Part shown: positions 1 to 64,000 of the stretch, piece after piece
Numbering within the stretch: position 1 is the first letter of the stretch
Layout of the letters: every line of letters begins with the position of its first letter
Source of the DNA: Actinomycetospora chiangmaiensis DSM 45062
GTDB taxonomy: Bacteria > Actinomycetota > Actinomycetes > Mycobacteriales > Pseudonocardiaceae
Length of the DNA stretch: 64,000 nt
Direction: 5' to 3'
Assembly: GCF_000379625.1 (NCBI RefSeq)
Contig: NZ_KB903227.1
Span: forward strand, 185-64,184
Translations under genes and position numbers: made by a program
The notes under the pieces: generated by a model
Told to the model about the DNA's origin: nothing
What the model saw: only the letters and a program-made list of their open reading frames with translations
Database searches by the model: none

Positions 1-200
1 ACGGCGTCGTCATGGTCGCCCGCCAACGGCTGCGCATCGGCCGAGCGCACGCCGGCAAGACCATCACCGTCATCGCCGAGGACACCAGCTTCCGCGTCCT
101 CGACGGAGACCGCGAACTCAGCAGCTTCGCCCGCGACCCCAGCAAGCCCCTCACCCGCTTCAAGGCATGGTCACACGCTCCCACGACAAGCATGTCCTGA
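1..200 (+). mobile_element. IS481-family transposase, 3' end only
   Basis: The reading frame is already open at the left edge and ends at a TGA at 198-200. The residues MVARQRLRIGRAHAG, followed by VIAEDTSFRVLDGDREL, match the C-terminal end of IS481-type (rve-integrase) transposases as I know the family: a small beta-strand domain after the DDE core. The DDE catalytic part lies outside the window, so I cannot say whether the copy is intact. No terminal inverted repeat is evident just after the stop. It sits beside a broken DUF429 gene and a restriction operon, as expected for an accessory island. Confidence 0.7.
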
Positions 201-210
201 CGACAATCCG

Positions 211-606
211 TCAACCATGTCCCGAGACCGCACACATCAGCCGCGCCCACCGCACGGCGACCTGGCCCATCAGGCTCCCCTTGACTGGCTGGGGCCGGAG
301 GCCCGGGTCACGCCGAATCGCCAGCTCGGTGCGGCGGAAACAGCAGATCGTCGCCCGCGGCGTCGTAGGCCTCCGGCCATCGCTCTGTCCTGTTTGCGGT
401 GACCGCTCGCACAAACGAGTCGGGCCATCCGAACGGGCAGTCGACGCCAACGCGGTCCGCGCCCCGGAGCGCAGCGAGAACGGCCGGATCGGTGCCTGTT
501 CCGAACTCAGCAGATGCCCGACCGGGCGTGCCAGGTGAGCTCGCAGATGGACGTCCGCGGGCCCTGCGCTGCGATGTCGATCCCAACGATGACGGCCGTA
601 CGGCGC
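211..606 (-). pseudogene. DUF429 family relic, at least two frameshifts
   Basis: Three minus-strand frames carry consecutive pieces of one DUF429-type protein. The first reads VIVGIDIAAQGPRTSICELTW and hits a stop near 508. The second (within 308-586) reads AALRGADRVGVDCPFGWPDSF and continues to about 350. The third (to the stop at 211) reads CFRRTELAIRRDPGLRPQ then LMGQVAVRWARLMCAV. In the intact family these occur in this order in one frame, with a conserved GIDxAAQ start and an F-RRTD/E motif. No start codon lies in frame upstream of VIVGID and the C-terminal half is missing, so the gene is dead. It abuts the hsdR stop codon at 607. The function of the family is poorly known. Confidence 0.75.
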
Positions 607-3600
607 TCAGGCGGCGTCGACGGGCTGGGCGTGCTTGGTGATGTCGTGGAGGATGTCGACGATCACCTCGACGTCGTTCTCGGGGAAGAAGCTGTCGATC
701 CCGTCGGCGCCCTGATCGATGTATGGGGTTTCGAACAGTCGACCGGGCTCCATGAGCCCGCTTGCTGTGAGTTCGTCGACGATCATGTTGACGAATCGGA
801 TCTGGTCGAGGGTGAACCGGGTGTCGTCGAGGTAGGTGGCGAAGGCCTCGACTGCCGCGCTTCGGTCGAGTCCGACGAGCGACCGGATGAAGCGGCCAAG
901 GCCGTGCGCTTGTTCGACGGCCGTGTCAATGTCGGTCTGCTCCCCCGCACCGCTGGCCACCAGCATCGCCTCCAGCTGCTCGAGGTCCAAAGGCGTCAGC
1001 TGAAGGTTCCGGCGCAGACGCTGGAGGGCCGCATGGTCCTCGTGAGCGCGTAGGTAGGCGGTCGCCTTGGCCCGGAACCGCTCGGGATTCGTGCCCGGTG
1101 TGGTGCCGGGGAGGCTGACCTCGACGGACTGCCCGAGCTCGTCGGTGAAGTCGCTGTAGACGGGATCACGGCGGATCTTGTCGACGAGCCGGACCAGGCC
1201 TCGGACCTTCACCCGGACCTGCTCGAGCATCGGCAGGGTCACGTCGACCCACCACTGGTCGCCCGCGACGTCCTCGAGCAACTCCTGCTGCTGCGCGACC
1301 GACGGGATCGTCGTCTTGCCCAACAGCGCCGAGCAGATCCCCTGGATCGACTCGCGGAGGCGCTCGACGGCGACCGCATCGCCCTCGAGCTGAGCGAGCT
1401 GTCGGCGCAGCACCAGGAGGTCGAAGCGCTTTGCGTCCTCCTCGTCCTTCGTCGCGGACGACGGCAGGCCAGCGAGCTGCTCGACGACGGCACGTGCGTC
1501 GTCGTCGGACAGCGCGCTCCAGGCGTCGCGCTGCGCGAACTTCTCCACCCACGCGCGATGAGGTCGGACGAGGACGTTGTCGAGGCTCATCCCGACGACG
1601 AACTCGTGCAGCGTCGTCGCCGTGCTCTCCCGCAGCGCGCCATCGGCCTTGGTGGCGTCGAGTGCGCGGACCAGCCCGACGCGGTGCTCGACGAGCCGCT
1701 GGGTCAGCGACTTCTGCACCGAGCCCTCGACGCCGGGCAGGTTCTGGTTGAAGTACTCGAGGTTGCCGCAGAAGTCGAAGACCAGGAAGTCGGTCTTGTC
1801 CTGGCCGGGACCGAACAGGTCAGGCCGCAACCGCGTGCCCCGACCGATCATCTGCCAGAACTTGCTCTTCGAGCGGACGGCCTTGAAGAAGACGAGGTTG
1901 ACGACCTCGGGCACGTCGATCCCGGTATCGAGCATGTCGACCGAGATCGCGAGGTGCGGGCCCTTCACGGGGTTCGAGAAGGAGTCGATCAGGTGCTGGG
2001 CGTACGGCGTCCCGTGGGTGATCACGGCGGCGAACTCGCCCGCGTACTGCGGCCACTGCAGGTCGAAGCGCTGCTGGATGAACTCGGCGTGTGCCTGATT
2101 CTTAGCGAACACGATCGTCTTGCCAAGCCGGTCACCGCCGGCGACCTTGTAGCCCCTCTCCATGACCTCGGCGAGGACCTTGTCGACCGTGTCCTCGTTG
2201 AACAGGAACTTGTTGATCTCCTCGGCACCGATCTCGTCGGGAGGATCGTCCTCGCCCCAGTCGAGCGCGTCCCATTGCTCCTTCTCTGCCTCGCTCAACC
2301 CGGCGTAGGTGATGCCGTGGCGCAGGAACTTCGTGCCGATGGCGACGCCTCGTGGCGGCACGAGGTACCCGTCGTCGACGGCCTGCTGGAGGTCGTAAGC
2401 GTCGGTGGGGACTCCGTCCTCGAGGTGGAACAGGTGGTAGGTGTTGTGGTCGACCTCGTCCTTCGGGGTCGCCGTCAGCCCCACGAGCAGCGCGTCGAAC
2501 CACTCGAAGATCGCCCCGTACTTCTGGTAGACCGACCGGTGCGCCTCATCGATCACGACAAGATCGAAGTAGCCCGGGCCGAATCGTCGGAGCCCGCCGT
2601 CAGTGGCATTGATGACGTTGAGCATCGTGGGGTAAGTCGCCACGAACACCCGGCCGTCGGTGACCTTCTCGGTGACGAGGTTGACCGTCGTGGCCGCCGG
2701 CAGGTGGGTCTTGAATGCGTTGACGGCCTGGTTCACCAGAGCGAGCCGATCCGCGAGGAAGAGCACCCGCCGCACCCAGTTCGCCTTGAGCAGCTGGTCG
2801 ACCAGGGCAATCACCGTCCGGGTCTTGCCCGATCCGGTGGCCATGACCAGCAGCGCGTCGCGCTGCTTCTCGTCGAGGGCCTGCCCGACGGCCGCGATGG
2901 CCTTGCGCTGGTAGGGACGCTCGACGATCGCGCCGTCGATCGGCGCACCGACGAGCGGCCCCCTCGTCGTGCGGCGCCGAATCATCAGCTCCAGCTCGTC
3001 ACGGGTGAAGAACCCCTGAATCTTGCGCGGCGGGTAGCCACCGACGTCATCCCAGAGCCAGTGCTCATACCCGTTGGTGAAGAACACGACGGGGCGGCGG
3101 CCGAACCTCGCCTCCAGGCAGTCGGCGTAGAGGTCAGCCTGGTGACGCCCCTCGTGGGCGCTCTTCGTCGTGCGCTTGGCCTCGACCACCGCGAGCGGGA
3201 GCCCGTCCTCGCCCCACAGGACGTAGTCGACGAGGCCCTTACCGCTCTCGTTGGGCATCCCTGTGACCTCGTACTCGCGGTCGTGCGGGTTGGCCAGCGG
3301 CCAGCCCGCCTCGGCGAGGAGGACGTCGATGAACAGGTCGCGGGTCTCGGCCTCGGTGTAGTCGTGTTCGTCGACCGTGGTCTTCTTCGTCGCCTGCGCA
3401 GCCTGAATCTGGGCGCGCAGCTCGGCGATCTCGGCAGCCTGCGCCTGGGCGACATCGTCCTTCTCGGCGAGGGCCTTGGCGTGCGCCGCGTCCTGGGCAG
3501 CGAACTTAGCGGCCAACTTAGCGACGTCGTCGCGGCTGAGCGGCGCGGCCTTCGCCGCGAGCGCCGGGTCGAACTGCGCCCGCGTCGGAACCGCGTCCGG

Positions 3601-3975
3601 ATCGGTCGAGTACCGGAACGCCGCCCACACCATCACGTGGTGGAGCTCGCGCAGGACATCCTGGGCGACGCGCGGCGGCATCGACCTGTTCTCGTGCACC
3701 GCAGTGTTGCCGACCTTGCGGATCAGGTTGAGCTTCTGAGTGATGCTTTGGCCAGCCTCCGCGGTGAAGGCACCCTGATTGATCCGCGCCGCCAGGTCGT
3801 CCTTGTACGGCGTCGGCAGGTTCAGCACTCGGTAGAGGTGCCCGACGAGCACCTCAACGGCGCGACGGCTGTAGAAGCAGGCCGCGCTCGGGTCGCTCGC
3901 CATGTACGACTCCGCCCGACGGCAATCACCGGCCATCGACGGCAGCGTCGCCTCGACGAAGTCAAAGTTGCCCAT
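607..3975 (-). CDS. hsdR: Type I restriction enzyme R subunit (HsdR) with N-terminal DUF4145-like domain
   Basis: This 1122-residue protein is the ATP-dependent translocase and nuclease subunit of a type I restriction system. Residues 1-120 resemble DUF4145, a helical module often found in front of HsdR. A short coiled region follows, then the nuclease domain with D250 and the E265-A-K267 triad of a PD-ExK fold. The helicase core has Walker A MATGSGKT at 378-385 and DEAH at 476-479, and the C terminus fits the EcoEI R_C type. All key residues are present and the length is normal for this subclass. It is the third gene of hsdM-hsdS-hsdR; its ATG overlaps the hsdS stop as TAATG, implying translational coupling. 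Confidence 0.95.
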   Translation of the reverse strand: MGNFDFVEATLPSMAGDCRRAESYMASDPSAACFYSRRAVEVLVGHLYRVLNLPTPYKDDLAARINQGAFTAEAGQSITQKLNLIRKVGNTAVHENRSMPPRVAQDVLRELHHVMVWAAFRYSTDPDAVPTRAQFDPALAAKAAPLSRDDVAKLAAKFAAQDAAHAKALAEKDDVAQAQAAEIAELRAQIQAAQATKKTTVDEHDYTEAETRDLFIDVLLAEAGWPLANPHDREYEVTGMPNESGKGLVDYVLWGEDGLPLAVVEAKRTTKSAHEGRHQADLYADCLEARFGRRPVVFFTNGYEHWLWDDVGGYPPRKIQGFFTRDELELMIRRRTTRGPLVGAPIDGAIVERPYQRKAIAAVGQALDEKQRDALLVMATGSGKTRTVIALVDQLLKANWVRRVLFLADRLALVNQAVNAFKTHLPAATTVNLVTEKVTDGRVFVATYPTMLNVINATDGGLRRFGPGYFDLVVIDEAHRSVYQKYGAIFEWFDALLVGLTATPKDEVDHNTYHLFHLEDGVPTDAYDLQQAVDDGYLVPPRGVAIGTKFLRHGITYAGLSEAEKEQWDALDWGEDDPPDEIGAEEINKFLFNEDTVDKVLAEVMERGYKVAGGDRLGKTIVFAKNQAHAEFIQQRFDLQWPQYAGEFAAVITHGTPYAQHLIDSFSNPVKGPHLAISVDMLDTGIDVPEVVNLVFFKAVRSKSKFWQMIGRGTRLRPDLFGPGQDKTDFLVFDFCGNLEYFNQNLPGVEGSVQKSLTQRLVEHRVGLVRALDATKADGALRESTATTLHEFVVGMSLDNVLVRPHRAWVEKFAQRDAWSALSDDDARAVVEQLAGLPSSATKDEEDAKRFDLLVLRRQLAQLEGDAVAVERLRESIQGICSALLGKTTIPSVAQQQELLEDVAGDQWWVDVTLPMLEQVRVKVRGLVRLVDKIRRDPVYSDFTDELGQSVEVSLPGTTPGTNPERFRAKATAYLRAHEDHAALQRLRRNLQLTPLDLEQLEAMLVASGAGEQTDIDTAVEQAHGLGRFIRSLVGLDRSAAVEAFATYLDDTRFTLDQIRFVNMIVDELTASGLMEPGRLFETPYIDQGADGIDSFFPENDVEVIVDILHDITKHAQPVDAA

Positions 3976-5108
3976 TAGAGTTCCCCTCGGAACGCCCGCA
4001 CCTCCAGCGAGGAATGAAGCGCCTCGCCCATATCCAACCCTCTATATGCAGCGACTAACCGCATGTCGATCATATTCGCTCGCCGCGCGAACTCTTGCTG
4101 CAGGTCCAGCGGCGGAATTAACACCCGGAACCTCCTCGCTACGCGCTGATAGATGGTTTTGTGAATCGACCCGTCGCTCAAGCTGAGCAGGTGCGACCGA
4201 GACGCCCGAAGGGCCGTCATCAGGTACGTTGAATCGATCTCCGGACCCGGTACCCAGTTGTGAAAATCCTGAGAAGTGGCCATCGGTCGACCTAACTTGG
4301 TCACAAATCCGACCGACGCGGTTCGAGAAAAGCAAACCGTGCCCTCCGGCAACAGAACGGCGGAGGAATTATCGATACCCGCTCTGGTGACCCGAATTTC
4401 GGTGTCGTTAACCGTCTTGCCGTCAAGTCGGCGAATCTCCGGCAACGAGACCCAAGGAATATCACCTTGCCAGTATTCGGGTCGTCCGCGATCCGGGGTG
4501 TGCCCTGTCGCCAACTCAGCGACCTCATCGAGGCGAGTCCACGACCAACCCTGAGAGGTAGGATCCGCCTTGCGATCGGTAACAGCACGGGAGCTTCTCG
4601 GCCCGAACATCTCTCGAAAAATGGAAAGCACGAGGTGTTCAAGGTTTTGGACGACTTCACCCCTTCGAGCAAGGACGACTTCCGACCGGTCTAGAATCTC
4701 GACGATTCGATCTTGCTCCTCGAGACTCATGCGTGGAATATCAATCCTCTTCAGGAACTTGAAGTGGCGAGCGTAGCCTTCACTTGATAGATTTCGCGAT
4801 CTCAAGAAATGATAAATGAACTTCGTCCGAAACCCACTCTTCGCGCGTAGGACCTTTACACCATCAGCGCCCATGGCGAAGGGAAAATCAACAAGCTTCA
4901 ATATTCTAGTATGGTCACCGAACACGATAAGCGCCCCGGGAGTTGCGACCTGACAGCTCATATCGTGAGTGAATCCCGCGACGAGCTGGCGCCCCTGGTC
5001 GACAACTGCCAGAGGCCCTGAAGTTTGAAGATCCGATTTCGGGACCTTCCTATTTCCGCGGGAGACGTCCTCAACGGCGTCCATAAAGGCAACATGTTCG
5101 ACCATCAT
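3975..5108 (-). CDS. hsdS: Type I restriction system specificity subunit (HsdS)
   Basis: A 377-residue DNA target-recognition subunit that directs HsdM and HsdR. The second half is a recognisable target-recognition domain (GWSWTRLDEVAELATGHTP, then GDIPWVSLPEIRR). The middle has the conserved spacer helix SLEEQDRIVEILDRSE with a following helix LEHLVLSIFREMFG. The first recognition domain is short and lacks the usual opening of about 20 residues, so it may be clipped or start earlier than usual. The ATG start overlaps the hsdM stop as ATGA. The gene is clearly richer in A and T than its neighbours (for example around 4740-4860), which suggests it was swapped in from a different background, as is common for hsdS. 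Confidence 0.9.
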   Translation of the reverse strand: MMVEHVAFMDAVEDVSRGNRKVPKSDLQTSGPLAVVDQGRQLVAGFTHDMSCQVATPGALIVFGDHTRILKLVDFPFAMGADGVKVLRAKSGFRTKFIYHFLRSRNLSSEGYARHFKFLKRIDIPRMSLEEQDRIVEILDRSEVVLARRGEVVQNLEHLVLSIFREMFGPRSSRAVTDRKADPTSQGWSWTRLDEVAELATGHTPDRGRPEYWQGDIPWVSLPEIRRLDGKTVNDTEIRVTRAGIDNSSAVLLPEGTVCFSRTASVGFVTKLGRPMATSQDFHNWVPGPEIDSTYLMTALRASRSHLLSLSDGSIHKTIYQRVARRFRVLIPPLDLQQEFARRANMIDMRLVAAYRGLDMGEALHSSLEVRAFRGEL

Positions 5109-6610
5109 GAAAGCAGCGCCCTGAGCTCGGCTAACGCCTTCGCGCTCTCCTCCTCGAGCGTTTCGAGATCGGCGATAATTTGGAGCGGCGGACGATGGTT
5201 GATATTACTGTCTTTGACCTCTCGATAGCGACTGAGTGATAGGTCATAGTCTTGCTCAGCGATGCTAGACTTCGCTACTACGAACGACTGTTCCGTGCGG
5301 TCACGCTCACGTTCTAGGCCGTTCCGCTCGGACCATCGATCCAGAACGTCTGGCAGATCGTCAGACTCGATTGGATTACGCTTGTCGTCGAGCGAGAAGC
5401 CATCGGCGCGAACATCGTAGAACCAGACATCGTCAGTGCCGCCATTATCGGTCTTTGTGAAGAAGAGGATAGCTGTTGAGACCCCTGCGTAAGGGCGAAA
5501 CACGCCAGCAGGAAGCTTCACAACGGCATCAAGCTTCTGATCCTCCACTAGGATGCGACGAATCTCCTTGTGCGCCTTTGAGGCCGTGAACAGTACGCCG
5601 TCCGGGACGATAACTGCCGCCTGACCACCCGGCTCCAGTAGGCGGAGGAACAGCGCAAGGAAGAGCAGCTCTGTCTTCTTGGTCTTGACGACCTGCTGGA
5701 GGTCCTTCGCCGTTGACTCGTAATCGAGCGAGCCGGCGAAGGGCGGGTTGGCCAGGATCAGCGTGTAGCGGCCGGTCTCCTCGCTAGCGCCCTCGGACAG
5801 CGAGTCGCGGTATCGGATGTCGGGCGCGGCGACCCCATGCTGGAGCATGTTCATGCTTCCGATGCGCAGCATGGTCGAGTCGAAGTCGAACCCGTGAAAC
5901 ATCCGGTGATGGAAGTGCTGCCGTTGGCCAGCATCGGTGCCGACCGACGGGTACTTGTCACGGACGTACTCGGCGGCGGAGACGAGGAAGCCAGCCGTTC
6001 CGCACGCCGGGTCGCAGATCGTGTCGCCCACTTGTGGCGCCGTCATCCGCACCATGAGGTCGATGATGTGCCGCGGGGTACGGAACTGGCCGTTGACGCC
6101 AGACGTCGAGAGCTTGGAGAGCAGGTACTCGTAGAGGTCACCGTTTGTGTCCGGCTTGTCGCGCGGAATCGCATCGAGCAGGCCGACAACCTTGTCCAGC
6201 AACGCAGGGCTCTGGATGGTGAACCGGGCGTCGCCCATGAACTCCGAGTAGGTCGAGCCGTCTCCACCGAGCCGGCGTACAAAGGGGTACACCTCATCGG
6301 CCACCCGCTGGTACATCGTCTCGGGGTCGAGCATCTTGAACTCGGTCCACCGGAGGCCCTGCTCGTCGGGAGCGAAGATCGGGTCCTTGACGGGCTCCTT
6401 GGTGACGCGAGCCGTGCGCTCCTTGAGGCGCTGCTCGTGGTCGAGGCGCTGGATGAAGAGCAGGTTGGTGATCTGCTCGATCACCTCCAGCGGGTTGGAG
6501 ATGCCGCCCGACCAGAAGGCGTTCCAGACCCCGTCGATCTTGTTCCGCAGCTCCCCCGTGATCACGGGCACAGCGTAGTAGCTGACCGATCGGCCTTGGG
6601 AGCCCGACAC
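5105..6610 (-). CDS. hsdM: Type I restriction system adenine methyltransferase (HsdM)
   Basis: N6-adenine methyltransferase of 501 residues that protects host DNA and forms the core of the complex. The N-terminal helical domain includes WNAFWSGGISNPLEVIEQIT and LLFIQRLD. The SAM-binding motif DPACGTAGF is at 200-208 and the catalytic NPPF at 288-291. First gene of the operon, followed by hsdS with an ATGA overlap. I use the GTG at 6610; a second GTG in VPVITGELRNKIDG would give a start closer to the usual family N terminus. The last third of the gene (5105-5600) shares the lower GC content of hsdS. A possible promoter lies just upstream at 6665-6693. Confidence 0.95.
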   Translation of the reverse strand: MSGSQGRSVSYYAVPVITGELRNKIDGVWNAFWSGGISNPLEVIEQITNLLFIQRLDHEQRLKERTARVTKEPVKDPIFAPDEQGLRWTEFKMLDPETMYQRVADEVYPFVRRLGGDGSTYSEFMGDARFTIQSPALLDKVVGLLDAIPRDKPDTNGDLYEYLLSKLSTSGVNGQFRTPRHIIDLMVRMTAPQVGDTICDPACGTAGFLVSAAEYVRDKYPSVGTDAGQRQHFHHRMFHGFDFDSTMLRIGSMNMLQHGVAAPDIRYRDSLSEGASEETGRYTLILANPPFAGSLDYESTAKDLQQVVKTKKTELLFLALFLRLLEPGGQAAVIVPDGVLFTASKAHKEIRRILVEDQKLDAVVKLPAGVFRPYAGVSTAILFFTKTDNGGTDDVWFYDVRADGFSLDDKRNPIESDDLPDVLDRWSERNGLERERDRTEQSFVVAKSSIAEQDYDLSLSRYREVKDSNINHRPPLQIIADLETLEEESAKALAELRALLS

Positions 6611-6664
6611 TGCGCCCCGGCCTCGCCAGCGTGGTGATCGACATCAAGCGACCGCTTAGCAGTC

Positions 6665-6693
6665 CGCTTACGTCACAAGATCGACCGTCACAA
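6665..6693 (-). promoter_or_regulatory. Candidate promoter for hsdMSR
   Basis: On the minus strand, TTGTGA (6693-6688) and TAAGCG (6670-6665) are spaced by 17 bases, as in a primary-sigma promoter, and lie about 55 bases upstream of the hsdM GTG. The word TTGTGACG is repeated inside the spacer, which could be an operator. The -10 match is only partial. Confidence 0.35.
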
Positions 6694-6794
6694 CGCCGTA
6701 CGACTGATGATCGACTCCGTGGGGCACCGTCACTGACCAGCGCCGATGCTCACCACAGCCCACGGTGGCGACCGTGAACCCAGTCCACTGGGTT

Positions 6795-6822
6795 CGGGGT
6801 TCGAGTCCCTGACGGCGCACCC
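6795..6822 (+). other. 3' tRNA fragment (Lys-type T arm and acceptor), putative att site
   Basis: CGGGG-TTCGAGT-CCCTG (6795-6811) folds as a five-pair T stem with a standard T loop, followed by ACGGCGC, discriminator A and CC. This is the 3' part of a tRNA with acceptor GCGCCGT, typical of actinobacterial tRNA-Lys as I recall it. No D arm or proper anticodon arm precedes it; upstream is only a small hairpin (GAACCCAG/CTGGGTTC, 6775-6794). Integrases that use tRNA 3' ends leave exactly such a fragment at the far end of the inserted element. A terminator hairpin directly follows, as behind a native tRNA gene. Confidence 0.65.
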
Positions 6823-6828
6823 CGACAT

Positions 6829-6859
6829 GAAGGCCCTGACCGGTGCGGTCAGGGCCTTC
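6829..6859 (+). terminator. Hairpin terminator after the tRNA fragment
   Basis: A perfect 12-bp stem, GAAGGCCCTGAC pairing with GTCAGGGCCTTC, around a 7-base loop. It has no U-tract, which is normal in high-GC actinobacteria. Its place right behind the tRNA 3' end suggests it is the original tRNA terminator. Confidence 0.65.
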
Positions 6860-7030
6860 GTCGTGTCTGCATCTTGTGTACCCCGCCGCTCCCTCCGGGC
6901 GGACGGACGGGTCCGAAACGGACGTCCGACGCAGGTCGGCGCGCTGAGTTCGTCCGGATGCCCGTCGTGCGGGTCCGTCCCCGGGAGCAGGCTGGTCGCG
7001 AACGGGAAGGCGGAGGCACAGGGGGGAACG

Positions 7031-7564
7031 ATGACCACGGAGGACCGGACGGGGCCCGACCTCGGAGCGGTGTTCGACGAGCACGTCGCCGACGAGTTCG
7101 TCGTGCAGGACGTGGCCGCGACGATGGCCACGATGACGCCCGAGCCGACCGTGCTGCACGTGCCGAGCGGCGCCGGCGGCTCCGGGCAGGAGGCCGTGGC
7201 GGCGTTCTACACCGACCACTTCATCGGGCAGTGGCCGGACGACACGGTCATCACCCGGCTGTCGCGCACCGTCGACGCGGAGCGGGTGGTGGACGAGATG
7301 TTCATGACGTTCACCCACGACCGCGTGATCGACGCCTTCCTGCCCGGGGTGGCGCCCACGGGCCGGCCGGTGGAACTGCTGGTCGTGGGCATCATCGGGT
7401 TCCGCGACGGCCTGGTCGACTACGAGCACCTCTACTGGGACCAGGCGTCGTTGCTGGTCCAGATCGGGTTGCTCGACCCGGCGGGGCTGCCGGTGCTGGG
7501 GGTCGAGCAGGCCCGCGCGCTGCGTCCGGCGGCCGTCCGGGTCGGCGCCGAGCTGCCCGGCTGA
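7031..7564 (+). CDS. NTF2-like (SnoaL-type) protein
   Basis: A 177-residue cytosolic protein with the pattern of the NTF2/SnoaL fold: an N-terminal helix (VFDEHVADEFVVQDVAATMATM), the repeated strand pattern TVLHVPSGAGG, the helix QEAVAAFYTDHFIG and a final strand pair VVGIIGFRDGLVDYEHLYWDQASLL. Such proteins are small cyclases, isomerases or ligand binders; nothing here fixes a substrate. The ATG at 7031 is preceded by a G-rich stretch usable as a ribosome site. The DUF4239 gene starts one base after the stop, so the two are very likely cotranscribed. First gene to the right of the tRNA scar. Confidence 0.8.
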   Translation: MTTEDRTGPDLGAVFDEHVADEFVVQDVAATMATMTPEPTVLHVPSGAGGSGQEAVAAFYTDHFIGQWPDDTVITRLSRTVDAERVVDEMFMTFTHDRVIDAFLPGVAPTGRPVELLVVGIIGFRDGLVDYEHLYWDQASLLVQIGLLDPAGLPVLGVEQARALRPAAVRVGAELPG

Positions 7565-7565
7565 C

Positions 7566-8345
7566 ATGTCGGGCTGGCCGATCTGGCTCCTCGGCCTCCT
7601 GCTGGTCGTGGGCATGCCGGCGCTGGTCGTCGTCGGCCAGGGCGGACTGCGGCGGGCCTGGCCCGCGCTGCGCGACGGCGACCACAACGAGGTGGCCGGC
7701 TTCATCATCGCGGTCGTCGGGGTGATCTATGCAGTCCTGCTGGGCTTCGTGGTGATCGTGAGCTGGGAGAACTTCAGCCAGGCCGAGCACGTGGTGGGGC
7801 AGGAGGCCAGCGCGCTGCGCACGATCTACCGCGACAGCGCCGCCTTCCCGCCGCCCGTCCGCGAACGGGTCCACGGCGAGGTGCGGACCTACGCGGCCGC
7901 CGCGGTCGAGAGCGACTGGCCGGCGATGGCCCGCGGCGAGCCGGGCTCGCCCGAGACGGCCCACGCGCTCGACGACATCTCCGAGTACCTGGCCACCATG
8001 CCCGCGACCACCCCGGACGAGCTGCAGTACAAGCAGGTCGAGGCCGATCGCCTGAACGACCTGGTCACGGCCCGCTCGGCGCGCCTGGACTACGTGACCC
8101 AGGGCGTCCCCGGCGTGCTGTGGCTGGCGCTGATCGTGGGCGCCGCCGTGACGATCGGCTTCACCATGATCTTCGGGCTGGGCAGCGCGGTGCTGCACAC
8201 GGTGATGACCGCCAGCCTCGCGGCGCTCATCGGGGTGCTGCTGTTCGTCGCCGTCGCCATCGACCACCCGTTCGCCGGTGGGGTCGCGGTCCATCCCGCG
8301 CCGCTGGAGCGCGTCCTCGACGACTTCGGCGCTCCGCCTCCCTGA
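7566..8345 (+). CDS. DUF4239 (bestrophin-like) membrane protein
   Basis: A 259-residue inner-membrane protein. An N-terminal membrane helix (IWLLGLLLVVGMPALVVV, about 5-23) is followed by the family stretch NEVAGFIIAVVGVIYAVLLGFVVIV (about 43-67) and WENFSQAEHVVGQEASALRTIYRDS. A soluble loop follows, then two C-terminal helices around 180-240. This matches DUF4239, a family distantly related to bestrophin-type channels, whose function is not established. It lies between the NTF2-like gene and the SIR2-like gene on the same strand, 76 bases before the latter. Confidence 0.85.
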   Translation: MSGWPIWLLGLLLVVGMPALVVVGQGGLRRAWPALRDGDHNEVAGFIIAVVGVIYAVLLGFVVIVSWENFSQAEHVVGQEASALRTIYRDSAAFPPPVRERVHGEVRTYAAAAVESDWPAMARGEPGSPETAHALDDISEYLATMPATTPDELQYKQVEADRLNDLVTARSARLDYVTQGVPGVLWLALIVGAAVTIGFTMIFGLGSAVLHTVMTASLAALIGVLLFVAVAIDHPFAGGVAVHPAPLERVLDDFGAPPP

Positions 8346-8421
8346 GGCCGCGCGTCCGTCGGTCGCAGCCGAACCGCCGCGCCGGCGTGGGCCGGCGCCC
8401 ATCCCCCAGGGAGCCCGTCGG

Positions 8422-9870
8422 ATGACGCGTGGGCACGTCTTCGTGGTGCACGGCGACCTGACCCAGCTGGCGTGCGACGACGTCGTCGTCCCGACGGACT
8501 CCGCGGGCCAGGTCAGCCCGAACTGGCACCGTCTCGTCCCTCGGGACCGAGAGCCCTGGGGCGAGGGGATCTGGCCGCTCGACGCCGGGTCCGGGTCGCC
8601 GTGGGCGGCCTCGTCCTACACCGCCGCCGTCCGCGACGTCCTCGACGCCGTCGCCGCGGACCAACGCGGTCGACCGCCCCGCCGGGGCCGGTCGCGCCAC
8701 CTCACCGCCGTGCCGCTGGTGGGTGCGGGGCGAGGGGACGCGGGATCGCGTCGGGGCGACGTCATCGCGGCCGTCCTCGAGGTCCTCGAGGCGCACGCCG
8801 ACGCCGGGCACGACGTCGCTCTGGTGCTCCGCTCGGCACGCGACCACGCCGCGGCCCAGCACGTGCGGCGCGGTCGGTCGCAGCACCGGCTCACCCCGGC
8901 CGAGGTCGCCACGGCCGAGGACCTCGCGCAGCGGGCCCGGGTCAACGAGCTCGCGCTGTTCCTCGGCGCCGGGGTGAGCATGAGCGCCGGTCTCCCGTCG
9001 TGGTCGATGCTGCTCGACCAGCTGGCCCGTCGCGCGGAGATCCCGGCGGCGGACGTCGCGGAGCTCCGCCTGCTGCCGGCCCAGGACGCGGCGATGCTCA
9101 TCGAGCGCCTGCTCCGCGAACCGCTCGAGGACGCCCTGGCCGCGGTGCTGTCCACCCACCGGTACGGCCTCTCCCACGCCTTACTGGCGGCGCTGCCCAT
9201 GTGGGAGGCGGCGACGACGAACTACGACGACCTGTTCGAGCGCGCGCTGGCCGCGGTCGGGCGGGCTCCCGCGGTCCTGCCGTTCGAACCGGTGCGCGCC
9301 GACCGGCCCTATCTGCTCAAGCTGCACGGGGATCTCGCGCGTCGGCGCAACGTCGTCCTGACCCGCGACCACTACCTGCGCTTCGAGGGCGCGCAGGGCG
9401 CCCTGGCCGGGGTGGTGCAGGGCCTGCTCATGACCCGCCACGTGCTGTTCGCCGGGTTCTCCCTGGCCGACGAGAACTTCCTGCACCTGGCCGACGAGGT
9501 CCGCCGCGTCCGGGAGGACGACCGGGTGCTGGGCACCGCACTGGCCCTGCTCGACGAGCCGCTGCGCCGCCGGATGTGGGAGGGCGAGCTGCGCTACCAG
9601 GCCTTCGCCGAGCGCCCCGACGACCCGGCGCGCACCGACGCGGTGGTCGCGGACGCGGCCCGCCGGATGGAGATCTTCCTCGACCTCGTCGCGCACCACG
9701 CCACAGACGACGCGTCCTTCCTGCTCGACGACCGGTACCAGCACCTGCTCACCCCGGACGAGCGCGCGTTCACCGGTGCCGTCACGAAGCTGCGCGACTT
9801 CCCGTCACCGGGGAGCGTCGCCGGACGCCGGGTCGAGGCACTGCTCCACGAGCTCGGGATGCGCCCGTGA
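8422..9870 (+). CDS. SIR2-like protein with N-terminal macro-like domain
   Basis: A 482-residue protein in two parts. Residues 2-160 start with HVFVVHGDLTQLACDDVVVPT and later contain LTAVPLVGAGRGDAG. The first resembles the GDIT-xxx-VDAIVN opening of macro (ADP-ribose-binding) domains; this assignment is tentative. Residues 175-360 are a SIR2-like NAD-binding domain: GAGVS (182-186), TTNYDD (265-270), KLHGD with H302, and GFSLADENF (345-353). Bacterial SIR2-like domains often work as NADases or ADP-ribosyl enzymes in phage defence. The ATG at 8422 has GGGAG eight bases upstream; a longer start at 8278 would overlap the DUF4239 gene. Length and domain order differ from ThsA (SIR2-SLOG). Confidence 0.8.
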   Translation: MTRGHVFVVHGDLTQLACDDVVVPTDSAGQVSPNWHRLVPRDREPWGEGIWPLDAGSGSPWAASSYTAAVRDVLDAVAADQRGRPPRRGRSRHLTAVPLVGAGRGDAGSRRGDVIAAVLEVLEAHADAGHDVALVLRSARDHAAAQHVRRGRSQHRLTPAEVATAEDLAQRARVNELALFLGAGVSMSAGLPSWSMLLDQLARRAEIPAADVAELRLLPAQDAAMLIERLLREPLEDALAAVLSTHRYGLSHALLAALPMWEAATTNYDDLFERALAAVGRAPAVLPFEPVRADRPYLLKLHGDLARRRNVVLTRDHYLRFEGAQGALAGVVQGLLMTRHVLFAGFSLADENFLHLADEVRRVREDDRVLGTALALLDEPLRRRMWEGELRYQAFAERPDDPARTDAVVADAARRMEIFLDLVAHHATDDASFLLDDRYQHLLTPDERAFTGAVTKLRDFPSPGSVAGRRVEALLHELGMRP

Positions 9871-9897
9871 CCCGAGGGCCGGCCCGGAGCGCGGCCG

Positions 9898-10722
9898 TCA
9901 CGGCGGCCCGACGTCGAGGTCGGTGACGACGCCCGCGTGGTCCGACGGCCACACCCCGGCGACCGGGGCGGCGCCGAACACCGCGGAGCGTGCGATCCGC
10001 ACGGGGACGGTGCCGCGGCCCAGCCCGACGAGCACGTGGTCGATCCGCACCGGGGGTGCCGCGGTGGCCACGACGTGCGGGTTGGCCGGGGTGAACGTCG
10101 CCTCCGCGGGGTCGAGCGCCCACCGGCGGACGTTGGCCAGGAGCAGGCCGGGGGCGGCGGGCTCGGTGAGCAGCCCCTCCAGCATCCGCATCTCGTCGGA
10201 GTCGGGCTCGGCGTTGAAGTCGCCGAGCACGACCGGGGGCAGGTCGGTGGACGGCGCCGCGGCGACGTGCGCCGCGAGCGCCCGGACCTGCTCGCAGCGC
10301 AGCCGCGAGGACGGGGTCGAGGTCAGGTGCACGGTCACCACCCGGCACGAGCCGGCCGGGGTGTCGACCACGACGTCGAGCACCATCCGGGTCGCGCCCT
10401 CTCGCGGCGGCGCCGGCAGCGGCGCCACCACGGGCTCGCCGAGCGTGCCGCGGGCCAGCACCGCGTTGCCGATCCCGTAGGCCTCCGCCCCGGGCAGCGA
10501 GGACACCCACGACGCCGGGTCCCGCGAGGGACGCAGCGCGACCTGCATCCCGAGCTCTGCGGCCAGGTCGTCGGCGAAGCTGCCCTCGCCGTGCCACCAC
10601 ACCTCCTGCAGCGCCACGACGTCGGCGTCGAGCTCGCGCAGCACGGCCACGATCGCGTCCCGCCGCCGGTCGGGGTCCCCGAAGCGCCACCACACGTTCC
10701 ACGTCGCCACCCGCAGCCGCAT
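9898..10722 (-). CDS. Endonuclease/exonuclease/phosphatase (EEP) family hydrolase
   Basis: A 274-residue metal-dependent phosphodiesterase-fold protein. The family signatures appear in order: ATWNVWW near the start (metal-binding Asn), a conserved Glu in VVALQEVWW, VTVHLTS, GDFNAEPDS and the C-terminal WPSDHAGVV with the catalytic His. Members cleave DNA, RNA, inositol phosphates or sphingomyelin; no specificity motif or signal peptide is visible, so the substrate is open. It converges on the SIR2-like gene with 27 bases between the stop codons. Confidence 0.88.
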   Translation of the reverse strand: MRLRVATWNVWWRFGDPDRRRDAIVAVLRELDADVVALQEVWWHGEGSFADDLAAELGMQVALRPSRDPASWVSSLPGAEAYGIGNAVLARGTLGEPVVAPLPAPPREGATRMVLDVVVDTPAGSCRVVTVHLTSTPSSRLRCEQVRALAAHVAAAPSTDLPPVVLGDFNAEPDSDEMRMLEGLLTEPAAPGLLLANVRRWALDPAEATFTPANPHVVATAAPPVRIDHVLVGLGRGTVPVRIARSAVFGAAPVAGVWPSDHAGVVTDLDVGPP

Positions 10723-10821
10723 CAGGCCGCCACCGCCCCGACCGCATCACGGAACCCGAGATCCACGACCCCAGTGTGATCGGCGCCGGCGCGGAGGTCG
10801 CACCGGTCTCGACGTCTCGGG

Positions 10822-11589
10822 TCAGCTCGGCGGCACCGTGCGTTGCACGAACGCCGCCACGGCCGCCTCGAACGACCGGCGCCGGTCGGCCTCCGGCACC
10901 ACGGGACACGTGGCGCAGAACGGGACGGTCGCGCCCCGGTGGTCGGCCGCGCGGAACGCGAGGCAGCAACTGCGGCGCTCCGCGTACAACCACGGCCGGT
11001 CCCCCACGAGGAGGGCCTCGTGGTGCACGAGGCTGTCGAGCCCGAACCGCTCGAGGACCTCGCGGAGCCGTATCACGTCGTCGGCCGGGTCCGGCTTCGG
11101 CCACGAGAGATGCAGGAACGCGACGCACACGGCGTGCGCCACCGCGCCCCGCAGCACCCGCCGTCCGACCCCGGTCGCGGCGTGCACCGCCTCGAGCGCC
11201 GGGACCAGGTTGGCGTCCAGCAACCGGTCCGGCCCGCTGTCGGGGCCGTCGGCACAGGCGATCCGGACCGTCCGTCCTCCGGCCCACTCGACGGCGACGT
11301 CGGCCAACCCGCAGGCCGGGACGCCCCCGTCGACGATCCATCCCCCGATCACCGGGGGCACGATCCGCTGCGCGTAGCCCTCGAACAGCAGGGCGCCGGC
11401 GACCGGGACGGCCGCACCGCGTCGGTCCGCGACCTCCTCGACGGCGCGCGCCAACCCGTCGCCGAAGAGCACCATCGCGGGCACCCACGGCCCGCCGGAC
11501 GGACGCCCCCGCCATGCCTCGAACCGGCTCCCGGCCACACCGAGCCGCACGAGGCCCGACGATCCCGCAGGCTCGTCGGGCGACGTCAC
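10822..11589 (-). CDS. FhuF-like (2Fe-2S)-binding protein, probable ferric-siderophore reductase
   Basis: A 255-residue protein whose C terminus holds RRSCCLAFRAADHRG followed by FCATCP. This Cys-Cys...Cys-x2-Cys spacing is the iron-sulfur signature of FhuF-type ferric reductases, which release iron from siderophores in the cytosol. The long N-terminal part matches only the general pattern of actinobacterial FhuF homologues. No transporter or siderophore genes are adjacent, so the iron role rests on the cysteine motif. Start chosen at the ATG at 11589. Confidence 0.75.
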   Translation of the reverse strand: MTSPDEPAGSSGLVRLGVAGSRFEAWRGRPSGGPWVPAMVLFGDGLARAVEEVADRRGAAVPVAGALLFEGYAQRIVPPVIGGWIVDGGVPACGLADVAVEWAGGRTVRIACADGPDSGPDRLLDANLVPALEAVHAATGVGRRVLRGAVAHAVCVAFLHLSWPKPDPADDVIRLREVLERFGLDSLVHHEALLVGDRPWLYAERRSCCLAFRAADHRGATVPFCATCPVVPEADRRRSFEAAVAAFVQRTVPPS

Positions 11590-11613
11590 CCGGCCACGGT
11601 AGAGCCGTCGGCA

Positions 11614-11656
11614 CGACGACGGGTGGGTCCTGCCGAGCAGGACCCACCCGTCGTCG
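11614..11656. terminator. Long perfect hairpin between two genes
   Basis: A perfect 20-bp stem (11614-11633 with 11637-11656) around the loop CGA. It separates the FhuF-like gene from the PRC/DUF2382 gene. Both are on the minus strand, so it would terminate the latter. Its outer arm contains the word ACCCGTCGTCGGG that recurs at other sites in the window. Confidence 0.75.
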
Positions 11657-11659
11657 GGC

Positions 11660-12472
11660 TCACCGCCGCCCGGACCGTCCGGTGTCGGCCGCCTCGTCGG
11701 GGGTCTCGATGTGCTCCTTGCGGACCTCCTCGGACACCTGCTCGTGGTCCCGCTGGGTCTCCGTGCCGAGACGGACCCGCTCCTTGGCCACGGTCTCCTT
11801 GCCGACGACGGGCCGCTCCTCGTGCAGGACGACCTCGTGCTCCTCCTCGGAGATCGCCGGCCCGTCGTGGGCGGCCGCGGCGTTCTCCTCGGTGATCGGC
11901 TCCCGCTCGACGCGGACCTCCTCGCGGGAGACCGGGACGGTCTCGGTCACGGTCTCGGTGACCACGTACTTGCGCAGTCGCGCCCGTCCCCGCTCGCGGG
12001 TCTCGGTGCCGACGTGGAGCTCCTCCTCGGACCGGGTCATCGCCTCGTCGGTGGTCGGGCCGGACGTGTCGTGCCCGACGGCGCCGCGCCGGGTCCCGGC
12101 GGCCTCGTCCTTCCCCCTCGCGTCGTCGGGGGTGCGTGCGGTGGCGGTGTCGCCGCCGTACTCGACGCCGTAGTGGTCGAACAGCTGCTTCTCCTCCTCG
12201 ACCGAGAGCTCCCGGTCCGGGTCGTGGTGCGGAGCCTTCTGGACCTCGTCCTTGCTGTACGGCACGCGCAGGGCGCCGTGGTCGGAGGATGCCCTCGCCA
12301 GCGGGACCAGCGAGACATGGATGCCGAACAGGCCGGTTTTCACGGCGGCCCACTCGGGCCGCCTGGTGCGGTTGTCGAGGAAGACGGCGTCGACCTTGCC
12401 GAGCTTCTCCCCGTTCTCACCGATGACGGTCGCGTCGTACAGGTCTTGGGGACGGTCGGTGTTGACGGCCAT
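11660..12472 (-). CDS. PRC-barrel and DUF2382 domain stress protein
   Basis: A 270-residue hydrophilic protein. Residues 8-70 form a PRC barrel (LYDATVIGENGEKLGKVDAV). A linker rich in charged residues follows, and residues 140-255 are a DUF2382 domain (EEELHVGTETRERGRARLRK, then TVPVSREEVRVEREPITEEN). PRC-DUF2382 proteins are common in actinobacteria and Deinococcus-like organisms and are usually linked to general stress, but no activity is known. The gene diverges from the TM-helix channel gene across 339 bases. Confidence 0.9.
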   Translation of the reverse strand: MAVNTDRPQDLYDATVIGENGEKLGKVDAVFLDNRTRRPEWAAVKTGLFGIHVSLVPLARASSDHGALRVPYSKDEVQKAPHHDPDRELSVEEEKQLFDHYGVEYGGDTATARTPDDARGKDEAAGTRRGAVGHDTSGPTTDEAMTRSEEELHVGTETRERGRARLRKYVVTETVTETVPVSREEVRVEREPITEENAAAAHDGPAISEEEHEVVLHEERPVVGKETVAKERVRLGTETQRDHEQVSEEVRKEHIETPDEAADTGRSGRR

Positions 12473-12811
12473 GAGTGGACGCCTCCAGGGGTCGTCGGAA
12501 TTGCCGCCGCTCCCCCCGTGGGCTGCACGGGGGGACGGACGGTGTCGTCACGAGCGCGGTTCGCCTGGATTCGACGAGCGGCGGGACGTCAGATGTCCTC
12601 GCCGGGGGCGGTGGCCCGCCCACGCGGACCGAGGGATGGCCGATGTCCGCGCGACGCAATCCCCGATCGCCGACGCATCCGGAGCAATTCCGGTCGCTTC
12701 CTGTCTCCGTTCGAACGATCCGGCCGATATGTCGCCCGGCCGCGACAAGTCGGTTTCGTGTGAAGCGCCGCCCGGGAAACGCGGGCATCCGACACCGAGC
12801 GAGGAGCGACG
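12473..12811. other. Divergent intergenic region, 339 bases
   Basis: No gene is supported here. It separates the divergent PRC/DUF2382 and TM-helix channel genes and must hold promoters for both. One stress-sigma-like promoter match is listed separately. No riboswitch or RNA gene was recognised. Confidence 0.6.
12752..12779 (+). promoter_or_regulatory. Candidate SigB/SigF-type promoter for the TM-helix channel gene
   Basis: GGTTTC (12752-12757) and GGGAAA (12774-12779) are spaced by 16 bases, resembling the GTTT-N15-17-GGGTA pattern of actinobacterial stress sigma factors. It lies 32 bases upstream of the ATG at 12812. The -10 match is imperfect. Confidence 0.3.
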
Positions 12812-13702
12812 ATGCCCAACGACGGTTTCAACGCGCTGCAGTCGCTGCAGAACGCGTTCACCACCCTGCTGAACTACATCCCCAACGTGATCGGGGCCCT
12901 GCTGGTCCTGCTCATCGGCTACCTCATCGCCCGCCTGCTACGCGCCGCGATCACCCGACTGCTCCAACGCGTCCGGCTCGACCAGCGCCTGACCCACGGC
13001 TCCGGCGGCGAGTACGTCACCCGCTTCTCCCCCGACGGCAGCCCCGCCAAGCTCGTCGGGCTGGTCGTGCAGTGGGTGCTGCTCGTCTTCGTCATCGTCT
13101 CCGCGGTCGGCACCCTGAACATCCCCGCGGTCACCGGGTTCGTCGACCTGGTGCTGTCCTACCTGCCCAACGTCATCGCCGCGCTGCTGATCTTCCTGGT
13201 CGCCGCCGCGATCGCCGCCGCCGTCGGCGGGCTGGTGCACCGCACCATGGGTGACACCCCCACCGGCCGCGTCGCCCGCTCCGCCGCCCCCACCCTGGTG
13301 ATGGTCATCGCGGTGTTCATGATCCTCAACCAGCTCGGCATCGCCGAGGTCATCGTCAACGCGACCTTCATCGCCCTGATCGGGGCGCTGGCCCTCGGCG
13401 CCGCGCTGGCCTTCGGGCTCGGTGGCCGCGACGCCGCCGCCGACCTGATCAACTCCGGGTACCGCAAGGCCCAGCAGAACAGCGACCAGGTCCGCGCCGA
13501 CCTGCAGACCGGCTACCAGCGCGGCCGGGCCGAGGCCCAGCAGTACGCGCCCGGCCAGACCGAGACCCGGCAGTACGCGCCCGGCCAGGCCGGCCCGGCC
13601 GCGACGCCCGCGACGCCCGCGACGCCCGGGGACGACCCGACGCTGCGCACCGAGCCCACCGACCCGCACGGCATCCCGGTCCCGGGCACCGACCCGCGCT
13701 GA
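12812..13702 (+). CDS. TM-helix repeat membrane protein (CmpX-like, mechanosensitive-channel related)
   Basis: A 296-residue integral membrane protein. It has the paired TM_helix repeat of CmpX-type proteins: YIPNVIGALLVLLIGYLIARLL at about 22-43 and again YLPNVIAALLIFLVAAAIAAAV at about 117-138, with further helices near 75-95, 160-175 and 185-210. The C-terminal 75 residues are hydrophilic and contain a duplicated QYAPGQTE/QYAPGQA block and a triple ATPATP. The family is placed near MscS channels on the basis of fold; a pore has not been shown for this subtype. SD-like GAGGAG precedes the ATG. The OmpA-like gene follows after 108 bases. Confidence 0.85.
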   Translation: MPNDGFNALQSLQNAFTTLLNYIPNVIGALLVLLIGYLIARLLRAAITRLLQRVRLDQRLTHGSGGEYVTRFSPDGSPAKLVGLVVQWVLLVFVIVSAVGTLNIPAVTGFVDLVLSYLPNVIAALLIFLVAAAIAAAVGGLVHRTMGDTPTGRVARSAAPTLVMVIAVFMILNQLGIAEVIVNATFIALIGALALGAALAFGLGGRDAAADLINSGYRKAQQNSDQVRADLQTGYQRGRAEAQQYAPGQTETRQYAPGQAGPAATPATPATPGDDPTLRTEPTDPHGIPVPGTDPR

Positions 13703-13810
13703 CCCGCCCCCGACGTCCGCACTCCCCGCCCACCGCGGGGAGCGAGCCGCGACGTCCCCGGCCGCCCACGGCACGGGACGGCGTCGCGACCACCCCGAGG
13801 AGTTCACTCC

Positions 13811-14647
13811 ATGAGCAACCCCGACCATGACCGCAGGGACGTCCCCGCGGGTGCCGGCGCCGTCCCGGCCGGCGCGTCCGGAGCCAACCGCGTCGGCCGC
13901 CCCGGAGGACCCGCCGGCGGCACCGGCGGCACCGGCGGTGTGGGCGCCGGTGGCCCACGCCCTCGACGACCCTGGTGGGCCTGGGTGCTGCTGGCCGTGG
14001 TCGTCGTGCTGCTGATCCTGCTGCTGGCGTCGCGGTGCGGGTCGGGCTCCGACCAGCAGCCCGGTGCCGCCGGTGCCGCCGGGCCGTCCTCCGGCGCACC
14101 GGCCGCACCTCCCGCCGGGGCACCCGGTGGCGCCGGAGCCGGTCAGCCGACCGCTCCCGGACAGCCGGCTCCCGGAGCGGCCGCTCCCGGCGGCACCGCT
14201 GCTCCCGGCAACCCGGCCGCGCCGGGGTCGTCGCCGGCCCCCGGCAGCGCCGGTGCAGCCGGCGCAGGCGCAGCCGGCGCCGGAGGCGACGTCGCCGCCG
14301 TCGCCGTCGCCGCACGGGTACAGCAGACCCTCGCGGCGACCCCGGTGACGTTCGCACCCGACAGCCCCGCCCTCACCGCGAGCGGAGCCCGTGCGGTCGA
14401 CGAGGTCGCCCGGGAGCTGGCCGGAGCCCCGGCCGCGCGGGTCGTCGTGACCGGTTACGCCGCCCCCGTCAGCCGCGGTGTCGGCCCGGCCGCGCAGCAG
14501 CTCTCCGACCAGCGGGCCGCCGCCGTGGCGCAGCGCCTCACGAGCGGCGGGATCGACGGGAGCCGCATCCAGACCCGCGGTGCCGCCGACACCGACCCGC
14601 GGCCCAGCACGGCTGCGAGCCGCCGGGTCGAGATCACGGTGTCCTGA
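13811..14647 (+). CDS. OmpA-like domain protein with N-terminal membrane anchor
   Basis: A 278-residue cell-envelope protein. Residues 1-53 are cytosolic and Gly/Pro-rich, one membrane helix is at about 54-76 (WWAWVLLAVVVVLLILLLAS), a Pro/Ala/Gly linker of about 85 residues follows, and an OmpA-type domain fills the C terminus (VTFAPDSPALTASGARAVDEVA, then QLSDQRAAAVAQRL). OmpA-like domains bind peptidoglycan. The order anchor-linker-OmpA suggests it tethers the membrane to the wall. It follows the TM-helix channel gene on the same strand, with GAGGAG before the ATG. Confidence 0.88.
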   Translation: MSNPDHDRRDVPAGAGAVPAGASGANRVGRPGGPAGGTGGTGGVGAGGPRPRRPWWAWVLLAVVVVLLILLLASRCGSGSDQQPGAAGAAGPSSGAPAAPPAGAPGGAGAGQPTAPGQPAPGAAAPGGTAAPGNPAAPGSSPAPGSAGAAGAGAAGAGGDVAAVAVAARVQQTLAATPVTFAPDSPALTASGARAVDEVARELAGAPAARVVVTGYAAPVSRGVGPAAQQLSDQRAAAVAQRLTSGGIDGSRIQTRGAADTDPRPSTAASRRVEITVS

Positions 14648-14811
14648 GCCCCGGTGCGAGGCCCCGGCCGTCCTGGTCGGGGCCTCGCTGCCGGACTCGG
14701 GACGACGCGCTCCACCGCCCGACCGGGAGCCGCCGACCGGGCGAACGCCGACCCGGTCGATCGGCCGGGTCCTCTCGTCATGAGACGCCGGTCACGGCAC
14801 GATCATCTCCC

Positions 14812-16755
14812 ATGAGCGCTGCGGAGGAACCGACGTTGCTGCGCCCGGCGGGGTCCCCCGACGGCACCGGACTGGGCGACTACCTGGAATACCTGTCGTC
14901 GACGCGCGGGCTGACGTTCGACGACTACCGCGACCTGTGGCGCTGGTCGGTGGCCGAGCCGGAGGCGTTCTGGGCGTCGATCTGGGACCACTTCGGGGTG
15001 GCCGGGAGCTACGAGGCGGTGCTCGGGTCGACCGAGATGCCCGGGGCGCGGTGGTTCCCGGGCGCGCAGCTGAACTACGCCGAGCACATGGTGGGCACCG
15101 AGGCCGACGCCGACCTGCCGGCGATCGTCGGCCGCTCGCAGACGCGGGGGGACTCCGAGCTCACGTTCGGCGAGCTGCGGGACCAGGTCGCGCGCGCCCG
15201 CGCGGGGCTGGTGCGGCTCGGCGTCGGGCGGGGCGACCGTGTCGTCGGGTACCTGCCCCACGTCCCCGAGACCATCGTCGTGTTCCTGGCCGCCGCGAGC
15301 CTCGGCGCGATCTGGGCGGCGTGCGCGCCGGAGTTCGGCGCCCGCAGCGTCGTCGACCGCCTGGGGCAGGTCGAGCCGAGCGTGCTCATCGCCGTCGCCT
15401 CGTACCGCTACGGCACGAAGGACATCGACCAGCGCGACGAGCTGGCCAGCATCCGCGCCGGCCTGCCGACGGTCCGGCACGTCGTCGGCCTGGACTACGG
15501 CGCCCATGCGGTGCCCGACGCGATGACCTGGGACGAGCTGCTCGCGGAGCCGGGCCCGCTCGAGTTCGAGCCGGTGCCGTTCGACCACCCGCTCTACGTG
15601 CTGTTCTCCTCCGGCACGACGGGCCTGCCGAAGGCGATCGTCCACGGGCACGGCGGGATCCTGCTCGAGCACCTGCGCCTGTTCGGGCTGCACTTCGACA
15701 TCCACCCCGGCGACCGGACGCTGTGGTTCACCACGACCGCGTGGGCGATGTGGAACATCACGATCTCGGTGCTGCTCCACCGCGGCACCATCGTGCTGCT
15801 CGACGGCAACCCCCTCTGGCCCGACCTCGAGACCCAGTGGCGGCTCGCCGCGGACGAGCGCGTCGTCCTGTTCGGCACCAGCCCCGGCTACCTGATGTCG
15901 TGCCGCAAGACCGGCGTCGTCCCTCCACGGTGGCCGGAGCTGCGCCAGATCGGCACCACCGGGGCACCGCTGCCCGCGGAGGCCTTCGACTACGTCTACG
16001 AGCACCTCGGCCCGGACGTCATCCTCAACCCGTTCAGCGGCGGCACCGACGTGTGCAGCGGCTTCGTCGGGGGTGGTCCGTGGCAGCCGGTCTACCGCGG
16101 CGAGATGTCCGGGGCGGGCGTCGGCCTGGACGTCGCCGCCTTCGACGAGGCGGGCCACGTCGTCGTCGAGCAGCTCGGCGAGCTCGTGGTGCGGGCCCCG
16201 ATGCCCTCCATGCCGGTCTCGTTCTGGAACGACCCCGACGGCGAGCGCTACCGCGACGCCTACTTCGACACCTACCCCGGCATCTGGCGCCACGGGGACT
16301 GGGTCCGCTTCACCGAGCGCGGCACCTGCGTGATCACCGGGCGCTCGGACGCCACGCTCAACCGCGGCGGCGTGCGCCTCGGGACGGCCGAGTTCTACGA
16401 CGTCGTCGAGGACATGCCGGAGGTGGCCGACTCCCTCGTCGTGCACCTCGAGGACGACCAGGGCGGCTCCGGGGAGCTCCTGCTGTTCGTCGAGCTCGTT
16501 CCCGACGCCGAGCTCGACGACGACCTGCGCGGACGCATCGTCCGCGACATCCGGCGGCACCTGTCGCCGCGACACGTCCCCGACCTCATCGCCGCCGTCC
16601 CCGCGGTCCCCCGCACGCTCACCGGTAAGAAGCTGGAGCGCCCCGTCAAGCAGGTGCTGCGCGGCCGTCCGGTCGACGAGGTGCTCAGCGCCGACGCGGT
16701 GCGCGGCGCGGACGCCGTGCCGGCCTTCCAGGAGGCGTACCGCGCACGGGGCTAG
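14812..16755 (+). CDS. Acetoacetyl-CoA synthetase
   Basis: A 647-residue ANL-superfamily ligase that makes acetoacetyl-CoA from acetoacetate, ATP and CoA. It shows the AACS N-terminal block (WSVAEPEAFWASIWDHFG, then PGARWFPGAQLNYAEH), the P-loop YVLFSSGTTGLPKAIVHGHG, the class-typical TTAWAMWN and GTSPGYL, and the C-terminal GRSDATLNRGGVRLGTAEFY with the lysine loop LTGKKLERPVK. Length and motifs fit acetoacetate rather than acetate activation. The ATG at 14812 gives the family start; no clear SD is seen. It likely serves ketone-body or PHB-linked carbon use. Confidence 0.92.
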   Translation: MSAAEEPTLLRPAGSPDGTGLGDYLEYLSSTRGLTFDDYRDLWRWSVAEPEAFWASIWDHFGVAGSYEAVLGSTEMPGARWFPGAQLNYAEHMVGTEADADLPAIVGRSQTRGDSELTFGELRDQVARARAGLVRLGVGRGDRVVGYLPHVPETIVVFLAAASLGAIWAACAPEFGARSVVDRLGQVEPSVLIAVASYRYGTKDIDQRDELASIRAGLPTVRHVVGLDYGAHAVPDAMTWDELLAEPGPLEFEPVPFDHPLYVLFSSGTTGLPKAIVHGHGGILLEHLRLFGLHFDIHPGDRTLWFTTTAWAMWNITISVLLHRGTIVLLDGNPLWPDLETQWRLAADERVVLFGTSPGYLMSCRKTGVVPPRWPELRQIGTTGAPLPAEAFDYVYEHLGPDVILNPFSGGTDVCSGFVGGGPWQPVYRGEMSGAGVGLDVAAFDEAGHVVVEQLGELVVRAPMPSMPVSFWNDPDGERYRDAYFDTYPGIWRHGDWVRFTERGTCVITGRSDATLNRGGVRLGTAEFYDVVEDMPEVADSLVVHLEDDQGGSGELLLFVELVPDAELDDDLRGRIVRDIRRHLSPRHVPDLIAAVPAVPRTLTGKKLERPVKQVLRGRPVDEVLSADAVRGADAVPAFQEAYRARG

Positions 16756-16783
16756 TGCCCGGTGCGTCTCGTGCCCGGTGCGT

Positions 16784-17254
16784 CTAGTGCTCGCCCTTGA
16801 TGACGAAGAAGCTGCCGCGGATGGTCCCGGCCAGCTTCGAGCGCTGGCGCGCGAACTTGAACCGCGTGGCCAGCTCCTCGGGGACCTCCATGCCCTCCGA
16901 GAGCTTGAACCCGACGGCGCGCTTCGAACCCTCCTCGAGGCCGTACATCACGTTGATCGAGAGGCCCGACTCGTAGAACACGTAGGCGAACCGGATGCCG
17001 CCCGCCTCGAAGCCCGTCGCCTCGAGCGGCGGGGAGGCGATGACGATGTCCCGCTCCTCGGCGAGGATCGTCGTCACCCAGTCGACGACCTCGGGCACCT
17101 CGGCGGCCGGGTCGACGGTGAAGACGTGGCCGTACTTGGTCGAGAAGTACCGCGCCTCGTTCGCGCGCAGACCGGCCAGGGCCTGCGCCACCGGGGAGGA
17201 CTCGAGGCCCTCCGTGGAGACGTTCGTGAAGTCGACGGGCTGCGGCACGGGCAC
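16784..17254 (-). CDS. Conserved hypothetical protein, 156 residues
   Basis: I do not recognise the family. The protein is soluble, with no signal peptide or membrane helix. It has a mixed alpha/beta pattern (FSTKYGHVFTVDP, VVDWVTTILAEERDIVIASPP, GIRFAYVFYESGLSINVMYG) and a basic C terminus. Codon use is normal for the region and GGGAGG-like bases precede the ATG, so it is a real gene. It lies downstream of the three-gene phosphorelay on the same strand, 47 bases after the response regulator, and may be read through from it. Confidence 0.7.
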   Translation of the reverse strand: MPVPQPVDFTNVSTEGLESSPVAQALAGLRANEARYFSTKYGHVFTVDPAAEVPEVVDWVTTILAEERDIVIASPPLEATGFEAGGIRFAYVFYESGLSINVMYGLEEGSKRAVGFKLSEGMEVPEELATRFKFARQRSKLAGTIRGSFFVIKGEH

Positions 17255-17301
17255 CTCCGGGAGGACAACGGAACGACGGCGCGGACATCCTGCCGCAGCC
17301 C

Positions 17302-17736
17302 TCAGCGGGGCAGCTTCACCACCGACACGAAGAAGTCGTCGATCTGCCGGATGATGTCGATGAAGCGCTCGAAGTCGACGGGCTTCGCGACGTAGGCGTT
17401 GGCGTGCAGGTCGTAGCTGCGCAGGATGTCCTCCTCGGCCTGCGAGGTGGTCAGGACGACCACCGGGATGGCGCGCAGGCTCTCGTCGGACTTGATCTCC
17501 TCCAGGACCTGCCGGCCGTCCTTCCGCGGCAGGTTGAGGTCGAGCAGGATCAGACCCGGTCGGGGCGCGTCGGCGTGGGACCCCTCGCGGCGCAGGAACT
17601 CCAGGGCTGCCACCCCGTCGGGGACGACGTGCAGGGTGTTGCGGAGCTTGTGGTGCTCGAACGCCTCGCGGGTCATGAGGACGTCGCCCTCGTCGTCCTC
17701 GACCAGCAGCACGTCGATCTCGTCAGGCGGCGTCAT
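17302..17736 (-). CDS. Single-domain response regulator (Rcp1/CheY-like)
   Basis: A 144-residue receiver domain with no output domain. Acidic residues EDDEGD at 14-19, phosphoacceptor D66 in LILLDLNLP, the switch TTSQ near 97-100 and K in VAKPVDF near 117 are all present. The long loop around GSHADAPRP is typical of Rcp1-type regulators that pair with phytochrome-like kinases. It overlaps the histidine kinase gene by 14 bases and is presumably its phosphorylation target. Confidence 0.92.
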
Positions 17737-18970
17737 GGGTGTCCTCCAGCGGGTCGTCGGGTTCGTCGGGGTCGTCGGGGTCGTCGAGCACCGGCAGGGC
17801 GACGACGAAGGTGCTGCCGGGGCCCGGGGTGGGCTCCAGCCAGATGGCGCCGCCGTGGTGCTCGACGATCTTGCGGCACATCGCGAGGCCGATGCCGGTC
17901 CCCGGGTAGGCGGACTTGCCGTGCAGGCGCTGGAAGATCGTGAAGATCTGCTCGCCGTACTCCGGCTCGATGCCGATGCCGTTGTCGGTGAACCGCAGGA
18001 GCCAACGGTCGCCGTCCCGCCCGGCGGCCACGTGGACCCGCGGCGGTTCCTCGCCGTGGAACTTGAGCGCGTTGCCGAGCAGGTTCTGGAAGACGGTGGC
18101 CAGCAGGGCCGGTTCGGCCTGCACCCGGGGCAGCCCGTCGTCGTGGGTGATCTCGCCCCCGGTCTCCTCGAGGGCGCCGGCGAGGTTGCGGGCGGCGCGG
18201 TCGAGCAGCTCGCCGCTGTCGATCACCTCCACCGGGCCGTCCGCGCGGCCCACCCGGGAGAAGGCGAGCAGGTCGTTGATGAGCACCTGCATGCGCTTCG
18301 CGCCGTCGACGGCGAACTCGATGTACTGGTCGGCGCGCTCGTCGAGCTGCCCGCCGTAGCGGCGCGCCAGGAGCTGGCAGAAGCTCGTGACCTTGCGCAG
18401 GGGCTCCTGCAGGTCGTGGGACGCGACGTACGCGAACTGCTCGAGGTCGGAGTTCGACCGCTCCAGCTCCCGGCCGCGGGCGTCGAGTTCGGCCCGGGCC
18501 TGCTCGATCGCCGCCATCTCGGTGAGGAGCGAGCGCCGCATCGCGTCGACGTCGCGGCTCAACGACGTGATCTCGCGGGGCCCGCGGACCCCGATCGGGC
18601 GCTGCAGGTCCCCGGAGGCGACGTCGCGCACCTCGGCGGCGAGCTGCTCGGTCGGGCGGACGACGGCCCGCCGCAGCCAGAGCAGCAGCCCGACCAGCCC
18701 GACGAAGAGGACCACCAGGGCCATCAGCCCGACGACGTCGACGGTGCGCGCCGCCGCGCTCGCCCGCTCCAGCGCGGCCGCTCCGACCACGTCCCGCAGG
18801 GCCGCCCGTTCCCGCGCCAGCGCGACGAGCGCCAGCCCGTTCACCACGCCGATCACGACGAGGAGGGCGGCGCCGACCGCCCCGGCGGTGACCAGCAGGC
18901 GGTGCAGCGACCGGCGGGCCAGCGGATCGCGCTCCGACACCGCGGCGCCGACCGACACCCCGGCGCTCAC
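17723..18970 (-). CDS. Membrane histidine kinase with HAMP domain
   Basis: A 415-residue sensor kinase. Two membrane helices (about 22-45 and 68-92) flank a very short outside loop, so it may sense through the membrane or take input from partners. A HAMP segment follows, then the H-box [14 protein letters not shown] with H185, the N-box [15 protein letters not shown], and [13 protein letters not shown] and [16 protein letters not shown]. The H-box and ATP motifs are of the phytochrome-like (HisKA, DLQEPLR) type. The C terminus ends in a run of Asp/Pro. The GTG start overlaps the upstream phosphatase stop as GTGA. Confidence 0.92.
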
Positions 18971-20178
18971 CGGCCCGACACCACCAGCACGGCGGCGACG
19001 TCGTCGATCCGCTCGATGGTGAGTGCCCGGACCTGCGTCATGACCCGCTCCAGCATCCGCTCCGCCTCGAACCCCTCGTCCGTCTCCTCGCGCAGGCACC
19101 GCTCGACGACCGCGAGCAGGCCGTCGGTCCCGAGCACGTCCTCCCCCTCGGCCACCGACGACGGCACCGGGCGGCCCTCCACCAGCCCGTCGGTGTAGAG
19201 CAGCAGCCCCCACCGGTGCGGGAGCTCGATCTCCAGGTCCTCCCACCGGTCGTCGGCGACGATCCCGATCGGGCGCCCGAGCCGGCTCACGGGCAGCGGC
19301 CGCACCCCTCCGTCGAGCTGCATCAGGACGGGTGGCGGGTGCCCGGCGAGGCGCAGGCGCGCCCGCCGCCGGTCGGGGTCGACGGTGAGCACGGCCAACG
19401 TCGCGAAGATGCCGGTGCGCGCCCGCTCGTGCACGAGCAGGCGCCCGAGGGTCGGCAGCATCTGCGTGCCCGAGGTCTCGGCGAGGACGACCGTCCGCCA
19501 CGCGATCCGGAGGTTCACCCCGAGGGCCGCCTCGTCGGGGCCGTGCCCGCAGACGTCGCCGATCACCACGTGCAGGGTCCCGTCCGCCCCCTCCACGGCG
19601 TCGTAGAAGTCGCCTCCGAGCAACCGCCGTCCACCGCCGGGCTCGTAGCGCACGGCGATGGCGACGTCGGGGTCGGAGACCAACGGGTTCGGGAGCAGCC
19701 CGCGCTCGAGGCGGACGTTCTCCTCGGCGCGGGACTGGGCGTCCCACAGCTGCTGGCGGACCCGCTCGCCGCGGACCCGCTCGACGGCGTAGCGCAGCGA
19801 CCGCTCCAGCGACGCGCCGTCCACGTGGTGCTTGAGCAGGTAGTCCTGGGCCCCGGCGGCGACGGCGCGGGTGCCGAGCTCGGAATCGTGCCGGCCGGTC
19901 AGGACGACGACGGCCGGTCCGCCGTGGTCGCGCAGGACCCGCTTCAGGGCGTCGAGTCCCTCGCCGTCGGGCAGCGCGAGATCCAGCAGGACGCACTCGA
20001 CGCGGTCGAGGTACCGGTCGGCCTCGGCGAGCGACCGCGCCCGGTGCAGGGAGACCTGGAAACCGCCTGCGACCTCGGCGTCGGCGAGGTGCTCGGCGAC
20101 CAGGAGCGCGTCCGCGTCGTCGTCCTCGACCAGCAGCACGGAGAGCGGCGCCGCAGCGCCGTCGAGGGTGGTCGCCAC
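18967..20178 (-). CDS. Receiver-PP2C (SpoIIE/RsbU-type) phosphatase
   Basis: A 403-residue protein with an N-terminal receiver domain (VEDDDAD, phosphoacceptor D66 in LLDLALPDG, VVVLTGRHD, conserved K in YLLKHH) and a C-terminal PP2C-type serine phosphatase (GGGRRLLGGDFYDA, VIGDVCGHGPDEAAL, LLLYTDGLVEGR). Such proteins control anti-anti-sigma phosphorylation, but no STAS or anti-sigma gene is adjacent. I chose the GTG at 20178 because GGAGGAGGGG stands directly in front of it; the open frame continues 90 bases further. First gene of the phosphorelay operon with the kinase and response regulator. Confidence 0.9.
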   Translation of the reverse strand: MATTLDGAAAPLSVLLVEDDDADALLVAEHLADAEVAGGFQVSLHRARSLAEADRYLDRVECVLLDLALPDGEGLDALKRVLRDHGGPAVVVLTGRHDSELGTRAVAAGAQDYLLKHHVDGASLERSLRYAVERVRGERVRQQLWDAQSRAEENVRLERGLLPNPLVSDPDVAIAVRYEPGGGRRLLGGDFYDAVEGADGTLHVVIGDVCGHGPDEAALGVNLRIAWRTVVLAETSGTQMLPTLGRLLVHERARTGIFATLAVLTVDPDRRRARLRLAGHPPPVLMQLDGGVRPLPVSRLGRPIGIVADDRWEDLEIELPHRWGLLLYTDGLVEGRPVPSSVAEGEDVLGTDGLLAVVERCLREETDEGFEAERMLERVMTQVRALTIERIDDVAAVLVVSGR

Positions 20179-20318
20179 TGCCCCTCCTCCGCGCGGCGCG
20201 ATGTCGCGCCTCCGGGGTCGAGCGCTTGTCGTCGGGCAGCCTAGATGTCCGCGTCGATCGGGGGACACGGGTGGGTATCTGAGCGGTCGAGGGGGGTCGG
20301 GGCGCGGGAGGAGGAGTT

Positions 20319-21014
20319 ATGACCACCCACGAGCGGGCGGGCGACACCGACCGGGTCGTCGGCGCGGCCACCGTGGCGGCCGGGGTCGTCTACTCCGCGT
20401 TCCTCGTGGCCCCGCTCCTCGACACGGACCTCGACCCCGGCCGGTCCTACGTCAGCGAGCTCGCCGCGCTGGACCAGCCGCACGGGGCGGCGTTCCGCGT
20501 GGTGGACGCCGTCGTCGGGATCGTCGTCGTGGTGTCCGGCATCCACGTGGTCCGCGGCAGCCGCCTCGTCGCGGTCCGCTGGGCCGGTGGCGCGCTCGGC
20601 CTGTTCGGCGTGGCGACCTTCCTCGACGTCGCCGCCCCGATGGCGTGCGCCCCCTCCGCGGACGCCGCGTGCGCCGCCGCGGAGGCGTCCCGGTCGGCGC
20701 TGGCCTTCGGGGTCCACGAGGTGACCAGCGTCGTGGCAGATGCGGCCGCGCTCGTCGCGGTGGCGCTGCTCGTGACCGCCCGGTCCGCCGACCGGGGCGC
20801 CGACCAACGCGCGTCCCCGTGCGAGGGGGCGCTGCTCGTCGGGCTGGTGCTGGTCGCCGCGCCGGGGCTCGTCGTCGTCCTGCAGGAGACCGTCGGGCTG
20901 GGCCTGCACGACGTCGTCGGGTGGGTGCAGCGGGTCCAGGTGCTCGCCCTGTCCGCGGTGCTGGTCACGATCGGGCTGGTGGTCCTCGGCGGGTCGCACT
21001 GGAGCCGGCGGTGA
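20319..21014 (+). CDS. DUF998 family membrane protein
   Basis: A 231-residue membrane protein with about six hydrophobic helices. The block YVSELAALDQPHGAAFRVVD after the first helix is the DUF998 hallmark. The function of the family is unknown. The ATG follows GGAGGAGGAG, a strong ribosome site. The alpha/beta hydrolase gene overlaps its end by four bases (GTGA), so the two are translationally coupled. Confidence 0.85.
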   Translation: MTTHERAGDTDRVVGAATVAAGVVYSAFLVAPLLDTDLDPGRSYVSELAALDQPHGAAFRVVDAVVGIVVVVSGIHVVRGSRLVAVRWAGGALGLFGVATFLDVAAPMACAPSADAACAAAEASRSALAFGVHEVTSVVADAAALVAVALLVTARSADRGADQRASPCEGALLVGLVLVAAPGLVVVLQETVGLGLHDVVGWVQRVQVLALSAVLVTIGLVVLGGSHWSRR

Positions 21015-21808
21015 GGGCGCGCACCGTCGTCGTCGTGCCGGGGCTCGGGTCGGCGCCGGGTGAGTGGGACGCGGTGGTCGACGCCCTGTCCGCCGAGGTC
21101 ACGGTCCTCGTCGTCGACCCCGCGGACGCTCCCCCGCTGCGCACCCGGGCGGACTGGACGCCCGACGCGGTCGCGGACCGGCTCGCCCGGCGCCTCGAGG
21201 GCGCGGCCCGGCCGCTCCTGCTCGTCGGCCACTCCTCGGGCGGGCTCCACGTGCAGGCCATGCTGTACCGCGGCCGCGACCACGACCCCGACACCGGCGT
21301 CGCGGGCGCCGTCCTGGTCGACGCGTCCCACGAGCGCTCGGTCCGCCTCGCCCCCGCCGGGCTCGTCCGGGTCGGGCGGCTCCTCGCGGACCTGGTCCTC
21401 GCCACCGGCATCGCCGCCGTGCTCGGGCCGGTGGTCCGCCGGCTGGGCGTCCGGGCCACCTCCACCCGTCGTCGGGACCGGCTGTCCGCGGCCGTGGTGC
21501 GCGAGGTCTACGGGTCGCGGGGCTGGGCCCGGACCACGGTCGACGCCTGGTTCGGGCACGCGGCGCTGCAGGCCGCGGTGCGCGCGTGGCAGCGCGAGCG
21601 CGGCGCCCCCGGCGTCCCCGTCCGCGTGCTGGTCGGCGCGGCCGGCTCCGGTCGTGGCCGGGCACGGTGGGTCGCCGGCCAGGGGGACCTGGCGGCCGCG
21701 CTCGGCGCTCCCCCGCCCCGCCTGCTCGACGACGCCGGGCACCTGGTCGCCCTCGACCGCCCGGACGCGGTCGTCGAGGAGATCCGGGCGCTCCTCGAGG
21801 CGCCCTGA
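21011..21808 (+). CDS. Alpha/beta hydrolase
   Basis: A 265-residue serine hydrolase-fold protein. Nucleophile elbow LLVGHSSGG near residues 73-81, oxyanion region VVVVPGLGSAPGEWD at the start, and a C-terminal His in DDAGHLVALDRPD complete the likely triad. No signal peptide. Substrate unknown. Starts at a GTG overlapping the DUF998 stop. Confidence 0.85.
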   Translation: MRARTVVVVPGLGSAPGEWDAVVDALSAEVTVLVVDPADAPPLRTRADWTPDAVADRLARRLEGAARPLLLVGHSSGGLHVQAMLYRGRDHDPDTGVAGAVLVDASHERSVRLAPAGLVRVGRLLADLVLATGIAAVLGPVVRRLGVRATSTRRRDRLSAAVVREVYGSRGWARTTVDAWFGHAALQAAVRAWQRERGAPGVPVRVLVGAAGSGRGRARWVAGQGDLAAALGAPPPRLLDDAGHLVALDRPDAVVEEIRALLEAP

Positions 21809-21819
21809 CGCCGCGTCGG

Positions 21820-21852
21820 CCGGGCCCCCGGAGTGCGTTGTCGGGGGCCCGG
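21820..21852. terminator. Bidirectional hairpin terminator
   Basis: An 11-bp perfect stem, CCGGGCCCCCG with CGGGGGCCCGG, and an 11-base loop, between the convergent alpha/beta hydrolase and SDR genes. Confidence 0.75.
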
Positions 21853-21864
21853 TCGGGCGTGCGC

Positions 21865-22620
21865 TCAGACGAGCGACGCGGTGAGGCCGCCGTCGAGGAC
21901 GTAGTGGCTGCCGGTCACCCAGGAGGCGCGGTCGGAGGCGAGGAAAGACGCCACCTCGGCGATGTCCTGCGGCGTCCCCAGCCGGCCCTGCTTCATCGCG
22001 ACGAGGTCGGCGAAGGGCATCTGCGTGGCCGCCTCGAAGTCGGGGACGAGCCGCTCCACCATCGCCGTGTCGGCGAAGCCCGGGCAGACCGCGTTGACGC
22101 GGACGCCGGTCGGGCGCATCTCCACGGCAGTGACGCGGGTGAGCTGGATGACGGCCGCCTTCGTGGCGCAGTAGGAGCCGAGCAGCGGGCTGCCGCCGAC
22201 CCCGGCCACCGAGGCGATGTTGACGATGTTGCCCTTGGACTCGATGAGGTGCGGGATCGCCGCCTTCATCGCCACGAACGGGCCGCGCACGTTGACGGCC
22301 CAGATCTTGTCGAAGCTCTCGGTCGACTGCTGCAGCAGTGGCGAGGAGATCTCGATGCCGGCGTTGTTCACCAGGACGTCGAGCCCGCCGAGGATCTCCA
22401 CCGCCTTCCCGATGGCCGCCTGGACCTGGGCCTCGTCGGTGACGTCGCAGTCGGCGACGCCGGCCGCGCCGACCTCGTCGGCGGCGCTCTTGCTGGCGGC
22501 CGGGTCGAGGTCGCTGACCACCACCCGGGCGCCGTTCTGGGTGAACAGGGCGGCGATCGCCTTGCCGATGCCCGCGCCGGAGCCGGTGACGAAGACGCGC
22601 TTGCCTGCCAGTTCGGTCAT
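21865..22620 (-). CDS. Short-chain dehydrogenase/reductase (SDR)
   Basis: A 251-residue classical SDR. Cofactor motif TGSGAGIGK at 12-20, NNAG at 85-88, catalytic S137 and Y150-x3-K154. The acid at position 37 (SDLDP) favours NAD over NADP. Length and motifs are complete. It lies 68 bases downstream of the acyl-CoA ligase gene on the same strand, so the pair may handle an activated acyl substrate and its hydroxy or keto derivative. Likely under the divergent TetR regulator. Confidence 0.9.
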   Translation of the reverse strand: MTELAGKRVFVTGSGAGIGKAIAALFTQNGARVVVSDLDPAASKSAADEVGAAGVADCDVTDEAQVQAAIGKAVEILGGLDVLVNNAGIEISSPLLQQSTESFDKIWAVNVRGPFVAMKAAIPHLIESKGNIVNIASVAGVGGSPLLGSYCATKAAVIQLTRVTAVEMRPTGVRVNAVCPGFADTAMVERLVPDFEAATQMPFADLVAMKQGRLGTPQDIAEVASFLASDRASWVTGSHYVLDGGLTASLV

Positions 22621-22688
22621 CCTTCGTTCCTCACGTCGGTGTGGGAGGTCCCGCCCGCGCGGGACCCCGGATCAGGGGCTCGGTGCCG

Positions 22689-24215
22689 TCAGGGCTGCCG
22701 AGCGAGCGTGGTGCGGATGTCGGCCTTGAGGACCTTGCCGACGGTCGAGCGCGGGAGGTCGGGCCAGAACTCGACCTGCTTGGGGGTCTTCACGCTGCCG
22801 ACCCGGGCCTTGACGAAGCCCAGCAGCTCGGCGGGATCGAGGGTGGTGTCGGGCTGGGGCTGGATCACCGCGACGACGCGTTCGCCCCACTTCTCGTCGG
22901 GCAGGCCGACCACCGCGCAGTCCCGGACCCCGTCGTGGGCCATCAACGCCCGCTCCACCTCGGCGGAGTACACGTTGAACCCGCCCGTGATGACCATGTC
23001 CTTCGCGCGGTCGACGATGAAGAGGAAACCCTCGTCGTCGAGGAACCCGATGTCGCCGGTGTGGTGCCAGCCGTGGGCCGAGACCTCGGCGGTGGCCGCC
23101 GGGTCGCGGTAGTAGCCGGCCATGACGAGGGCACTGCGCACGACGATCTCGCCCCGCTCGCCGCGGGGCACCGGCTGCCCGTCGGGCCCGAGGATCGCGA
23201 CGGTGACCAGCGGCGAGGGCCTCCCGGCCGAGGAGAGCCGCTCGGTGTGGATCGAACCGTCGGGACGCCGGTGGTCGGCCGGTGCCATCGTCGAGATCAT
23301 CATCGGCGCCTCCGACTGCCCGAAGAGCTGGGCCATCGGTCCGATGCGCTCGAGTGCCTCCGCCAGCCGCGTCGGCGACATCGGGGCCGCGCCGTACCAG
23401 AAGCACTGCAGCGAGGAGAGGTCCGTGCCCGGTAGATCCGCGTGGCCGAGCACCATGTAGATCAGGGTGGGCGGCAGGAACGTGTGCGTGACCCGGTGCG
23501 CCGCGATGAGCGTCAGGAACCGCCCGACGTCGGGCTTCGCCATGATCACGACCTCGCCGCCGCGCGCGAGGACCGGGAAGCACAGCACGCCCGCCGCGTG
23601 GGTGAGCGGCGCGAGGGCGAGGTAGACCGGGCGCCCCTCGAAGGGGTAGCTCATCAGCGTGATCGCCGACATCACCTCGAGGTTCCGGTCGGTCAGCATC
23701 ACGCCCTTGGGCCGCCCGGTGGTGCCGCCGGTGCCCACGAGGGCGACGACGGGGGCGGCCTCGTCGAGCGGGTCGTCGCGGGCGGCGTCGAGCCACGCGT
23801 CGAACGCCTGCGCGCGGCCGTCGGCGGGGCCGAACCGCACCACCGTCCGCAGCGTGGGCAGGTCCGGCGCGATCGTCGCCACCAGGTCGTCGAACGCCGG
23901 CTGGTGGATCAGCACGGAGCAGTCGAAGAGGTCGAGCAGGTCCGCGGTCTCCGCGGCGGCGTTGCGCGGGTTGATCGGGCACCACACCGCGCCCACGCGG
24001 GCGATGCCGAACACGCAGGTGAACGCGGTCGGGTCGTTGGCCGAGAGGATGCCGACCTTGTCGCCGGGAGCCACCCCCGAGCGGCGCAGCGCCCGGGCCA
24101 CCGCCTGCGAGAGCTCGACGACCTCGCCGTAGGTGCGGGTGTCCCCGTCGAGGGTGAGGCACGGCGCGTCGGGGTCGAGCGAGGCGCCCTTGTCCAGGTA
24201 GAAGCTCAGGCTCAT
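22689..24215 (-). CDS. Fatty-acyl-CoA ligase (FadD-like, AMP-binding)
   Basis: A 508-residue ANL-family ligase that activates a carboxylic acid as acyl-AMP and then acyl-CoA. P-loop VGTGGTTGRPKGVMLTDRN at about 163-181, A5-type GQSEAPMM, A7 YRDPAATAEVSAHGWHHTGDIG, A8 KDMVITGGFNVYSAEVE, and the C-terminal lysine in STVGKVLKADIR. This fits medium- or long-chain or aromatic acyl-CoA synthetases of actinobacteria; the chain specificity cannot be read. First gene of the operon with the SDR; divergent from the TetR gene. Confidence 0.9.
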   Translation of the reverse strand: MSLSFYLDKGASLDPDAPCLTLDGDTRTYGEVVELSQAVARALRRSGVAPGDKVGILSANDPTAFTCVFGIARVGAVWCPINPRNAAAETADLLDLFDCSVLIHQPAFDDLVATIAPDLPTLRTVVRFGPADGRAQAFDAWLDAARDDPLDEAAPVVALVGTGGTTGRPKGVMLTDRNLEVMSAITLMSYPFEGRPVYLALAPLTHAAGVLCFPVLARGGEVVIMAKPDVGRFLTLIAAHRVTHTFLPPTLIYMVLGHADLPGTDLSSLQCFWYGAAPMSPTRLAEALERIGPMAQLFGQSEAPMMISTMAPADHRRPDGSIHTERLSSAGRPSPLVTVAILGPDGQPVPRGERGEIVVRSALVMAGYYRDPAATAEVSAHGWHHTGDIGFLDDEGFLFIVDRAKDMVITGGFNVYSAEVERALMAHDGVRDCAVVGLPDEKWGERVVAVIQPQPDTTLDPAELLGFVKARVGSVKTPKQVEFWPDLPRSTVGKVLKADIRTTLARQP

Positions 24216-24277
24216 CCCCGCGCCGTACCTCCGTTCGGCGGCGCCACTGTGCGCCGGATCACGACCATGGCGCGACC

Positions 24278-24310
24278 CTGGACGACTGTCAAGGAATTCC
24301 TGGACGACTG
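24278..24310. promoter_or_regulatory. Candidate TetR operator between the ligase and regulator genes
   Basis: The 132-base divergent gap contains CTGGACGACTG twice as a direct repeat (24278-24288 and 24300-24310), exactly 22 bases apart. Between and across them lies the palindrome AGGAATTCCT (24292-24301). Two helical turns between repeats fits binding of a dimeric repressor on one DNA face. Confidence 0.45.
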
Positions 24311-24346
24311 GTCAGAAGCGCGAGTGACGCCCGTAGGGTGGCCGCC

Positions 24347-24964
24347 GTGACCAGCTCTCCCGCGCACGCCCGGCGGTCCCCGGCGGACAAGTTCGAGGAC
24401 CGTCGCCGTGAGCTGGCGGACGCCGCGCTGGTCACCCTCGCCGACCTCGGCTACGCCCGGACGAGCCTGCGCACGATCGCGGAGAACACGTCGTTCTCGC
24501 ACGGCGTCCTGCACTACTACTTCCGCGACAAGGTCGAGCTGATCACCTACTGCGTGCAGCGCTACAAGGCCGCCTGCGTGCAGCGCTACGACGGCGTCGT
24601 CTCGGCCGCCGACACCGCCGAGGGCCTCGCGACGGCCTGCGGCGAGGGCCTCGCCGCAACGCTGCGCGAGGACGCGCTGCTGCACCGGCTCTGGTACGAC
24701 CTGCGCTCGCAGGCGTTGTTCGAGCCCGCCTTCCGCGCCGAGGTCGCCGAGATCGACGACGCACTGCAGGCCATGATCTGGCGTGTGGTGAGCGGCTACG
24801 CCGAGCTGACCGGCCGCGCGCCGACGGTCTCGCCGTCGTTCGCGTACGCCCTGTTCGACGGGGTGTTCGGGCAGGCGCTCGCGCGGCATCTCGACGGATC
24901 CGACGCGGCGGTCGACGACCTGCGGGCGAACGCGCGGGACCTGTTGCCGCGCCTGTTCACCTAG
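24347..24964 (+). CDS. TetR family transcriptional regulator
   Basis: A 205-residue regulator. The N-terminal helix-turn-helix is clear: FEDRRRELADAALVTLADLG, YARTSLRTIAENT and FSHGVLHYYFRDKVELITY. The C-terminal ligand domain is helical and unspecific. It diverges from the acyl-CoA ligase/SDR operon, with operator-like repeats in the gap, so it probably represses that operon until an acyl-CoA or acid binds. The GTG at 24347 is used because AGGG is suitably placed before it; a GTG at 24338 is possible. Confidence 0.9.
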   Translation: MTSSPAHARRSPADKFEDRRRELADAALVTLADLGYARTSLRTIAENTSFSHGVLHYYFRDKVELITYCVQRYKAACVQRYDGVVSAADTAEGLATACGEGLAATLREDALLHRLWYDLRSQALFEPAFRAEVAEIDDALQAMIWRVVSGYAELTGRAPTVSPSFAYALFDGVFGQALARHLDGSDAAVDDLRANARDLLPRLFT

Positions 24965-25018
24965 GCTCGACGGGCGGACCCTGGCGGACGCGGGCGCCGG
25001 TGGGTAGGACATGTCCCC

Positions 25019-26350
25019 GTGTCCACGCCGACGTCGCTCGACCAGGTCCGCCGCCGCCTCGCCGGGTCCTCCCCCGAGGCCGTCCTCGCCGAGGCGCTCG
25101 CTGCGGCGCGGGGGAGCCACGACCTCGGGGTGTTCCTGGCCGTCGCCGAGGACGTCACGCCCGGCGCCGACGGGCCGCTCGCGGGCGTCCCCGTGGCGGT
25201 CAAGGACAACCTCGACACCCACGACTTCCCGACGACGGGTGGTACCCCCGCGCTGCGGGCATCGCGTCCCGGTCGCGACCACCACGCCGTCGAGCGGCTG
25301 CGGGCCGCCGGCGCCACTGTGATCGGCAAGACGAACCTGCACGAGCTCGCCCTTGGAATCACGTCCAACAACGCGGCGTTCGGCCCGGTCCGCAACCCCC
25401 ACGACCCGAGCCGTTCGCCCGGCGGGTCGTCCGGCGGCTCCGCCGTCGCGGTGGCCACCGGGATCGTCCCGATCGCCCTCGGCACCGACACGGGCGGTTC
25501 CCTGCGCGTCCCGGCCGCGCACTGCGGGATCGTGGGCTTCCGGCCGACGGTCGGCCGGTGGGGTGACGACCGCGCGGTCCCGATCTCGCACACCCGCGAC
25601 ACCGCCGGCGTCCTCGCGAGCACCGTCGCCGACGTCGCCCTCGTCGACGGACTCGTCACCGGGACGGCGGTGGCAACGCTGCCCGGACGCGCGCCCCGCC
25701 TCGGTGTGCCCCGGGCCGGGTTCTTCGACGACCTGCACCCGGAGGTCGCGTCGGTGGTCGGTCGTGCCCTCGACAAGCTCGCGGACGCGGGCGTCGAACT
25801 CGTGGAGACGACGGTCCCGGACGCCCACGAGCTCGACGCCGCGTGCGGCTTCCCGATCGTCTTCCACGAGATCGTCCGGGACCTGCCCGCCTACCTCGCG
25901 ACGTTGCCCGGACCCGAGCGGGAACTCACGTTCGCCGACGTCCTCGCGCGGATCGCCTCGCCCGACGTCCGTGGCGCGTGCGAGTTCGCCGCCTCCGGCA
26001 GCGTCACCGACGAGGTCTACCGGGAGGCGCTCGCGACCCGCGACCGGCTGCGCGCCGCCTATGCGACCGCGCTGCGCGACGTCGACGCGCTCGTGTACCC
26101 GACCGTCCCGCTGCCCGCTCCCCCGCTCGGGGACGACGAGACGACCGAGCTCGACGGCCGCGCGGTGCCGACCTTCGTCACGACCATCCGCAACACCGCC
26201 CCCGGGTCCACGGCCGGGATGCCGGCGATCAGCCTCCCGGCCGGGACGACGGGCGCCGGGCTGCCGGTCGGGCTGTCCCTCGAGGCCGGCCCCGACGGCG
26301 ACGCGCTGCTGCTCGCCCTCGCCGCCGAGGTCGAGCGCCGGCTCGCGTGA
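25019..26350 (+). CDS. Amidase signature family amidase
   Basis: A 443-residue amide hydrolase. The Ser-cisSer-Lys triad is visible: K62 in VAVKDN, the serine pair at 137-138 in SPGGSSGG, and S161 in GTDTGGSLRVPA. The overall pattern is closest to indoleacetamide-hydrolase-like amidases, but substrate cannot be assigned. It starts at a GTG just behind GGACATGTCC. Downstream of, and same strand as, the TetR gene, with 54 bases between. Confidence 0.9.
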   Translation: MSTPTSLDQVRRRLAGSSPEAVLAEALAAARGSHDLGVFLAVAEDVTPGADGPLAGVPVAVKDNLDTHDFPTTGGTPALRASRPGRDHHAVERLRAAGATVIGKTNLHELALGITSNNAAFGPVRNPHDPSRSPGGSSGGSAVAVATGIVPIALGTDTGGSLRVPAAHCGIVGFRPTVGRWGDDRAVPISHTRDTAGVLASTVADVALVDGLVTGTAVATLPGRAPRLGVPRAGFFDDLHPEVASVVGRALDKLADAGVELVETTVPDAHELDAACGFPIVFHEIVRDLPAYLATLPGPERELTFADVLARIASPDVRGACEFAASGSVTDEVYREALATRDRLRAAYATALRDVDALVYPTVPLPAPPLGDDETTELDGRAVPTFVTTIRNTAPGSTAGMPAISLPAGTTGAGLPVGLSLEAGPDGDALLLALAAEVERRLA

Positions 26351-26360
26351 GGGGCCCGGG

Positions 26361-26678
26361 TCAGACGTCCTCGGGATAGGACACGGGTGAGTACGTCGTC
26401 TCGAAGCTGTGGCTGTCGATCTCGATGAGGTTGCCGAACGGGTCGGCGCAGTAGACCAGCGAGAACGGCTTGCGGCCGGGGAAGAACTCGCGGTGCCCGG
26501 TGAGCAGCCGGCCCCCGTGGGCGACGATCCGGTCCGCCAGCCCGGCGACGTCGGGGTCCTGCACGCAGAGGTGGGACACGCCCGGCGTGCGGGTCACCGG
26601 TAGCCCGTCCCGCCCCTCGGTCGGCCCGAACTGCTGCAGCTCGAGGCCGATCCCGTCGGCCAGGACGAGCCGCACCAC
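26361..26678 (-). pseudogene. VOC/glyoxalase-like protein, N-terminal half missing
   Basis: The frame encodes the second half of a VOC-fold protein: VVRLVLADGIGLELQQFGPT, GVSHLCVQDPDVAGLADRI, CADPFGNLIEIDSHSFE. The first beta-alpha-beta module, with the first metal ligand, is absent. The frame stays open further upstream to an ATG at 26867, but that part reads as low-complexity Arg-rich sequence and is antisense to the neighbouring CMD gene. I infer a 5'-truncated gene; a GTG at 26678 could still give a 105-residue product. Confidence 0.55.
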
Positions 26679-26760
26679 CGCCGGCGTCTCCCACCCGCCC
26701 CGCGTTCGGGGTTCCCCGTACCCGGGTGATCGACGTCGACCGGCGGGGTATCGGTCCCTG

Positions 26761-27066
26761 GTGACGAACCCGCTCGCCCCGAAGCTCACCGAGATCACCA
26801 ACGACGTCCTCTTCGGCGACGTCTGGGAGCGCCCCGGCCTCTCGAAGCGCGACCGCAGCCTCATCACCGTCGCGTCGCTGGTCTCGCTCTACCGCATCGA
26901 ACAGCTGCCGTTCCACCTCAACCGCGCGATGGAGAACGGCCTCTCCCGCGACGAGATCGTGGAGGCCATCACCCACCTCGCGTTCTACGCGGGCTGGCCG
27001 GCCGCCGTCACCGCCCTCAGCCGGCTCGAGGAGGTGCTCGCCGACGGGGAGACGTCGTCCCCCTGA
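26761..27066 (+). CDS. Carboxymuconolactone decarboxylase (CMD) family protein
   Basis: A 101-residue single-domain CMD protein (NDVLFGDVWERPGLSKRDRSLITVASLVSL, then HLNRAMENGLSRDEIVEAITHLAFYAGWPAA). It has the CMD helical pattern but no Cys at all, so the CxxC redox site of AhpD-type members is missing; it belongs with the gamma-CMD type. The GTG at 26761 is the first sensible start. It diverges from the broken VOC gene. Confidence 0.85.
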   Translation: MTNPLAPKLTEITNDVLFGDVWERPGLSKRDRSLITVASLVSLYRIEQLPFHLNRAMENGLSRDEIVEAITHLAFYAGWPAAVTALSRLEEVLADGETSSP

Positions 27067-27103
27067 GCCGGGTCTCGTTCCCGACGGCGGGTGCTGCTCG
27101 TCC

Positions 27104-27160
27104 TGCGCGTCACGCACACGATCCCGACCTTCCGACTCCTGACCGCTGCGCGTCACGCGC
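27104..27160 (-). repeat. Two minus-strand copies of the short palindromic repeat
   Basis: On the minus strand, GTGTGCGTGACGCGCAGGA and TGTGCGCGTGACGCGCAGC occur 43 bases apart. They match the core of the plus-strand repeat units at 27501-27700. Confidence 0.6.
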
Positions 27161-27294
27161 ACAATCCGCCGGGGACGGTCTCCGAGGCACGGACTCGTAT
27201 GCGTGGCGGCGCGGAGTGGGCCTGCCTGCACAGGCACCGGTCGTGAGCGCTCCCGCGGCCGCACGTCGCCTGGGGACCGGGCCCTGGACGGCCC

Positions 27295-27480
27295 GCTCGG
27301 ACGTCAGTGGCACCGGGGTCGCCACCGGGCACCCGATGCCACTCAAATCGGCGAAGCGGGCCGCAACGTGGGCGCGCTCGAGTGCGGGCTCGGATGTCCG
27401 TGGCACCGGGGTCGCCACCGGGCACCCGATGCCACCGAAGTCGGAAAGCCGACCGCGACGCGATGCGCTCGAGGGCGTCA
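27295..27480 (+). repeat. Two tandem 93-base repeat units
   Basis: Units 27295-27387 and 27388-27480 both start GCTCGGA and end near GCGCTCGAG. They share a perfect 36-base block (27307-27342 and 27400-27435) starting GTGGCACCGGGGTCG and ending CACCCGATGCCAC. The outer ends of that block are complementary (GTGGCA/TGCCAC), so each can fold as a hairpin. The rest of the unit has diverged. Confidence 0.8.
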
Positions 27481-27500
27481 GCACGTCCTCGCCTCGCGCG

Positions 27501-27700
27501 CCGCAATGGTGTGCGCGGCGCGCAGAGGTCGGCAGCACTCAGGCGTACGGGCCGAGAACTGTGTGCGCGACGCGCAGGAGTCGACCGAACCCACGCCCAC
27601 GCGAGCAGAACTGCGTGCGCGACGCGCAGGGGTCGACAGCACCCAGGCGCACCAACGCAGAACTGTGCGCGCGACGCGCAGGGGCAACCGATGCCCCTGC
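27501..27700 (+). repeat. Four tandem units of about 52 bases
   Basis: Units begin near 27501, 27552, 27604 and 27656. Each holds a variant of AACTGTGCGCGACGCGCAGG followed in three by GTCG(A/G)C. The core TGCGCGACGCGCA is a 13-base palindrome. Spacers have diverged and no spacer diversity of CRISPR type is present. Confidence 0.75.
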
Positions 27701-27710
27701 ACGCGGCGGG

Positions 27711-28793
27711 TCAGACCCGTGCGGCCGGGATCCGCTCGACGACGGTGGTGTCGGCGGAGGGGTCGTCGTCGTATCCGTAGGGGTCCACGTCGGCCGCGAA
27801 GTACGGCCGCACGGCCGCGACCCGCTCGACGTAGGCGGTCTCCATGAGGTCGTCGTCGTGGGGCGCACGATCGAAGGCCGCGGCGAAGGGGGCGGCGCCG
27901 AAGGCCGCGTCCTCGAAGGGCGTCCGCTGGGCGACGGTCGGGTCGAACGCGGTCGGCTCGTACGCCATCGGCGCGGGGGCGAACTGCGTCGCCTCCTCCT
28001 CGACGGGCGGGACTGGCGCGACCTCGTCGGCGGGGGCAGCGTGCCGACCGGCGGGCTCGGGGGCCGGCCCGGCGGGCTGCTCCGCGGTCATCTGCTTGTG
28101 GAGCATCCGGTAGCGGATCGCCCCGGCGGCCACGGCGCCGACCGCGATGGCGCCGAGCACGAGCGGGACGTCCGAGGGGCCGTCGCCGGTGTCCGGGCGG
28201 CCCTCGGCGGTGCGGCTGACGGCGGCCGTCGGGTCCTGGGCGATCGGGGGCAGCGGCGCGGACGCCACGGGCGGCATCGCGCCGAACGGGAGGCCCGGCG
28301 CGGTGGCGAGCGGCGCGCCGGCGACGGCCGGGCCGAGCAGCGAGGGGGCGGGCGCGGTGGCGCGCGGAACGGTGGCGACCGGGGCGACGGGGGCGACCGG
28401 GGCGGGCGCGAACGCACCGGCCGGAGCAGTCCCGGCGGGCGCCACAGGGGCAATCGGAGCCACCGGCGGGGCCACGTACATCGGGGCGGCGACCGGGCGC
28501 TGCACGGCGTCGACGCGCACCTGGCAGAGCGGACCGGCCGACCAGACCTGCGTCGACGGCGAGGACTGGGTGACGTTCACGGTGTAGGGCTTGCCCGTCC
28601 GCGACGTGATGCGGACCTGGTCGCCCGGGGAGGCGGTGACGGTGTCGCCGCACGCCGCCGGGATGACCTGACCCGCCGGAGCCGCCGGTGCGGCCGGGGC
28701 GGCGAGGGCAGCGGCGCCGCCACCGAGCAGGCCCGCCGTGACGGAGCCCGCGATGACGAGGTTGCGGGCGATCCCGCGTGCCGGGACGGACAT
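27711..28793 (-). CDS. Secreted/anchored Ala-Pro-rich protein
   Basis: A 360-residue envelope protein. A signal peptide (ARNLVIAGSVTAGLLGGGAAALAAPA) is followed by a small domain of about 70 residues with two Cys (IPAACGDTVTASPGDQVRI ... GPLCQV). Then comes a long Ala/Pro/Val linker, one membrane helix at about 215-235 (VPLVLGAIAVGAVAAGAI) and an acidic cytosolic tail. The Cys-bounded domain, which starts with a putative extracellular fold, is not recognised. I chose the ATG at 28793 because GGGAGG precedes it and the signal peptide then starts correctly. Function unknown. Confidence 0.75.
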   Translation of the reverse strand: MSVPARGIARNLVIAGSVTAGLLGGGAAALAAPAAPAAPAGQVIPAACGDTVTASPGDQVRITSRTGKPYTVNVTQSSPSTQVWSAGPLCQVRVDAVQRPVAAPMYVAPPVAPIAPVAPAGTAPAGAFAPAPVAPVAPVATVPRATAPAPSLLGPAVAGAPLATAPGLPFGAMPPVASAPLPPIAQDPTAAVSRTAEGRPDTGDGPSDVPLVLGAIAVGAVAAGAIRYRMLHKQMTAEQPAGPAPEPAGRHAAPADEVAPVPPVEEEATQFAPAPMAYEPTAFDPTVAQRTPFEDAAFGAAPFAAAFDRAPHDDDLMETAYVERVAAVRPYFAADVDPYGYDDDPSADTTVVERIPAARV

Positions 28794-28951
28794 GTGGCCG
28801 GGCCTCCCACTCCTGCGGCGCGGGTGCCGCGTCGCATACCAGTGACCGGTGCAACGACGCTGCTTCCTCCGGGTGACGGGCCGGGAGGAAGACGGGTCAC
28901 GGCGGGTCGCAGCCCTGCCGGATCGGGGCACGTCTGGGGCACCATCGACCC

Positions 28952-29221
28952 ATGTGCCGCAACATCCGGGTCCTGCACAACTTCGAGCCCCCGGCCACCG
29001 AGGACGAGGTGCACGAGGCCGCGCTGCAGTTCGTGCGCAAGATCAGCGGATCGGCACGCCCCTCGAAGGCGAACGAGGACGCCTTCGCCCGGGCGGTCGC
29101 CGAGATCACCGCGAGCACCCGCGTCCTGCTCGACGAGCTGGTCACCACCGCCCCGCCGAAGGACCGTGACATCGAGGCGGCCAAGGCCCGGGAGCGTGCC
29201 CGCGAGCGCTACGCGCGCTGA
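28952..29221 (+). CDS. DUF2277 family protein
   Basis: An 89-residue protein matching DUF2277: MCRNIRVLHNFEPPATEDEVH at the start, RKISGSARPSKANEDAF in the middle, and VLLDELVTTAPPKDR at the end. Small soluble helical protein of unknown role, common in actinobacteria. It converges on eutC with 7 bases between stops. Confidence 0.9.
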   Translation: MCRNIRVLHNFEPPATEDEVHEAALQFVRKISGSARPSKANEDAFARAVAEITASTRVLLDELVTTAPPKDRDIEAAKARERARERYAR

Positions 29222-29228
29222 CCCGCCG

Positions 29229-29966
29229 TCAGGACGGCTCCTCCGGCGCGGCGACGAGCGCGGGGTCGGCCTTGAGGGCGGTGCCCGAGAGCTTCAGCCG
29301 GCGGGCCTCGGCCATGAGCATCGCGAGGGTGTCCGCCGCCGGGGCGTAGTCGACGCCGTAGGGCGGGCGGATGTTGGACAGGCAGTTGCGCTCGGAGTCG
29401 CGGCGGCCGCGGCGCGCGTCGTAGGTGAAGTAGGCGCCGAGGCTGTCGGTCGAGCTCATGCCGGGTCGCTCCCCGATGAGCACGAGGACGCTGCGCGCGC
29501 CGACCGCCGTCGCGATCTCGTCGCCGAGCGCGACCCGCGCCTGCGTCGCGACGACCACCGGCGCCACCCGCCATCCCTCGAGGCGGGCGAGCATCTCCCG
29601 GAGCATCGGGACGGCGTGGCGGTGGATCGCCAGGGGTGAGAGTCCGTCGCCGACGACGACGACGAGGTCGTGCTCGCCGTGGGGCAGGTCGCTTCCCTCG
29701 GCGAGGCGTCGCCCCTGGTCGGGGCGTTGCAGGTAGCGCGACCGGTCCGGCGCGGCGCTCTGCACGCAGCGGACCTCGACGCCGAGCGCCCCCTCGATCT
29801 CCTGGGCGAGAGCGGGAGCGTCGAGCGGGTCGTGCACGGCGTCGCGGGCCGCGGCGTGCGCCTGGCGCAGCGTCAGGAGATGACCGGTCGGCATCGCGTC
29901 GCCCGCCCGGCCGAGCGCGACCCGGGCGCGGGTGGCGTGCCGCAGCGCGTCGAGGGGGTCGCTCAC
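29229..29966 (-). CDS. eutC: Ethanolamine ammonia-lyase small subunit
   Basis: The 245-residue light chain of the adenosylcobalamin enzyme that splits ethanolamine into acetaldehyde and ammonia. Family stretches DLVVVVGDGLSPLAIHRHAV, VVVATQARVALGDEIA, RSVLVLIGERPGMSS and NIRPPYGVDY are all present. The GTG start overlaps the eutB stop as GTGA. No eutA reactivase, microcompartment shell or permease gene is seen next to it. Acetaldehyde would have to be used by enzymes encoded elsewhere. Confidence 0.95.
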   Translation of the reverse strand: MSDPLDALRHATRARVALGRAGDAMPTGHLLTLRQAHAAARDAVHDPLDAPALAQEIEGALGVEVRCVQSAAPDRSRYLQRPDQGRRLAEGSDLPHGEHDLVVVVGDGLSPLAIHRHAVPMLREMLARLEGWRVAPVVVATQARVALGDEIATAVGARSVLVLIGERPGMSSTDSLGAYFTYDARRGRRDSERNCLSNIRPPYGVDYAPAADTLAMLMAEARRLKLSGTALKADPALVAAPEEPS

Positions 29967-31342
29967 CGGACACCCGCCGTCAGGGCCCGCAGGCTGGAGG
30001 CGTCGGCGGGGAGGTCCCGGACGCGGCCGTCGTCGGTGATCATGTCCATCCGGGCCAGCCAGTCGGCGAACTCGGGCGCGGGTCGCAGACCGAGCGTCTG
30101 CCGGGCGTAGAGCGCGTCGTGGAACGAGAGCGACTGGTAGTGCAGCATCACGTCGTCGCCGCCGGGCACGCAGATGACGAACGGGCAGCCGGCGGCGCCG
30201 AGGAGGGTGAGCAGGACGTCGGTGTCGTCCGCGTCGGCCTCGGCGTGGTTCGTGTAGCAGACGTCGACGCCCATCGGCAGGCCCAGGAGCTTGCCGCAGA
30301 AGTGGTCCTCGAGGCCCGCCCGGATGATCTGCTTGCCGTCGAAGAGGTACTCCGGCCCGATGAACCCGACGACGGTGTTGACCAGCAACGGGTCGAACGC
30401 CCGCGCCACCGCGTAGGCCCGGGCCTCGAGCGTCTGCTGGTCGACCCCGTGGTGGGCGTTCGCGGACAGCGCCGAGCCCTGGCCCGTCTCGAAGTACATG
30501 CACTGTGTGCCGACGGTGCCGCGGCCGAGCGCCAGCGCGCCCTCGTGGGCCTCGCGCAGCAGGTCGAGGGTGACGCCGAAGCCGTCGTTGGCGGCCTCGG
30601 TGCCGGCGATCGACTGGAAGACCAGGTCGACGGGAGCGCCGCGCTCGAGGATCTGCAGCGTGGTGGTGACGTGGGCGAGGACGCAGCTCTGCGTCGGGAT
30701 CTCGTAGCGCTGCCGGACGTCGTCGATGAGGCCGAGCAGGTCGATGGTGCGCTGCGGGGAGTCGGTGGCCGGGTTGATGCCGATGACGGCGTCCCCGCAG
30801 CCGTGCAGCAGGCCGTCGACGATGGCCGCGCTGACGCCGAGGGGGTCGTCGGTCGGGTCGTTGGGCTGCAGGCGCGTCGCGAGCGTGCCGGGCCGCCCGA
30901 TCGTCGACCGGAACGCGGTGACGACGGGCGTGCGCCGCGCGACCGAGACGAGGTCCTGGACGCGCATGAGCTTGCTCGTCGCCGCCGCCATCTCGGGGGT
31001 GAGGCCGTCGCGCAGGGCGGTCGTGTCGGTCTCGGGGCGCAGGAGGTGCTCACGGAACTCGCCCACGGTCATCCCCGCGACGGGCGCGAAGGCGGCCGCG
31101 TCGTGGGTGTCGACGATCAGGCGGGTGACCTCGTCGTCCTCGTAGGGCACGACCTGCTCCTCGAGGAACGTCGCGAGCGGCAGGTCGGCCAGCAGCCACT
31201 GCGCCGCGACCCGCTCCTGCTCCGAGGCGGCCGCGACCCCGGCCAGCGCGTCGCCGGAGCGCTCGGGGGTCGCCGCGGCGAGCAGCGCCTTCAGGTCGGC
31301 GAACTCGTAGGTGTGCCCGGACAGCGTGGTCCGCCGGGTCAC
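29963..31342 (-). CDS. eutB: Ethanolamine ammonia-lyase large subunit
   Basis: The 459-residue heavy chain, which holds the ethanolamine site and the B12 cofactor together with EutC. Typical blocks include DAVIGINPATDSPQRTIDLL, LDLLREAHEGALALGRG, TVGTQCMYFETGQGSALS and FIGPEYLFDGKQIIRAGLEDHFCGKL. Full length. The start is the GTG at 31342. The upstream 137 bases show no cobalamin riboswitch or regulator gene that I can recognise. Confidence 0.95.
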   Translation of the reverse strand: MTRRTTLSGHTYEFADLKALLAAATPERSGDALAGVAAASEQERVAAQWLLADLPLATFLEEQVVPYEDDEVTRLIVDTHDAAAFAPVAGMTVGEFREHLLRPETDTTALRDGLTPEMAAATSKLMRVQDLVSVARRTPVVTAFRSTIGRPGTLATRLQPNDPTDDPLGVSAAIVDGLLHGCGDAVIGINPATDSPQRTIDLLGLIDDVRQRYEIPTQSCVLAHVTTTLQILERGAPVDLVFQSIAGTEAANDGFGVTLDLLREAHEGALALGRGTVGTQCMYFETGQGSALSANAHHGVDQQTLEARAYAVARAFDPLLVNTVVGFIGPEYLFDGKQIIRAGLEDHFCGKLLGLPMGVDVCYTNHAEADADDTDVLLTLLGAAGCPFVICVPGGDDVMLHYQSLSFHDALYARQTLGLRPAPEFADWLARMDMITDDGRVRDLPADASSLRALTAGVR

Positions 31343-31479
31343 CGGGGCGCCTCGCCGGTCGCTGTCGACGTCATCCCCGGCTCACCTCCGTCGGGCCGAC
31401 CGACCGCCGGCGATGGCGAGCACGCTAGGAAGCGCGGGGGATCACGGATAGGCCCGGCGTGTAAACCCCGGCGAAACCG

Positions 31480-33957
31480 TCACCGCCGGGACGGCACCCG
31501 GCGGATCGTCGGCGCCCGGACGCCGAGACGGACGGCCGCGAGGCCCAGCCGCCACGTCACGATCCCGACGACGAGGCCCAGCACCACCAGGGCGGCCGGC
31601 GGCACGCCCACGTCGGCCAGCCCGAGCAGCGCGAAGTGGGTGAGGTAGATGCCCAACGACGCCCCGGCGATCGCCGTGACCGGCCCGACGAGCGGCCGCG
31701 GGATGCGGACGCGGGCCACGCACAGCAGCACCAGCAGCCCGCCCGCGACGACGGCCGCGCGCTCGTACTCCACCCCGAAGAAGGCCGTCACCAGCACGAT
31801 CGTCACGAGAGCGGTGGCCCACCGCTGGGCGGGCGTCGAGGCGCGCTGCAGCATCCAGCCGAGGACGAACAGCCAGAGCACGAGGTGGGTGCTGTAGAGG
31901 TCGCCGGGCACGGTCGGGTCGGCGCTCGGGACCGCCCACAGCGCGAGGGAGGCCGCGAGCACGATCGCGGGGAACGCGAACGGCCGCCGGCGCTCGAACC
32001 GCCGCACGGCGGGCACGGCGAGCAGCAGGGCGGCGCCGACCAGGATCTGCACCAGCGCGTCGACGAACCAGTAGCCCTGCACGAGCGGGTGGAACACCCC
32101 GCCGAGCAGCAGGGCGTCCTGGTGCTGGACGGAGCCGGTCACGAACGACCGCCCGAGGATCCACAGCGAGCTCGGTACGGCGACGAGGGCGGCGGAGCGC
32201 AGCACGCGCGCGGTCACGCCGTCCCCGCCGGACAGCACGAAGCGTGCGAACGTCCAACCGGCGATCGCGAGCAGGAGGTGGGCGCCGCCGAGCCAGGTCC
32301 AGAGGTGGTCGTGCTCGCCGACGACCAGCACGATCGCCAGCGCCCGCAGCACCACGGCCGACTCCACGTCGGCCCACCGGGACCGGCGCACCGGGGTCCG
32401 CGCGGCGAGCTCCCCGAGCGGCGTGGTGTCCCACCGGTCGGGCAGGTGTCCGAGGGCCCGCTCGAGGTCGGCCGAGACCTGGACGTAGGTCAGCGAGTCG
32501 CCGCCGAGGTCGACGAAGGTCGCGTCGTCGTCGAGGACCTGTCCCGGGAAGGTCCGGGCGAAGACCTCGCGGACCGCGGGGACCCGTCGTCGGGACGGCT
32601 CCGGACGACGGGCGAGCGCGGCCACCGCGGGATGATCGAGCTTGCCGTTGGCCCGGCGCGGGAGCGCGTCGACGCCGACGACGCTCACCAGCGTGTCGGG
32701 CAGGTGCAGGCGGGCGGTGACCGCGCCGTGCACCGCCGTCGTCGCCCTGCCCTCGACCGCCACGACGAGGCCCGTGTCGTCGCCGGTGACGGCGGCCACG
32801 TGTCCGCGGGCGGCGAGGAACGACTCGACGGCGTCGAGGTCGACGCGCACCCCGAACGGCTTGACGAACCGGGACCGGCGGCCCGTCACCTCGAACAGCC
32901 CGTCGGGGCGGCGGCGGCCGAGATCACCGGTGCGCAGCTCGGTCACGGTGCGCCCGAGCGCGAGGTCGGCGCTGGTCTCCGCGTAGCCGAGCATGACGTT
33001 GGGGCCGGAGTAGACGATCTCCCCGACTCCGTCGGCGTCCGGGTCGTCGATGCGCAGCGCTCCGCCCGGGATGGGCCGGCCGATGGCCTCCGGGGCCGAC
33101 GCGGCGAGCTCAGGGGGCAGCCAGGCCATGCGTGCGGTGGCCTCGGTCTGGCCGTACATCACCACGAACCGCCACCCGTGGGCGGCGCCCCGGGCCGCCC
33201 ATCGGCGGACCTCGTCCGGCGCGAGCCGCCCGCCGGCCTGGGTGACGTAGCGCAGGTGCGGCAGGTCGAGGTCGATCCCGGCCCGCTCGAGCAGCGCGAA
33301 CGTGTGCGGCACACCGTGCAGGCTCGTCACGGCGTGCTCGCGCACCGCGTCCCAGAACGCCGGGGCGGTGACGGAGGCGTCGGTGAGCAGCAGCGCGGCC
33401 CCGCCGAGCAGGTTCGCGTGGACGACCGAGAGGCCGTAGCAGTAGTGCAGCGGCAGCGTGGTGGCCGCGCGGTCGGTGGGCCGGACGTCGAGGAAGTCGG
33501 CGATGGCCGCGGCGTTGGCGTCCAGCGCGGACGCCGTGAGCCGCACGAGGCGGGGCGAGCCGGTCGAGCCCGACGTCGCGAGGAGCAGCGTCAGGTCCTC
33601 GTGCAGCACGGGGCCGGCGGCACCCGTCGTCGTGAGGGCACCGTCGACGACGACGTCCGGGCGCCACGCCCGCGTCAGCTCGGCCGTCGTCGCCGGGTCG
33701 GCGGCCGGGGCGAGCAGCACGACGTGGCCGGCCCGCAGCGCGCCCAGGTAGGCGACCAGGGCGGGCACCGTCGCGGCCATCGCGACCAGCACGAGCCGCC
33801 GGTCCCCCGCGAGGGCGGCCGCCGCCTCGTCGACCCGGTCGGCCAGCTCCGCGTAGGTCAGCGCGCCGTCCGCGGTGATGACCGCGGTCCGGTCGCCGTG
33901 CCCACGCAGCCCTGTGACGAACGCCGGGGCGGAGCGGGTCGTGGCGGCGGTGGTCAC
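31480..33957 (-). CDS. Fused adenylation-carrier protein-acyltransferase 3
   Basis: An 825-residue three-part protein. Residues 1-460 are an AMP-binding adenylation domain (LLLATSGSTGSPRLVRL, VMYGQTEATARMAW, TGDLGRRRPDGLFEVTGRRS, PRRANGKLDHPA). Residues 465-530 are a carrier domain with phosphopantetheine serine S488 in DLGGDSLTYVQV. Residues 545-820 are an acyltransferase-3 membrane domain of about ten helices, with the family's EHDHLW replacing the usual catalytic H motif. This suggests loading of an acid onto the carrier and transfer across or at the membrane. The GTG start overlaps the COG4705 gene's stop (GTGA), so the two are coupled. Confidence 0.85.
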   Translation of the reverse strand: MTTAATTRSAPAFVTGLRGHGDRTAVITADGALTYAELADRVDEAAAALAGDRRLVLVAMAATVPALVAYLGALRAGHVVLLAPAADPATTAELTRAWRPDVVVDGALTTTGAAGPVLHEDLTLLLATSGSTGSPRLVRLTASALDANAAAIADFLDVRPTDRAATTLPLHYCYGLSVVHANLLGGAALLLTDASVTAPAFWDAVREHAVTSLHGVPHTFALLERAGIDLDLPHLRYVTQAGGRLAPDEVRRWAARGAAHGWRFVVMYGQTEATARMAWLPPELAASAPEAIGRPIPGGALRIDDPDADGVGEIVYSGPNVMLGYAETSADLALGRTVTELRTGDLGRRRPDGLFEVTGRRSRFVKPFGVRVDLDAVESFLAARGHVAAVTGDDTGLVVAVEGRATTAVHGAVTARLHLPDTLVSVVGVDALPRRANGKLDHPAVAALARRPEPSRRRVPAVREVFARTFPGQVLDDDATFVDLGGDSLTYVQVSADLERALGHLPDRWDTTPLGELAARTPVRRSRWADVESAVVLRALAIVLVVGEHDHLWTWLGGAHLLLAIAGWTFARFVLSGGDGVTARVLRSAALVAVPSSLWILGRSFVTGSVQHQDALLLGGVFHPLVQGYWFVDALVQILVGAALLLAVPAVRRFERRRPFAFPAIVLAASLALWAVPSADPTVPGDLYSTHLVLWLFVLGWMLQRASTPAQRWATALVTIVLVTAFFGVEYERAAVVAGGLLVLLCVARVRIPRPLVGPVTAIAGASLGIYLTHFALLGLADVGVPPAALVVLGLVVGIVTWRLGLAAVRLGVRAPTIRRVPSRR

Positions 33958-34754
33958 CGGACCGGGTCCCCGCTCGCCCCCGCGACCGCACGCGGACGGT
34001 CGACCTTGGTGACGGCGAAGTACGCGATCACGGCGACGATGAGGACGGTCAGGACGATCGCGGTGCGGTCCATGCCGAGGGCGAGCCCACCGCGCCCGGG
34101 CGGGCCGCCGAACCAGTCCGCGAACGACGCACCGAACGGCCGGGTGAGCACGTAGGAGAGCCAGAAGCAGGCGATGGCGTTCGCCCCGAGGAACCGGTAC
34201 GCGAGCGCCGGCAGCAGGAACAGGACGCCGAACAGGATGCCCGACGGCAGGTAGCCCAGGTGCAGCGTCGAGGCCGTCCAGTCCCCCGCCGCCGTACCCA
34301 GCGCGAAGGTCAGCAGCACGGCCGCCCAGTAGAAGACCTCACGACGACGGGTGGTGATCGAGTGGATCGACAGCGTCCCCTCCACCCGGTACCACAGCGC
34401 GAACACCGCGAGGACCAGCACGAACAGCACCGAGGTCGACACCGTGTAGGGCACGCCGAAGTCGTTGTGCACCAGGTCGGCGACCGTCGTGCCGAACACC
34501 GAGACCATGACGATCGCGAACCAGTAGGACCAGGCGCCGTAGGACCGCCGCGCGAACTGGATGACCATCGAGGCGACGAAGAGCGTGCCGGTGATCGCCA
34601 CCGCGATGCCCTGGTCGAACGCGATGTCCAGCGCGTCCCAGGTGGTCTCGCCCATGCCGGTGGTCAGCAGCTTCGCCACCCAGAACATCAGGGTGATCTC
34701 CGGGACCTTGCTCGTCAGGGTGGAGACACGGGCGGTCGTCCCGGTCGCAGTCAT
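33954..34754 (-). CDS. COG4705-type membrane protein
   Basis: A 266-residue membrane protein with about eight helices. KVPEITLMFWVAKLLTTGMGETTWDAL near the N terminus and the second repeat FYWAAVLLTFALGTAAGDWT are the hallmark of COG4705 (uncharacterised membrane-anchored proteins, duplicated four-helix units). No activity is known. The start is the ATG at 34754. It is directly upstream of, and overlaps, the adenylation-acyltransferase fusion gene, hinting at a joint envelope role. Confidence 0.85.
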   Translation of the reverse strand: MTATGTTARVSTLTSKVPEITLMFWVAKLLTTGMGETTWDALDIAFDQGIAVAITGTLFVASMVIQFARRSYGAWSYWFAIVMVSVFGTTVADLVHNDFGVPYTVSTSVLFVLVLAVFALWYRVEGTLSIHSITTRRREVFYWAAVLLTFALGTAAGDWTASTLHLGYLPSGILFGVLFLLPALAYRFLGANAIACFWLSYVLTRPFGASFADWFGGPPGRGGLALGMDRTAIVLTVLIVAVIAYFAVTKVDRPRAVAGASGDPVR

Positions 34755-34914
34755 GCGGTCGTCCCTCGCGGTCGTCCTCGGCACGGTCGGGCGACCGGCC
34801 GGACCCACGATCATCGCGGGCGGTGAAGCGGGGACGTGCTCCGGGTCGGAGCGGGGTAAGAATCGGCCCGCCACGGCCGGCCGGACCGTCGCCGGCCGGC
34901 CGGGCGGGGGTCGA

Positions 34915-35073
34915 TCAGAAGTACGTCTTGCGCCCACCGACCCCGCGCCCGACGGCGCCGAGGATGGTGAGGATCAGGCCGACCACGAGCAGGATCCAGC
35001 CGATCGTGGCGACGAAGGCCGGCACGGGGGCGATGTAGCCGATGACGATGAGGATGATGCCGAGGATGATCAT
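34915..35073 (-). CDS. DUF6131 small membrane protein
   Basis: A 52-residue protein that is nearly all membrane: IILGIILIVIGYIAPVPAFVATIGWILLVV and a short tail ending GGRKTYF. This is the DUF6131 type, widespread in actinobacteria and of unknown function. The ATG at 35073 is preceded by CCAGGAGG at ideal distance. Confidence 0.85.
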   Translation of the reverse strand: MIILGIILIVIGYIAPVPAFVATIGWILLVVGLILTILGAVGRGVGGRKTYF

Positions 35074-35373
35074 GGTGCCTCCTGGAGGGGCGCAGTGACG
35101 GGTCGGAACACGGTCGTGTTCCTGACCTGGCCGGACAACGAGGTCCCTCGTCCGGCGGTACTGGGTGGTTACCGATCCGCCCGAAGTTGGTCCGGTCGTG
35201 CTCCTGGTGAGACGCGCTCGGACCAATGTGATCATTCCGTGAAGCGGCGAACGGACCCGCCCACCCGCAGAGGATGCGAGCAGCCGACGCGGCGGGCAAG
35301 GACCTTCCGGCCCGCCGTTGCTGAAGATCCGGCCCGTCCTCCGACCGCCGCACCCACCGGCGACCGCGAGCGG
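35074..35373. other. Intergenic region, 300 bases, no gene seen
   Basis: Upstream region of the DUF6131 gene on the minus strand. No supported gene, RNA or repeat. It must contain that gene's promoter. Confidence 0.6.
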
Positions 35374-35712
35374 TCAGCCGGCCGTCCGCCGGGACGTGTC
35401 CTCGCGGGCCGCGAGCGGCGCCCCGGCCAGGTCCTCCTCGTTGCACAGGACCTTGACCTTGAAGTAGGGCGAGCCCTGGGCGTCGTCGTAGTCGAGATGG
35501 ATGGCGATGACGTCGACGGCCTCGCCCAGCCAGGTCTCCGTCTCCCGCAGCCAGCCGGCGCACCGCTCCAGGGCGGCCGGGAGTTCGTCGTCGCAGAACT
35601 CGACCGCGCGGTACGGCACGTCCTCGACGCGGTCCTGGCTCCCCGACGGTCGGGGAAGGCCCTCGGCGAGGCCGAGGTCGTCGAGCTCCAACTTCGTCAC
35701 GTGCTGAGTCAC
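35374..35712 (-). CDS. Hypothetical protein, 112 residues
   Basis: Not recognised. A soluble, acidic protein with an alpha/beta pattern (ELPAALERCAGWLRETETWLGEAVDVIAIHLDY, then GSPYFKVKVLCNEED). Codon bias is typical of a real gene here. The stand-alone position, between a small membrane protein gene and a hairpin, gives no clue to its role. Confidence 0.65.
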   Translation of the reverse strand: MTQHVTKLELDDLGLAEGLPRPSGSQDRVEDVPYRAVEFCDDELPAALERCAGWLRETETWLGEAVDVIAIHLDYDDAQGSPYFKVKVLCNEEDLAGAPLAAREDTSRRTAG

Positions 35713-35772
35713 GGACCCGGAGATACGTCACCCACCCCGCCCGGCGCAAGCCCCGTTCGGCGATGTCGCGAC

Positions 35773-35816
35773 GTCAGTGGCACGAGGTGCTCCCAGCGGC
35801 ACCTCGTGCCCCTGAC
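35773..35816. terminator. Intergenic hairpin with an 18-bp stem
   Basis: 35773-35790 pairs with 35799-35816 with one mismatch (GTCAG-T-GGCACGAGGTGC against GCACCTCGTGCC-C-CTGAC). It lies downstream of the GAF-PP2C gene (stop at 35888) on the minus strand and could end its transcript. GTCAGTGGCAC also opens the 36-base repeat block at 27303. Confidence 0.55.
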
Positions 35817-35887
35817 ATTTCGGTGACCACACGCCGGATCCGGCGGCGGGGTGGGGACGGGCGTGTGTCAGGTCCCGAGTGCCCGCG

Positions 35888-37258
35888 TCAGCCGGCGGGG
35901 CTGCGGACGACGATCACGGCCGTGTCGTCGAGCACGGCGCCGCCGGCGTGTTCGAGGGCGGCGCTGGCGATCGCGTCGGCGACCGTCTCCGCCCCCGGCC
36001 CGGGCGGCAGCTCCGCCAGGGCCCGGGCGACGCCGTCCTCGCCGAACTGCTCGCCGCCCACCACCCGGGACTCGGTGATCCCGTCGGTGTAGAAGACCAG
36101 GCTGTCGCCCGGGAACAGCGCGGTCTCCTCGCGGGCGACCCGTGCGTCCGGCCGGATCCCCAGCGCCCGGCCGCCCTCCTGCAGCCGGACCACCTCGCCG
36201 TCGGCGCGCAGCACGAACGACGGCGGGTGCCCACCGGTCACCACGACGACGTCGAGCCCCGCACCCTCGCGGGCGGTGATCGTCGCGTAGGTGGCGGTGA
36301 CGAAGCTGCGCCGCTCGCTGAACCAGACGTGCAGGACCTCGTTGAGGGCGGTCAGCACCGCCTCGGGGCTGTCCTCGGTGTGCCCCACCGCGCGCACCGT
36401 GGAGCGGGCGAGCGCGGTCGTGCGGGCCGCCCAGGCGCCCTTGCCGCAGACGTCGCCGATCACCACGCCCCAGCCGCCGGTGACGGGGAAGACGTCGTAG
36501 AAGTCGCCCAGCACCTCCGCGCCGCGGCCGCCGGGCCGGTACCGCGCGGCGACCTCCATACCGGGGATGCGCGGGGCGTCCGCGGGCAGCAGGGACTGCT
36601 GCAGGGTCTCGGCGAGTTCGGTGGCCTCGGCCGCGCTCTGCTCCGCGCGCCGGGCGTTGCGTTCGGCCTCTGCGGCGTGGTGCTCGGCGTTGGCGGCGTG
36701 CCGGGCGGCCTCGGCGTAGGCGAGCTGGGTCTGCCGCAGGGCGACCCGCAGGGCGATCTCACCGCCGGCCGCCTGCGCGAGCGTCCGCAGGACCTCGAGG
36801 TCCTGCTCGCTCCAGTCCCGCCGGCGGGTGTCCATGGCGCAGAAGGTGCCGAGCACCTCGCCGTCGGCCGAGCGGATGGGCAGCCCCACCCACGCGCCGA
36901 TGTCGAGCGCGTCCACCGCCGCCATCCCGCGGGTGCGGTGGTCGGCCCGGGTGTCGGGGATGACCTGCTCGGCCCCGGCGCTGACGACGAACTGGCAGAA
37001 CGACTCCTCGACGTGGTTCTGCCGCTGCTCCGGCGGGCCGGCGTCGAAGCCGGTGGTGCTCTTCCAGTAGGACCGGCGTTCGTCCACCAGCGTCACGAAC
37101 ACCATGGGGGCGTCGAGCAGGGCCGACGCGAGCCGGGTGAGGCGGTCGAACGCCTCCTCGGGCTCGGTGTCGAGCAGGCCGGTGGCGGCCACCGCCTCGA
37201 CGCGGGTCGTCGAGGCGATCGCGTCGCACGCGCCCTCGACCGGCGTCCCGCTCACCAC
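35888..37258 (-). CDS. GAF-PP2C (SpoIIE/RsbU-type) phosphatase
   Basis: A 456-residue signalling phosphatase. Residues 20-175 are a GAF domain (VEAVAATGLLDTEPEEAFDRL ... HVEESFCQFVV ... LGTFCAMDTRRRDWSEQDL). An Ala/Glu-rich coiled coil at 180-225 links to the PP2C domain (GRGAEVLGDFYDVFP, VIGDVCGKGAWAA, LVFYTDGITESR). The metal-binding Asp residues of PP2C are present. Such proteins switch anti-anti-sigma factors in response to a GAF signal. The start is GTG. Stands beside two other GAF-type genes on the same strand. Confidence 0.92.
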   Translation of the reverse strand: MVSGTPVEGACDAIASTTRVEAVAATGLLDTEPEEAFDRLTRLASALLDAPMVFVTLVDERRSYWKSTTGFDAGPPEQRQNHVEESFCQFVVSAGAEQVIPDTRADHRTRGMAAVDALDIGAWVGLPIRSADGEVLGTFCAMDTRRRDWSEQDLEVLRTLAQAAGGEIALRVALRQTQLAYAEAARHAANAEHHAAEAERNARRAEQSAAEATELAETLQQSLLPADAPRIPGMEVAARYRPGGRGAEVLGDFYDVFPVTGGWGVVIGDVCGKGAWAARTTALARSTVRAVGHTEDSPEAVLTALNEVLHVWFSERRSFVTATYATITAREGAGLDVVVVTGGHPPSFVLRADGEVVRLQEGGRALGIRPDARVAREETALFPGDSLVFYTDGITESRVVGGEQFGEDGVARALAELPPGPGAETVADAIASAALEHAGGAVLDDTAVIVVRSPAG

Positions 37259-37294
37259 GGCGCCAGCCTACGGATCGACCGACGGACGTCGGGG

Positions 37295-37990
37295 TCACAT
37301 CCGGCCGCACCCCCCGTCCAGGCGGTCGACGAGGGACTCGGCGACGTCCACGGGGTCGGCGCCGCGGCGCTGCAGGTGCGGCACCAGGAGGTGCTCGGCC
37401 TCGCCCGGGGACAGGTCGAGCGCCCGGCGCACGAGGATGAGGGCCAGGCGGTACCGGACGTCGAGGGGCTCGTGCGGGCCGTAGAGCAGGGTGCGTGCCC
37501 GGCGCGCGAACATGTCCGCCAGGACCGTCGTGTCGAGCCCCAGCACGTCGGGGTCCGCCGCGTAGAGGTCCAGGGCGGTCCGACGGCCGTCGCGGGCGCG
37601 CAACGTGGTCGAGTGCAGCGCCCGGAACGGCGGGGGGAACGGGACGCTCACCGCGCCGTCGCCGAGCTCGACGGCGAGGTCGTCGACCACCAGCACCGCG
37701 AGCGACGGTGGCGCCGCGCGTGCCTCGTCGAGCAGCGGCCCGCGCCCCGACCGGCCGTGCCACGCGTCGACCTCGGCGATGGCGGGGTCGGTGCAGTGGG
37801 TGGAGTGGACCCGGCCGTGGCCGGTGTGGGAGATGGCCGCGGCGTCCGCACCCGGGACGGTGTCCGCGCAGACGCTGAGCAGCGCGTCGAGGCCGTCGTA
37901 CCCGGGCTCGGCGGGGCGCCGCAGCCGGAGGGCGGCGAGGCGCAGGGAGTCGTCGAGCCGGAACGGGACATCGTCATCGACGTCGGACAA
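37295..37990 (-). CDS. GAF-like regulator with ANTAR-like C terminus
   Basis: A 231-residue protein. Residues 10-150 resemble a GAF sensor (ALLSVCADTVPGADAAAISHTG ... PLLDEARAAPPSLAVLVVDDL). Residues 175-225 form three helices (LDVRYRLALILVRRALDLSPGEAEHLLVPHL) similar to, but weaker than, an ANTAR RNA-binding domain. I prefer a TTG at 37990 as the start because GAGGAG sits 7 bases upstream and the upstream frame is low-complexity. It lies 37 bases from the GAF-PP2C gene, downstream of the GAF-ANTAR gene. Confidence 0.6.
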   Translation of the reverse strand: MSDVDDDVPFRLDDSLRLAALRLRRPAEPGYDGLDALLSVCADTVPGADAAAISHTGHGRVHSTHCTDPAIAEVDAWHGRSGRGPLLDEARAAPPSLAVLVVDDLAVELGDGAVSVPFPPPFRALHSTTLRARDGRRTALDLYAADPDVLGLDTTVLADMFARRARTLLYGPHEPLDVRYRLALILVRRALDLSPGEAEHLLVPHLQRRGADPVDVAESLVDRLDGGCGRM

Positions 37991-38185
37991 CGCTGCTCCT
38001 CGCTCGGCACCGGCCGCCGTCCCCCCGGCGGCGACGGGCCATCGGAGGTCGTCGCGGGCCGGGCACGGCCGTGGCAGGCGGCCGAACCCGGGCCGCCGTC
38101 CACCGGACATCGGCCGTGCATGTCGACCGTTCGACGAAGAGACTACCCGCGGAACGAACGACCACTCCGGCCACGGCCCGCGCCG

Positions 38186-38983
38186 TCAGGCCTCGTGCCC
38201 GAGCGCGCTCCCGTCCACACCGCTCCACACCCGGGCGCGCCCGGCGACCTCGTCGGCCAACCAGCGCGACACCCCCAGGAGCTTGATGTTGGCGTCCTGG
38301 CTCGAGCGGACCAGCAGGTCGAAGGCCTGGTGCTCGTCGAGCGAGAACCGTTCCATCAGGATCCCCTTGGCCTGCCCGATGACGTCGCGCGTGGCGATGG
38401 CGTGCGTCAGCTGCTCGACCCGGCGCGCCCCGTACATGGCCACCGACGCCTGGGTGGCGAACGCGGCGGCGACGGCCCGGGCCGTGGGGTCGAACGCCGT
38501 CCCGGGGCGCCCGTACAGGTTGAGCGCGCCCGGCTCGGCGTCCTGCGGGGCCAGGGCGAACGAGATCAGCGACCCGATCCCGGCCTCCCGCGCCAGGGGC
38601 ACGAACCGCGGCCAGCGCGCCTCGGCCGCGAAGTCCTCGACCACGGTGACACTGCCCGCCCCGGCCTCGAGCGCGTCGACGCACGGTCCCTCGCCCAGCT
38701 CGGCCTGGGCCCGGTCCAACACCTCGATCGCCGGGTCGCTCGGGGCCCGCGAGGTCAGCCCGCCGCCGGGGGCGCGCACGGTCAGCCCGGCGTAGGCGGC
38801 GCCGGGCACGTGCTGCACCGCGGCGTCGGTCAGCCGCCGCAGGGCCTGCTCCGCCTCCGAACCCTCGGTGGTCGTCCCGCTCCGTCGTCGGACGAGTTGC
38901 TCGGCGGTCGCCGTCAGGACGTCCTGCAGCCACGACAGATCGCCGCGTTCGACCACGTGCACCCCCGGTCTTCCGGTCCTCAC
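38186..38983 (-). CDS. GAF-ANTAR transcription antitermination regulator
   Basis: A 265-residue cytosolic regulator. Residues 40-190 are a GAF domain (ALRRLTDAAVQHVPGAAYAGLTV, ELGEGPCVDALEAG, SLISFALAP ... GALNLYGRPG). Residues 200-250 are an ANTAR domain (LTHAIATRDVIGQAKGILMERF, then DEHQAFDLLVRSSQDANIKL), which binds paired RNA hairpins to prevent termination. Its target RNA is unknown. The three genes 35888-38983 form one signalling neighbourhood. Confidence 0.92.
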   Translation of the reverse strand: MRTGRPGVHVVERGDLSWLQDVLTATAEQLVRRRSGTTTEGSEAEQALRRLTDAAVQHVPGAAYAGLTVRAPGGGLTSRAPSDPAIEVLDRAQAELGEGPCVDALEAGAGSVTVVEDFAAEARWPRFVPLAREAGIGSLISFALAPQDAEPGALNLYGRPGTAFDPTARAVAAAFATQASVAMYGARRVEQLTHAIATRDVIGQAKGILMERFSLDEHQAFDLLVRSSQDANIKLLGVSRWLADEVAGRARVWSGVDGSALGHEA

Positions 38984-39158
38984 ACGCCCGATCGCGAGCG
39001 CCGCTCACGGCCGGTGCCTGGGGGGTCAAACACCGGCTCGTCGTCACCGGCCCGCCCACCGACACCAGGCCGTGGGGGGGGACCGGAGTCGGCAGACTAC
39101 GACGCGGAACGAAGACCTGTACAGCGAACGACGTCCGTCCCGGGGGTGACGGAGGCGC

Positions 39159-40097
39159 TCACTCCGGGACGACGACGACCTTGCCGCGCAGCGTGCCCGC
39201 GTCGGCCTCGGCGTGGACCGCGGGCAGCTCGGCGAGCGGCACCCGACGGGCGACCTCCACCCGCAGCTCGCCGCGGTCGACGGCGGCCACGAGCTCCGCC
39301 AGCTGACCCGCGTCGCTGCGGACGAACACGTCGACCGCCCGGACCCCGCGCCGCTCGTCCGGGGGCGCCGGGGTGGCGGGTACGGTGTTCACCACGACGC
39401 CGCCGTCGCGCACCAGGGTCACGAGCCCGGCCAGCCGCTCCGCGCCGATGCCCGCGAGGTTGAGCAGCACGTCGACCGGCGCGCCGACGGCGGTGAGGAC
39501 GTCGACGCTCGTGTGGTCGACGACCTCGTCGGCCCCCAGCGAGCGCACCAGCTCGAGGCTGCGCGGGCTGCCCGTCGCGATGACGTACGCGCCCGCGTTC
39601 TTCGCCAGCTGCACCGCGAACCCGCCCACGGCACCGCCGGCGCCGTTGACCAGCACCCGCTGCCCCGCGGTCACCTTCGCGTCGTCGACCAGTGCCTGCC
39701 ACGCGGTCAGCCCGACGGACGGCAACGCGGCCGCATCGGTCAGCGGGACACCGCGCGGCGCCGTGGCCAGGACCTCGGCCGGCGCGAGCACGTACTCCGC
39801 CGCTGCCCCGTCCTCGAGCATCGGCAGGAAGCCGACCACCTCGTCACCGACCTGCCACCCGCTCACACCCGCGCCGAGCGCGTCGACCGTGCCGGCGACG
39901 TCGATGCCCGGGGTGTGCGGCAGGACCACGGGGAAGGGCCCTTGCAGCCACCCGCCGCGGATGCCGTCGTCGACCGGGTTGAACGTGGTCGCCGCGACCC
40001 GCAGCCGCACCTGGCCGGCGCCGGGCGCGGGGAGGTCGACCTCCTCGTGACGCAGCACCTCGGGTCCGCCGTACTCGTGGAACCGCACTGCCTTCAT
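39159..40097 (-). CDS. MDR/quinone-oxidoreductase family NADP-dependent oxidoreductase
   Basis: A 312-residue zinc-free MDR enzyme, probably a quinone or enone reductase. N-terminal GroES-like part (MKAVRFHEYGGPEVLRHEEV, HTPGIDVAGTVDALG) and Rossmann motif VNGAGGAVGGFAVQLAKNAGA near 143-163. No catalytic zinc Cys/His set. Divergent from the MarR gene, with two palindromic operators in the gap, so it is almost certainly the regulated target: a redox or electrophile response enzyme. Confidence 0.92.
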   Translation of the reverse strand: MKAVRFHEYGGPEVLRHEEVDLPAPGAGQVRLRVAATTFNPVDDGIRGGWLQGPFPVVLPHTPGIDVAGTVDALGAGVSGWQVGDEVVGFLPMLEDGAAAEYVLAPAEVLATAPRGVPLTDAAALPSVGLTAWQALVDDAKVTAGQRVLVNGAGGAVGGFAVQLAKNAGAYVIATGSPRSLELVRSLGADEVVDHTSVDVLTAVGAPVDVLLNLAGIGAERLAGLVTLVRDGGVVVNTVPATPAPPDERRGVRAVDVFVRSDAGQLAELVAAVDRGELRVEVARRVPLAELPAVHAEADAGTLRGKVVVVPE

Positions 40098-40122
40098 GGC
40101 GCGCCTCGCCTCTCGTCATCAC

Positions 40123-40144
40123 GATGCTTCGAAGTCGAAGCATC
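40123..40144. promoter_or_regulatory. MarR operator 1
   Basis: Inverted repeat with perfect 10-base arms GATGCTTCGA and TCGAAGCATC separated by 2 bases, 25 bases upstream of the oxidoreductase start. Confidence 0.8.
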
Positions 40145-40157
40145 GCCGACACTAGGT

Positions 40158-40177
40158 TTGCTTCGAACTCGAAGCAA
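40158..40177. promoter_or_regulatory. MarR operator 2
   Basis: Inverted repeat with perfect 9-base arms TTGCTTCGA and TCGAAGCAA separated by 2 bases, 15 bases upstream of the MarR GTG. Same GCTTCGA-N2-TCGAAGC core as operator 1; centres are 34 bases apart. Confidence 0.8.
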
Positions 40178-40192
40178 GGTGACACTGGGACT

Positions 40193-40690
40193 GTGACCGA
40201 GCCGACGCACGCCGTGGACCCCGTGCGACTGCGCGCCTACTTCGCGCTGATCGAGGTGTCCGGGCTGCTGCGCCACGCCATCGAGCAGCAACTGCAGGCC
40301 GACGGCGACCTGACGTTCGTGCGGTTCCAGATCCTCCGCCGGTTGCAGCTCTCCCCCGCCGGCCGTCAGCGCATGACCGACCTGGCCGACGCGATCGTGT
40401 TCAGCCGCAGCGGCCTGACCTACCAGGCGGGGCTGCTCGAGAAGGTCGGGCTCGTCGTGCGGAACCCCTCGCCCGACGACGAGCGCGGGGTCACCATCGC
40501 GATCACCGACGCCGGGCGCGCCCTCGTGGACGCGGTGATGCCCGGACACGAGGCGGTGGTGGACCGACTGCTGTTCTCGCAGCTCTCGCAGGACGACGCC
40601 CGGACCCTCACGGCACTGCTGACCCCGGTGCGCGACCACATGCGCGAAGCCCCGCCGCGCTCGGCGCGCCCGCGACGGGCCCGGTCCTGA
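40193..40690 (+). CDS. MarR family transcriptional regulator
   Basis: A 165-residue winged-helix regulator: FVRFQILRRLQLSPAGRQRMTDLADAI, FSRSGLTYQAGLLEKVGLVVRN and wing PSPDDERGVTIAITDAGRA. It should bind the two GCTTCGA palindromes in the 95-base gap and repress both itself and the divergent oxidoreductase. No Cys is present, so a direct thiol sensor of OhrR type is unlikely; a ligand is more probable. GTG start at 40193. Confidence 0.93.
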   Translation: MTEPTHAVDPVRLRAYFALIEVSGLLRHAIEQQLQADGDLTFVRFQILRRLQLSPAGRQRMTDLADAIVFSRSGLTYQAGLLEKVGLVVRNPSPDDERGVTIAITDAGRALVDAVMPGHEAVVDRLLFSQLSQDDARTLTALLTPVRDHMREAPPRSARPRRARS

Positions 40691-40861
40691 CCGTGCGTGT
40701 CCACTGAACGACATCGTGCGCGAACGTCCGGTGGACGTGAACGGTCGGCCGGACGACCCTGGGGGCACCGCGCCCCGGGGCATCGTCGCTCCGCGGATCG
40801 GCGCGGGTCCCCCCCGGGCACGTGGAGTCGTCGCGTGCCCTCACGCTGAAGGAGACACCTC

Positions 40862-43204
40862 GTGTCTGGTCGTCGGGTGCTGCCGGAGCCGGAGCCCGCG
40901 AAGCCGGTGGTCACCGCGGTCGGGGCCGGCGAGCACGACGGGACGTTCGAGCCGGTGCGCCCGACCCGGCCGCCCCGCGGCGCCCCGAACGTCGTCGTCG
41001 TGGTGCTCGACGACCTCGGGTTCGGCAGCTCCAGCGCCTACGGCGGCCCCTGCCGGATGCCGACGGCGGAGCGCCTCGCCGACGGCGGGCTGCGCTACAG
41101 CCGGTTCCACGTCACGGCCCTGTGCTCCCCGACCCGCCAGGCGCTGATGACCGGACGCAACCACCACGCCGTCGGGATGGGGGCGACGACGGAGATGGCG
41201 ACGTCCGCCCCCGGCTACACCGGTGTCCGGCCCCGCAGTGCGGCGACGCTCGCACGCGTGCTGCAGGGCAACGGGTACAGCACCGCGGCGTTCGGGAAGT
41301 GGCACCAGACCCCGCCGTCGGAGATCAGCCCGGTCGGGCCGTTCGACCGCTGGCCGACCGGCGAGGGCTTCGACCACTTCTACGGCTTCATGGCCTGCGA
41401 GATGAACCACTGGTATCCGCTGCTCTTCGACGGCACCCGCCCGGTCGAGCCGTCGCGCCGCCCCGAGGACGGCTACCACCTGTCCGAGGACCTCGTCGAC
41501 CACGCCGTCGAGTGGGTGCACACGCAGCGGACCCTGACGCCCGACCGCCCGTTCTTCACCTACCTCGCCTTCGGCGCCTCGCACGCCCCGCTGCACGTCG
41601 CCCCCGAATGGCGCGAGCGCTACCGCGGCGAGTTCGACGACGGGTGGGACCGGCTCCGCGAGACCACGCTGGCCCGCCAGAAGGCGCTGGGCGTGGTGCC
41701 GGAACACGCCGAACTCTCCCCGTGGCCGGACTCCGTGCCGCACTGGGACGACCTCGACGACACCCGCCGTGCCCTCGGCGCCCGCTTCATGGAGACCTTC
41801 GCCGGGTTCACCGAGCACGCGGACGCGCAGCTCGGCCGCTTCGTGGCGACCCTCGAGGAGCTCGGCGAGCTCGACGACACGCTGTTCCTCTACCTGCTCG
41901 GCGACAACGGCGCGTCGGGCGAGGGCGGGATCGAGGGCACGCACGTCGAACACCGGCTCGGGCACGGGCTCGTCGACGTCCCCGCCGAGATGCTCACCCA
42001 CCTCGACGAGATCGGGGGGCCGGCGAGCTACCCGATCGCGCCGGTGGGGTGGGCGCTCGCGATGAACACGCCCTACCAGTGGACCAAGCAGGTGGCGTCG
42101 CACTTCGGCGGCACCCGCGACGGCCTGGTGGTGCACTGGCCGCGCGGCATCGCCGACGGCGGCGGGGTGCGCCACCAGTTCCACCACGTGATCGACGTGC
42201 TCCCGACGATCCTCGACTGTGCCGGGATCACGGCTCCGACCAGCGTCGACGGTGTCGTCCAGCAGCCGGTCGACGGCACGAGCATGCGCTACACCTTCGG
42301 AGCGCCCGACGCCCCGGACCGCCGCCGCACGCAGTACTTCGAGATGTGCGGCAACCGCGGGATCTACCACGAGGGCTGGACCGCGGTGACCCGTCACGGG
42401 ACGCCGTGGGAGATGGTCCCGACCGGGGCGAGGAGCTTCCACGACGACGTCTGGGAGCTCTACGACACCACCACCGACCCGAGCCAGGCCCACGACGTCG
42501 CCGCCGCACACCCCGCCACCCTCGCCCGGCTGCAGGACATGTTCTTCGTCGAGGCGGTGCAGCACCACGTCCTGCCCCTCGACGACCGCGTCACCGAGCG
42601 GGAGAACCCCCAGCTCGCGGGGCGGTTCGACCTCGTCGGCGACCGCACCTCGGTGACCTACCGGGGCTCGGTGCGCCGGCTGATCGAGGAGACGGTGCCG
42701 AACGTCAAGAACCGCTCGCACGCGATCGTCGCCGAGATCGAGGTCTCGGCGGGCGGGGCCGAGGGCGTCGTCGTCGCGCAGGGCGGGCGGTTCGGCGGCT
42801 GGTCGCTCTACGTGCGCGGCGGCCGCGCCTGCTACGTCTACAACTACTTCGGCCTGCGGCGGCACACCGTCCGCGCCCCGCTCCCGCTGGCGCCCGGGCG
42901 CCACGAGCTGCGGATGGACCTCGCCTACGACGGCGGCGGGGTCGGCCGGGGCGGGACGGCGACGCTGCGCGTCGACTCCCACGACGTCGGGTCGGTGCGG
43001 GTGCCCGCGACGATCCCGTACTACTTCTCGTTCGACGAGACCTTCGACGTCGGCGTCGACCTCGGGACCCCCGTCACCGAGGACTACGCGGCCGGGGACA
43101 ACGCCTTCACCGGCACCGTGCACACCGTGCGCGTCGACCTCGCGCCGCTCGCGGCGGACCCCCAGCCCGCGGAGCTGCACCGGCGGGTCATGGCGTCGCA
43201 CTAG
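40862..43204 (+). CDS. Cys-type arylsulfatase
   Basis: A 780-residue sulfatase. The formylglycine motif LCSPTR has the modifiable C88 and R92; D50-D51 in VVVLDDLGFG bind calcium; GKWH and the HGP-like region follow. C-terminal residues 560-780 add a beta-rich domain common in large actinobacterial sulfatases. No signal peptide is seen, so it is probably cytosolic, where the neighbouring formylglycine-generating enzyme would act. The GTG start has GAAGGAG ten bases upstream. An imperfect inverted repeat (TCCACTGAACG ... CGTCCGGTGGA, 40700-40735) lies upstream. Confidence 0.93.
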   Translation: MSGRRVLPEPEPAKPVVTAVGAGEHDGTFEPVRPTRPPRGAPNVVVVVLDDLGFGSSSAYGGPCRMPTAERLADGGLRYSRFHVTALCSPTRQALMTGRNHHAVGMGATTEMATSAPGYTGVRPRSAATLARVLQGNGYSTAAFGKWHQTPPSEISPVGPFDRWPTGEGFDHFYGFMACEMNHWYPLLFDGTRPVEPSRRPEDGYHLSEDLVDHAVEWVHTQRTLTPDRPFFTYLAFGASHAPLHVAPEWRERYRGEFDDGWDRLRETTLARQKALGVVPEHAELSPWPDSVPHWDDLDDTRRALGARFMETFAGFTEHADAQLGRFVATLEELGELDDTLFLYLLGDNGASGEGGIEGTHVEHRLGHGLVDVPAEMLTHLDEIGGPASYPIAPVGWALAMNTPYQWTKQVASHFGGTRDGLVVHWPRGIADGGGVRHQFHHVIDVLPTILDCAGITAPTSVDGVVQQPVDGTSMRYTFGAPDAPDRRRTQYFEMCGNRGIYHEGWTAVTRHGTPWEMVPTGARSFHDDVWELYDTTTDPSQAHDVAAAHPATLARLQDMFFVEAVQHHVLPLDDRVTERENPQLAGRFDLVGDRTSVTYRGSVRRLIEETVPNVKNRSHAIVAEIEVSAGGAEGVVVAQGGRFGGWSLYVRGGRACYVYNYFGLRRHTVRAPLPLAPGRHELRMDLAYDGGGVGRGGTATLRVDSHDVGSVRVPATIPYYFSFDETFDVGVDLGTPVTEDYAAGDNAFTGTVHTVRVDLAPLAADPQPAELHRRVMASH

Positions 43205-43221
43205 GTGGCTGCGCCTGGTGT

Positions 43222-43253
43222 GCAGAAAGTGGGGCTATGCGCCCACTTTCTGC
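43222..43253. terminator. Hairpin between the sulfatase and FGE genes
   Basis: Perfect 12-bp stem GCAGAAAGTGGG with CCCACTTTCTGC and an 8-base loop. It fills the gap between the two convergent stops and touches the FGE stop codon. Confidence 0.75.
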
Positions 43254-44108
43254 TCACCTGCGCGCAGCGCACCGGAACCCGAGGTTGCCCGAGCTCGACT
43301 CGGGGGTGTTCGAGGTCCGGGCCGCGACGCGGTAGCGGTTGCAGTAGGAGTCATGACAGAGGTATGAGCCGCCGCGCATCACCCGCGCATCGCCCTCGTC
43401 CGGCCCCTGCGGATCCCGCTCCGGCGACCGGGCGTACCAGTCGGCGGCGAAGCGGTCGGCGCACCACTCCCAGACGTTCCCCACGGTCTGCCAGAGCCCA
43501 TAGGCGTTGGGGCGGTAGGTCTTGACCGGCGCCGTCGTCAGGAAGCCGTCCTCCCGGGTGTTCTCCGTGGGGAACCGGCCCTGCCAGATGTTGAGGGCCC
43601 ACCGGCGGCCGAGCTCGTCGCCCCACGGGAACCGGGCGCCCGCGAGCCCGCCGCGGGCGGCGTACTCCCACTCCGCCTCCGTCGGGAGCCGCCGGTCCGC
43701 CCACGCGCAGTACGCCTGGGCGTCGTGCCAGGAGACGTGGACGACGGGGTGGTTCGCCCGGTCGCCGATCGAGGAGCCGGGACCCTCGGGGTGGCGCCAG
43801 CAGGCGCCACGGACGGCGAGCCACCACGGCGCACCGTCGACGCTTGTCAGGACGTCCTCGCGCGAGCCGGTGAAGGCCAGGTGGAAGACCCCCGACGAGC
43901 CCCAGCGCTCGGCGTCCGTGACGTACCCGGTCTCCTTGACGAAGCGCGCGAACGCGGCGTTGGTGACGGTGGTGGCGTCGACGTGGAACGACGACAGCGT
44001 GACCGGGTGCACCGGCCGTTCCCCGTCGGCCGGGTCGCCGTCGCCGTGGTGGTCGCCCATCGCGAAGGTGCCGCCGGGGACGAGGACCTGGCCGTGCGTC
44101 GATCGCAT
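43254..44108 (-). CDS. Formylglycine-generating enzyme
   Basis: A 284-residue oxidase that converts the sulfatase Cys to formylglycine. The active-site pair is C251 and C256 in MRGGSYLCHDSYCNRYR, as in true FGEs and unlike EgtB or other C-type-lectin-like relatives. FARFVKETGYVTDAERWG, RLPTEAEWEYAARGG and SSSGNLGFRCAARR are also typical. It converges with the sulfatase gene, its likely client. The ATG at 44108 is chosen for its SD (GAGGTGGTGATC); a further in-frame start lies at 44153. Confidence 0.95.
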   Translation of the reverse strand: MRSTHGQVLVPGGTFAMGDHHGDGDPADGERPVHPVTLSSFHVDATTVTNAAFARFVKETGYVTDAERWGSSGVFHLAFTGSREDVLTSVDGAPWWLAVRGACWRHPEGPGSSIGDRANHPVVHVSWHDAQAYCAWADRRLPTEAEWEYAARGGLAGARFPWGDELGRRWALNIWQGRFPTENTREDGFLTTAPVKTYRPNAYGLWQTVGNVWEWCADRFAADWYARSPERDPQGPDEGDARVMRGGSYLCHDSYCNRYRVAARTSNTPESSSGNLGFRCAARR

Positions 44109-44182
44109 GATCACCACCTCTACCCGCGCCGACCGTTCGGCACCAGCGGACAAACCCGCACGGAACTGTTGGGATGTGCTGC

Positions 44183-45100
44183 ATGGAACTGTCCCTGCGC
44201 CGGCTGCGGACCCTGCGGGAGGTCGCGCGGCGCGGCGGGGTCAACGCGGCCGCGGCGGCGCTGCACTACTCGCCGTCCGCGGTGTCGCAGCAGGTCGAGG
44301 CGCTGGGGGTCGAGGTCGGGGCCCCGGTCCTCGAACGGGTCGGCCGCGGGGTGCGGCTCACCGAGGTCGGCCGCGTCCTCGTCGAGCAGGCGGAGCTGCT
44401 GCTGGCCGCCGAGCACCGGGCGGTCGCCGCGGTGGAGGACGCGCGCCGGCACCTCTCGGCCCGGTTGTCGGTCGGGATGTTCCCGGCCGCGGCCGCCGCG
44501 CTCCTGCCCACCGTCATCGCCGACCTCGCCGCCGACCACCCGGGGATCACGCTGGAGAGCCTCGAGGCCGACCCCGACCAGGCGGTGCTCGACGTCCGGC
44601 ACGGACACCTCGACCTGGCGCTGATCCTCGACTACCCCGACGCCCCGGAGCCGTGGGCGCCCGGGCTCACGATGGTCCCGCTGGGCCAGGACCGCATCCA
44701 CCTCGCGGCGCCCGCCGGCACGGCGTACCGCCCCGGCATCGACCTGGCCGAACTGGCCGGCGAGACCTGGATCATCTCCGGCGCCGAGAGCTACTACGGC
44801 CGCGCCGTCCGCACCGCGTGTCGTCGGGCCGGGTTCGAGCCCGAGGTCCGGCACCGCGTCGACGGGCTCGCCACCGCCCTCGCGATGGTCGCCGCCGGAC
44901 TCGGCGTCACGCTCGCCAGCGACCTCGGCCGGGCCTTCCTCCCGTCGTCGGGGATCGACGTCGTCCCGCTGAAGCGCCCGCTCAAGCGCACGATCGTGCT
45001 CGCCCACCTCCCCCACGCCACGGAACGCCCGAGCGTCCGGGCGACCGTCGACGCCTTCGCGCGCGCCGCCCGGGCGCGGGGGCTCGTGGCGGTGGAGTGA
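44183..45100 (+). CDS. LysR family transcriptional regulator
   Basis: A 305-residue regulator. N-terminal HTH (LSLRRLRTLREVARRGGVNAAAAAL ... SAVSQQVEALGVEVGAPVLER) and a C-terminal periplasmic-binding-like effector domain. It diverges from the FGE gene with 74 bases between, so FGE may be its target, and it converges on the flavoprotein gene. The second ATG (44183) is used; one three codons earlier is also possible. Confidence 0.92.
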   Translation: MELSLRRLRTLREVARRGGVNAAAAALHYSPSAVSQQVEALGVEVGAPVLERVGRGVRLTEVGRVLVEQAELLLAAEHRAVAAVEDARRHLSARLSVGMFPAAAAALLPTVIADLAADHPGITLESLEADPDQAVLDVRHGHLDLALILDYPDAPEPWAPGLTMVPLGQDRIHLAAPAGTAYRPGIDLAELAGETWIISGAESYYGRAVRTACRRAGFEPEVRHRVDGLATALAMVAAGLGVTLASDLGRAFLPSSGIDVVPLKRPLKRTIVLAHLPHATERPSVRATVDAFARAARARGLVAVE

Positions 45101-45121
45101 CGCCCGGCCGGTGACCACGGC

Positions 45122-47167
45122 TCACAGGGCGGCCGCCAGCTCCGTCCCCTGCCGGATCGCGCGTTCCGCGTCGAGCTCGGCGGCCTCGTCGGCGCCGCCG
45201 ATCACGTGCAGCCGGACGTGCCGGTCGGACAGCTCGTCGACCAGGTCGCGGACGGACTCCTGCCCGGCGCACACCACCACGGTGTCGACGGCCAGGAGGC
45301 GGGGGCGGTCGCCGACCCGCAGGTGCAGCCCGTCGTCGTCGATGCGCTCGTACCGCGCGCCGGTCACGGTGTCGACGTCCTTCGCGCGCAGCCCCGCGCG
45401 GTGGACCCACCCCGTCGTCGTGCCGAGGTCCTTGCCGACGCGGGTGCGGCGCCGCTGGACGAGGTGGACCCGCCGGAGCGGCGGCGCGGGTGCGGCGTCG
45501 ACGAGCCCACCCCGCGGGGCCGACGACGACGGCGCGGCCACGCCCCACTCCGCGCGCCACGCATCGAGGTCCGGTGCGGCGTGGTGGGTGAGGAAGGTGG
45601 CCACGTCGACCCCGACGCCGCCCGCGCCGATCACCGCGACCCGGTCGCCGAGGCGGCCGGCGTCGCGCAGGGCCTCGTCGTAGGTGACGACGCTCGGGTG
45701 GTCGATCCCGGGGATCGCGGGCAACCGGGGGCGGACCCCGGTGGCGAGCACGACGTCGTCGAACCCGGCCAGCTCCCCCGCGCCGGGGCTCGTCGTGAGC
45801 CGGACCTCGACCCCGGAGCGCTCGAGTCGACCGGCGAAGTACCGGACCGTCTCCGCGAACTCCTCCTTGCCCGGGATGCGTCGGGCGAGGTCGAACTGCC
45901 CGCCGAGGTGGTCGCGGCGCTCGAAGAGCGTCACCCGGTGCCCGCGCTCGGCGAGGCCCGCGGCCGCCGCCAGCCCCGCCGGCCCGGCCCCGACGACGGC
46001 GACCGTGCGTCGACGACGGGCCGGGGCGAGCACCAGGGAGGTCTCCCGGCCGGCCCGCGGGTTGACCAGGCAGCTGACGCTGCGCAGCGCGAAGGTGCGG
46101 TCGAGGCACGCCTGGTTGCAGCCGATGCAGACGTTGATCTCGTCGGCGCGGTCGGCGGCGGCCTTGGCCACCCACTCCGGGTCGGCGAGGAACGGCCGCG
46201 CCATCGACACCAGGTCGGCGTCGCCGCGGGCCAGCACGGCCTCCGCGTCGGCCGGGGTGCTGATGCGGTTGGACGCGACCACCGGCACGCCGACGTGCGG
46301 GCGGAGCCGGCCGGTGAGGTCGGTGAACGCCGCGCGCGGCACCGACGTGACGATCGTCGGCACGCGGGACTCGTGCCAGCCGATCCCGCTGTTCAGCAGG
46401 TCCGCGCCCGCCGCCTCGACCCCGCGGGCGAGGGCGACCACCTCGTCCCAGGTCTGCCCGTCGGCGACGAGGTCGGCGAGCGAGATGCGGTAGGAGAGCA
46501 CGGCGTCGGGGCCGAGCTCCTCGCGCACGCGGGACACGACGGCGAGCGCGAACCGGCGCCGCGCGGCGGGTGAGCCGCCCCAGGCGTCGTCGCGCCCGTT
46601 GGTCGCGGGGGCGAGGAACTGGTTGATCAGGTAGCCCTCGGACCCCATGATCTCGACGCCGTCGTAGCCCGCCTCGCGCGCCAGCCGGGCCGCCCGGGCG
46701 AACGCCTCGACGGTCCGCACGACGCCGCGGTGGGAGAGCCGCCACGGCCCGAACGGGGCGATCGGCGCCTTCCGGCGGGACGCGGAGACCGCGAGCGGGT
46801 GGAACGCGTAGCGCCCCGCGTGCAGGAGCTGCAGCAGGACGTGGCCGCCCTCGTCGTGGACCGCGTCGGTCACCCGCCGGTGACCGCGGAGCTGCGCGCG
46901 GTGGGTCAGGGTCGCCGCGAGCGGGTGCAGCCGGCCCCGCGCGTCCGGGGCGAGCCCGCCGGTGACGATGAGGTCGACGCCGCCGCGCACCCGCTCGGCG
47001 TAGAGCTCGGCGAGGCGCCGGTGCCCGCCCGGCCGCTCCTCGAAGCCGGTGTGCATCGACCCCATGAGCACCCGGTGGCGCAATCGCACCGGTCCGATCT
47101 CCAACGGCGTCGCGAGCAGCGGGAACGGCACCGTCGGACGATAACCGGGACCGCCGGTCCCGCACAT
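45122..47167 (-). CDS. Old-yellow-enzyme/2,4-dienoyl-CoA reductase-like flavoprotein
   Basis: A 681-residue NADH:flavin oxidoreductase fusion. Residues 1-370 are the FMN-binding TIM barrel (LLQLLHAGRYAFHPLAV, YDGVEIMGSEGYLINQFLAP, GADLVSMARPFLADP). CIGCNQACLDRTF and a further Cys supply a 4Fe-4S cluster. Residues 385-680 are the FAD/NAD(P) part (VAVVGAGPAGLAAAAGLAE, VAVIGAGGVGVDVATFL). Usual length of the FadH family, which reduces dienoyl-CoA or other enones. Divergent from mycothione reductase with about 48 bases between. Confidence 0.92.
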   Translation of the reverse strand: MCGTGGPGYRPTVPFPLLATPLEIGPVRLRHRVLMGSMHTGFEERPGGHRRLAELYAERVRGGVDLIVTGGLAPDARGRLHPLAATLTHRAQLRGHRRVTDAVHDEGGHVLLQLLHAGRYAFHPLAVSASRRKAPIAPFGPWRLSHRGVVRTVEAFARAARLAREAGYDGVEIMGSEGYLINQFLAPATNGRDDAWGGSPAARRRFALAVVSRVREELGPDAVLSYRISLADLVADGQTWDEVVALARGVEAAGADLLNSGIGWHESRVPTIVTSVPRAAFTDLTGRLRPHVGVPVVASNRISTPADAEAVLARGDADLVSMARPFLADPEWVAKAAADRADEINVCIGCNQACLDRTFALRSVSCLVNPRAGRETSLVLAPARRRRTVAVVGAGPAGLAAAAGLAERGHRVTLFERRDHLGGQFDLARRIPGKEEFAETVRYFAGRLERSGVEVRLTTSPGAGELAGFDDVVLATGVRPRLPAIPGIDHPSVVTYDEALRDAGRLGDRVAVIGAGGVGVDVATFLTHHAAPDLDAWRAEWGVAAPSSSAPRGGLVDAAPAPPLRRVHLVQRRRTRVGKDLGTTTGWVHRAGLRAKDVDTVTGARYERIDDDGLHLRVGDRPRLLAVDTVVVCAGQESVRDLVDELSDRHVRLHVIGGADEAAELDAERAIRQGTELAAAL

Positions 47168-47215
47168 CCCGGCTTGAACGCGCGGGCTTCACGGAACGCG
47201 ACTTACGGTGACCCG

Positions 47216-48622
47216 GTGCGGCGACATGATCTCGTGGTGATCGGCTCGGGCTCGGGCAACATGGTGGTCTCGGACGAGTTCGCGGACCTCGACGTCGCGA
47301 TCGTCGAGGCCACCGAGTTCGGCGGCACCTGCCTCAACCGCGGCTGCATCCCGACGAAGATGCTGGCCTACACCGCGGAGGTCGCCGACACGGTGCGCGA
47401 CTCCGCGACCTGGGACGTCGACGCGCAGCTCGACCGCATCGCCTGGCCCGCCCTCCGCGACCGCGTGTTCGGCCGCCTCGACCCGATCGCCGCGGACGGC
47501 CGGAAGGGCCGCGAGGAGAGCGACAACATCACGGTGTACGCGGGCGAGGCCCGCTTCACCGGCCCGCGCACCCTCGTCGTCGACCTGCACGACGGCGGGT
47601 CCGCCGCGATCGAGGCCGAGCGCATCGTCATCGCGGCGGGCGCACGGCCGGTGGTGCCGCCCCCGATCGAGCAGTCGGGGCTGCCGTTCCACACCTCCGA
47701 CACGATCATGCGGATCGACTCCCTGCCCCGGCGCCTCGCCGTCCTGGGCGGCGGGTACATCGCGGCCGAGCTCGCCCACGTCTTCCACTCCGCGGGCAGC
47801 GAGATCGTCATGATCGACATGGCCGACCAGCTCCTCGGCCCGCAGGACGAGTCGGTGTCGGCCGCGTTCACCGACATCGCGCGCGAGCGCTACGAGCTCC
47901 ACCTCGGCCGCGAGGTCACCGCGCTGGAGGGCAGGCCCGGGGCCCTGCGGCTCGTCCTCGACGACGACACGACGATCGAGGCCGACACCCTGCTCGTGGT
48001 CGTCGGTCGCGCCCCGAACGGCGACTCGCTCGACGTCGACGCCGCCGGCCTGGAGACCCACGACGACGGCCGCGTGGCCGTCGACGCCGCCGGCCGCACG
48101 TCGGTCCCCGGGGTGTGGGCGCTCGGGGACGTCAGCTCCCCGGTGCAGCTCAAGCACGTCGCCAACCGCGAGGCCGAGGTCGTCACGCACAACCTCCTGC
48201 ACCCCGACGACCTGCGCGAGGTCGACCACGGCCTCGTCCCCGCCGCGGTGTTCACCAGCCCGCAGATCGGCACCGTCGGGCGCACCGAGGCCCAGTGCCG
48301 CGACGAGGGCCTGGACTACGAGGTGGCGCAGGTGGACTTCGCCGACGTCGCCTACGGCTGGGCCATGGAGGACGAGACCGGGTTCTGCAAGGTGCTCGCC
48401 GAGCGCGGCACCGGCCGGATCCTGGGCGCGCACATCATGGGCCCCGAGGCGCCGACGCTGATCCAGCCGCTGGCCCTGGCCATGACCTTCGACATCGACG
48501 CCGCCGCGCTCTCCGGGCGGCCGTACTGGATCCACCCGGCCCTCACCGAGGTCGTCGACAACGCGCTGCGGCAGCTGTCGGCGACGGCGGGGGCGAAGCC
48601 GGGGTGCGCTCCGCGCTCGTGA
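47216..48622 (+). CDS. mtr: Mycothione reductase
   Basis: A 468-residue flavoprotein disulfide reductase that regenerates mycothiol. FAD motif VVIGSGSGNM near 8-17, redox pair C39 and C44 in GGTCLNRGCIPTK, NAD(P)-binding LGGGYIAAELAHVFHS, and the C-terminal HPALTEVVDNALRQL with the active-site His. The GSGSGN opening distinguishes it from lipoamide dehydrogenases. Mycothiol is specific to actinobacteria. Starts at the GTG at 47216. Its stop lies inside a long hairpin shared with the next gene. Confidence 0.93.
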   Translation: MRRHDLVVIGSGSGNMVVSDEFADLDVAIVEATEFGGTCLNRGCIPTKMLAYTAEVADTVRDSATWDVDAQLDRIAWPALRDRVFGRLDPIAADGRKGREESDNITVYAGEARFTGPRTLVVDLHDGGSAAIEAERIVIAAGARPVVPPPIEQSGLPFHTSDTIMRIDSLPRRLAVLGGGYIAAELAHVFHSAGSEIVMIDMADQLLGPQDESVSAAFTDIARERYELHLGREVTALEGRPGALRLVLDDDTTIEADTLLVVVGRAPNGDSLDVDAAGLETHDDGRVAVDAAGRTSVPGVWALGDVSSPVQLKHVANREAEVVTHNLLHPDDLREVDHGLVPAAVFTSPQIGTVGRTEAQCRDEGLDYEVAQVDFADVAYGWAMEDETGFCKVLAERGTGRILGAHIMGPEAPTLIQPLALAMTFDIDAAALSGRPYWIHPALTEVVDNALRQLSATAGAKPGCAPRS

Positions 48623-48670
48623 GCACTCAATGGGCCTATAGCCCCCATGAGTGCTCACGAGCGGAGCACC
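48603..48670. terminator. Long bidirectional hairpin covering both stop codons
   Basis: 16-bp perfect stem (48614-48629 with 48648-48663) plus bulged inner and outer pairs, loop around TATA. The mtr stop and the CHASE3 stop (48655) are both inside it. Confidence 0.75.
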
Positions 48671-49527
48671 TCGAGCTGCCCCATCTGGTCCCGCTTCGTC
48701 GGCTCCGGCAGCTCCGACGGCGAGCCCTCCCGACGGCCCCGCAGGCACGTCGTGAGCCGGTCGACGCGGCGCGGGATGCCGCGCCGGAAGAGGAACCAGG
48801 CGAGGGACCGGGTGGCCAGCGCGGCGACCAGCGCGAGGGCGACCGAGACGTAGTCGCGGATGCGGATGTCGTTGATGTCGGTGATCCGCCGGTCGAGCAG
48901 GACCCGTTCCTGGCCCTGGAGGTCCGCCACCTCGGCGCGGATGCGGTCCATGAGGCCCTTGCCGTACTCCAGGTGCCGACGGATCTCCGGGTCGTCGGGG
49001 CTGCGCCCGCCGGCGACGAACTGCTGCTGGAACGACAGGTCGGCCATCTGCTGCCCGGCCGACGACTCCAGCTCCCGGAGGCGGGCGGACATCTCGTCCC
49101 GGGGCCGCTCCCCCGGCTCGTCCGACACGAGCGCCGTCAGCTCCCCGAAGGCCCCCGGCAGCTGCTGCGTCGCCTGCGCGAACGGCTCGAGGAACTCCTG
49201 CTGCCCGGTCAGCAGGTAGCCCCGCATCCCGGTCTCGGCGTTCACCATGAGGGACGACAGATTCCCGAGCGCCACCGTCATCTCGAACTCGCGCTGGATG
49301 TCGGTCTCGATCGCGACCCGCGTCAGGTTGCCGTTGAGCGCCAGGCAGGCCGAGATCACGACCGCCACCAGCGGCAGCCCGACGGTGATCCGCCCCTGCA
49401 CCCGGATCGGGACCCGTTCCCAGGCCCGCATCGGCGGCCCGGACACGGCCCTCCACAGGTCGGCGAGTCCACGGGCCACGATCGTCACGGTACGAGAGCC
49501 GCGGGCGGTGGTCGCGTCGACGACCAT
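48655..49527 (-). CDS. CHASE3 sensor protein without kinase
   Basis: A 290-residue membrane protein. Helix 1 (ITVGLPLVAVVISACLALNGN, about 47-67), an outside CHASE3 helical domain (FEMTVALGNLSSLMVNAETGMRGYLLTGQQEFLEPF), helix 2 (about 225-247, VSVALALVAALATRSLAWFLF) and a short HAMP-like tail with PEPTKRDQMGQLEVL. CHASE3-HAMP normally leads into a kinase or cyclase; here it ends at the hairpin. Either a truncated sensor or a stand-alone input subunit. The exact start is uncertain. Confidence 0.75.
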   Translation of the reverse strand: MVVDATTARGSRTVTIVARGLADLWRAVSGPPMRAWERVPIRVQGRITVGLPLVAVVISACLALNGNLTRVAIETDIQREFEMTVALGNLSSLMVNAETGMRGYLLTGQQEFLEPFAQATQQLPGAFGELTALVSDEPGERPRDEMSARLRELESSAGQQMADLSFQQQFVAGGRSPDDPEIRRHLEYGKGLMDRIRAEVADLQGQERVLLDRRITDINDIRIRDYVSVALALVAALATRSLAWFLFRRGIPRRVDRLTTCLRGRREGSPSELPEPTKRDQMGQLEVLRS

Positions 49528-49549
49528 CCCGACGGCGGGTCCTGCCCGC

Positions 49550-49897
49550 CTAGCGCCGCCCGATCCGGTCGGTCACGGCGTCGGCGAACGTCGCGGCCGC
49601 GTCGGCGACCTCGGCGGACGCCCGCCCCGTCTCGACCGCGTCCGCCGTCGTCAGCAGCCACGCCACCAGCGGTGCCGCCAGCGACGGCGCCAGGGCCGCG
49701 ATCCACGTCGAGGTGCGGGCACGGGTCTCGGCGACGTGCTCGGAGGTCCCGTCGACGTGCCGGGCCACGATCTCCGGTCGCGAGGCGAGCAGCCCCGCGA
49801 CCTCCCACTCACCGCCGGGCGTCCGCGCCTGCAGCTCCTGGAGCAGACGTGCGGCGGTGCGCAGCGACGCGGCGTCGCGCCACGCGGCGGCCTCCAT
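49550..49897 (-). CDS. Hypothetical protein, 115 residues
   Basis: Not recognised. Ala-rich, fully helical, with one moderately hydrophobic stretch (IAALAPSLAAPLVAWLLTTADAVETG) that is probably a buried helix. GGAGGGG precedes the ATG. It lies 22 bases upstream of the CHASE3 gene on the same strand, so the two may be cotranscribed. Function open. Confidence 0.6.
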   Translation of the reverse strand: MEAAAWRDAASLRTAARLLQELQARTPGGEWEVAGLLASRPEIVARHVDGTSEHVAETRARTSTWIAALAPSLAAPLVAWLLTTADAVETGRASAEVADAAATFADAVTDRIGRR

Positions 49898-50048
49898 GCG
49901 GTCCCCTCCGGTCCTCGACGACTCCGGCGAGGGTGCCCGCCGGGGTGTGACGGCGGTGCGTGTTGACGAGATCCGGCCCGGTGACGCCCGCCTCGTGCCG
50001 TAGCTTCACCGACGTCGAAGGGTCTCACCGCACCGCAGGAGCCGCCCC

Positions 50049-50495
50049 GTGTCCGAGCCGTTCCACCCCGACCTCCCGGACCGTCCGGCCCACACCCGGG
50101 TCCACCTCGTGCGGTCCGCCGACCTGACCGGCGACACCGCGCAGTCCGGCGGGATGCGCCGGCTCGAGGCCGTCAGCGGCAAGTCCGTCGGCTCGTCCGC
50201 CCTCTGGACCGGCGAGACGCACGTCGCGCCCGACACCGCCTCGTCCGACCACCACCACGGCGAGTCCGAGACCTCGATCTACGTCGTCTCCGGCCGCCCG
50301 CGCTTCGTCTTCCACGACGGTGAGCAGGAGGTCATCCTGCAGACCGCGCCGGGCGACTACGTCTACGTCCCGCCGTGGGTGCCCCACCGCGAGGAGAACC
50401 CCGACCCGGCCGAACCCGCCGTCGTCGTCATCTCCCGGACCACGCAGGAGGCCATCGTGGTCAACCTGCCGGCGCTCACGCCGCTCGAGAGCTGA
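50049..50495 (+). CDS. Cupin domain protein
   Basis: A 148-residue single-cupin protein. Metal ligands are likely H68-H70 and E72 or E74 in DHHHGESETSIYVVSG, with the second motif APGDYVYVPPWVPHREEN. Small cupins act as dioxygenases, isomerases or sensors; the substrate is not evident. Stands alone between a divergent hypothetical gene and a perfect palindrome. GTG start preceded by GGAGCCG. Confidence 0.88.
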   Translation: MSEPFHPDLPDRPAHTRVHLVRSADLTGDTAQSGGMRRLEAVSGKSVGSSALWTGETHVAPDTASSDHHHGESETSIYVVSGRPRFVFHDGEQEVILQTAPGDYVYVPPWVPHREENPDPAEPAVVVISRTTQEAIVVNLPALTPLES

Positions 50496-50499
50496 CGGG

Positions 50500-50533
50500 T
50501 CCCGACGGCGGGTCGCGCGACCCGCCGTCGGGA
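50500..50533. terminator. Perfect 34-base palindrome
   Basis: Arms 50500-50516 and 50517-50533 are exact reverse complements (TCCCGACGGCGGGTCGC on the left). It lies between the convergent cupin and small HhH-like genes, 4 and 6 bases from the two stops, and includes the recurring word TCCCGACGGCGGGT. Confidence 0.8.
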
Positions 50534-50539
50534 ACGTGC

Positions 50540-50746
50540 CTACTCCGCGAGCTTGGCGATCCCCTGGGCCCAGAGGAAGAACTTGTTCGTGCCCAGGTCC
50601 CGCACGGTCTTGATGTTGAACGCGTCCTTCAGGTGCTTCGCGTCGGCCTCGGAGACGCCCTGCAGCGCGTCGACCGGCGCGTCGGCGATCTCGTTGATGT
50701 CCTTGGACTCCCAGGCCTTGTCGACCTTGTCCGCGATGCCTGCCAT
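50540..50746 (-). CDS. Small helix-hairpin-helix-like protein
   Basis: A 68-residue protein. The middle, PVDALQGVSEADAKHLKDAFNIKTVRDLG, has the pattern of a helix-hairpin-helix motif like that in DNA-binding or RNA-polymerase-alpha-type domains. The ATG follows GGGAGG. Well conserved-looking and codon-typical, but its partner and function are unknown. Confidence 0.75.
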   Translation of the reverse strand: MAGIADKVDKAWESKDINEIADAPVDALQGVSEADAKHLKDAFNIKTVRDLGTNKFFLWAQGIAKLAE

Positions 50747-50806
50747 GGTCCTCCCTCCGGAATGGCACGGTGGGTCCGCGCCCGGAGCGGCTGTACCCGA
50801 CAGGGC

Positions 50807-51409
50807 TCACCGCAATGTCTGGTGCGCCGCCGACTCCAGGAGCGGTTCGAGTTCGGCGACGACCGCGTCGAGCGGCGCCGCGCTCTCCTCCACCCGGCAG
50901 AGGACGACCGCACCCTCGACCGACGCGAGGACGACGGACGCGAGCGCGGCGGCCCGCCCGTCCGGGACCCCCTGGGCGACCAGCCCGCGGCGCAGTTCCC
51001 CGGCCCACCCGTCGAGGATCCCGCGGACGAGCTCGGCGAGCTCGTGCTCGTCGGCCGGGTGGTCGACGGCGACCGCGACGAGCGCGCAGCCCTCGCGGTA
51101 GCCCGTCGCGACGAGCCGGGAGCGCCACAGCGAGGCGAAGCGCCGCAGGATCGCCGCCGGGGAGTCCGCGGTCGCCACGTAGTCGCGGATCCGGTCGGTG
51201 ATGGCGTCGCCGGAGCGGGTCACCGCGGCCGCGACCAGCTCACGCCGGCCGCCGGGGAAATGGTGGTAGACCGAGCCCCGCGGGGCGTGGCTGTGCGCGA
51301 GGACGGCGTCGATGGTGGTGGCCGCCGTCCCGTACTCGCGCAGCAGCACGGCGGCGCTGTCGACCATCCGGTCCCGGGTCGAGACGGCGGGTTCACGTGT
51401 CCTCGGCAT
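50807..51409 (-). CDS. TetR family transcriptional regulator
   Basis: A 200-residue regulator. HTH: STRDRMVDSAAVLLREYG, ATTIDAVLAHSHAPRGSVYHHFPGGRRELV. The C-terminal domain (GYREGCALVAVAVD ... ELAELVRGILDGWAGELRRGL) fits the LmrA/YxaF-like subgroup. The gene it controls is not adjacent: upstream it meets a long inverted repeat and a broken IclR gene. Confidence 0.9.
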   Translation of the reverse strand: MPRTREPAVSTRDRMVDSAAVLLREYGTAATTIDAVLAHSHAPRGSVYHHFPGGRRELVAAAVTRSGDAITDRIRDYVATADSPAAILRRFASLWRSRLVATGYREGCALVAVAVDHPADEHELAELVRGILDGWAGELRRGLVAQGVPDGRAAALASVVLASVEGAVVLCRVEESAAPLDAVVAELEPLLESAAHQTLR

Positions 51410-51410
51410 G

Positions 51411-51506
51411 GCGCCTCCAGGTGGCTTCGCCCTGTGAGTACTTTTCCGTGTTTGGACACGGAAAAGTACTCACAGGGCGAAGCCACCCTCCCGCACCTGG
51501 AGGCGC
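51411..51506. repeat. Long inverted repeat, 32-bp perfect stem plus 13-bp outer arms
   Basis: 51420-51451 is the exact reverse complement of 51456-51487, with loop TTGG. Outside this, 51411-51423 is the exact reverse complement of 51494-51506 (GCGCCTCCAGGTG/CACCTGGAGGCGC), offset by a short non-pairing stretch on one side. One arm touches the TetR start region, the other lies in the broken IclR frame. Confidence 0.85.
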
Positions 51507-51955
51507 TCGCCGTGCGGGTGTCCGAGACGACCCACGCCATGGTGCGCGACGGCGACGAGGTGCGGTTCGTGGCGTCCGCCGAGTCCCTGCACCCGCTGAT
51601 GGTCACCGGGCGCGCGGGCCAGGTGCTGCCGGCGCACCTGACGGCGGGCGGCCGGGCAGTGCTCGCGGGCCAGCCGGAGGAGGAGGTGCGGGCGCGCTAC
51701 GGGCGCCCCGGCTCCCCCGTGCCCGACGTCGAGGCCCTGCTGCGCGACCTGCGGCGCTTCCGGCGCCAGGGGTTCGCGGTCAACGACGGGCGCACGGTGC
51801 CGGGGCTGACCGCGATCGGCATCGCAGTGCCGGGTCCGAGCGGCGCCGCCCTGTCGATCGCGCTGCCCACCGCCCGCTTCCGGCGCGACCGGCTGGCGAC
51901 GTGGGTCGAGGACCTCACCACCGTGGCCGCGCAGGTGGCGCCCCTCCTGCGGTGA
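51488..51955 (+). pseudogene. IclR-type effector domain, N-terminal DNA-binding part missing
   Basis: The frame encodes about 155 residues of an IclR ligand-binding domain: LPHLEALAVRVSETTHAMV, DEVRFVASAESLHPLMVTGR, LPAHLTAGGRAVLAG, ending VEDLTTVAAQVAPLL. The winged-helix domain of about 80 residues that should precede it is replaced by the inverted repeat at 51411-51506. The open frame further upstream is only antisense to the TetR gene. So the regulator was decapitated; a GTG in AVRV could still express the effector half. Confidence 0.75.
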
Positions 51956-51961
51956 CGGGGA

Positions 51962-52780
51962 TCAGCGGATCCAGCGCTCCGCGATCGCGTCGAGCCGGGC
52001 CAGCACCTCGCGCTCGGGGCCCGGGTCGACCCAGAAGGTGATCCGGTCGACGCCCACCTCGTCGTGGCCGGACGGGTCGAGGCTGTCGGCGTCGGCACCG
52101 AAGACCGTGAACGGGACGTCCGGGCGGCCCTCGTCGTCGAGCCACGCCCGGACCTTGCGATAGGACGCCACGTCACCGCTGTCGGGCAGCCAGCCCTGGC
52201 CGTGGTCGCGCAGCCGGCGCAGCGCGGCGTCACTGTCGCCGCCGACGTAGACCGGCGGCGGGGTCTGCACCGGCTTCGGCCAGCACCAGACCGGGTCGAA
52301 GTCGACGTACTCGCCGTGGAACTCGGCCTCGTCGTCGGCCCAGATGCGGGCCATCGCGGCGAGCTTCTCGTCGAGGATCCGGCCGCGCCTGCGGGGATCG
52401 ATCCCGTGGTCGGCGGCCTCCTCGCGGTTCCAGCCGGCGCCGACGCCGAACAGCGCCCGCCCGCCGGAGACCAGGTCGAGGCTCGCGACCTGCTTGGCCG
52501 TGTGGAACACGTCCCGCTCCGCCGGCAGGGCCACGCCCGTCGCCAGGGTGAGCCGCGATGTGGTCGCGGCGACCACGGCCAACGTCACGAAGACGTCGAT
52601 GGTGCGCGAGAAGTGGCGCGGCAGGTCGCCGCCGCCGGGCGCGGGGCTCTCGCGGCGGGCGGGGATGTGCGAGTGCTCCGGCACGAACAGCGACTCGAAC
52701 CCCCGCTCCTCGAGGGCCGGCCCGAGGGCCGCAGGAGCGATGGTCTCGTCGGTGGCGAACAGCACGACCCCGTACTTCAC
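51962..52780 (-). CDS. LLM-class F420-dependent oxidoreductase
   Basis: A 272-residue luciferase-like TIM-barrel protein: MKYGVVLFATDETIAPAAL, VPEHSHIPARRESP, LATGVALPAERDVFHTAKQVASLDLVSGGR and GVGAGWNREEAADHG, which are typical of the F420-dependent TIGR03619-like group. Reaction unknown; such enzymes reduce or oxidise xenobiotics or secondary metabolites with F420 or FMN. It converges with the IclR remnant. Confidence 0.9.
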   Translation of the reverse strand: MKYGVVLFATDETIAPAALGPALEERGFESLFVPEHSHIPARRESPAPGGGDLPRHFSRTIDVFVTLAVVAATTSRLTLATGVALPAERDVFHTAKQVASLDLVSGGRALFGVGAGWNREEAADHGIDPRRRGRILDEKLAAMARIWADDEAEFHGEYVDFDPVWCWPKPVQTPPPVYVGGDSDAALRRLRDHGQGWLPDSGDVASYRKVRAWLDDEGRPDVPFTVFGADADSLDPSGHDEVGVDRITFWVDPGPEREVLARLDAIAERWIR

Positions 52781-52852
52781 GCGCCCATGATCGCGGGCCG
52801 CCCGGCCCGGCGCCAGAGCCGCGCGGGAGGGGATCGCGCGCGACCGGACCGC

Positions 52853-53032
52853 TCAGCCGGTGGCGGCGGGCCGACCCGCGGCGCCGGCAGCCGGCGAGAG
52901 CCGGGCCCACCGAGCCGCCGTCACCGACCGCTGCCAGTCGGCGGCCAGCTCCCCCTCGGCCGTCTCCGCGCCGACCCCTGCGGGGCTCTCGGCGAGCCAC
53001 TCGGACAGGGCGCGGTACTCCTCGTCACGCAC
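52853..53032 (-). CDS. Possible small protein, 59 residues
   Basis: From a GTG at 53032 the frame reads VRDEEYRALSEWLAESPAGVGAETAEGELAADWQRSV and ends in an Ala/Gly-rich tail. The composition is protein-like and the start region better than the longer frame, but no family or clear SD supports it. May be chance. Confidence 0.35.
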   Translation of the reverse strand: MRDEEYRALSEWLAESPAGVGAETAEGELAADWQRSVTAARWARLSPAAGAAGRPAATG

Positions 53033-53196
53033 GCCCGCCCTGTGCCCGACACCGGGCCCGGCGGAAACCCCGGCGGCCCGGGAACCCCGCCGAATGTCGG
53101 GGGCAACCCCTGCGCGGGCTGGACAGGGCGGACGTGGCTCGGACAGCATCGCTGGTCACGGTGCACGGTCGGGGTCGGTGGCGAGGAGGTTCGGAC

Positions 53197-54189
53197 GTGG
53201 CCCAGGTGGCGGCTCCCCTGATGCGCGCATCGTTCGGCACGCGCGACTTCGAGGAGGCCCGCGCCGTGCTCGCCGGCGCCTACGGGGACCACGTGCCCAT
53301 CCTGCACGGCGAACCCGACCGCTTCGCCTTCACGACGACGGTGGTCCAGGCCGGGGGCCTCGGGCTCGACTCGCTGCACTACGGCGGGCTCATCGAGAAC
53401 CGGTTCGTGCTCCGCGAGGACACCCTGCTCGTCGGCCTCATGCGCGCGGGCTCCCTCTCGTACGACGACGGGTCGTACCAGCACGTGCTCGCGACGGACG
53501 AGCTGTACTGGGTGCGTCCGGACCGGCCGCAGCAGCAGCTGACCGAGGACGTGCGGTTCGACTTCGCCCGCCTCGACCTGTCCGCCCTGACGCGGGTCGC
53601 CGCGGAGATGAGCGACCTCGAACCGCACCAGGTGCGGTTCCACTCCCGGGCACGGGGCCGGGCACGGGCCGAGCGCGTGCGCTACTGGGACGCCACCCGA
53701 CGCTGGATCGCCGAGCACGTCCTGGCCGACGACGCCCTGGCCGACGAACCCCTGGTCCGCGGCGAGGCCTTCCGCAGCCTGGCCCTCGCGACCGTGCTGG
53801 CCGTCCCGAACACCGCCCTCGACCGCCTGGTCGACCCCGTCGCCCCCGTTCCCGCGGCCCCCGAGCCCGCGACGGTCCGGCGCGCCGTGGCCTACATCGA
53901 GGAGCACGCGGCCGAGGACATCGGCCTGGCGGATGTGGCGGCCGCCGCCCGCGTCACGCCGCGGGGCCTGCAGGCCGCCTTCCGTCGGCACCGCGACCAG
54001 ACGCCGCTGGAGTACCTCCGTCGGGTCCGGCTCGACGCCGCGCACCGGGAGCTCGAGGGCGCGGACCCGACGCGGGGCGACACGGTCGCCGCCATCGCCG
54101 CCCGCTGGGGCTTCGCCCACCCCGGACGGTTCTCCGTGTACTACCGGCAGACCTTCGGCGGCTCCCCCGGCGACACGCTGCGGCGGTGA
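53197..54189 (+). CDS. AraC family transcriptional regulator
   Basis: A 330-residue regulator. Residues 10-185 are an AraC-binding-like (cupin_6 type) sensor, and residues 225-325 the double HTH (AVAYIEEHAAEDIGLADVAAAARVTPRGLQAAFRRH, then TPLEYLRRVRLDAAHREL and VAAIAARWGFAHPGRFSVYYRQTFGGSP). The GTG at 53197 follows GAGGAGG at 7 bases. It ends 16 bases before the convergent VOC gene. The regulated gene is not obvious. Confidence 0.92.
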   Translation: MAQVAAPLMRASFGTRDFEEARAVLAGAYGDHVPILHGEPDRFAFTTTVVQAGGLGLDSLHYGGLIENRFVLREDTLLVGLMRAGSLSYDDGSYQHVLATDELYWVRPDRPQQQLTEDVRFDFARLDLSALTRVAAEMSDLEPHQVRFHSRARGRARAERVRYWDATRRWIAEHVLADDALADEPLVRGEAFRSLALATVLAVPNTALDRLVDPVAPVPAAPEPATVRRAVAYIEEHAAEDIGLADVAAAARVTPRGLQAAFRRHRDQTPLEYLRRVRLDAAHRELEGADPTRGDTVAAIAARWGFAHPGRFSVYYRQTFGGSPGDTLRR

Positions 54190-54205
54190 CGGTGCCGGAG
54201 ACGGT

Positions 54206-54697
54206 CTAGAGGACGACCTCGCCGTACATCTCGCCGAGCGGGTCGGCGATGAGCTCGATGCGGGCACCGTCGGGGTCGCGGAAGTAGATCGACACGCCGC
54301 TGTGCACCACGTGCTCGACGCCGGCCGCGGTGAGGGCCTCGCGCAGCCGCTCCCACCGGTCGGGGTCGACCGAGATCGCGACGTGGTGCAGCCCGCCCAG
54401 CACCTCCGCGTACGGCCCGAGGTCGAGCCCCGGGAAGTCGAAGAAGGCGAGCAGGTTCTGGTTGCCGATGTCGAAGAAGAAGTGCGACGACCCGGGGTAG
54501 TCGCGGTTCTCGATCAGTTCGGTCAGGGGGAAGCCGAGGACCCCCTGGTAGAACTCGATCGTCCGGCGCACGTCCGAGGACACCAGCGCGGTGTGGTGCA
54601 GTCCCCGTGCGCTGGAGGCGGGCCGCTCGTCGGCCGGGGCGAGGAACTCCGCCCGCAGCGCGGCACGGTCGGCGGCGAGGTGCTGGGTGGTGCTCAT
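54206..54697 (-). CDS. VOC family protein (glyoxalase/dioxygenase fold)
   Basis: A 163-residue VOC protein with a full pair of beta-alpha-beta modules: GLHHTALVSSDVRRTIEFYQGVLGF, HFFFDIGNQNLLAFFDFPG, GLHHVAISVDPDRWERLREAL and IYFRDPDGARIELIADP. The metal ligands (two His, two Glu-type) appear complete, so it may be a dioxygenase or lyase. ATG at 54697 with a strong AGGAGG. A palindromic site lies 41 bases upstream. Confidence 0.9.
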   Translation of the reverse strand: MSTTQHLAADRAALRAEFLAPADERPASSARGLHHTALVSSDVRRTIEFYQGVLGFPLTELIENRDYPGSSHFFFDIGNQNLLAFFDFPGLDLGPYAEVLGGLHHVAISVDPDRWERLREALTAAGVEHVVHSGVSIYFRDPDGARIELIADPLGEMYGEVVL

Positions 54698-54737
54698 GCT
54701 GACCTCCTGGGATCGACGTCCTCGACGGTAGGCCGAC

Positions 54738-54757
54738 ATAGTTCAACCGTCAACTAT
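54738..54757. promoter_or_regulatory. Palindromic operator upstream of the VOC gene
   Basis: ATAGTTCAAC/CGTCAACTAT: 6-base perfect outer arms (ATAGTT/AACTAT), inner part imperfect. AT-rich against the local background. The likely binder (AraC, MarR or PadR type) is unknown. Confidence 0.5.
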
Positions 54758-54845
54758 CTCTCGGAACCGGCCGGCTGGGTGATCGGTTCGACGGCGGCCC
54801 GGGGTGGGGTCATGCTGGACGGTCCGAGACCGACGGAGGTGGGCC

Positions 54846-55076
54846 GTGACCCACGAACCCGACCCGGAGCGGGACGTCCCGGGACCGACCGGTTCCGAGG
54901 CCGAGCTGTCCGACGCCGTCGAGGACGCCCTGCGCCCCGCGACGCACGACGCGGTGATGGCCGTGTGGCAGCAGGTCGTCCTCGGCCGGCTCGACCGTGA
55001 CCGGCCGGTCCGCGAGGACGACGAGATCCTGCGCCGGCTCTACGACGGCGAGCGTCCGGACGACCCGCCGACCTGA
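54846..55076 (+). CDS. Hypothetical protein, 76 residues
   Basis: Not recognised. Acidic, hydrophilic N terminus (HEPDPERDVPGPTGSEAEL) followed by helices (VEDALRPATHDAVMAVWQQVVLGRLDRDRP). GTG start with GGAGG nearby. Its last 37 bases overlap the end of the convergent glycosyltransferase gene, so one of the two ends may be misjudged. Confidence 0.5.
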   Translation: MTHEPDPERDVPGPTGSEAELSDAVEDALRPATHDAVMAVWQQVVLGRLDRDRPVREDDEILRRLYDGERPDDPPT

Positions 55077-56131
55077 GCGAGCCACCACGCCACGACGTCG
55101 CGCTTGGTGTGGCCGACGTACCCGGACGTCCCGGACCGCCCGGACGGCGCCATCGCACGGTGCAGCCCGGCGGCCAGGTCGTCGACGTCGCCGGGGGCGG
55201 TGAGGACGACGTGGGGGTGGTCGCCGAGGTCCGGGGCGAGACCGGTCTCGGTCGTGGTGACCACCCGGCAGCCGTGCGCGAGCCCCTCGACCAGCGGCAG
55301 CCCGATCTGCTCCCGCCATCCCGGGCGGCGGACCGACGGCATCGCGACGACGGCGGCGGTGCGCAGCAGGCGGTGGATCTCCGCCCGTGGGAGCGCGACC
55401 CGCACCGAGACCCCGTCGGGGAGGTCGCCCAGCTCGCGGTCGCCCTCCGGGTCGGCCACCAGCAGGCGCCAGCCCCGCGCCGCGGCGCCGCTGCGCTCCC
55501 ACGCCGCCACCAGGACGGAGAAGCCCTTCCGCTCCCCGGGGGCGCCGAGGAACAGCACCGTCGGCTCCCGCGGGCCCGTCGTGTCGACCGTCCCGCACAC
55601 GCTGCACGGTCCGAGCCGGGGCGGGAGGACCGCGTGGCGTGTCCGCCGCACCGCCCACCCGAAGGCGCGGCGGTGGTTGTCGGCGGCACCCGTCGTCCCG
55701 AAGACGACGGTGTCCAGCAGCAGCATCGAGGCTCCCGTGGCGAGGAGCAGCAGCCGGGAGGCGAGGGCGCCGAGGACGGGCCGGTGCGGCAGCCGGCGGA
55801 GCCGCTCCCGGGCGTCGAGGTTCTCGATGGCGTAGGTCGCGACGGCGACCCGGCCGGCCCGTCGTCGGGGGACGACGCGGGCGAGCACCACGTAGCGCAG
55901 CGCGCGGACCCATTCCGCGGTCCACAGCGGCTCGGCGACCTCGAGGAGTTCGAGGTCCGGGTCACGCAGGGCCCGGAGCAGGGCGCGCCACGAGAACGGA
56001 CGGACGTCGCGTCCCGCATACAGGGAGACGTCGGCGTCGCGGCGCTCGGAGGTGAAGAGCAGCGCCTGGTCGGCCGGCATCTCCTCGACGACGGAGCTCC
56101 GCAGGTGCGGGACGATCCGCAGGGTCCGCAC
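55040..56131 (-). CDS. Glycosyltransferase, group 1 (GT4-like)
   Basis: A 363-residue GT-B type enzyme. The C-terminal donor site is recognisable: VLFLGAPGERKGFSVLVAAW, LLVADPEGDRELGDL and MPSVRRPGWREQIGLPLVEGLAHGCRVV with the E-x7-E acid pair. The N-terminal half is divergent. Sugar and acceptor are unknown. It lies 4 bases after the YrhK gene on the same strand, so the two form an operon. Confidence 0.8.
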   Translation of the reverse strand: MRTLRIVPHLRSSVVEEMPADQALLFTSERRDADVSLYAGRDVRPFSWRALLRALRDPDLELLEVAEPLWTAEWVRALRYVVLARVVPRRRAGRVAVATYAIENLDARERLRRLPHRPVLGALASRLLLLATGASMLLLDTVVFGTTGAADNHRRAFGWAVRRTRHAVLPPRLGPCSVCGTVDTTGPREPTVLFLGAPGERKGFSVLVAAWERSGAAARGWRLLVADPEGDRELGDLPDGVSVRVALPRAEIHRLLRTAAVVAMPSVRRPGWREQIGLPLVEGLAHGCRVVTTTETGLAPDLGDHPHVVLTAPGDVDDLAAGLHRAMAPSGRSGTSGYVGHTKRDVVAWWLAQVGGSSGRSPS

Positions 56132-56135
56132 GGCG

Positions 56136-56435
56136 TCAGAAGTCGTGCTCGGACTCGGTCGCGGACCGGCCGTCGTGGCCGGGGAGGCGCTGCAGGTGGA
56201 TCTGCCGGGCCAGCCGGATCACCGGGCGGATCAGCAGCTCCACGCTGCCGACGACGAAGAACCAGGTGCCCGTGTAGGTCCAGGACTCGGAGAAGAACAT
56301 GATGCTGCCGACGAGGAACCAGATCGCCACGAGGATGTCGTTGACGATCGACAGCGCCTGGTAGCGCCGCCGGATGACGACCTCCCGGTCGCCGAGGGTG
56401 AGGACGAGCGGGTGCGGGGTGTCGGTCGGCGGCAT
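56136..56435 (-). CDS. YrhK-domain membrane protein
   Basis: A 99-residue protein with a YrhK-type two-helix unit: VVIRRRYQALSIVNDILVAIWFLVGSIMFF and WTYTGTWFFVVGSVELLIRPVIRLAR. Function of the family unknown. Next to, and probably cotranscribed with, the glycosyltransferase gene. Confidence 0.85.
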   Translation of the reverse strand: MPPTDTPHPLVLTLGDREVVIRRRYQALSIVNDILVAIWFLVGSIMFFSESWTYTGTWFFVVGSVELLIRPVIRLARQIHLQRLPGHDGRSATESEHDF

Positions 56436-56473
56436 GGCGGCCGGATGCCCCGGCCACCCGGCCCCGACACGGA

Positions 56474-56863
56474 CTAGAGGATCGCGCCCGGATCGTCCGC
56501 GGCCTCGGGCAGGATCACGCCGCCCTCCATGACGTTGGCGCCCGGCATCTCGACGACGAAGATCGCCAGGTCCTCCACCGCGTCGCCGGTGATCCCCGTC
56601 CACGCCTCCGCGATCTCGGCGATCAGACGGCGGCGCGTCTCCTCCGAGCGCCCGGCCCGGATGAGGCCCACCAGACGCGGCCCCGTCACGGGCTCGCCCG
56701 CGGCAAACAGGCTCCCCGCGGGGACCTCGGTGAAGGAGCACTGCACGTACGACGACGGGGCGCCGGTCACCTCGCCGTGCACCTTCGTCATCACCGCGGC
56801 GATCTCGGCCTTGTGCTGCAGCGTCGCCCCGCCGGTGGGCACGGTGAACTGGTAGTAGGGCAC
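56474..56863 (-). CDS. Tautomerase family protein
   Basis: A 129-residue MIF/4-oxalocrotonate-tautomerase-fold protein. The catalytic Pro is residue 2 (start read as V-PYYQFTVP from the GTG at 56863), which fixes the start. GGGAGG precedes it. TLQHKAEIAAVMTKVHGEVTG, SSYVQCSFTEVPAGSLF fit the larger tautomerase_3 type. Substrate unknown. It diverges from the HxlR regulator gene, its likely controller. Confidence 0.9.
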   Translation of the reverse strand: MPYYQFTVPTGGATLQHKAEIAAVMTKVHGEVTGAPSSYVQCSFTEVPAGSLFAAGEPVTGPRLVGLIRAGRSEETRRRLIAEIAEAWTGITGDAVEDLAIFVVEMPGANVMEGGVILPEAADDPGAIL

Positions 56864-56888
56864 GGGTTCCTCCCGGGAGCGGCGTGGG

Positions 56889-56901
56889 TCTCGAATCGAG
56901 A
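56889..56901. promoter_or_regulatory. Palindrome near the tautomerase start
   Basis: TCTCGA-A-TCGAGA, perfect 6-base arms, 26 bases upstream of the tautomerase GTG. Candidate HxlR operator. Confidence 0.5.
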
Positions 56902-56939
56902 TCGACCCTAGAGAGGAGCGTCCGCGGCCCGCAACCTCC

Positions 56940-56960
56940 TCGGACCAGAAAAGAGTCCGA
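56940..56960. promoter_or_regulatory. Palindrome near the HxlR start
   Basis: TCGGAC-N9-GTCCGA, perfect 6-base arms, 14 bases upstream of the HxlR ATG, with an AT-rich centre. Candidate HxlR autoregulatory site. Confidence 0.5.
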
Positions 56961-56974
56961 CGTAGGGTGGCGCC

Positions 56975-57421
56975 ATGAAGCACGACGAGCTCGGGGACGT
57001 CTACTGCTCGGTGGCCCGGACCTGGTCGATCATCGGGGAGCGCTGGACGATGCTGATCCTGCGCGAGTGCTTCCGCGGCGAACGGCGGTACGACCACTTC
57101 CGTTCGAAGCTGGGCCTCGGCAGCAACGTCCTCAACGACCGGCTGCGGCTGCTCACCGAGCGCGGCGTGCTCGAGCGCGTCCGTTACCAGGACCACCCGG
57201 CCCGCCACGAGTACCGCCTCACCGCGAAGGGCGCCGACCTCTACCCGGTCCTGGTCGCGGTGATGGCGTGGGGGGACCGCTACGAGAACGACGTCCCCCC
57301 GGTCACGCTCGTCCACCGCGCCTGCGGCCACGCCGCCGACGCCCGGCTCACCTGCGGGCACTGCGGGGAGCCGCTCGGCTGGCGCGACATGACGGCCGAG
57401 TTCGCACCCGGGGCCTGGTAG
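56975..57421 (+). CDS. HxlR family transcriptional regulator
   Basis: A 148-residue winged-helix regulator: CSVARTWSIIGERWTMLILRECFRG, NVLNDRLRLLTERGVLERV and wing YQDHPARHEYRLTAKG. The C terminus has a short Cys/His cluster (HRACGHAADARLTCGHCGE) that may bind zinc or sense redox change. Divergent from the tautomerase gene with palindromes in the 111-base gap. Confidence 0.92.
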   Translation: MKHDELGDVYCSVARTWSIIGERWTMLILRECFRGERRYDHFRSKLGLGSNVLNDRLRLLTERGVLERVRYQDHPARHEYRLTAKGADLYPVLVAVMAWGDRYENDVPPVTLVHRACGHAADARLTCGHCGEPLGWRDMTAEFAPGAW

Positions 57422-57507
57422 GTCACCGGGGTCATCCCCGTGCGTCACACCACCCCGGGTCGCGGCCGTCACGTGCTGCGCACACCCGTCGTCGGGAACC
57501 CGTCCCC

Positions 57508-58497
57508 ATGGCCATCCCGCACGCACGCCGTACCCGTCGACGCACGGTGACCGTGCACGGCGAGGCGGTCGGGTTCTGGGAGTCCATCCCCGCCCACCAC
57601 GTCGACGACGACCGGTCGGGCCCGTGGACGCATCCCGTCGGCGAGGTCGTGGTGCTCGTGCACGGCATCGCCGGCAGCGCGGCGACCTGGCAGCCCGTGC
57701 TCGCCGAGCTGGCCCGGCGGCGCGACGGCCGCCACGTGATCGTGCCCGACCTCGTCGGCCACGGATCGTCCTCCGCGCCCTGGGCAGACTACTCGCTCGG
57801 CGGCTACGCCACCGGCGTCCGGGACCTGCTCGCGGTCCTCGGCTACGACCACGCGGCCGTCGTCGGGCACTCGCTCGGCGGCGGCGTGGTGCAGCAGTTC
57901 GCGCTGCAGTTCCCCGAGCACTGCGACCGGCTCGTGCTGGTCTCGTCCGGCGGCCTCGGCCGCGAGGTGAGCCCGGTGCTGCGCGCGGCGACGCTGCCCG
58001 GTGCCGACTGGGTCCTGCCGGTCCTCGCCAACCGGCACGTCGTCGCGGGGATCGACCGCCTCGTGACGACGGTGCCCGGGTTGCGACGGCTGCGCGGGTC
58101 GGTCGGCGAGTCGGCGCGGTCGTTCGCCTCGCTCGCCGACCCGGACCACCGGCGGGCGTTCCTCCACACCGCCCGCAGCGTCCTCGACCCGGGTGGGCAG
58201 CGCGTCCGCGCGACCGAGCGGCTCTACCTCACCGAGGGCCTGCCCACGCTGATCGTGTGGGGCACCGCCGACTCGATGATCCCGGTCGCCCACGGCCACC
58301 GGGCCCACGCGCTCATGCCGGGCAGCCGGCTGGAGCTGTTCGAGGGCGCCGGGCACTTCCCGCACGCCGACGACCCCGGCCGGTTCACGCGGCTGCTCGT
58401 CGACTTCCTCGACCGCACCGAGCCCGGTCACCGCAGCGTCCGCGAGCAGGCGGCGCGGATCGCCGCCCACGCGGAGCTCGAGCCGGCCACGCCGTAG
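57508..58497 (+). CDS. Alpha/beta hydrolase
   Basis: A 329-residue serine hydrolase-fold protein. LVHGIAGSAATW (oxyanion), nucleophile elbow VVGHSLGGGVVQQFA, acid in VWGTADSMIPVAHG and His in GAGHFPHADDP are all visible. The N-terminal 45 residues are Arg-rich. Substrate unknown; haloalkane-type or epoxide-type substrates cannot be excluded. The frame upstream of 57508 is open but carries no domain. Confidence 0.9.
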   Translation: MAIPHARRTRRRTVTVHGEAVGFWESIPAHHVDDDRSGPWTHPVGEVVVLVHGIAGSAATWQPVLAELARRRDGRHVIVPDLVGHGSSSAPWADYSLGGYATGVRDLLAVLGYDHAAVVGHSLGGGVVQQFALQFPEHCDRLVLVSSGGLGREVSPVLRAATLPGADWVLPVLANRHVVAGIDRLVTTVPGLRRLRGSVGESARSFASLADPDHRRAFLHTARSVLDPGGQRVRATERLYLTEGLPTLIVWGTADSMIPVAHGHRAHALMPGSRLELFEGAGHFPHADDPGRFTRLLVDFLDRTEPGHRSVREQAARIAAHAELEPATP

Positions 58498-58542
58498 ACC
58501 CGCCGTCGACCCACCTGGTCCCGACGACGGGTGCGGCGGGTC
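58497..58542. terminator. Possible hairpin after the alpha/beta hydrolase gene
   Basis: GACCCGCCG (58497-58505) can pair with CGGCGGGTC (58534-58542) across a 28-base loop that includes the recurring word TCCCGACGACGGGT. It lies before the convergent small gene. Confidence 0.4.
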
Positions 58543-58568
58543 CGGCGGCGTCGGCCGGTGGGCCGGCG

Positions 58569-58709
58569 TCAGTCGCCCTCGACGCGGTTCGTCGCCTCCG
58601 GCGGCTGCCGGTCCTCCTTCTCGTGTGCCCGGGCGGCGCGGTCCGGCCCGCCCTCCTCCTCGGCGCGGTCGGTCTCCTGCTGCGCGGCGCGCTCGTTCTC
58701 CGTGCTCAT
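58569..58709 (-). CDS. Small acidic hydrophilic protein, 46 residues
   Basis: MSTENERAAQQETDRAEEEG then a charged tail. The ATG follows GAGGAGGAGCG, the strongest SD type in this region. No family recognised. Likely disordered; such proteins are common near stress genes in actinobacteria. It diverges from the DUF2188 protein gene. Confidence 0.55.
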   Translation of the reverse strand: MSTENERAAQQETDRAEEEGGPDRAARAHEKEDRQPPEATNRVEGD

Positions 58710-58915
58710 CGCTCCTCCTCCACGGTCGTGGCCGGTTCGAGGGGCCCGGCTACCCGATCCGGTCCCCGGCGGGCGTCCGGAACATGTGTCGGGGCTAACA
58801 CGAGGGGGCGGATGACGTCGACGTACCTGCCGTGTCGTACAGGGGAACCCGTCCCGTGTCCCCCCGCGGGGTGCCGGGGCGGACGACGAGCCACTCGAAC
58901 ACACGGGAGGACACC

Positions 58916-59806
58916 ATGTCGGATCGACACGTACGCGCGGTGGACGACGGCTGGGCCGTCGAGAAGACCGACGCGAGCCGGGCGAGCGCGGTGCTCGCGG
59001 TACAGGCCGAGGCGATCACGCGCGCCGTGGAGATCGTCTCCAACGACGGCGGCGGCGAGGTGATCGTGCACGACGTCGACGGCAAGGAGGTCCAGCGGCG
59101 CCACGTGGAGCGCGACGCCGACGACACCGCGGCAGTCGCGACGGAGCTCGCCGCCGCCGTGACGGGCGCGAAGGGCAAGGAGACCGCGAAGGCCGCAGGC
59201 AAGGCCGCCCAGGCGGACGCGAAGGAGATCGGGGAGGACGCGAAGACCGTCGCGAAGAAGACGGCGGGCGAGGCGCAGGACGGGGCCGAGAAGGCCGCGG
59301 CCACCGCGTCGGCCGCCGCCGACGGCGTGGCGCAGCAGGTCGACGAGGTCCGCTCCGGCGAGAAGTCGCTGCGCTCGGCCGCCGAGGACGTGTCCTCGAT
59401 CGCCCGGACGACGGGCGGCCAGATCGCCGACCAGGCCGACCGCACCGGCCGTCAGGTCGCCGGGGAGGCCCGCGGCCTCGGCCGCCGCACCGCTGCGGTG
59501 GTCGACGAGCGCGCCGACCAGGCCGGCGAGCGCCTGGTGGCCTCCACCGACCGCGCCGCCCGGGAGGGGAAGCGGGCCCAGCGGGAGCTGGACTCGGTCG
59601 CGTCCCGCACCGGCAACGTCATCCACGCCGCCACGGAGGCGGCCGCGACGCCGTTCGACCGCCTCGCGGTGCTGCTGAACCCGGTGCGCGTCACCGGCCG
59701 ACTCGTCGGCGCGGTCGCGACCGGCGGGCTGCGTCTGGTCGGCCTCGGTGCCGCCCGGGGCAGCGAGCAGGCCGACCGCGGTGCCCGCAAGCTCGCCGGT
59801 CGTTGA
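58916..59806 (+). CDS. DUF2188 domain protein with long Ala-rich helical region
   Basis: A 296-residue protein. Residues 1-62 match DUF2188 (VRAVDDGWAVEKTDASRASAV, QAEAITRAVEIVSNDGGGEV). Residues 75-240 are rich in Ala, Lys, Glu and Gln with apolipoprotein/LEA-like helical repeats, and the C terminus (DRLAVLLNPVRVTGRLVGAV) is amphipathic. GGGAGG precedes the ATG. Position next to the ECF/Asp23 operon suggests a stress or envelope role, by inference only. Confidence 0.7.
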   Translation: MSDRHVRAVDDGWAVEKTDASRASAVLAVQAEAITRAVEIVSNDGGGEVIVHDVDGKEVQRRHVERDADDTAAVATELAAAVTGAKGKETAKAAGKAAQADAKEIGEDAKTVAKKTAGEAQDGAEKAAATASAAADGVAQQVDEVRSGEKSLRSAAEDVSSIARTTGGQIADQADRTGRQVAGEARGLGRRTAAVVDERADQAGERLVASTDRAAREGKRAQRELDSVASRTGNVIHAATEAAATPFDRLAVLLNPVRVTGRLVGAVATGGLRLVGLGAARGSEQADRGARKLAGR

Positions 59807-60075
59807 GTCCGCCGGGGTCGGGGCCGACGGCCCCGACCCCGCGCGGCGCACCGCGCCGGGTCGACGTCGACCACGGTGACGTGGACGGGCCGTGATCGCG
59901 ACCGCGGGCGGGTCCGGCCGGGTGGGATGCGCCGGTACGACACGGGGAACAGCGGGTTCGTCATCCCTCAAATGGCGTGATCGGTAGCACGCAATGGTGC
60001 AGCGTTCAACCATTCGGGTACGGGGTGCGCGGGGCGCGACTCGAGCAACGGGTCACGGCCGAGCGAGAGGACACG
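59807..60075. other. Upstream region of the ECF/Asp23 operon, 269 bases
   Basis: No gene seen. GGGGAAC (59944-59950) could be an ECF -35 element and a less clear AT-rich patch (CTCAAAT, near 59967) a -10, which would allow autoregulation; the match is weak. Confidence 0.35.
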
Positions 60076-60717
60076 GTGGCCCGGGTGGCAGCATCGACGC
60101 TGGACCCGCGACGGGAGGCACCCGACGCCGGGCCGCCGCCCGCCGGGCTGGACCACGAGCGGCCCGCGCCGCGCCCGCCCGGGGAGGACCCCGACGTCGA
60201 CCGCTGGCTGGTCGGCCGGGTGGTCGAGGGTGACGCCGACGCCTACGAGGAACTGCTGCGCCGCCACCGCGACCGCATCTACCGCATCGCCCTGCGGGTG
60301 CTCGCGAACCCGGCCGACGCCGACGACGTCACCCAGGAGATCGCGATCCAGCTCTGGACCGGCCTCGCCGGGTTCACCGGCAGCGCCGCGTTCACCACGT
60401 GGCTCTACCGGGTGGTGGTCAACCGCTGCCTCAACGTGCGACGTCGTCGACGCCCCACCGAGGAGCTGACCGAGACGGTGCACCCGAGCTCCCCCGGACC
60501 GGAGGCCCGGGTGGTGGCCGGCCAGGAGCTCGAGGCGGGTCTGGCCGCCCTGGCCGACATGCCGGAGGAACTCCGCGTGGCCCTGGTCCTGATCCAGCTC
60601 GAGGGACTGAGCTACGCCCAGGCCGCGTCGGTGCTCAAGGTCCCCGAGGCCACCGTGCGCGGAAGGCTGGCCCGGGGACGGGCCCACCTGGTCAAGCAGA
60701 TGAGGAGCTGGGCATGA
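60076..60717 (+). CDS. ECF-type RNA polymerase sigma factor
   Basis: A 213-residue sigma factor. Sigma region 2: VEGDADAYEELLRRHRDRIYRIALRVLANPADADDVTQEIAIQLW; sigma region 4: MPEELRVALVLIQLEGLSYAQAASVLKVPEATVRGRLARGR. No region 1 or 3. The first 40 residues are Pro-rich. The GTG at 60076 has GAGAGG before it. Overlaps the anti-sigma-like gene by ATGA, and heads the alkaline-shock operon, so it probably drives this operon under envelope stress. Confidence 0.92.
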   Translation: MARVAASTLDPRREAPDAGPPPAGLDHERPAPRPPGEDPDVDRWLVGRVVEGDADAYEELLRRHRDRIYRIALRVLANPADADDVTQEIAIQLWTGLAGFTGSAAFTTWLYRVVVNRCLNVRRRRRPTEELTETVHPSSPGPEARVVAGQELEAGLAALADMPEELRVALVLIQLEGLSYAQAASVLKVPEATVRGRLARGRAHLVKQMRSWA

Positions 60718-61478
60718 CCGACGGGCCCGACGCGCGTCCCACGCACACCGACGGCTCCGCGGACTCCCCGGACGCCGGCGACTCCGCGGTCGACCTGCTC
60801 GGCATCGACGCCGCGTTGCCGTGCGGCCGCGATCCGCAGCCGTTGCTCGAGCAGGTCACCGAGCACGGTGCGGTGGCCCTCGACGACCACCAGCGCGGGT
60901 GCCTGCACTGCCAGGCCGCGCTCGCCGAGTTCGACCGGCTCTGGGCGCCCATGCGCAGCGTCGCCGCGGACCGGCCGCAGGCCCCGCCCGGCGTGCTCGA
61001 CTCCGTGCTCATGAGCATCCGCGGGGTCAGCGAGGACGCGGAGTTCGCCCGGATCGACGAGGGCTACGGCCACACCCGCATCTCCGGGCGCGTCGTCGCG
61101 GCGATCGCCCGCCACCACGCCGCCCGCGTGGCCGGCGTCCGCGGCGCCCTCGGCAAGCTCGACCGGGCGGGGCACCGTCGTGGCGCCCCCGACCCCGACT
61201 TCCCCGAGACCTCGGTGCACTCCGCCCAGCCCTCCGACATGGCGCGTGGACCGCAGGCCAGCGCCGGGGTCGCCGGGACGTCGACGGCCATCGAGATCGT
61301 GCTCGCCGCGGACTACGGGCGGGACCTGCAGGCGCTGGCCGACCAGGTCCGTGCCGCGGTCGTCGCGGGCGTCCGGGCCAATACCGGCCTCGAGCCGGTG
61401 TCGGTCTCCGTCGTCATCGACGAGGTGCTACTCCCCCGGGAGGCGTCGGGAGAGCCAGCTCACTCGAACGGCGCGTGA
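60714..61478 (+). CDS. Zinc anti-sigma-like protein fused to an Asp23-like domain
   Basis: A 254-residue soluble protein. H59-x3-C63-x2-C66 (DDHQRGCLHCQAAL) is the classic zinc anti-sigma motif, in a helical domain of about 30-100. Residues 180-245 (STAIEIVLAADYGRDLQALADQVRAAVVAGVRANTGLEP, then VSVVIDEVLLP) match the strand-helix-strand core of Asp23/Gls24 proteins. No membrane helix is present. I infer a cytosolic anti-sigma factor that may join Asp23 assemblies and so release the sigma factor by titration. ATGA overlap with the sigma gene. Confidence 0.75.
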   Translation: MTDGPDARPTHTDGSADSPDAGDSAVDLLGIDAALPCGRDPQPLLEQVTEHGAVALDDHQRGCLHCQAALAEFDRLWAPMRSVAADRPQAPPGVLDSVLMSIRGVSEDAEFARIDEGYGHTRISGRVVAAIARHHAARVAGVRGALGKLDRAGHRRGAPDPDFPETSVHSAQPSDMARGPQASAGVAGTSTAIEIVLAADYGRDLQALADQVRAAVVAGVRANTGLEPVSVSVVIDEVLLPREASGEPAHSNGA

Positions 61479-61573
61479 CGATCGCGCGCGATCCGGTGTC
61501 CCACCACCGAGTACGACGGACACTCCCCGCCCACCCCGGGCGGCGCCGTCGTCGCGAAGGAGGAGGACACGCG

Positions 61574-62032
61574 ATGACCACCCCGGTCACCACCCCGGCC
61601 ACCACCCCGAAGGCCACCGGCTCGGCGCTGGAGAGCACGCAGGGCAAGACGACGATCGCCGACGCGGTCGTCGCCAAGGTCGCGGGCCTCGCCGCCCGCG
61701 AGGTGAGCGGCGTGTACGGCTTCGGGGGCTCCGCCGCCCGTGCCTTCGGCGCCATCACCGAGCGCATCCCCGGCAGCCGCTCGTCGGTCACCCAGGGCGT
61801 GTCGGTCGAGGTCGGCGAGCGCCAGGCCGCCGTCGACCTGACCATCGTCGTCGAGTACGGCGTCGCGATCGCCGACCTGGCCCGCTCCGTGCGCCGCAAC
61901 GTCATCTCCGCCGTCGAGCGCATGACCGGCCTCGAGGTCACCGAGGTCAACGTCGACGTCGTCGACCTGCACCTGCCCAGCGACGACGACGGCGCCGACG
62001 CGGCCCCGGCCGAGCCCGCCCGCGTGCGATGA
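61574..62032 (+). CDS. Asp23/Gls24 family envelope stress protein
   Basis: A 152-residue protein. Full Asp23 pattern: TTIADAVVAKVAGLAAREVSGVYGFGG, VEVGERQAAVDLTIVVEYGVAIADLARSVRRNVISAVERMTGLEV, VNVDVVDLHLP. Thr/Pro-rich N terminus and acidic tail. In firmicutes Asp23 lies under the membrane bound by AmaP; that arrangement is likely here too. AGGAGG precedes the ATG. Confidence 0.93.
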   Translation: MTTPVTTPATTPKATGSALESTQGKTTIADAVVAKVAGLAAREVSGVYGFGGSAARAFGAITERIPGSRSSVTQGVSVEVGERQAAVDLTIVVEYGVAIADLARSVRRNVISAVERMTGLEVTEVNVDVVDLHLPSDDDGADAAPAEPARVR

Positions 62033-62349
62033 GCGCCGCCGGGCCCCACCCCGCCCCCGCGGTGATCGGCGGGCTCGACGTCGACCGGGTCGCCGCCGCG
62101 GTGCAGGCCTGCCCCCTCGTGGCCGGCCTGCACCCCGGCCTGCACGGCAGCGTCGCGACGCTGCTGCCCGGCCGGCGGGTGCCGGGCATCCGGGTCGTCG
62201 AGAGCGACGGCCGGGCCGTCGGGCTCGAGATCGCGGTCGCCGCGCCCTACGGCGCGGTGCTCGCGCGGGTCGGCGAGCAGGTCCGCGCCGCCGTCGCGCC
62301 CGTCGCCCCCGGCGTCCCGGCCGAGGTCACCGTCGCCGACGTCGTCTGA
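62029..62349 (+). CDS. Short Asp23-like protein
   Basis: A 106-residue protein with the C-terminal Asp23-like pattern (AVGLEIAVAAPYGAVLARVGEQVRAAVAPVAPGVPAEVTVADVV) and a shortened N terminus. It overlaps the preceding gene by ATGA. Members of this kind often stand next to full Asp23 genes in actinobacteria; the family name is not certain. Confidence 0.65.
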   Translation: MSAAGPHPAPAVIGGLDVDRVAAAVQACPLVAGLHPGLHGSVATLLPGRRVPGIRVVESDGRAVGLEIAVAAPYGAVLARVGEQVRAAVAPVAPGVPAEVTVADVV

Positions 62350-62452
62350 CCGCTCCGTCCGATCCCGCTCCGTCCGACCCCTCGTCACGTGATCGCGCGG
62401 GCACCGCCCGCGCCCCCTCTCTGCAGGACTCTCTCCAGGACAAGGAGAACCC

Positions 62453-62665
62453 ATGTTCACCACCAACACCGTCCTCGGCCTGGCCGTGGGCATCGCCCTC
62501 GGATTCGCCGGTGCGTTCGGCGGGTTCGGCACATTCCTGCTCGTGCTCGTGCTCGCCGCCGTCGGGCTCGCCGTCGGCCGCTGGCTCGACGGGCAGCTCG
62601 ACCTCAACGAGATCGGCGAGCAGCTCCGCGGCGCCGGGTCGGATCGGGGGAGGAATCGGCTGTGA
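62453..62665 (+). CDS. DUF2273-like small membrane protein
   Basis: A 70-residue protein with two close membrane helices (VLGLAVGIALGFAGAFGGFGTFLLVLVLAAVGLAVG) and a polar tail. Proteins of this type (DUF2273) occur in Asp23 operons across Gram-positives. AAGGAG precedes the ATG; the GTG of the next gene overlaps its stop. Confidence 0.8.
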   Translation: MFTTNTVLGLAVGIALGFAGAFGGFGTFLLVLVLAAVGLAVGRWLDGQLDLNEIGEQLRGAGSDRGRNRL

Positions 62666-63039
62666 CCGCCACGACCGTCGCGACCCCTGCGCCCACCGAC
62701 GCCGCTGACCGGGGTTCGCTCACCATCGCCGACACCGTCGTCGAGAAGCTCGTCGTCGCGGCCGCCGCCGAGGTGGAGGGCGTGGACACGACCACGAGGT
62801 CCGGCACCCTCGGCCGGTCGGCCCGGGCGACCGTGCGCCGCACCGGCGACCAGGTCGAGGCCGACCTGCAGACCGCCGTGCGCTACCCGCACGGCCTGGC
62901 CGCGACCGCCGACGCCGCCCGCGACCGCATCCGGACCCGGATCGACGAGTACACGGGCCTGCACGTGTCGCGGATCGACGTCACCGTCTCCGTGCTCAGC
63001 GGTGCCGCACCGCGCGCGACCGGGCGGGTGGTCGCATGA
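62662..63039 (+). CDS. Asp23/Gls24 family protein
   Basis: A 125-residue Asp23 protein: GSLTIADTVVEKLVVAAAAEVEGVDTTT, QVEADLQTAVRYPHGLAATADAARDRIRTRIDEYTGLHV and ISRIDVTVSVL-like end. Second complete Asp23 copy of the operon, diverged from the first. GTGA overlap at the start, ATGA overlap with the next gene. Confidence 0.9.
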   Translation: MTATTVATPAPTDAADRGSLTIADTVVEKLVVAAAAEVEGVDTTTRSGTLGRSARATVRRTGDQVEADLQTAVRYPHGLAATADAARDRIRTRIDEYTGLHVSRIDVTVSVLSGAAPRATGRVVA

Positions 63040-63623
63040 CCCGCCGTCCCCGCCGCACGCTGCCCGCGTTCCTGGTGGCCCTCGTGCTGCTCGCGCTCGG
63101 GGCGCTCGCGGCGACCAGCGCCATCCAGACGCTGCTCGGGCGTACTCCCGTCGTCTCGCTCGACGCGGTGCCCTCGGCCCTCGCGGGGGTCGCCTGGGAG
63201 TCCTCGATCGTCCTGATCGTGGCGGGCGTCGCCGCCCTCGTCGGCCTCGTCCTGCTGCTCGCGGCGATCCTGCCCGGCCCGTCGCACGTCCTGCCGGTGA
63301 CCACCACCCCCGCTCCCGCCACCGGCGGCGACGCCGGGGACTGGGGCCCGTGGTCGGGCGGCGGCGTCGAGGCCGCCGGCTGGCACCGCAACGACCTCGG
63401 CCAGCGCCTGCGCCGCCGCGCGCAGACCGTCGAGGGCGTCTCCGGCGCGACCGCGAAGGTCCGGCGCCGCAGCGTCAAGGTCGTCGCCAGGACCCACCGG
63501 GCGACCACCGGCGAGCTGCGTGAGGCCGTCGAGTCCGCCCTGTCCACCGACCTCGACACGCTCGGGCTCACCCGCCCCCCGCGGCTGCGCGTGAGCGTGT
63601 CCTCCACCCGCAAGGAGCGGTGA
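63036..63623 (+). CDS. DUF6286-type membrane protein
   Basis: A 195-residue membrane protein. Two helices (about 9-28 and 56-82) bracket a short outside loop, and the cytosolic C-terminal part (VEGVSGATAKVRRRSVKVVARTHRATTGELREAVESALSTDL) resembles a half Asp23/AmaP fold. This is the DUF6286 type found in actinobacterial Asp23 operons. Likely a membrane anchor for Asp23 proteins. Confidence 0.8.
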   Translation: MTRRPRRTLPAFLVALVLLALGALAATSAIQTLLGRTPVVSLDAVPSALAGVAWESSIVLIVAGVAALVGLVLLLAAILPGPSHVLPVTTTPAPATGGDAGDWGPWSGGGVEAAGWHRNDLGQRLRRRAQTVEGVSGATAKVRRRSVKVVARTHRATTGELREAVESALSTDLDTLGLTRPPRLRVSVSSTRKER

Positions 63624-64000
63624 TCGTCATGGCTCGTGGTCGTGCCACGAATCCGCCCGCCCGGCTCAACCGGAGTCTGCTCGCCGTCGTCGGGATCCTC
63701 CTGATCGCCGCCGCGCTGCTCGCCGCCGGCATCTCGACCGGGCAGCTCCCGCTGGTCGCGTCGAACGCCGCGATCGTGCCGTCGTCCTCGCTGCCCTCGT
63801 GGGGCGCGTGGATCGTGGCCGCCGCCGGGATCGTCGTCGGGCTCCTCGCCCTGCGCTGGCTGATCGCCCAGGCCCGCCGTCGCCCGGCCGGGTCGGCGTG
63901 GTCCGCCGAGGCCGCGGGCCCGGTGGAGGGGCGGACCACCGCCTCCTCCTCGGTCATCGCCGACGCCCTGTGCGACGACCTCGAGGCGCACCCGGCGATC
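63620..64000 (+). CDS. AmaP-like alkaline-shock membrane anchor, partial
   Basis: The frame runs off the right edge; 127 codons are present. Two helices (LNRSLLAVVGILLIAAALLAAG, then WGAWIVAAAGIVVGLLALRWLI) with an outside loop match AmaP-like proteins. The cytosolic domain is just beginning. Starts at a GTG overlapping the previous stop (GTGA), or the ATG at 63629. Confidence 0.8.
   Translation, partial: MIVMARGRATNPPARLNRSLLAVVGILLIAAALLAAGISTGQLPLVASNAAIVPSSSLPSWGAWIVAAAGIVVGLLALRWLIAQARRRPAGSAWSAEAAGPVEGRTTASSSVIADALCDDLEAHPAI

Follow-up and report, generated by a model that had tools for sequence, protein, structure and literature searches.

A macro-like domain fused to a SIR2_2 domain in Actinomycetospora and its actinobacterial relatives, a candidate single-gene effector

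Introduction

The SIR2 NADase effectors known so far depend for their gating on SLOG domains, Argonaute, HerA or phage proteins. In the genome of Actinomycetospora chiangmaiensis DSM 45062, one protein is made up of a macro-type N-terminal domain and a SIR2 domain, and the locus raises the question of what such a protein would read, what it would do in response, and whether it acts with the genes that surround it. The gene lies in a stretch of 64,000 nucleotides, referred to here as the window, and coordinates given without a locus name are positions in that stretch. The gene, here called Macro-SIR2, and the parts of its product are as follows.

8422..9870, plus strand: gene for the macro-like and SIR2_2 fusion protein, an open reading frame of 482 amino acids with a full-length family of ~48 homologues
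8422..8901, plus strand: N-terminal macro-like domain, residues ~1-160, from comparison of homologue profiles with macroH2A
8914..9564, plus strand: SIR2_2 domain, residues ~165-381, from Pfam, the PADLOC ThsA model and PDB chains of ThsA, DSR2 and KomC
9565..9867, plus strand: C-terminal tail of ~100 residues without a named domain, alignable across the family (dN/dS 0.13 over residues 401-482)

Results

The SIR2 half of the window protein is assigned to SIR2_2 (PF13289) by Pfam with an E-value of 8.8e-26, is matched by the PADLOC ThsA model (E 1.3e-28), and finds chains of ThsA (E 1e-14), DSR2 and KomC in the PDB. No PADLOC model spans the whole protein; the matches all fall within residues ~166-367, and the N-terminal part is left without a match. 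The GAGxS, TTNYD and LHGD motifs that the original prediction had read as intact are all present within the SIR2_2 domain, as GAGVS (residues 182-186), TTNYD (265-269) and KLHGD (300-304). The catalytic-type residues Asn-267 and His-302 are the counterparts of Asn-112 and His-152 of ThsA, whose N112A and H152A mutants have lost NAD cleavage (PMC7272460). Asn-267 is kept in 49 of 49 alignment rows and His-302 in 47 of 49, and this conservation suggests that the window protein may cleave NAD. In the two remaining homologues, L021 9140-10693 (KLNGD) and L081 8575-10158 (KINGD), asparagine takes the place of the catalytic histidine, and these are possibly inactive or altered variants. Comparison of the window gene with its closest homologue, that of locus L009 (88% protein identity), gave an overall dN/dS of 0.24, with values of 0.31 for the N-terminal part, 0.23 for the SIR2 part and 0.13 for residues 401-482, the first two indicating purifying selection on both halves. 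The L009 gene shares the start at 8422, and the family alignment begins at the same point.

In the N-terminal half, single-sequence Pfam searches found nothing over residues 1-160 of the window protein and no macro match in single family members. Profiles built from homologues behaved differently: the N-terminal part of a profile of 10 homologues reached the macro domains of macroH2A with a best E-value of 1.7e-7, and a profile of 22 homologues improved this to 1.6e-8, with five macroH2A sequences below 0.001 and a further match to the Thermus macro protein TTHA0132 (E 0.0032). The macro-like N terminus proposed from the sequence was thus recovered with homologue profiles and not with single sequences. 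The alignable domain starts with HGDLTQLACDDVVVPTD in the window protein and QADIASIDSDAVVHPTN in macroH2A, and the glycine loops align as VGAGRGDAG and IGSGRNGFP, respectively. AlphaFold2 models made from a two-sequence input had pLDDT values of 42.5 for the full protein and 47.1 for residues 1-165, and searches with the low-pLDDT N-terminal model in Foldseek and VIA-align 2 returned no significant match, with no macro domain among the rows listed. Because the models are unusable and the fold searches uninformative, it is the profiles by themselves that support the assignment of the N-terminal half as a macro domain. For macro domains of the macroH2A-like group, the literature describes binding of ADP-ribose compounds with no catalytic activity (PMC11204291), and for this reason the similarity to macroH2A favours a reader over an eraser as the likely role of the macro half.

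Searches through genomes of the genus, family, order, class and phylum yielded ~48 distinct actinobacterial homologues, matched from end to end by the two-domain profile, so the fusion is a fixed architecture; intact homologues retrieved with the profile of the N-terminal part also have the SIR2 part. Macro-SIR2 occurs in 4 of 18 genomes of the genus and is sporadic in most families. In family f89 it is near-universal, with a gene order common to its loci and a non-island setting. In the tree, the window clade, which includes L009 and L020, is the neighbour of the f89 core clade, a placement of modest support (82/90). One f89 copy (L050/L077 of genome G710) is split by a frameshift inside the SIR2 part, and the same-genus copy at L020 9525-10901 (minus strand) has an early stop codon that removes the last ~35 residues. 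The viral contigs searched contained one SIR2-only relative and no relative of the macro part, and matches in plasmids and phages were partial and centred on SIR2.

Upstream of the fusion gene, on the same strand, the window contains a short leader and two genes that had been suggested as possible partners.

6900..6996, plus strand: leader segment, 77% identical to L009 9807-9903 (E 2e-15)
7031..7564, plus strand: NTF2/SnoaL-like gene, a neighbour (PF12680, E 1.5e-7)
7566..8345, plus strand: gene for a DUF4239/Bestrophin-like membrane protein, a neighbour (PF14023, E 4e-69)

The gaps of 1 base (NTF2-like to DUF4239) and 76 bases (DUF4239 to fusion gene) agree with those first reported, and this tight, same-strand spacing is what speaks for the original proposal that the three genes form one membrane-linked module. 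The comparisons speak against it: at the loci of the nine homologues tested, no NTF2-like or DUF4239 gene adjoins Macro-SIR2, and relatives of the DUF4239 gene, mostly of 61-79% identity, are found in 13 congeners with neither partner adjacent. In L009 the shared leader stands directly before Macro-SIR2 with both genes missing in between, so the block was either inserted in the window or lost in L009. From these comparisons of homologues, L009 and congeners, the row is most likely a positional coincidence and the NTF2-like and DUF4239 genes are most likely unrelated neighbours; we consider a three-gene module extremely improbable, and this part of the original prediction is abandoned.

Further to the left lies the boundary of an island, with the following features.

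607-3975, minus strand: HsdR of a type I restriction-modification set
3975-5108, minus strand: HsdS of the same set
5105-6610, minus strand: HsdM of the same set
~6786-6850, plus strand: 3' part of tRNA-Lys(CTT) with terminator, a probable attachment-site remnant (98% over 55 bases)

The tRNA-linked boundary that had been noticed in this position is the tRNA-Lys remnant. The intact tRNA-Lys locus sits on another contig of the same genome, and over 55 bases the remnant shares 98% identity with it. The complete restriction-modification set (607-6610, minus strand) lies to the left of the remnant, and together they are probably an integrated element, whose other boundary lies beyond the end of the contig. 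This type I restriction-modification island beside the fusion gene is the only defence evidence in the window genome itself.

The surroundings of the relatives are richer. Many of the non-core relatives lie in defence islands with DISARM, Hma, Druantia, Dnd-type or TmtA genes, the neighbours including DrmA of DISARM (L094), HmaA (L080), DruE of Druantia (L082), TmtA (L079) and a DndH-like protein (L087), with NERD helicases and REase-ARP nucleases as further neighbours in non-core loci. These neighbours support a defence role for the family, as originally suspected, and by analogy a defence role may be supposed for the window copy. Nuclease genes stand next to Macro-SIR2 at L020 (8488-9186), L094 (9371-11785) and L079 (9324-11537); those of L020 and L094 match REase-ARP/PDDEXK_13 (PF22558, PF20796), and the L079 gene is related to that of L094 by clustering. 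Related large SMC/AAA ATPase genes, each with a small gene, stand beside Macro-SIR2 in the distant loci L020 (12331-14721) and L022 (11073-13547).

A second group of neighbours processes ADP-ribose. An ADP-ribosylglycohydrolase gene near Macro-SIR2 is shared by 11 loci, most of which also have an NrtR-type Nudix gene and often ARPP-1 and an HD protein; in one member that was scanned, the glycohydrolase is fused to a dual-specificity phosphatase domain. NrtR-type Nudix proteins belong to a family of NAD regulators. In the 27 carrier genomes there are six ARPP-1 genes, and all six are found at the Macro-SIR2 locus. Glycohydrolase genes were found in 18 of these genomes, within 7 kb of Macro-SIR2 in 9 of the 18 (expected 0.07) and within 50 kb in 13 (expected 0.43), the expectations being those of a random-position model that ignores a shared preference of both genes for islands. 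With close relatives merged, the counts are 7 of 14 within 7 kb and 10 of 14 within 50 kb. The loci with linked ADP-ribose-processing genes are spread over several deep branches of the tree. Searches of the window genome for ADP-ribosylglycohydrolase, ARPP-1 and TIR_2 found none of the three.

Among known systems, Macro-SIR2 would work most like ThsA. It shares with ThsA of type I Thoeris (SIR2-SLOG) the SIR2_2 NADase domain family and the equivalent Asn and His residues. In contrast to type I ThsA, where the sensor is a C-terminal SLOG domain, the putative sensor here is an N-terminal macro-like domain; Pfam and PADLOC gave no SLOG or TM-macro match in the window protein, in which only the tail of ~100 residues follows SIR2. 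ThsA of TM-macro Thoeris has, like Macro-SIR2, a macro domain as probable nucleotide sensor (PMC11204291), whereas its effector part is a transmembrane domain rather than SIR2. Both kinds of ThsA differ further from Macro-SIR2 in that no TIR_2 partner is nearby here: the TIR_2 search came up empty in the window genome, and in 27 carriers it found no such gene closer to Macro-SIR2 than 35 kb. With no TIR_2 gene near and a different effector architecture, membership in Thoeris was rejected. DSR2, KomC and other defence sirtuins share a SIR2_2-type NADase domain by sequence, and their non-SIR2 parts have no match in the window protein. The SirTM-macrodomain pairs and fungal Mfs1 likewise join a sirtuin to a macro domain, as paired genes in bacteria and as a fusion in fungi (PMC4518038). 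In class M sirtuins, QG replaces the catalytic His (PMC4518038); of the 49 rows of the Macro-SIR2 alignment, 47 have HG and two have NG, and a class M assignment was therefore rejected. The FAM118 paper has a figure legend in which SIR2_2 proteins are marked as bearing a Macro domain (PMC12700824), and going by that label these probably have the same architecture, so the combination is not wholly unrecorded. Of the original claim of a new layout distinct from ThsA, the fusion and its difference from ThsA are supported by the profile matches and the fixed architecture. No published description of the family or of its linkage was found in the literature searched, in which coverage of ARPP-1 was incomplete.

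Discussion

We propose, at roughly even chances, that Macro-SIR2 is a single-gene effector that combines a macroH2A-like, ADP-ribose-reading macro domain with a SIR2_2 NADase like those of ThsA and DSR2, acting on its own and probably in defence. The macro domain would bind an ADP-ribose-type metabolite or adduct arising under phage attack or stress, binding of the ligand would release or assemble the SIR2 domain, and the SIR2 domain would then hydrolyze NAD+ and so stop growth. In many relatives the adjacent ADP-ribosylglycohydrolase, NrtR-type Nudix protein and ARPP-1 may clear the ligand or set its level, and the window copy would work without these partners. The absence of partners from the window genome counts against such a macro-gated defence effector, as do the near-universal, syntenic and housekeeping-like f89 copies, the replacement of the catalytic His by Asn in two homologues and the low pLDDT of the AlphaFold2 models. 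A more specific version holds that the family is a TIR-independent defence of Actinomycetota, in which an ADP-ribose derivative, sensed by the macro domain, activates the fused SIR2 NADase, the linked glycohydrolase, Nudix and ARPP-1 proteins serve as an off-switch or clear the ligand, and the window copy represents a relative that stands alone; this we hold only tentatively, as a rather doubtful possibility.

Three other readings of the protein were weighed against these. It could have a housekeeping role in regulating NAD or ADP-ribose metabolism instead of serving in defence, which would suit the near-universal and syntenic f89 copies, the position of the window clade next to f89 (at modest support) and the NrtR-type Nudix neighbours of relatives, with their membership in a family of NAD regulators. 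We nevertheless regard it as unlikely, given the sporadic occurrence elsewhere, including only 4 of 18 congeners, the defence-island neighbours of many non-core loci and a SIR2 half that is closest to defence NADases. The SIR2 half could instead ADP-ribosylate a target and the macro half take the mark off again, in the manner of SirTM systems and fungal Mfs1. The pairing and fusion of sirtuin and macro domain known from those systems (PMC4518038) and the glycohydrolases near relatives fit such a reversible modification, but the histidine that class M sirtuins replace is kept in nearly all rows, the PDB search listed ThsA, DSR2 and KomC but no SirTM, and the best macro relatives are of the macroH2A type, for which binding without catalysis is described (PMC11204291). 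A protein that both writes and erases the mark is therefore decidedly unlikely.

The last of these readings keeps the logic of Thoeris, with the macro domain responding to an ADP-ribose signal produced by a TIR protein. TM-macro ThsA likewise employs its macro domain as a sensor (PMC11204291) and the SIR2 half resembles ThsA, but TIR_2 genes, the one TIR family searched, occur in 9 of 27 carrier genomes and in none of them within 35 kb of Macro-SIR2, and we consider a TIR-fed effector very unlikely.

The reading that we prefer, a stand-alone effector gated by its macro domain, concerns a small protein encoded by a single gene and is easy to test. If it is true, a macro-gated SIR2 NADase near ADP-ribose-processing genes would suggest that ADP-ribose chemistry itself is sensed as an infection signal in bacteria.
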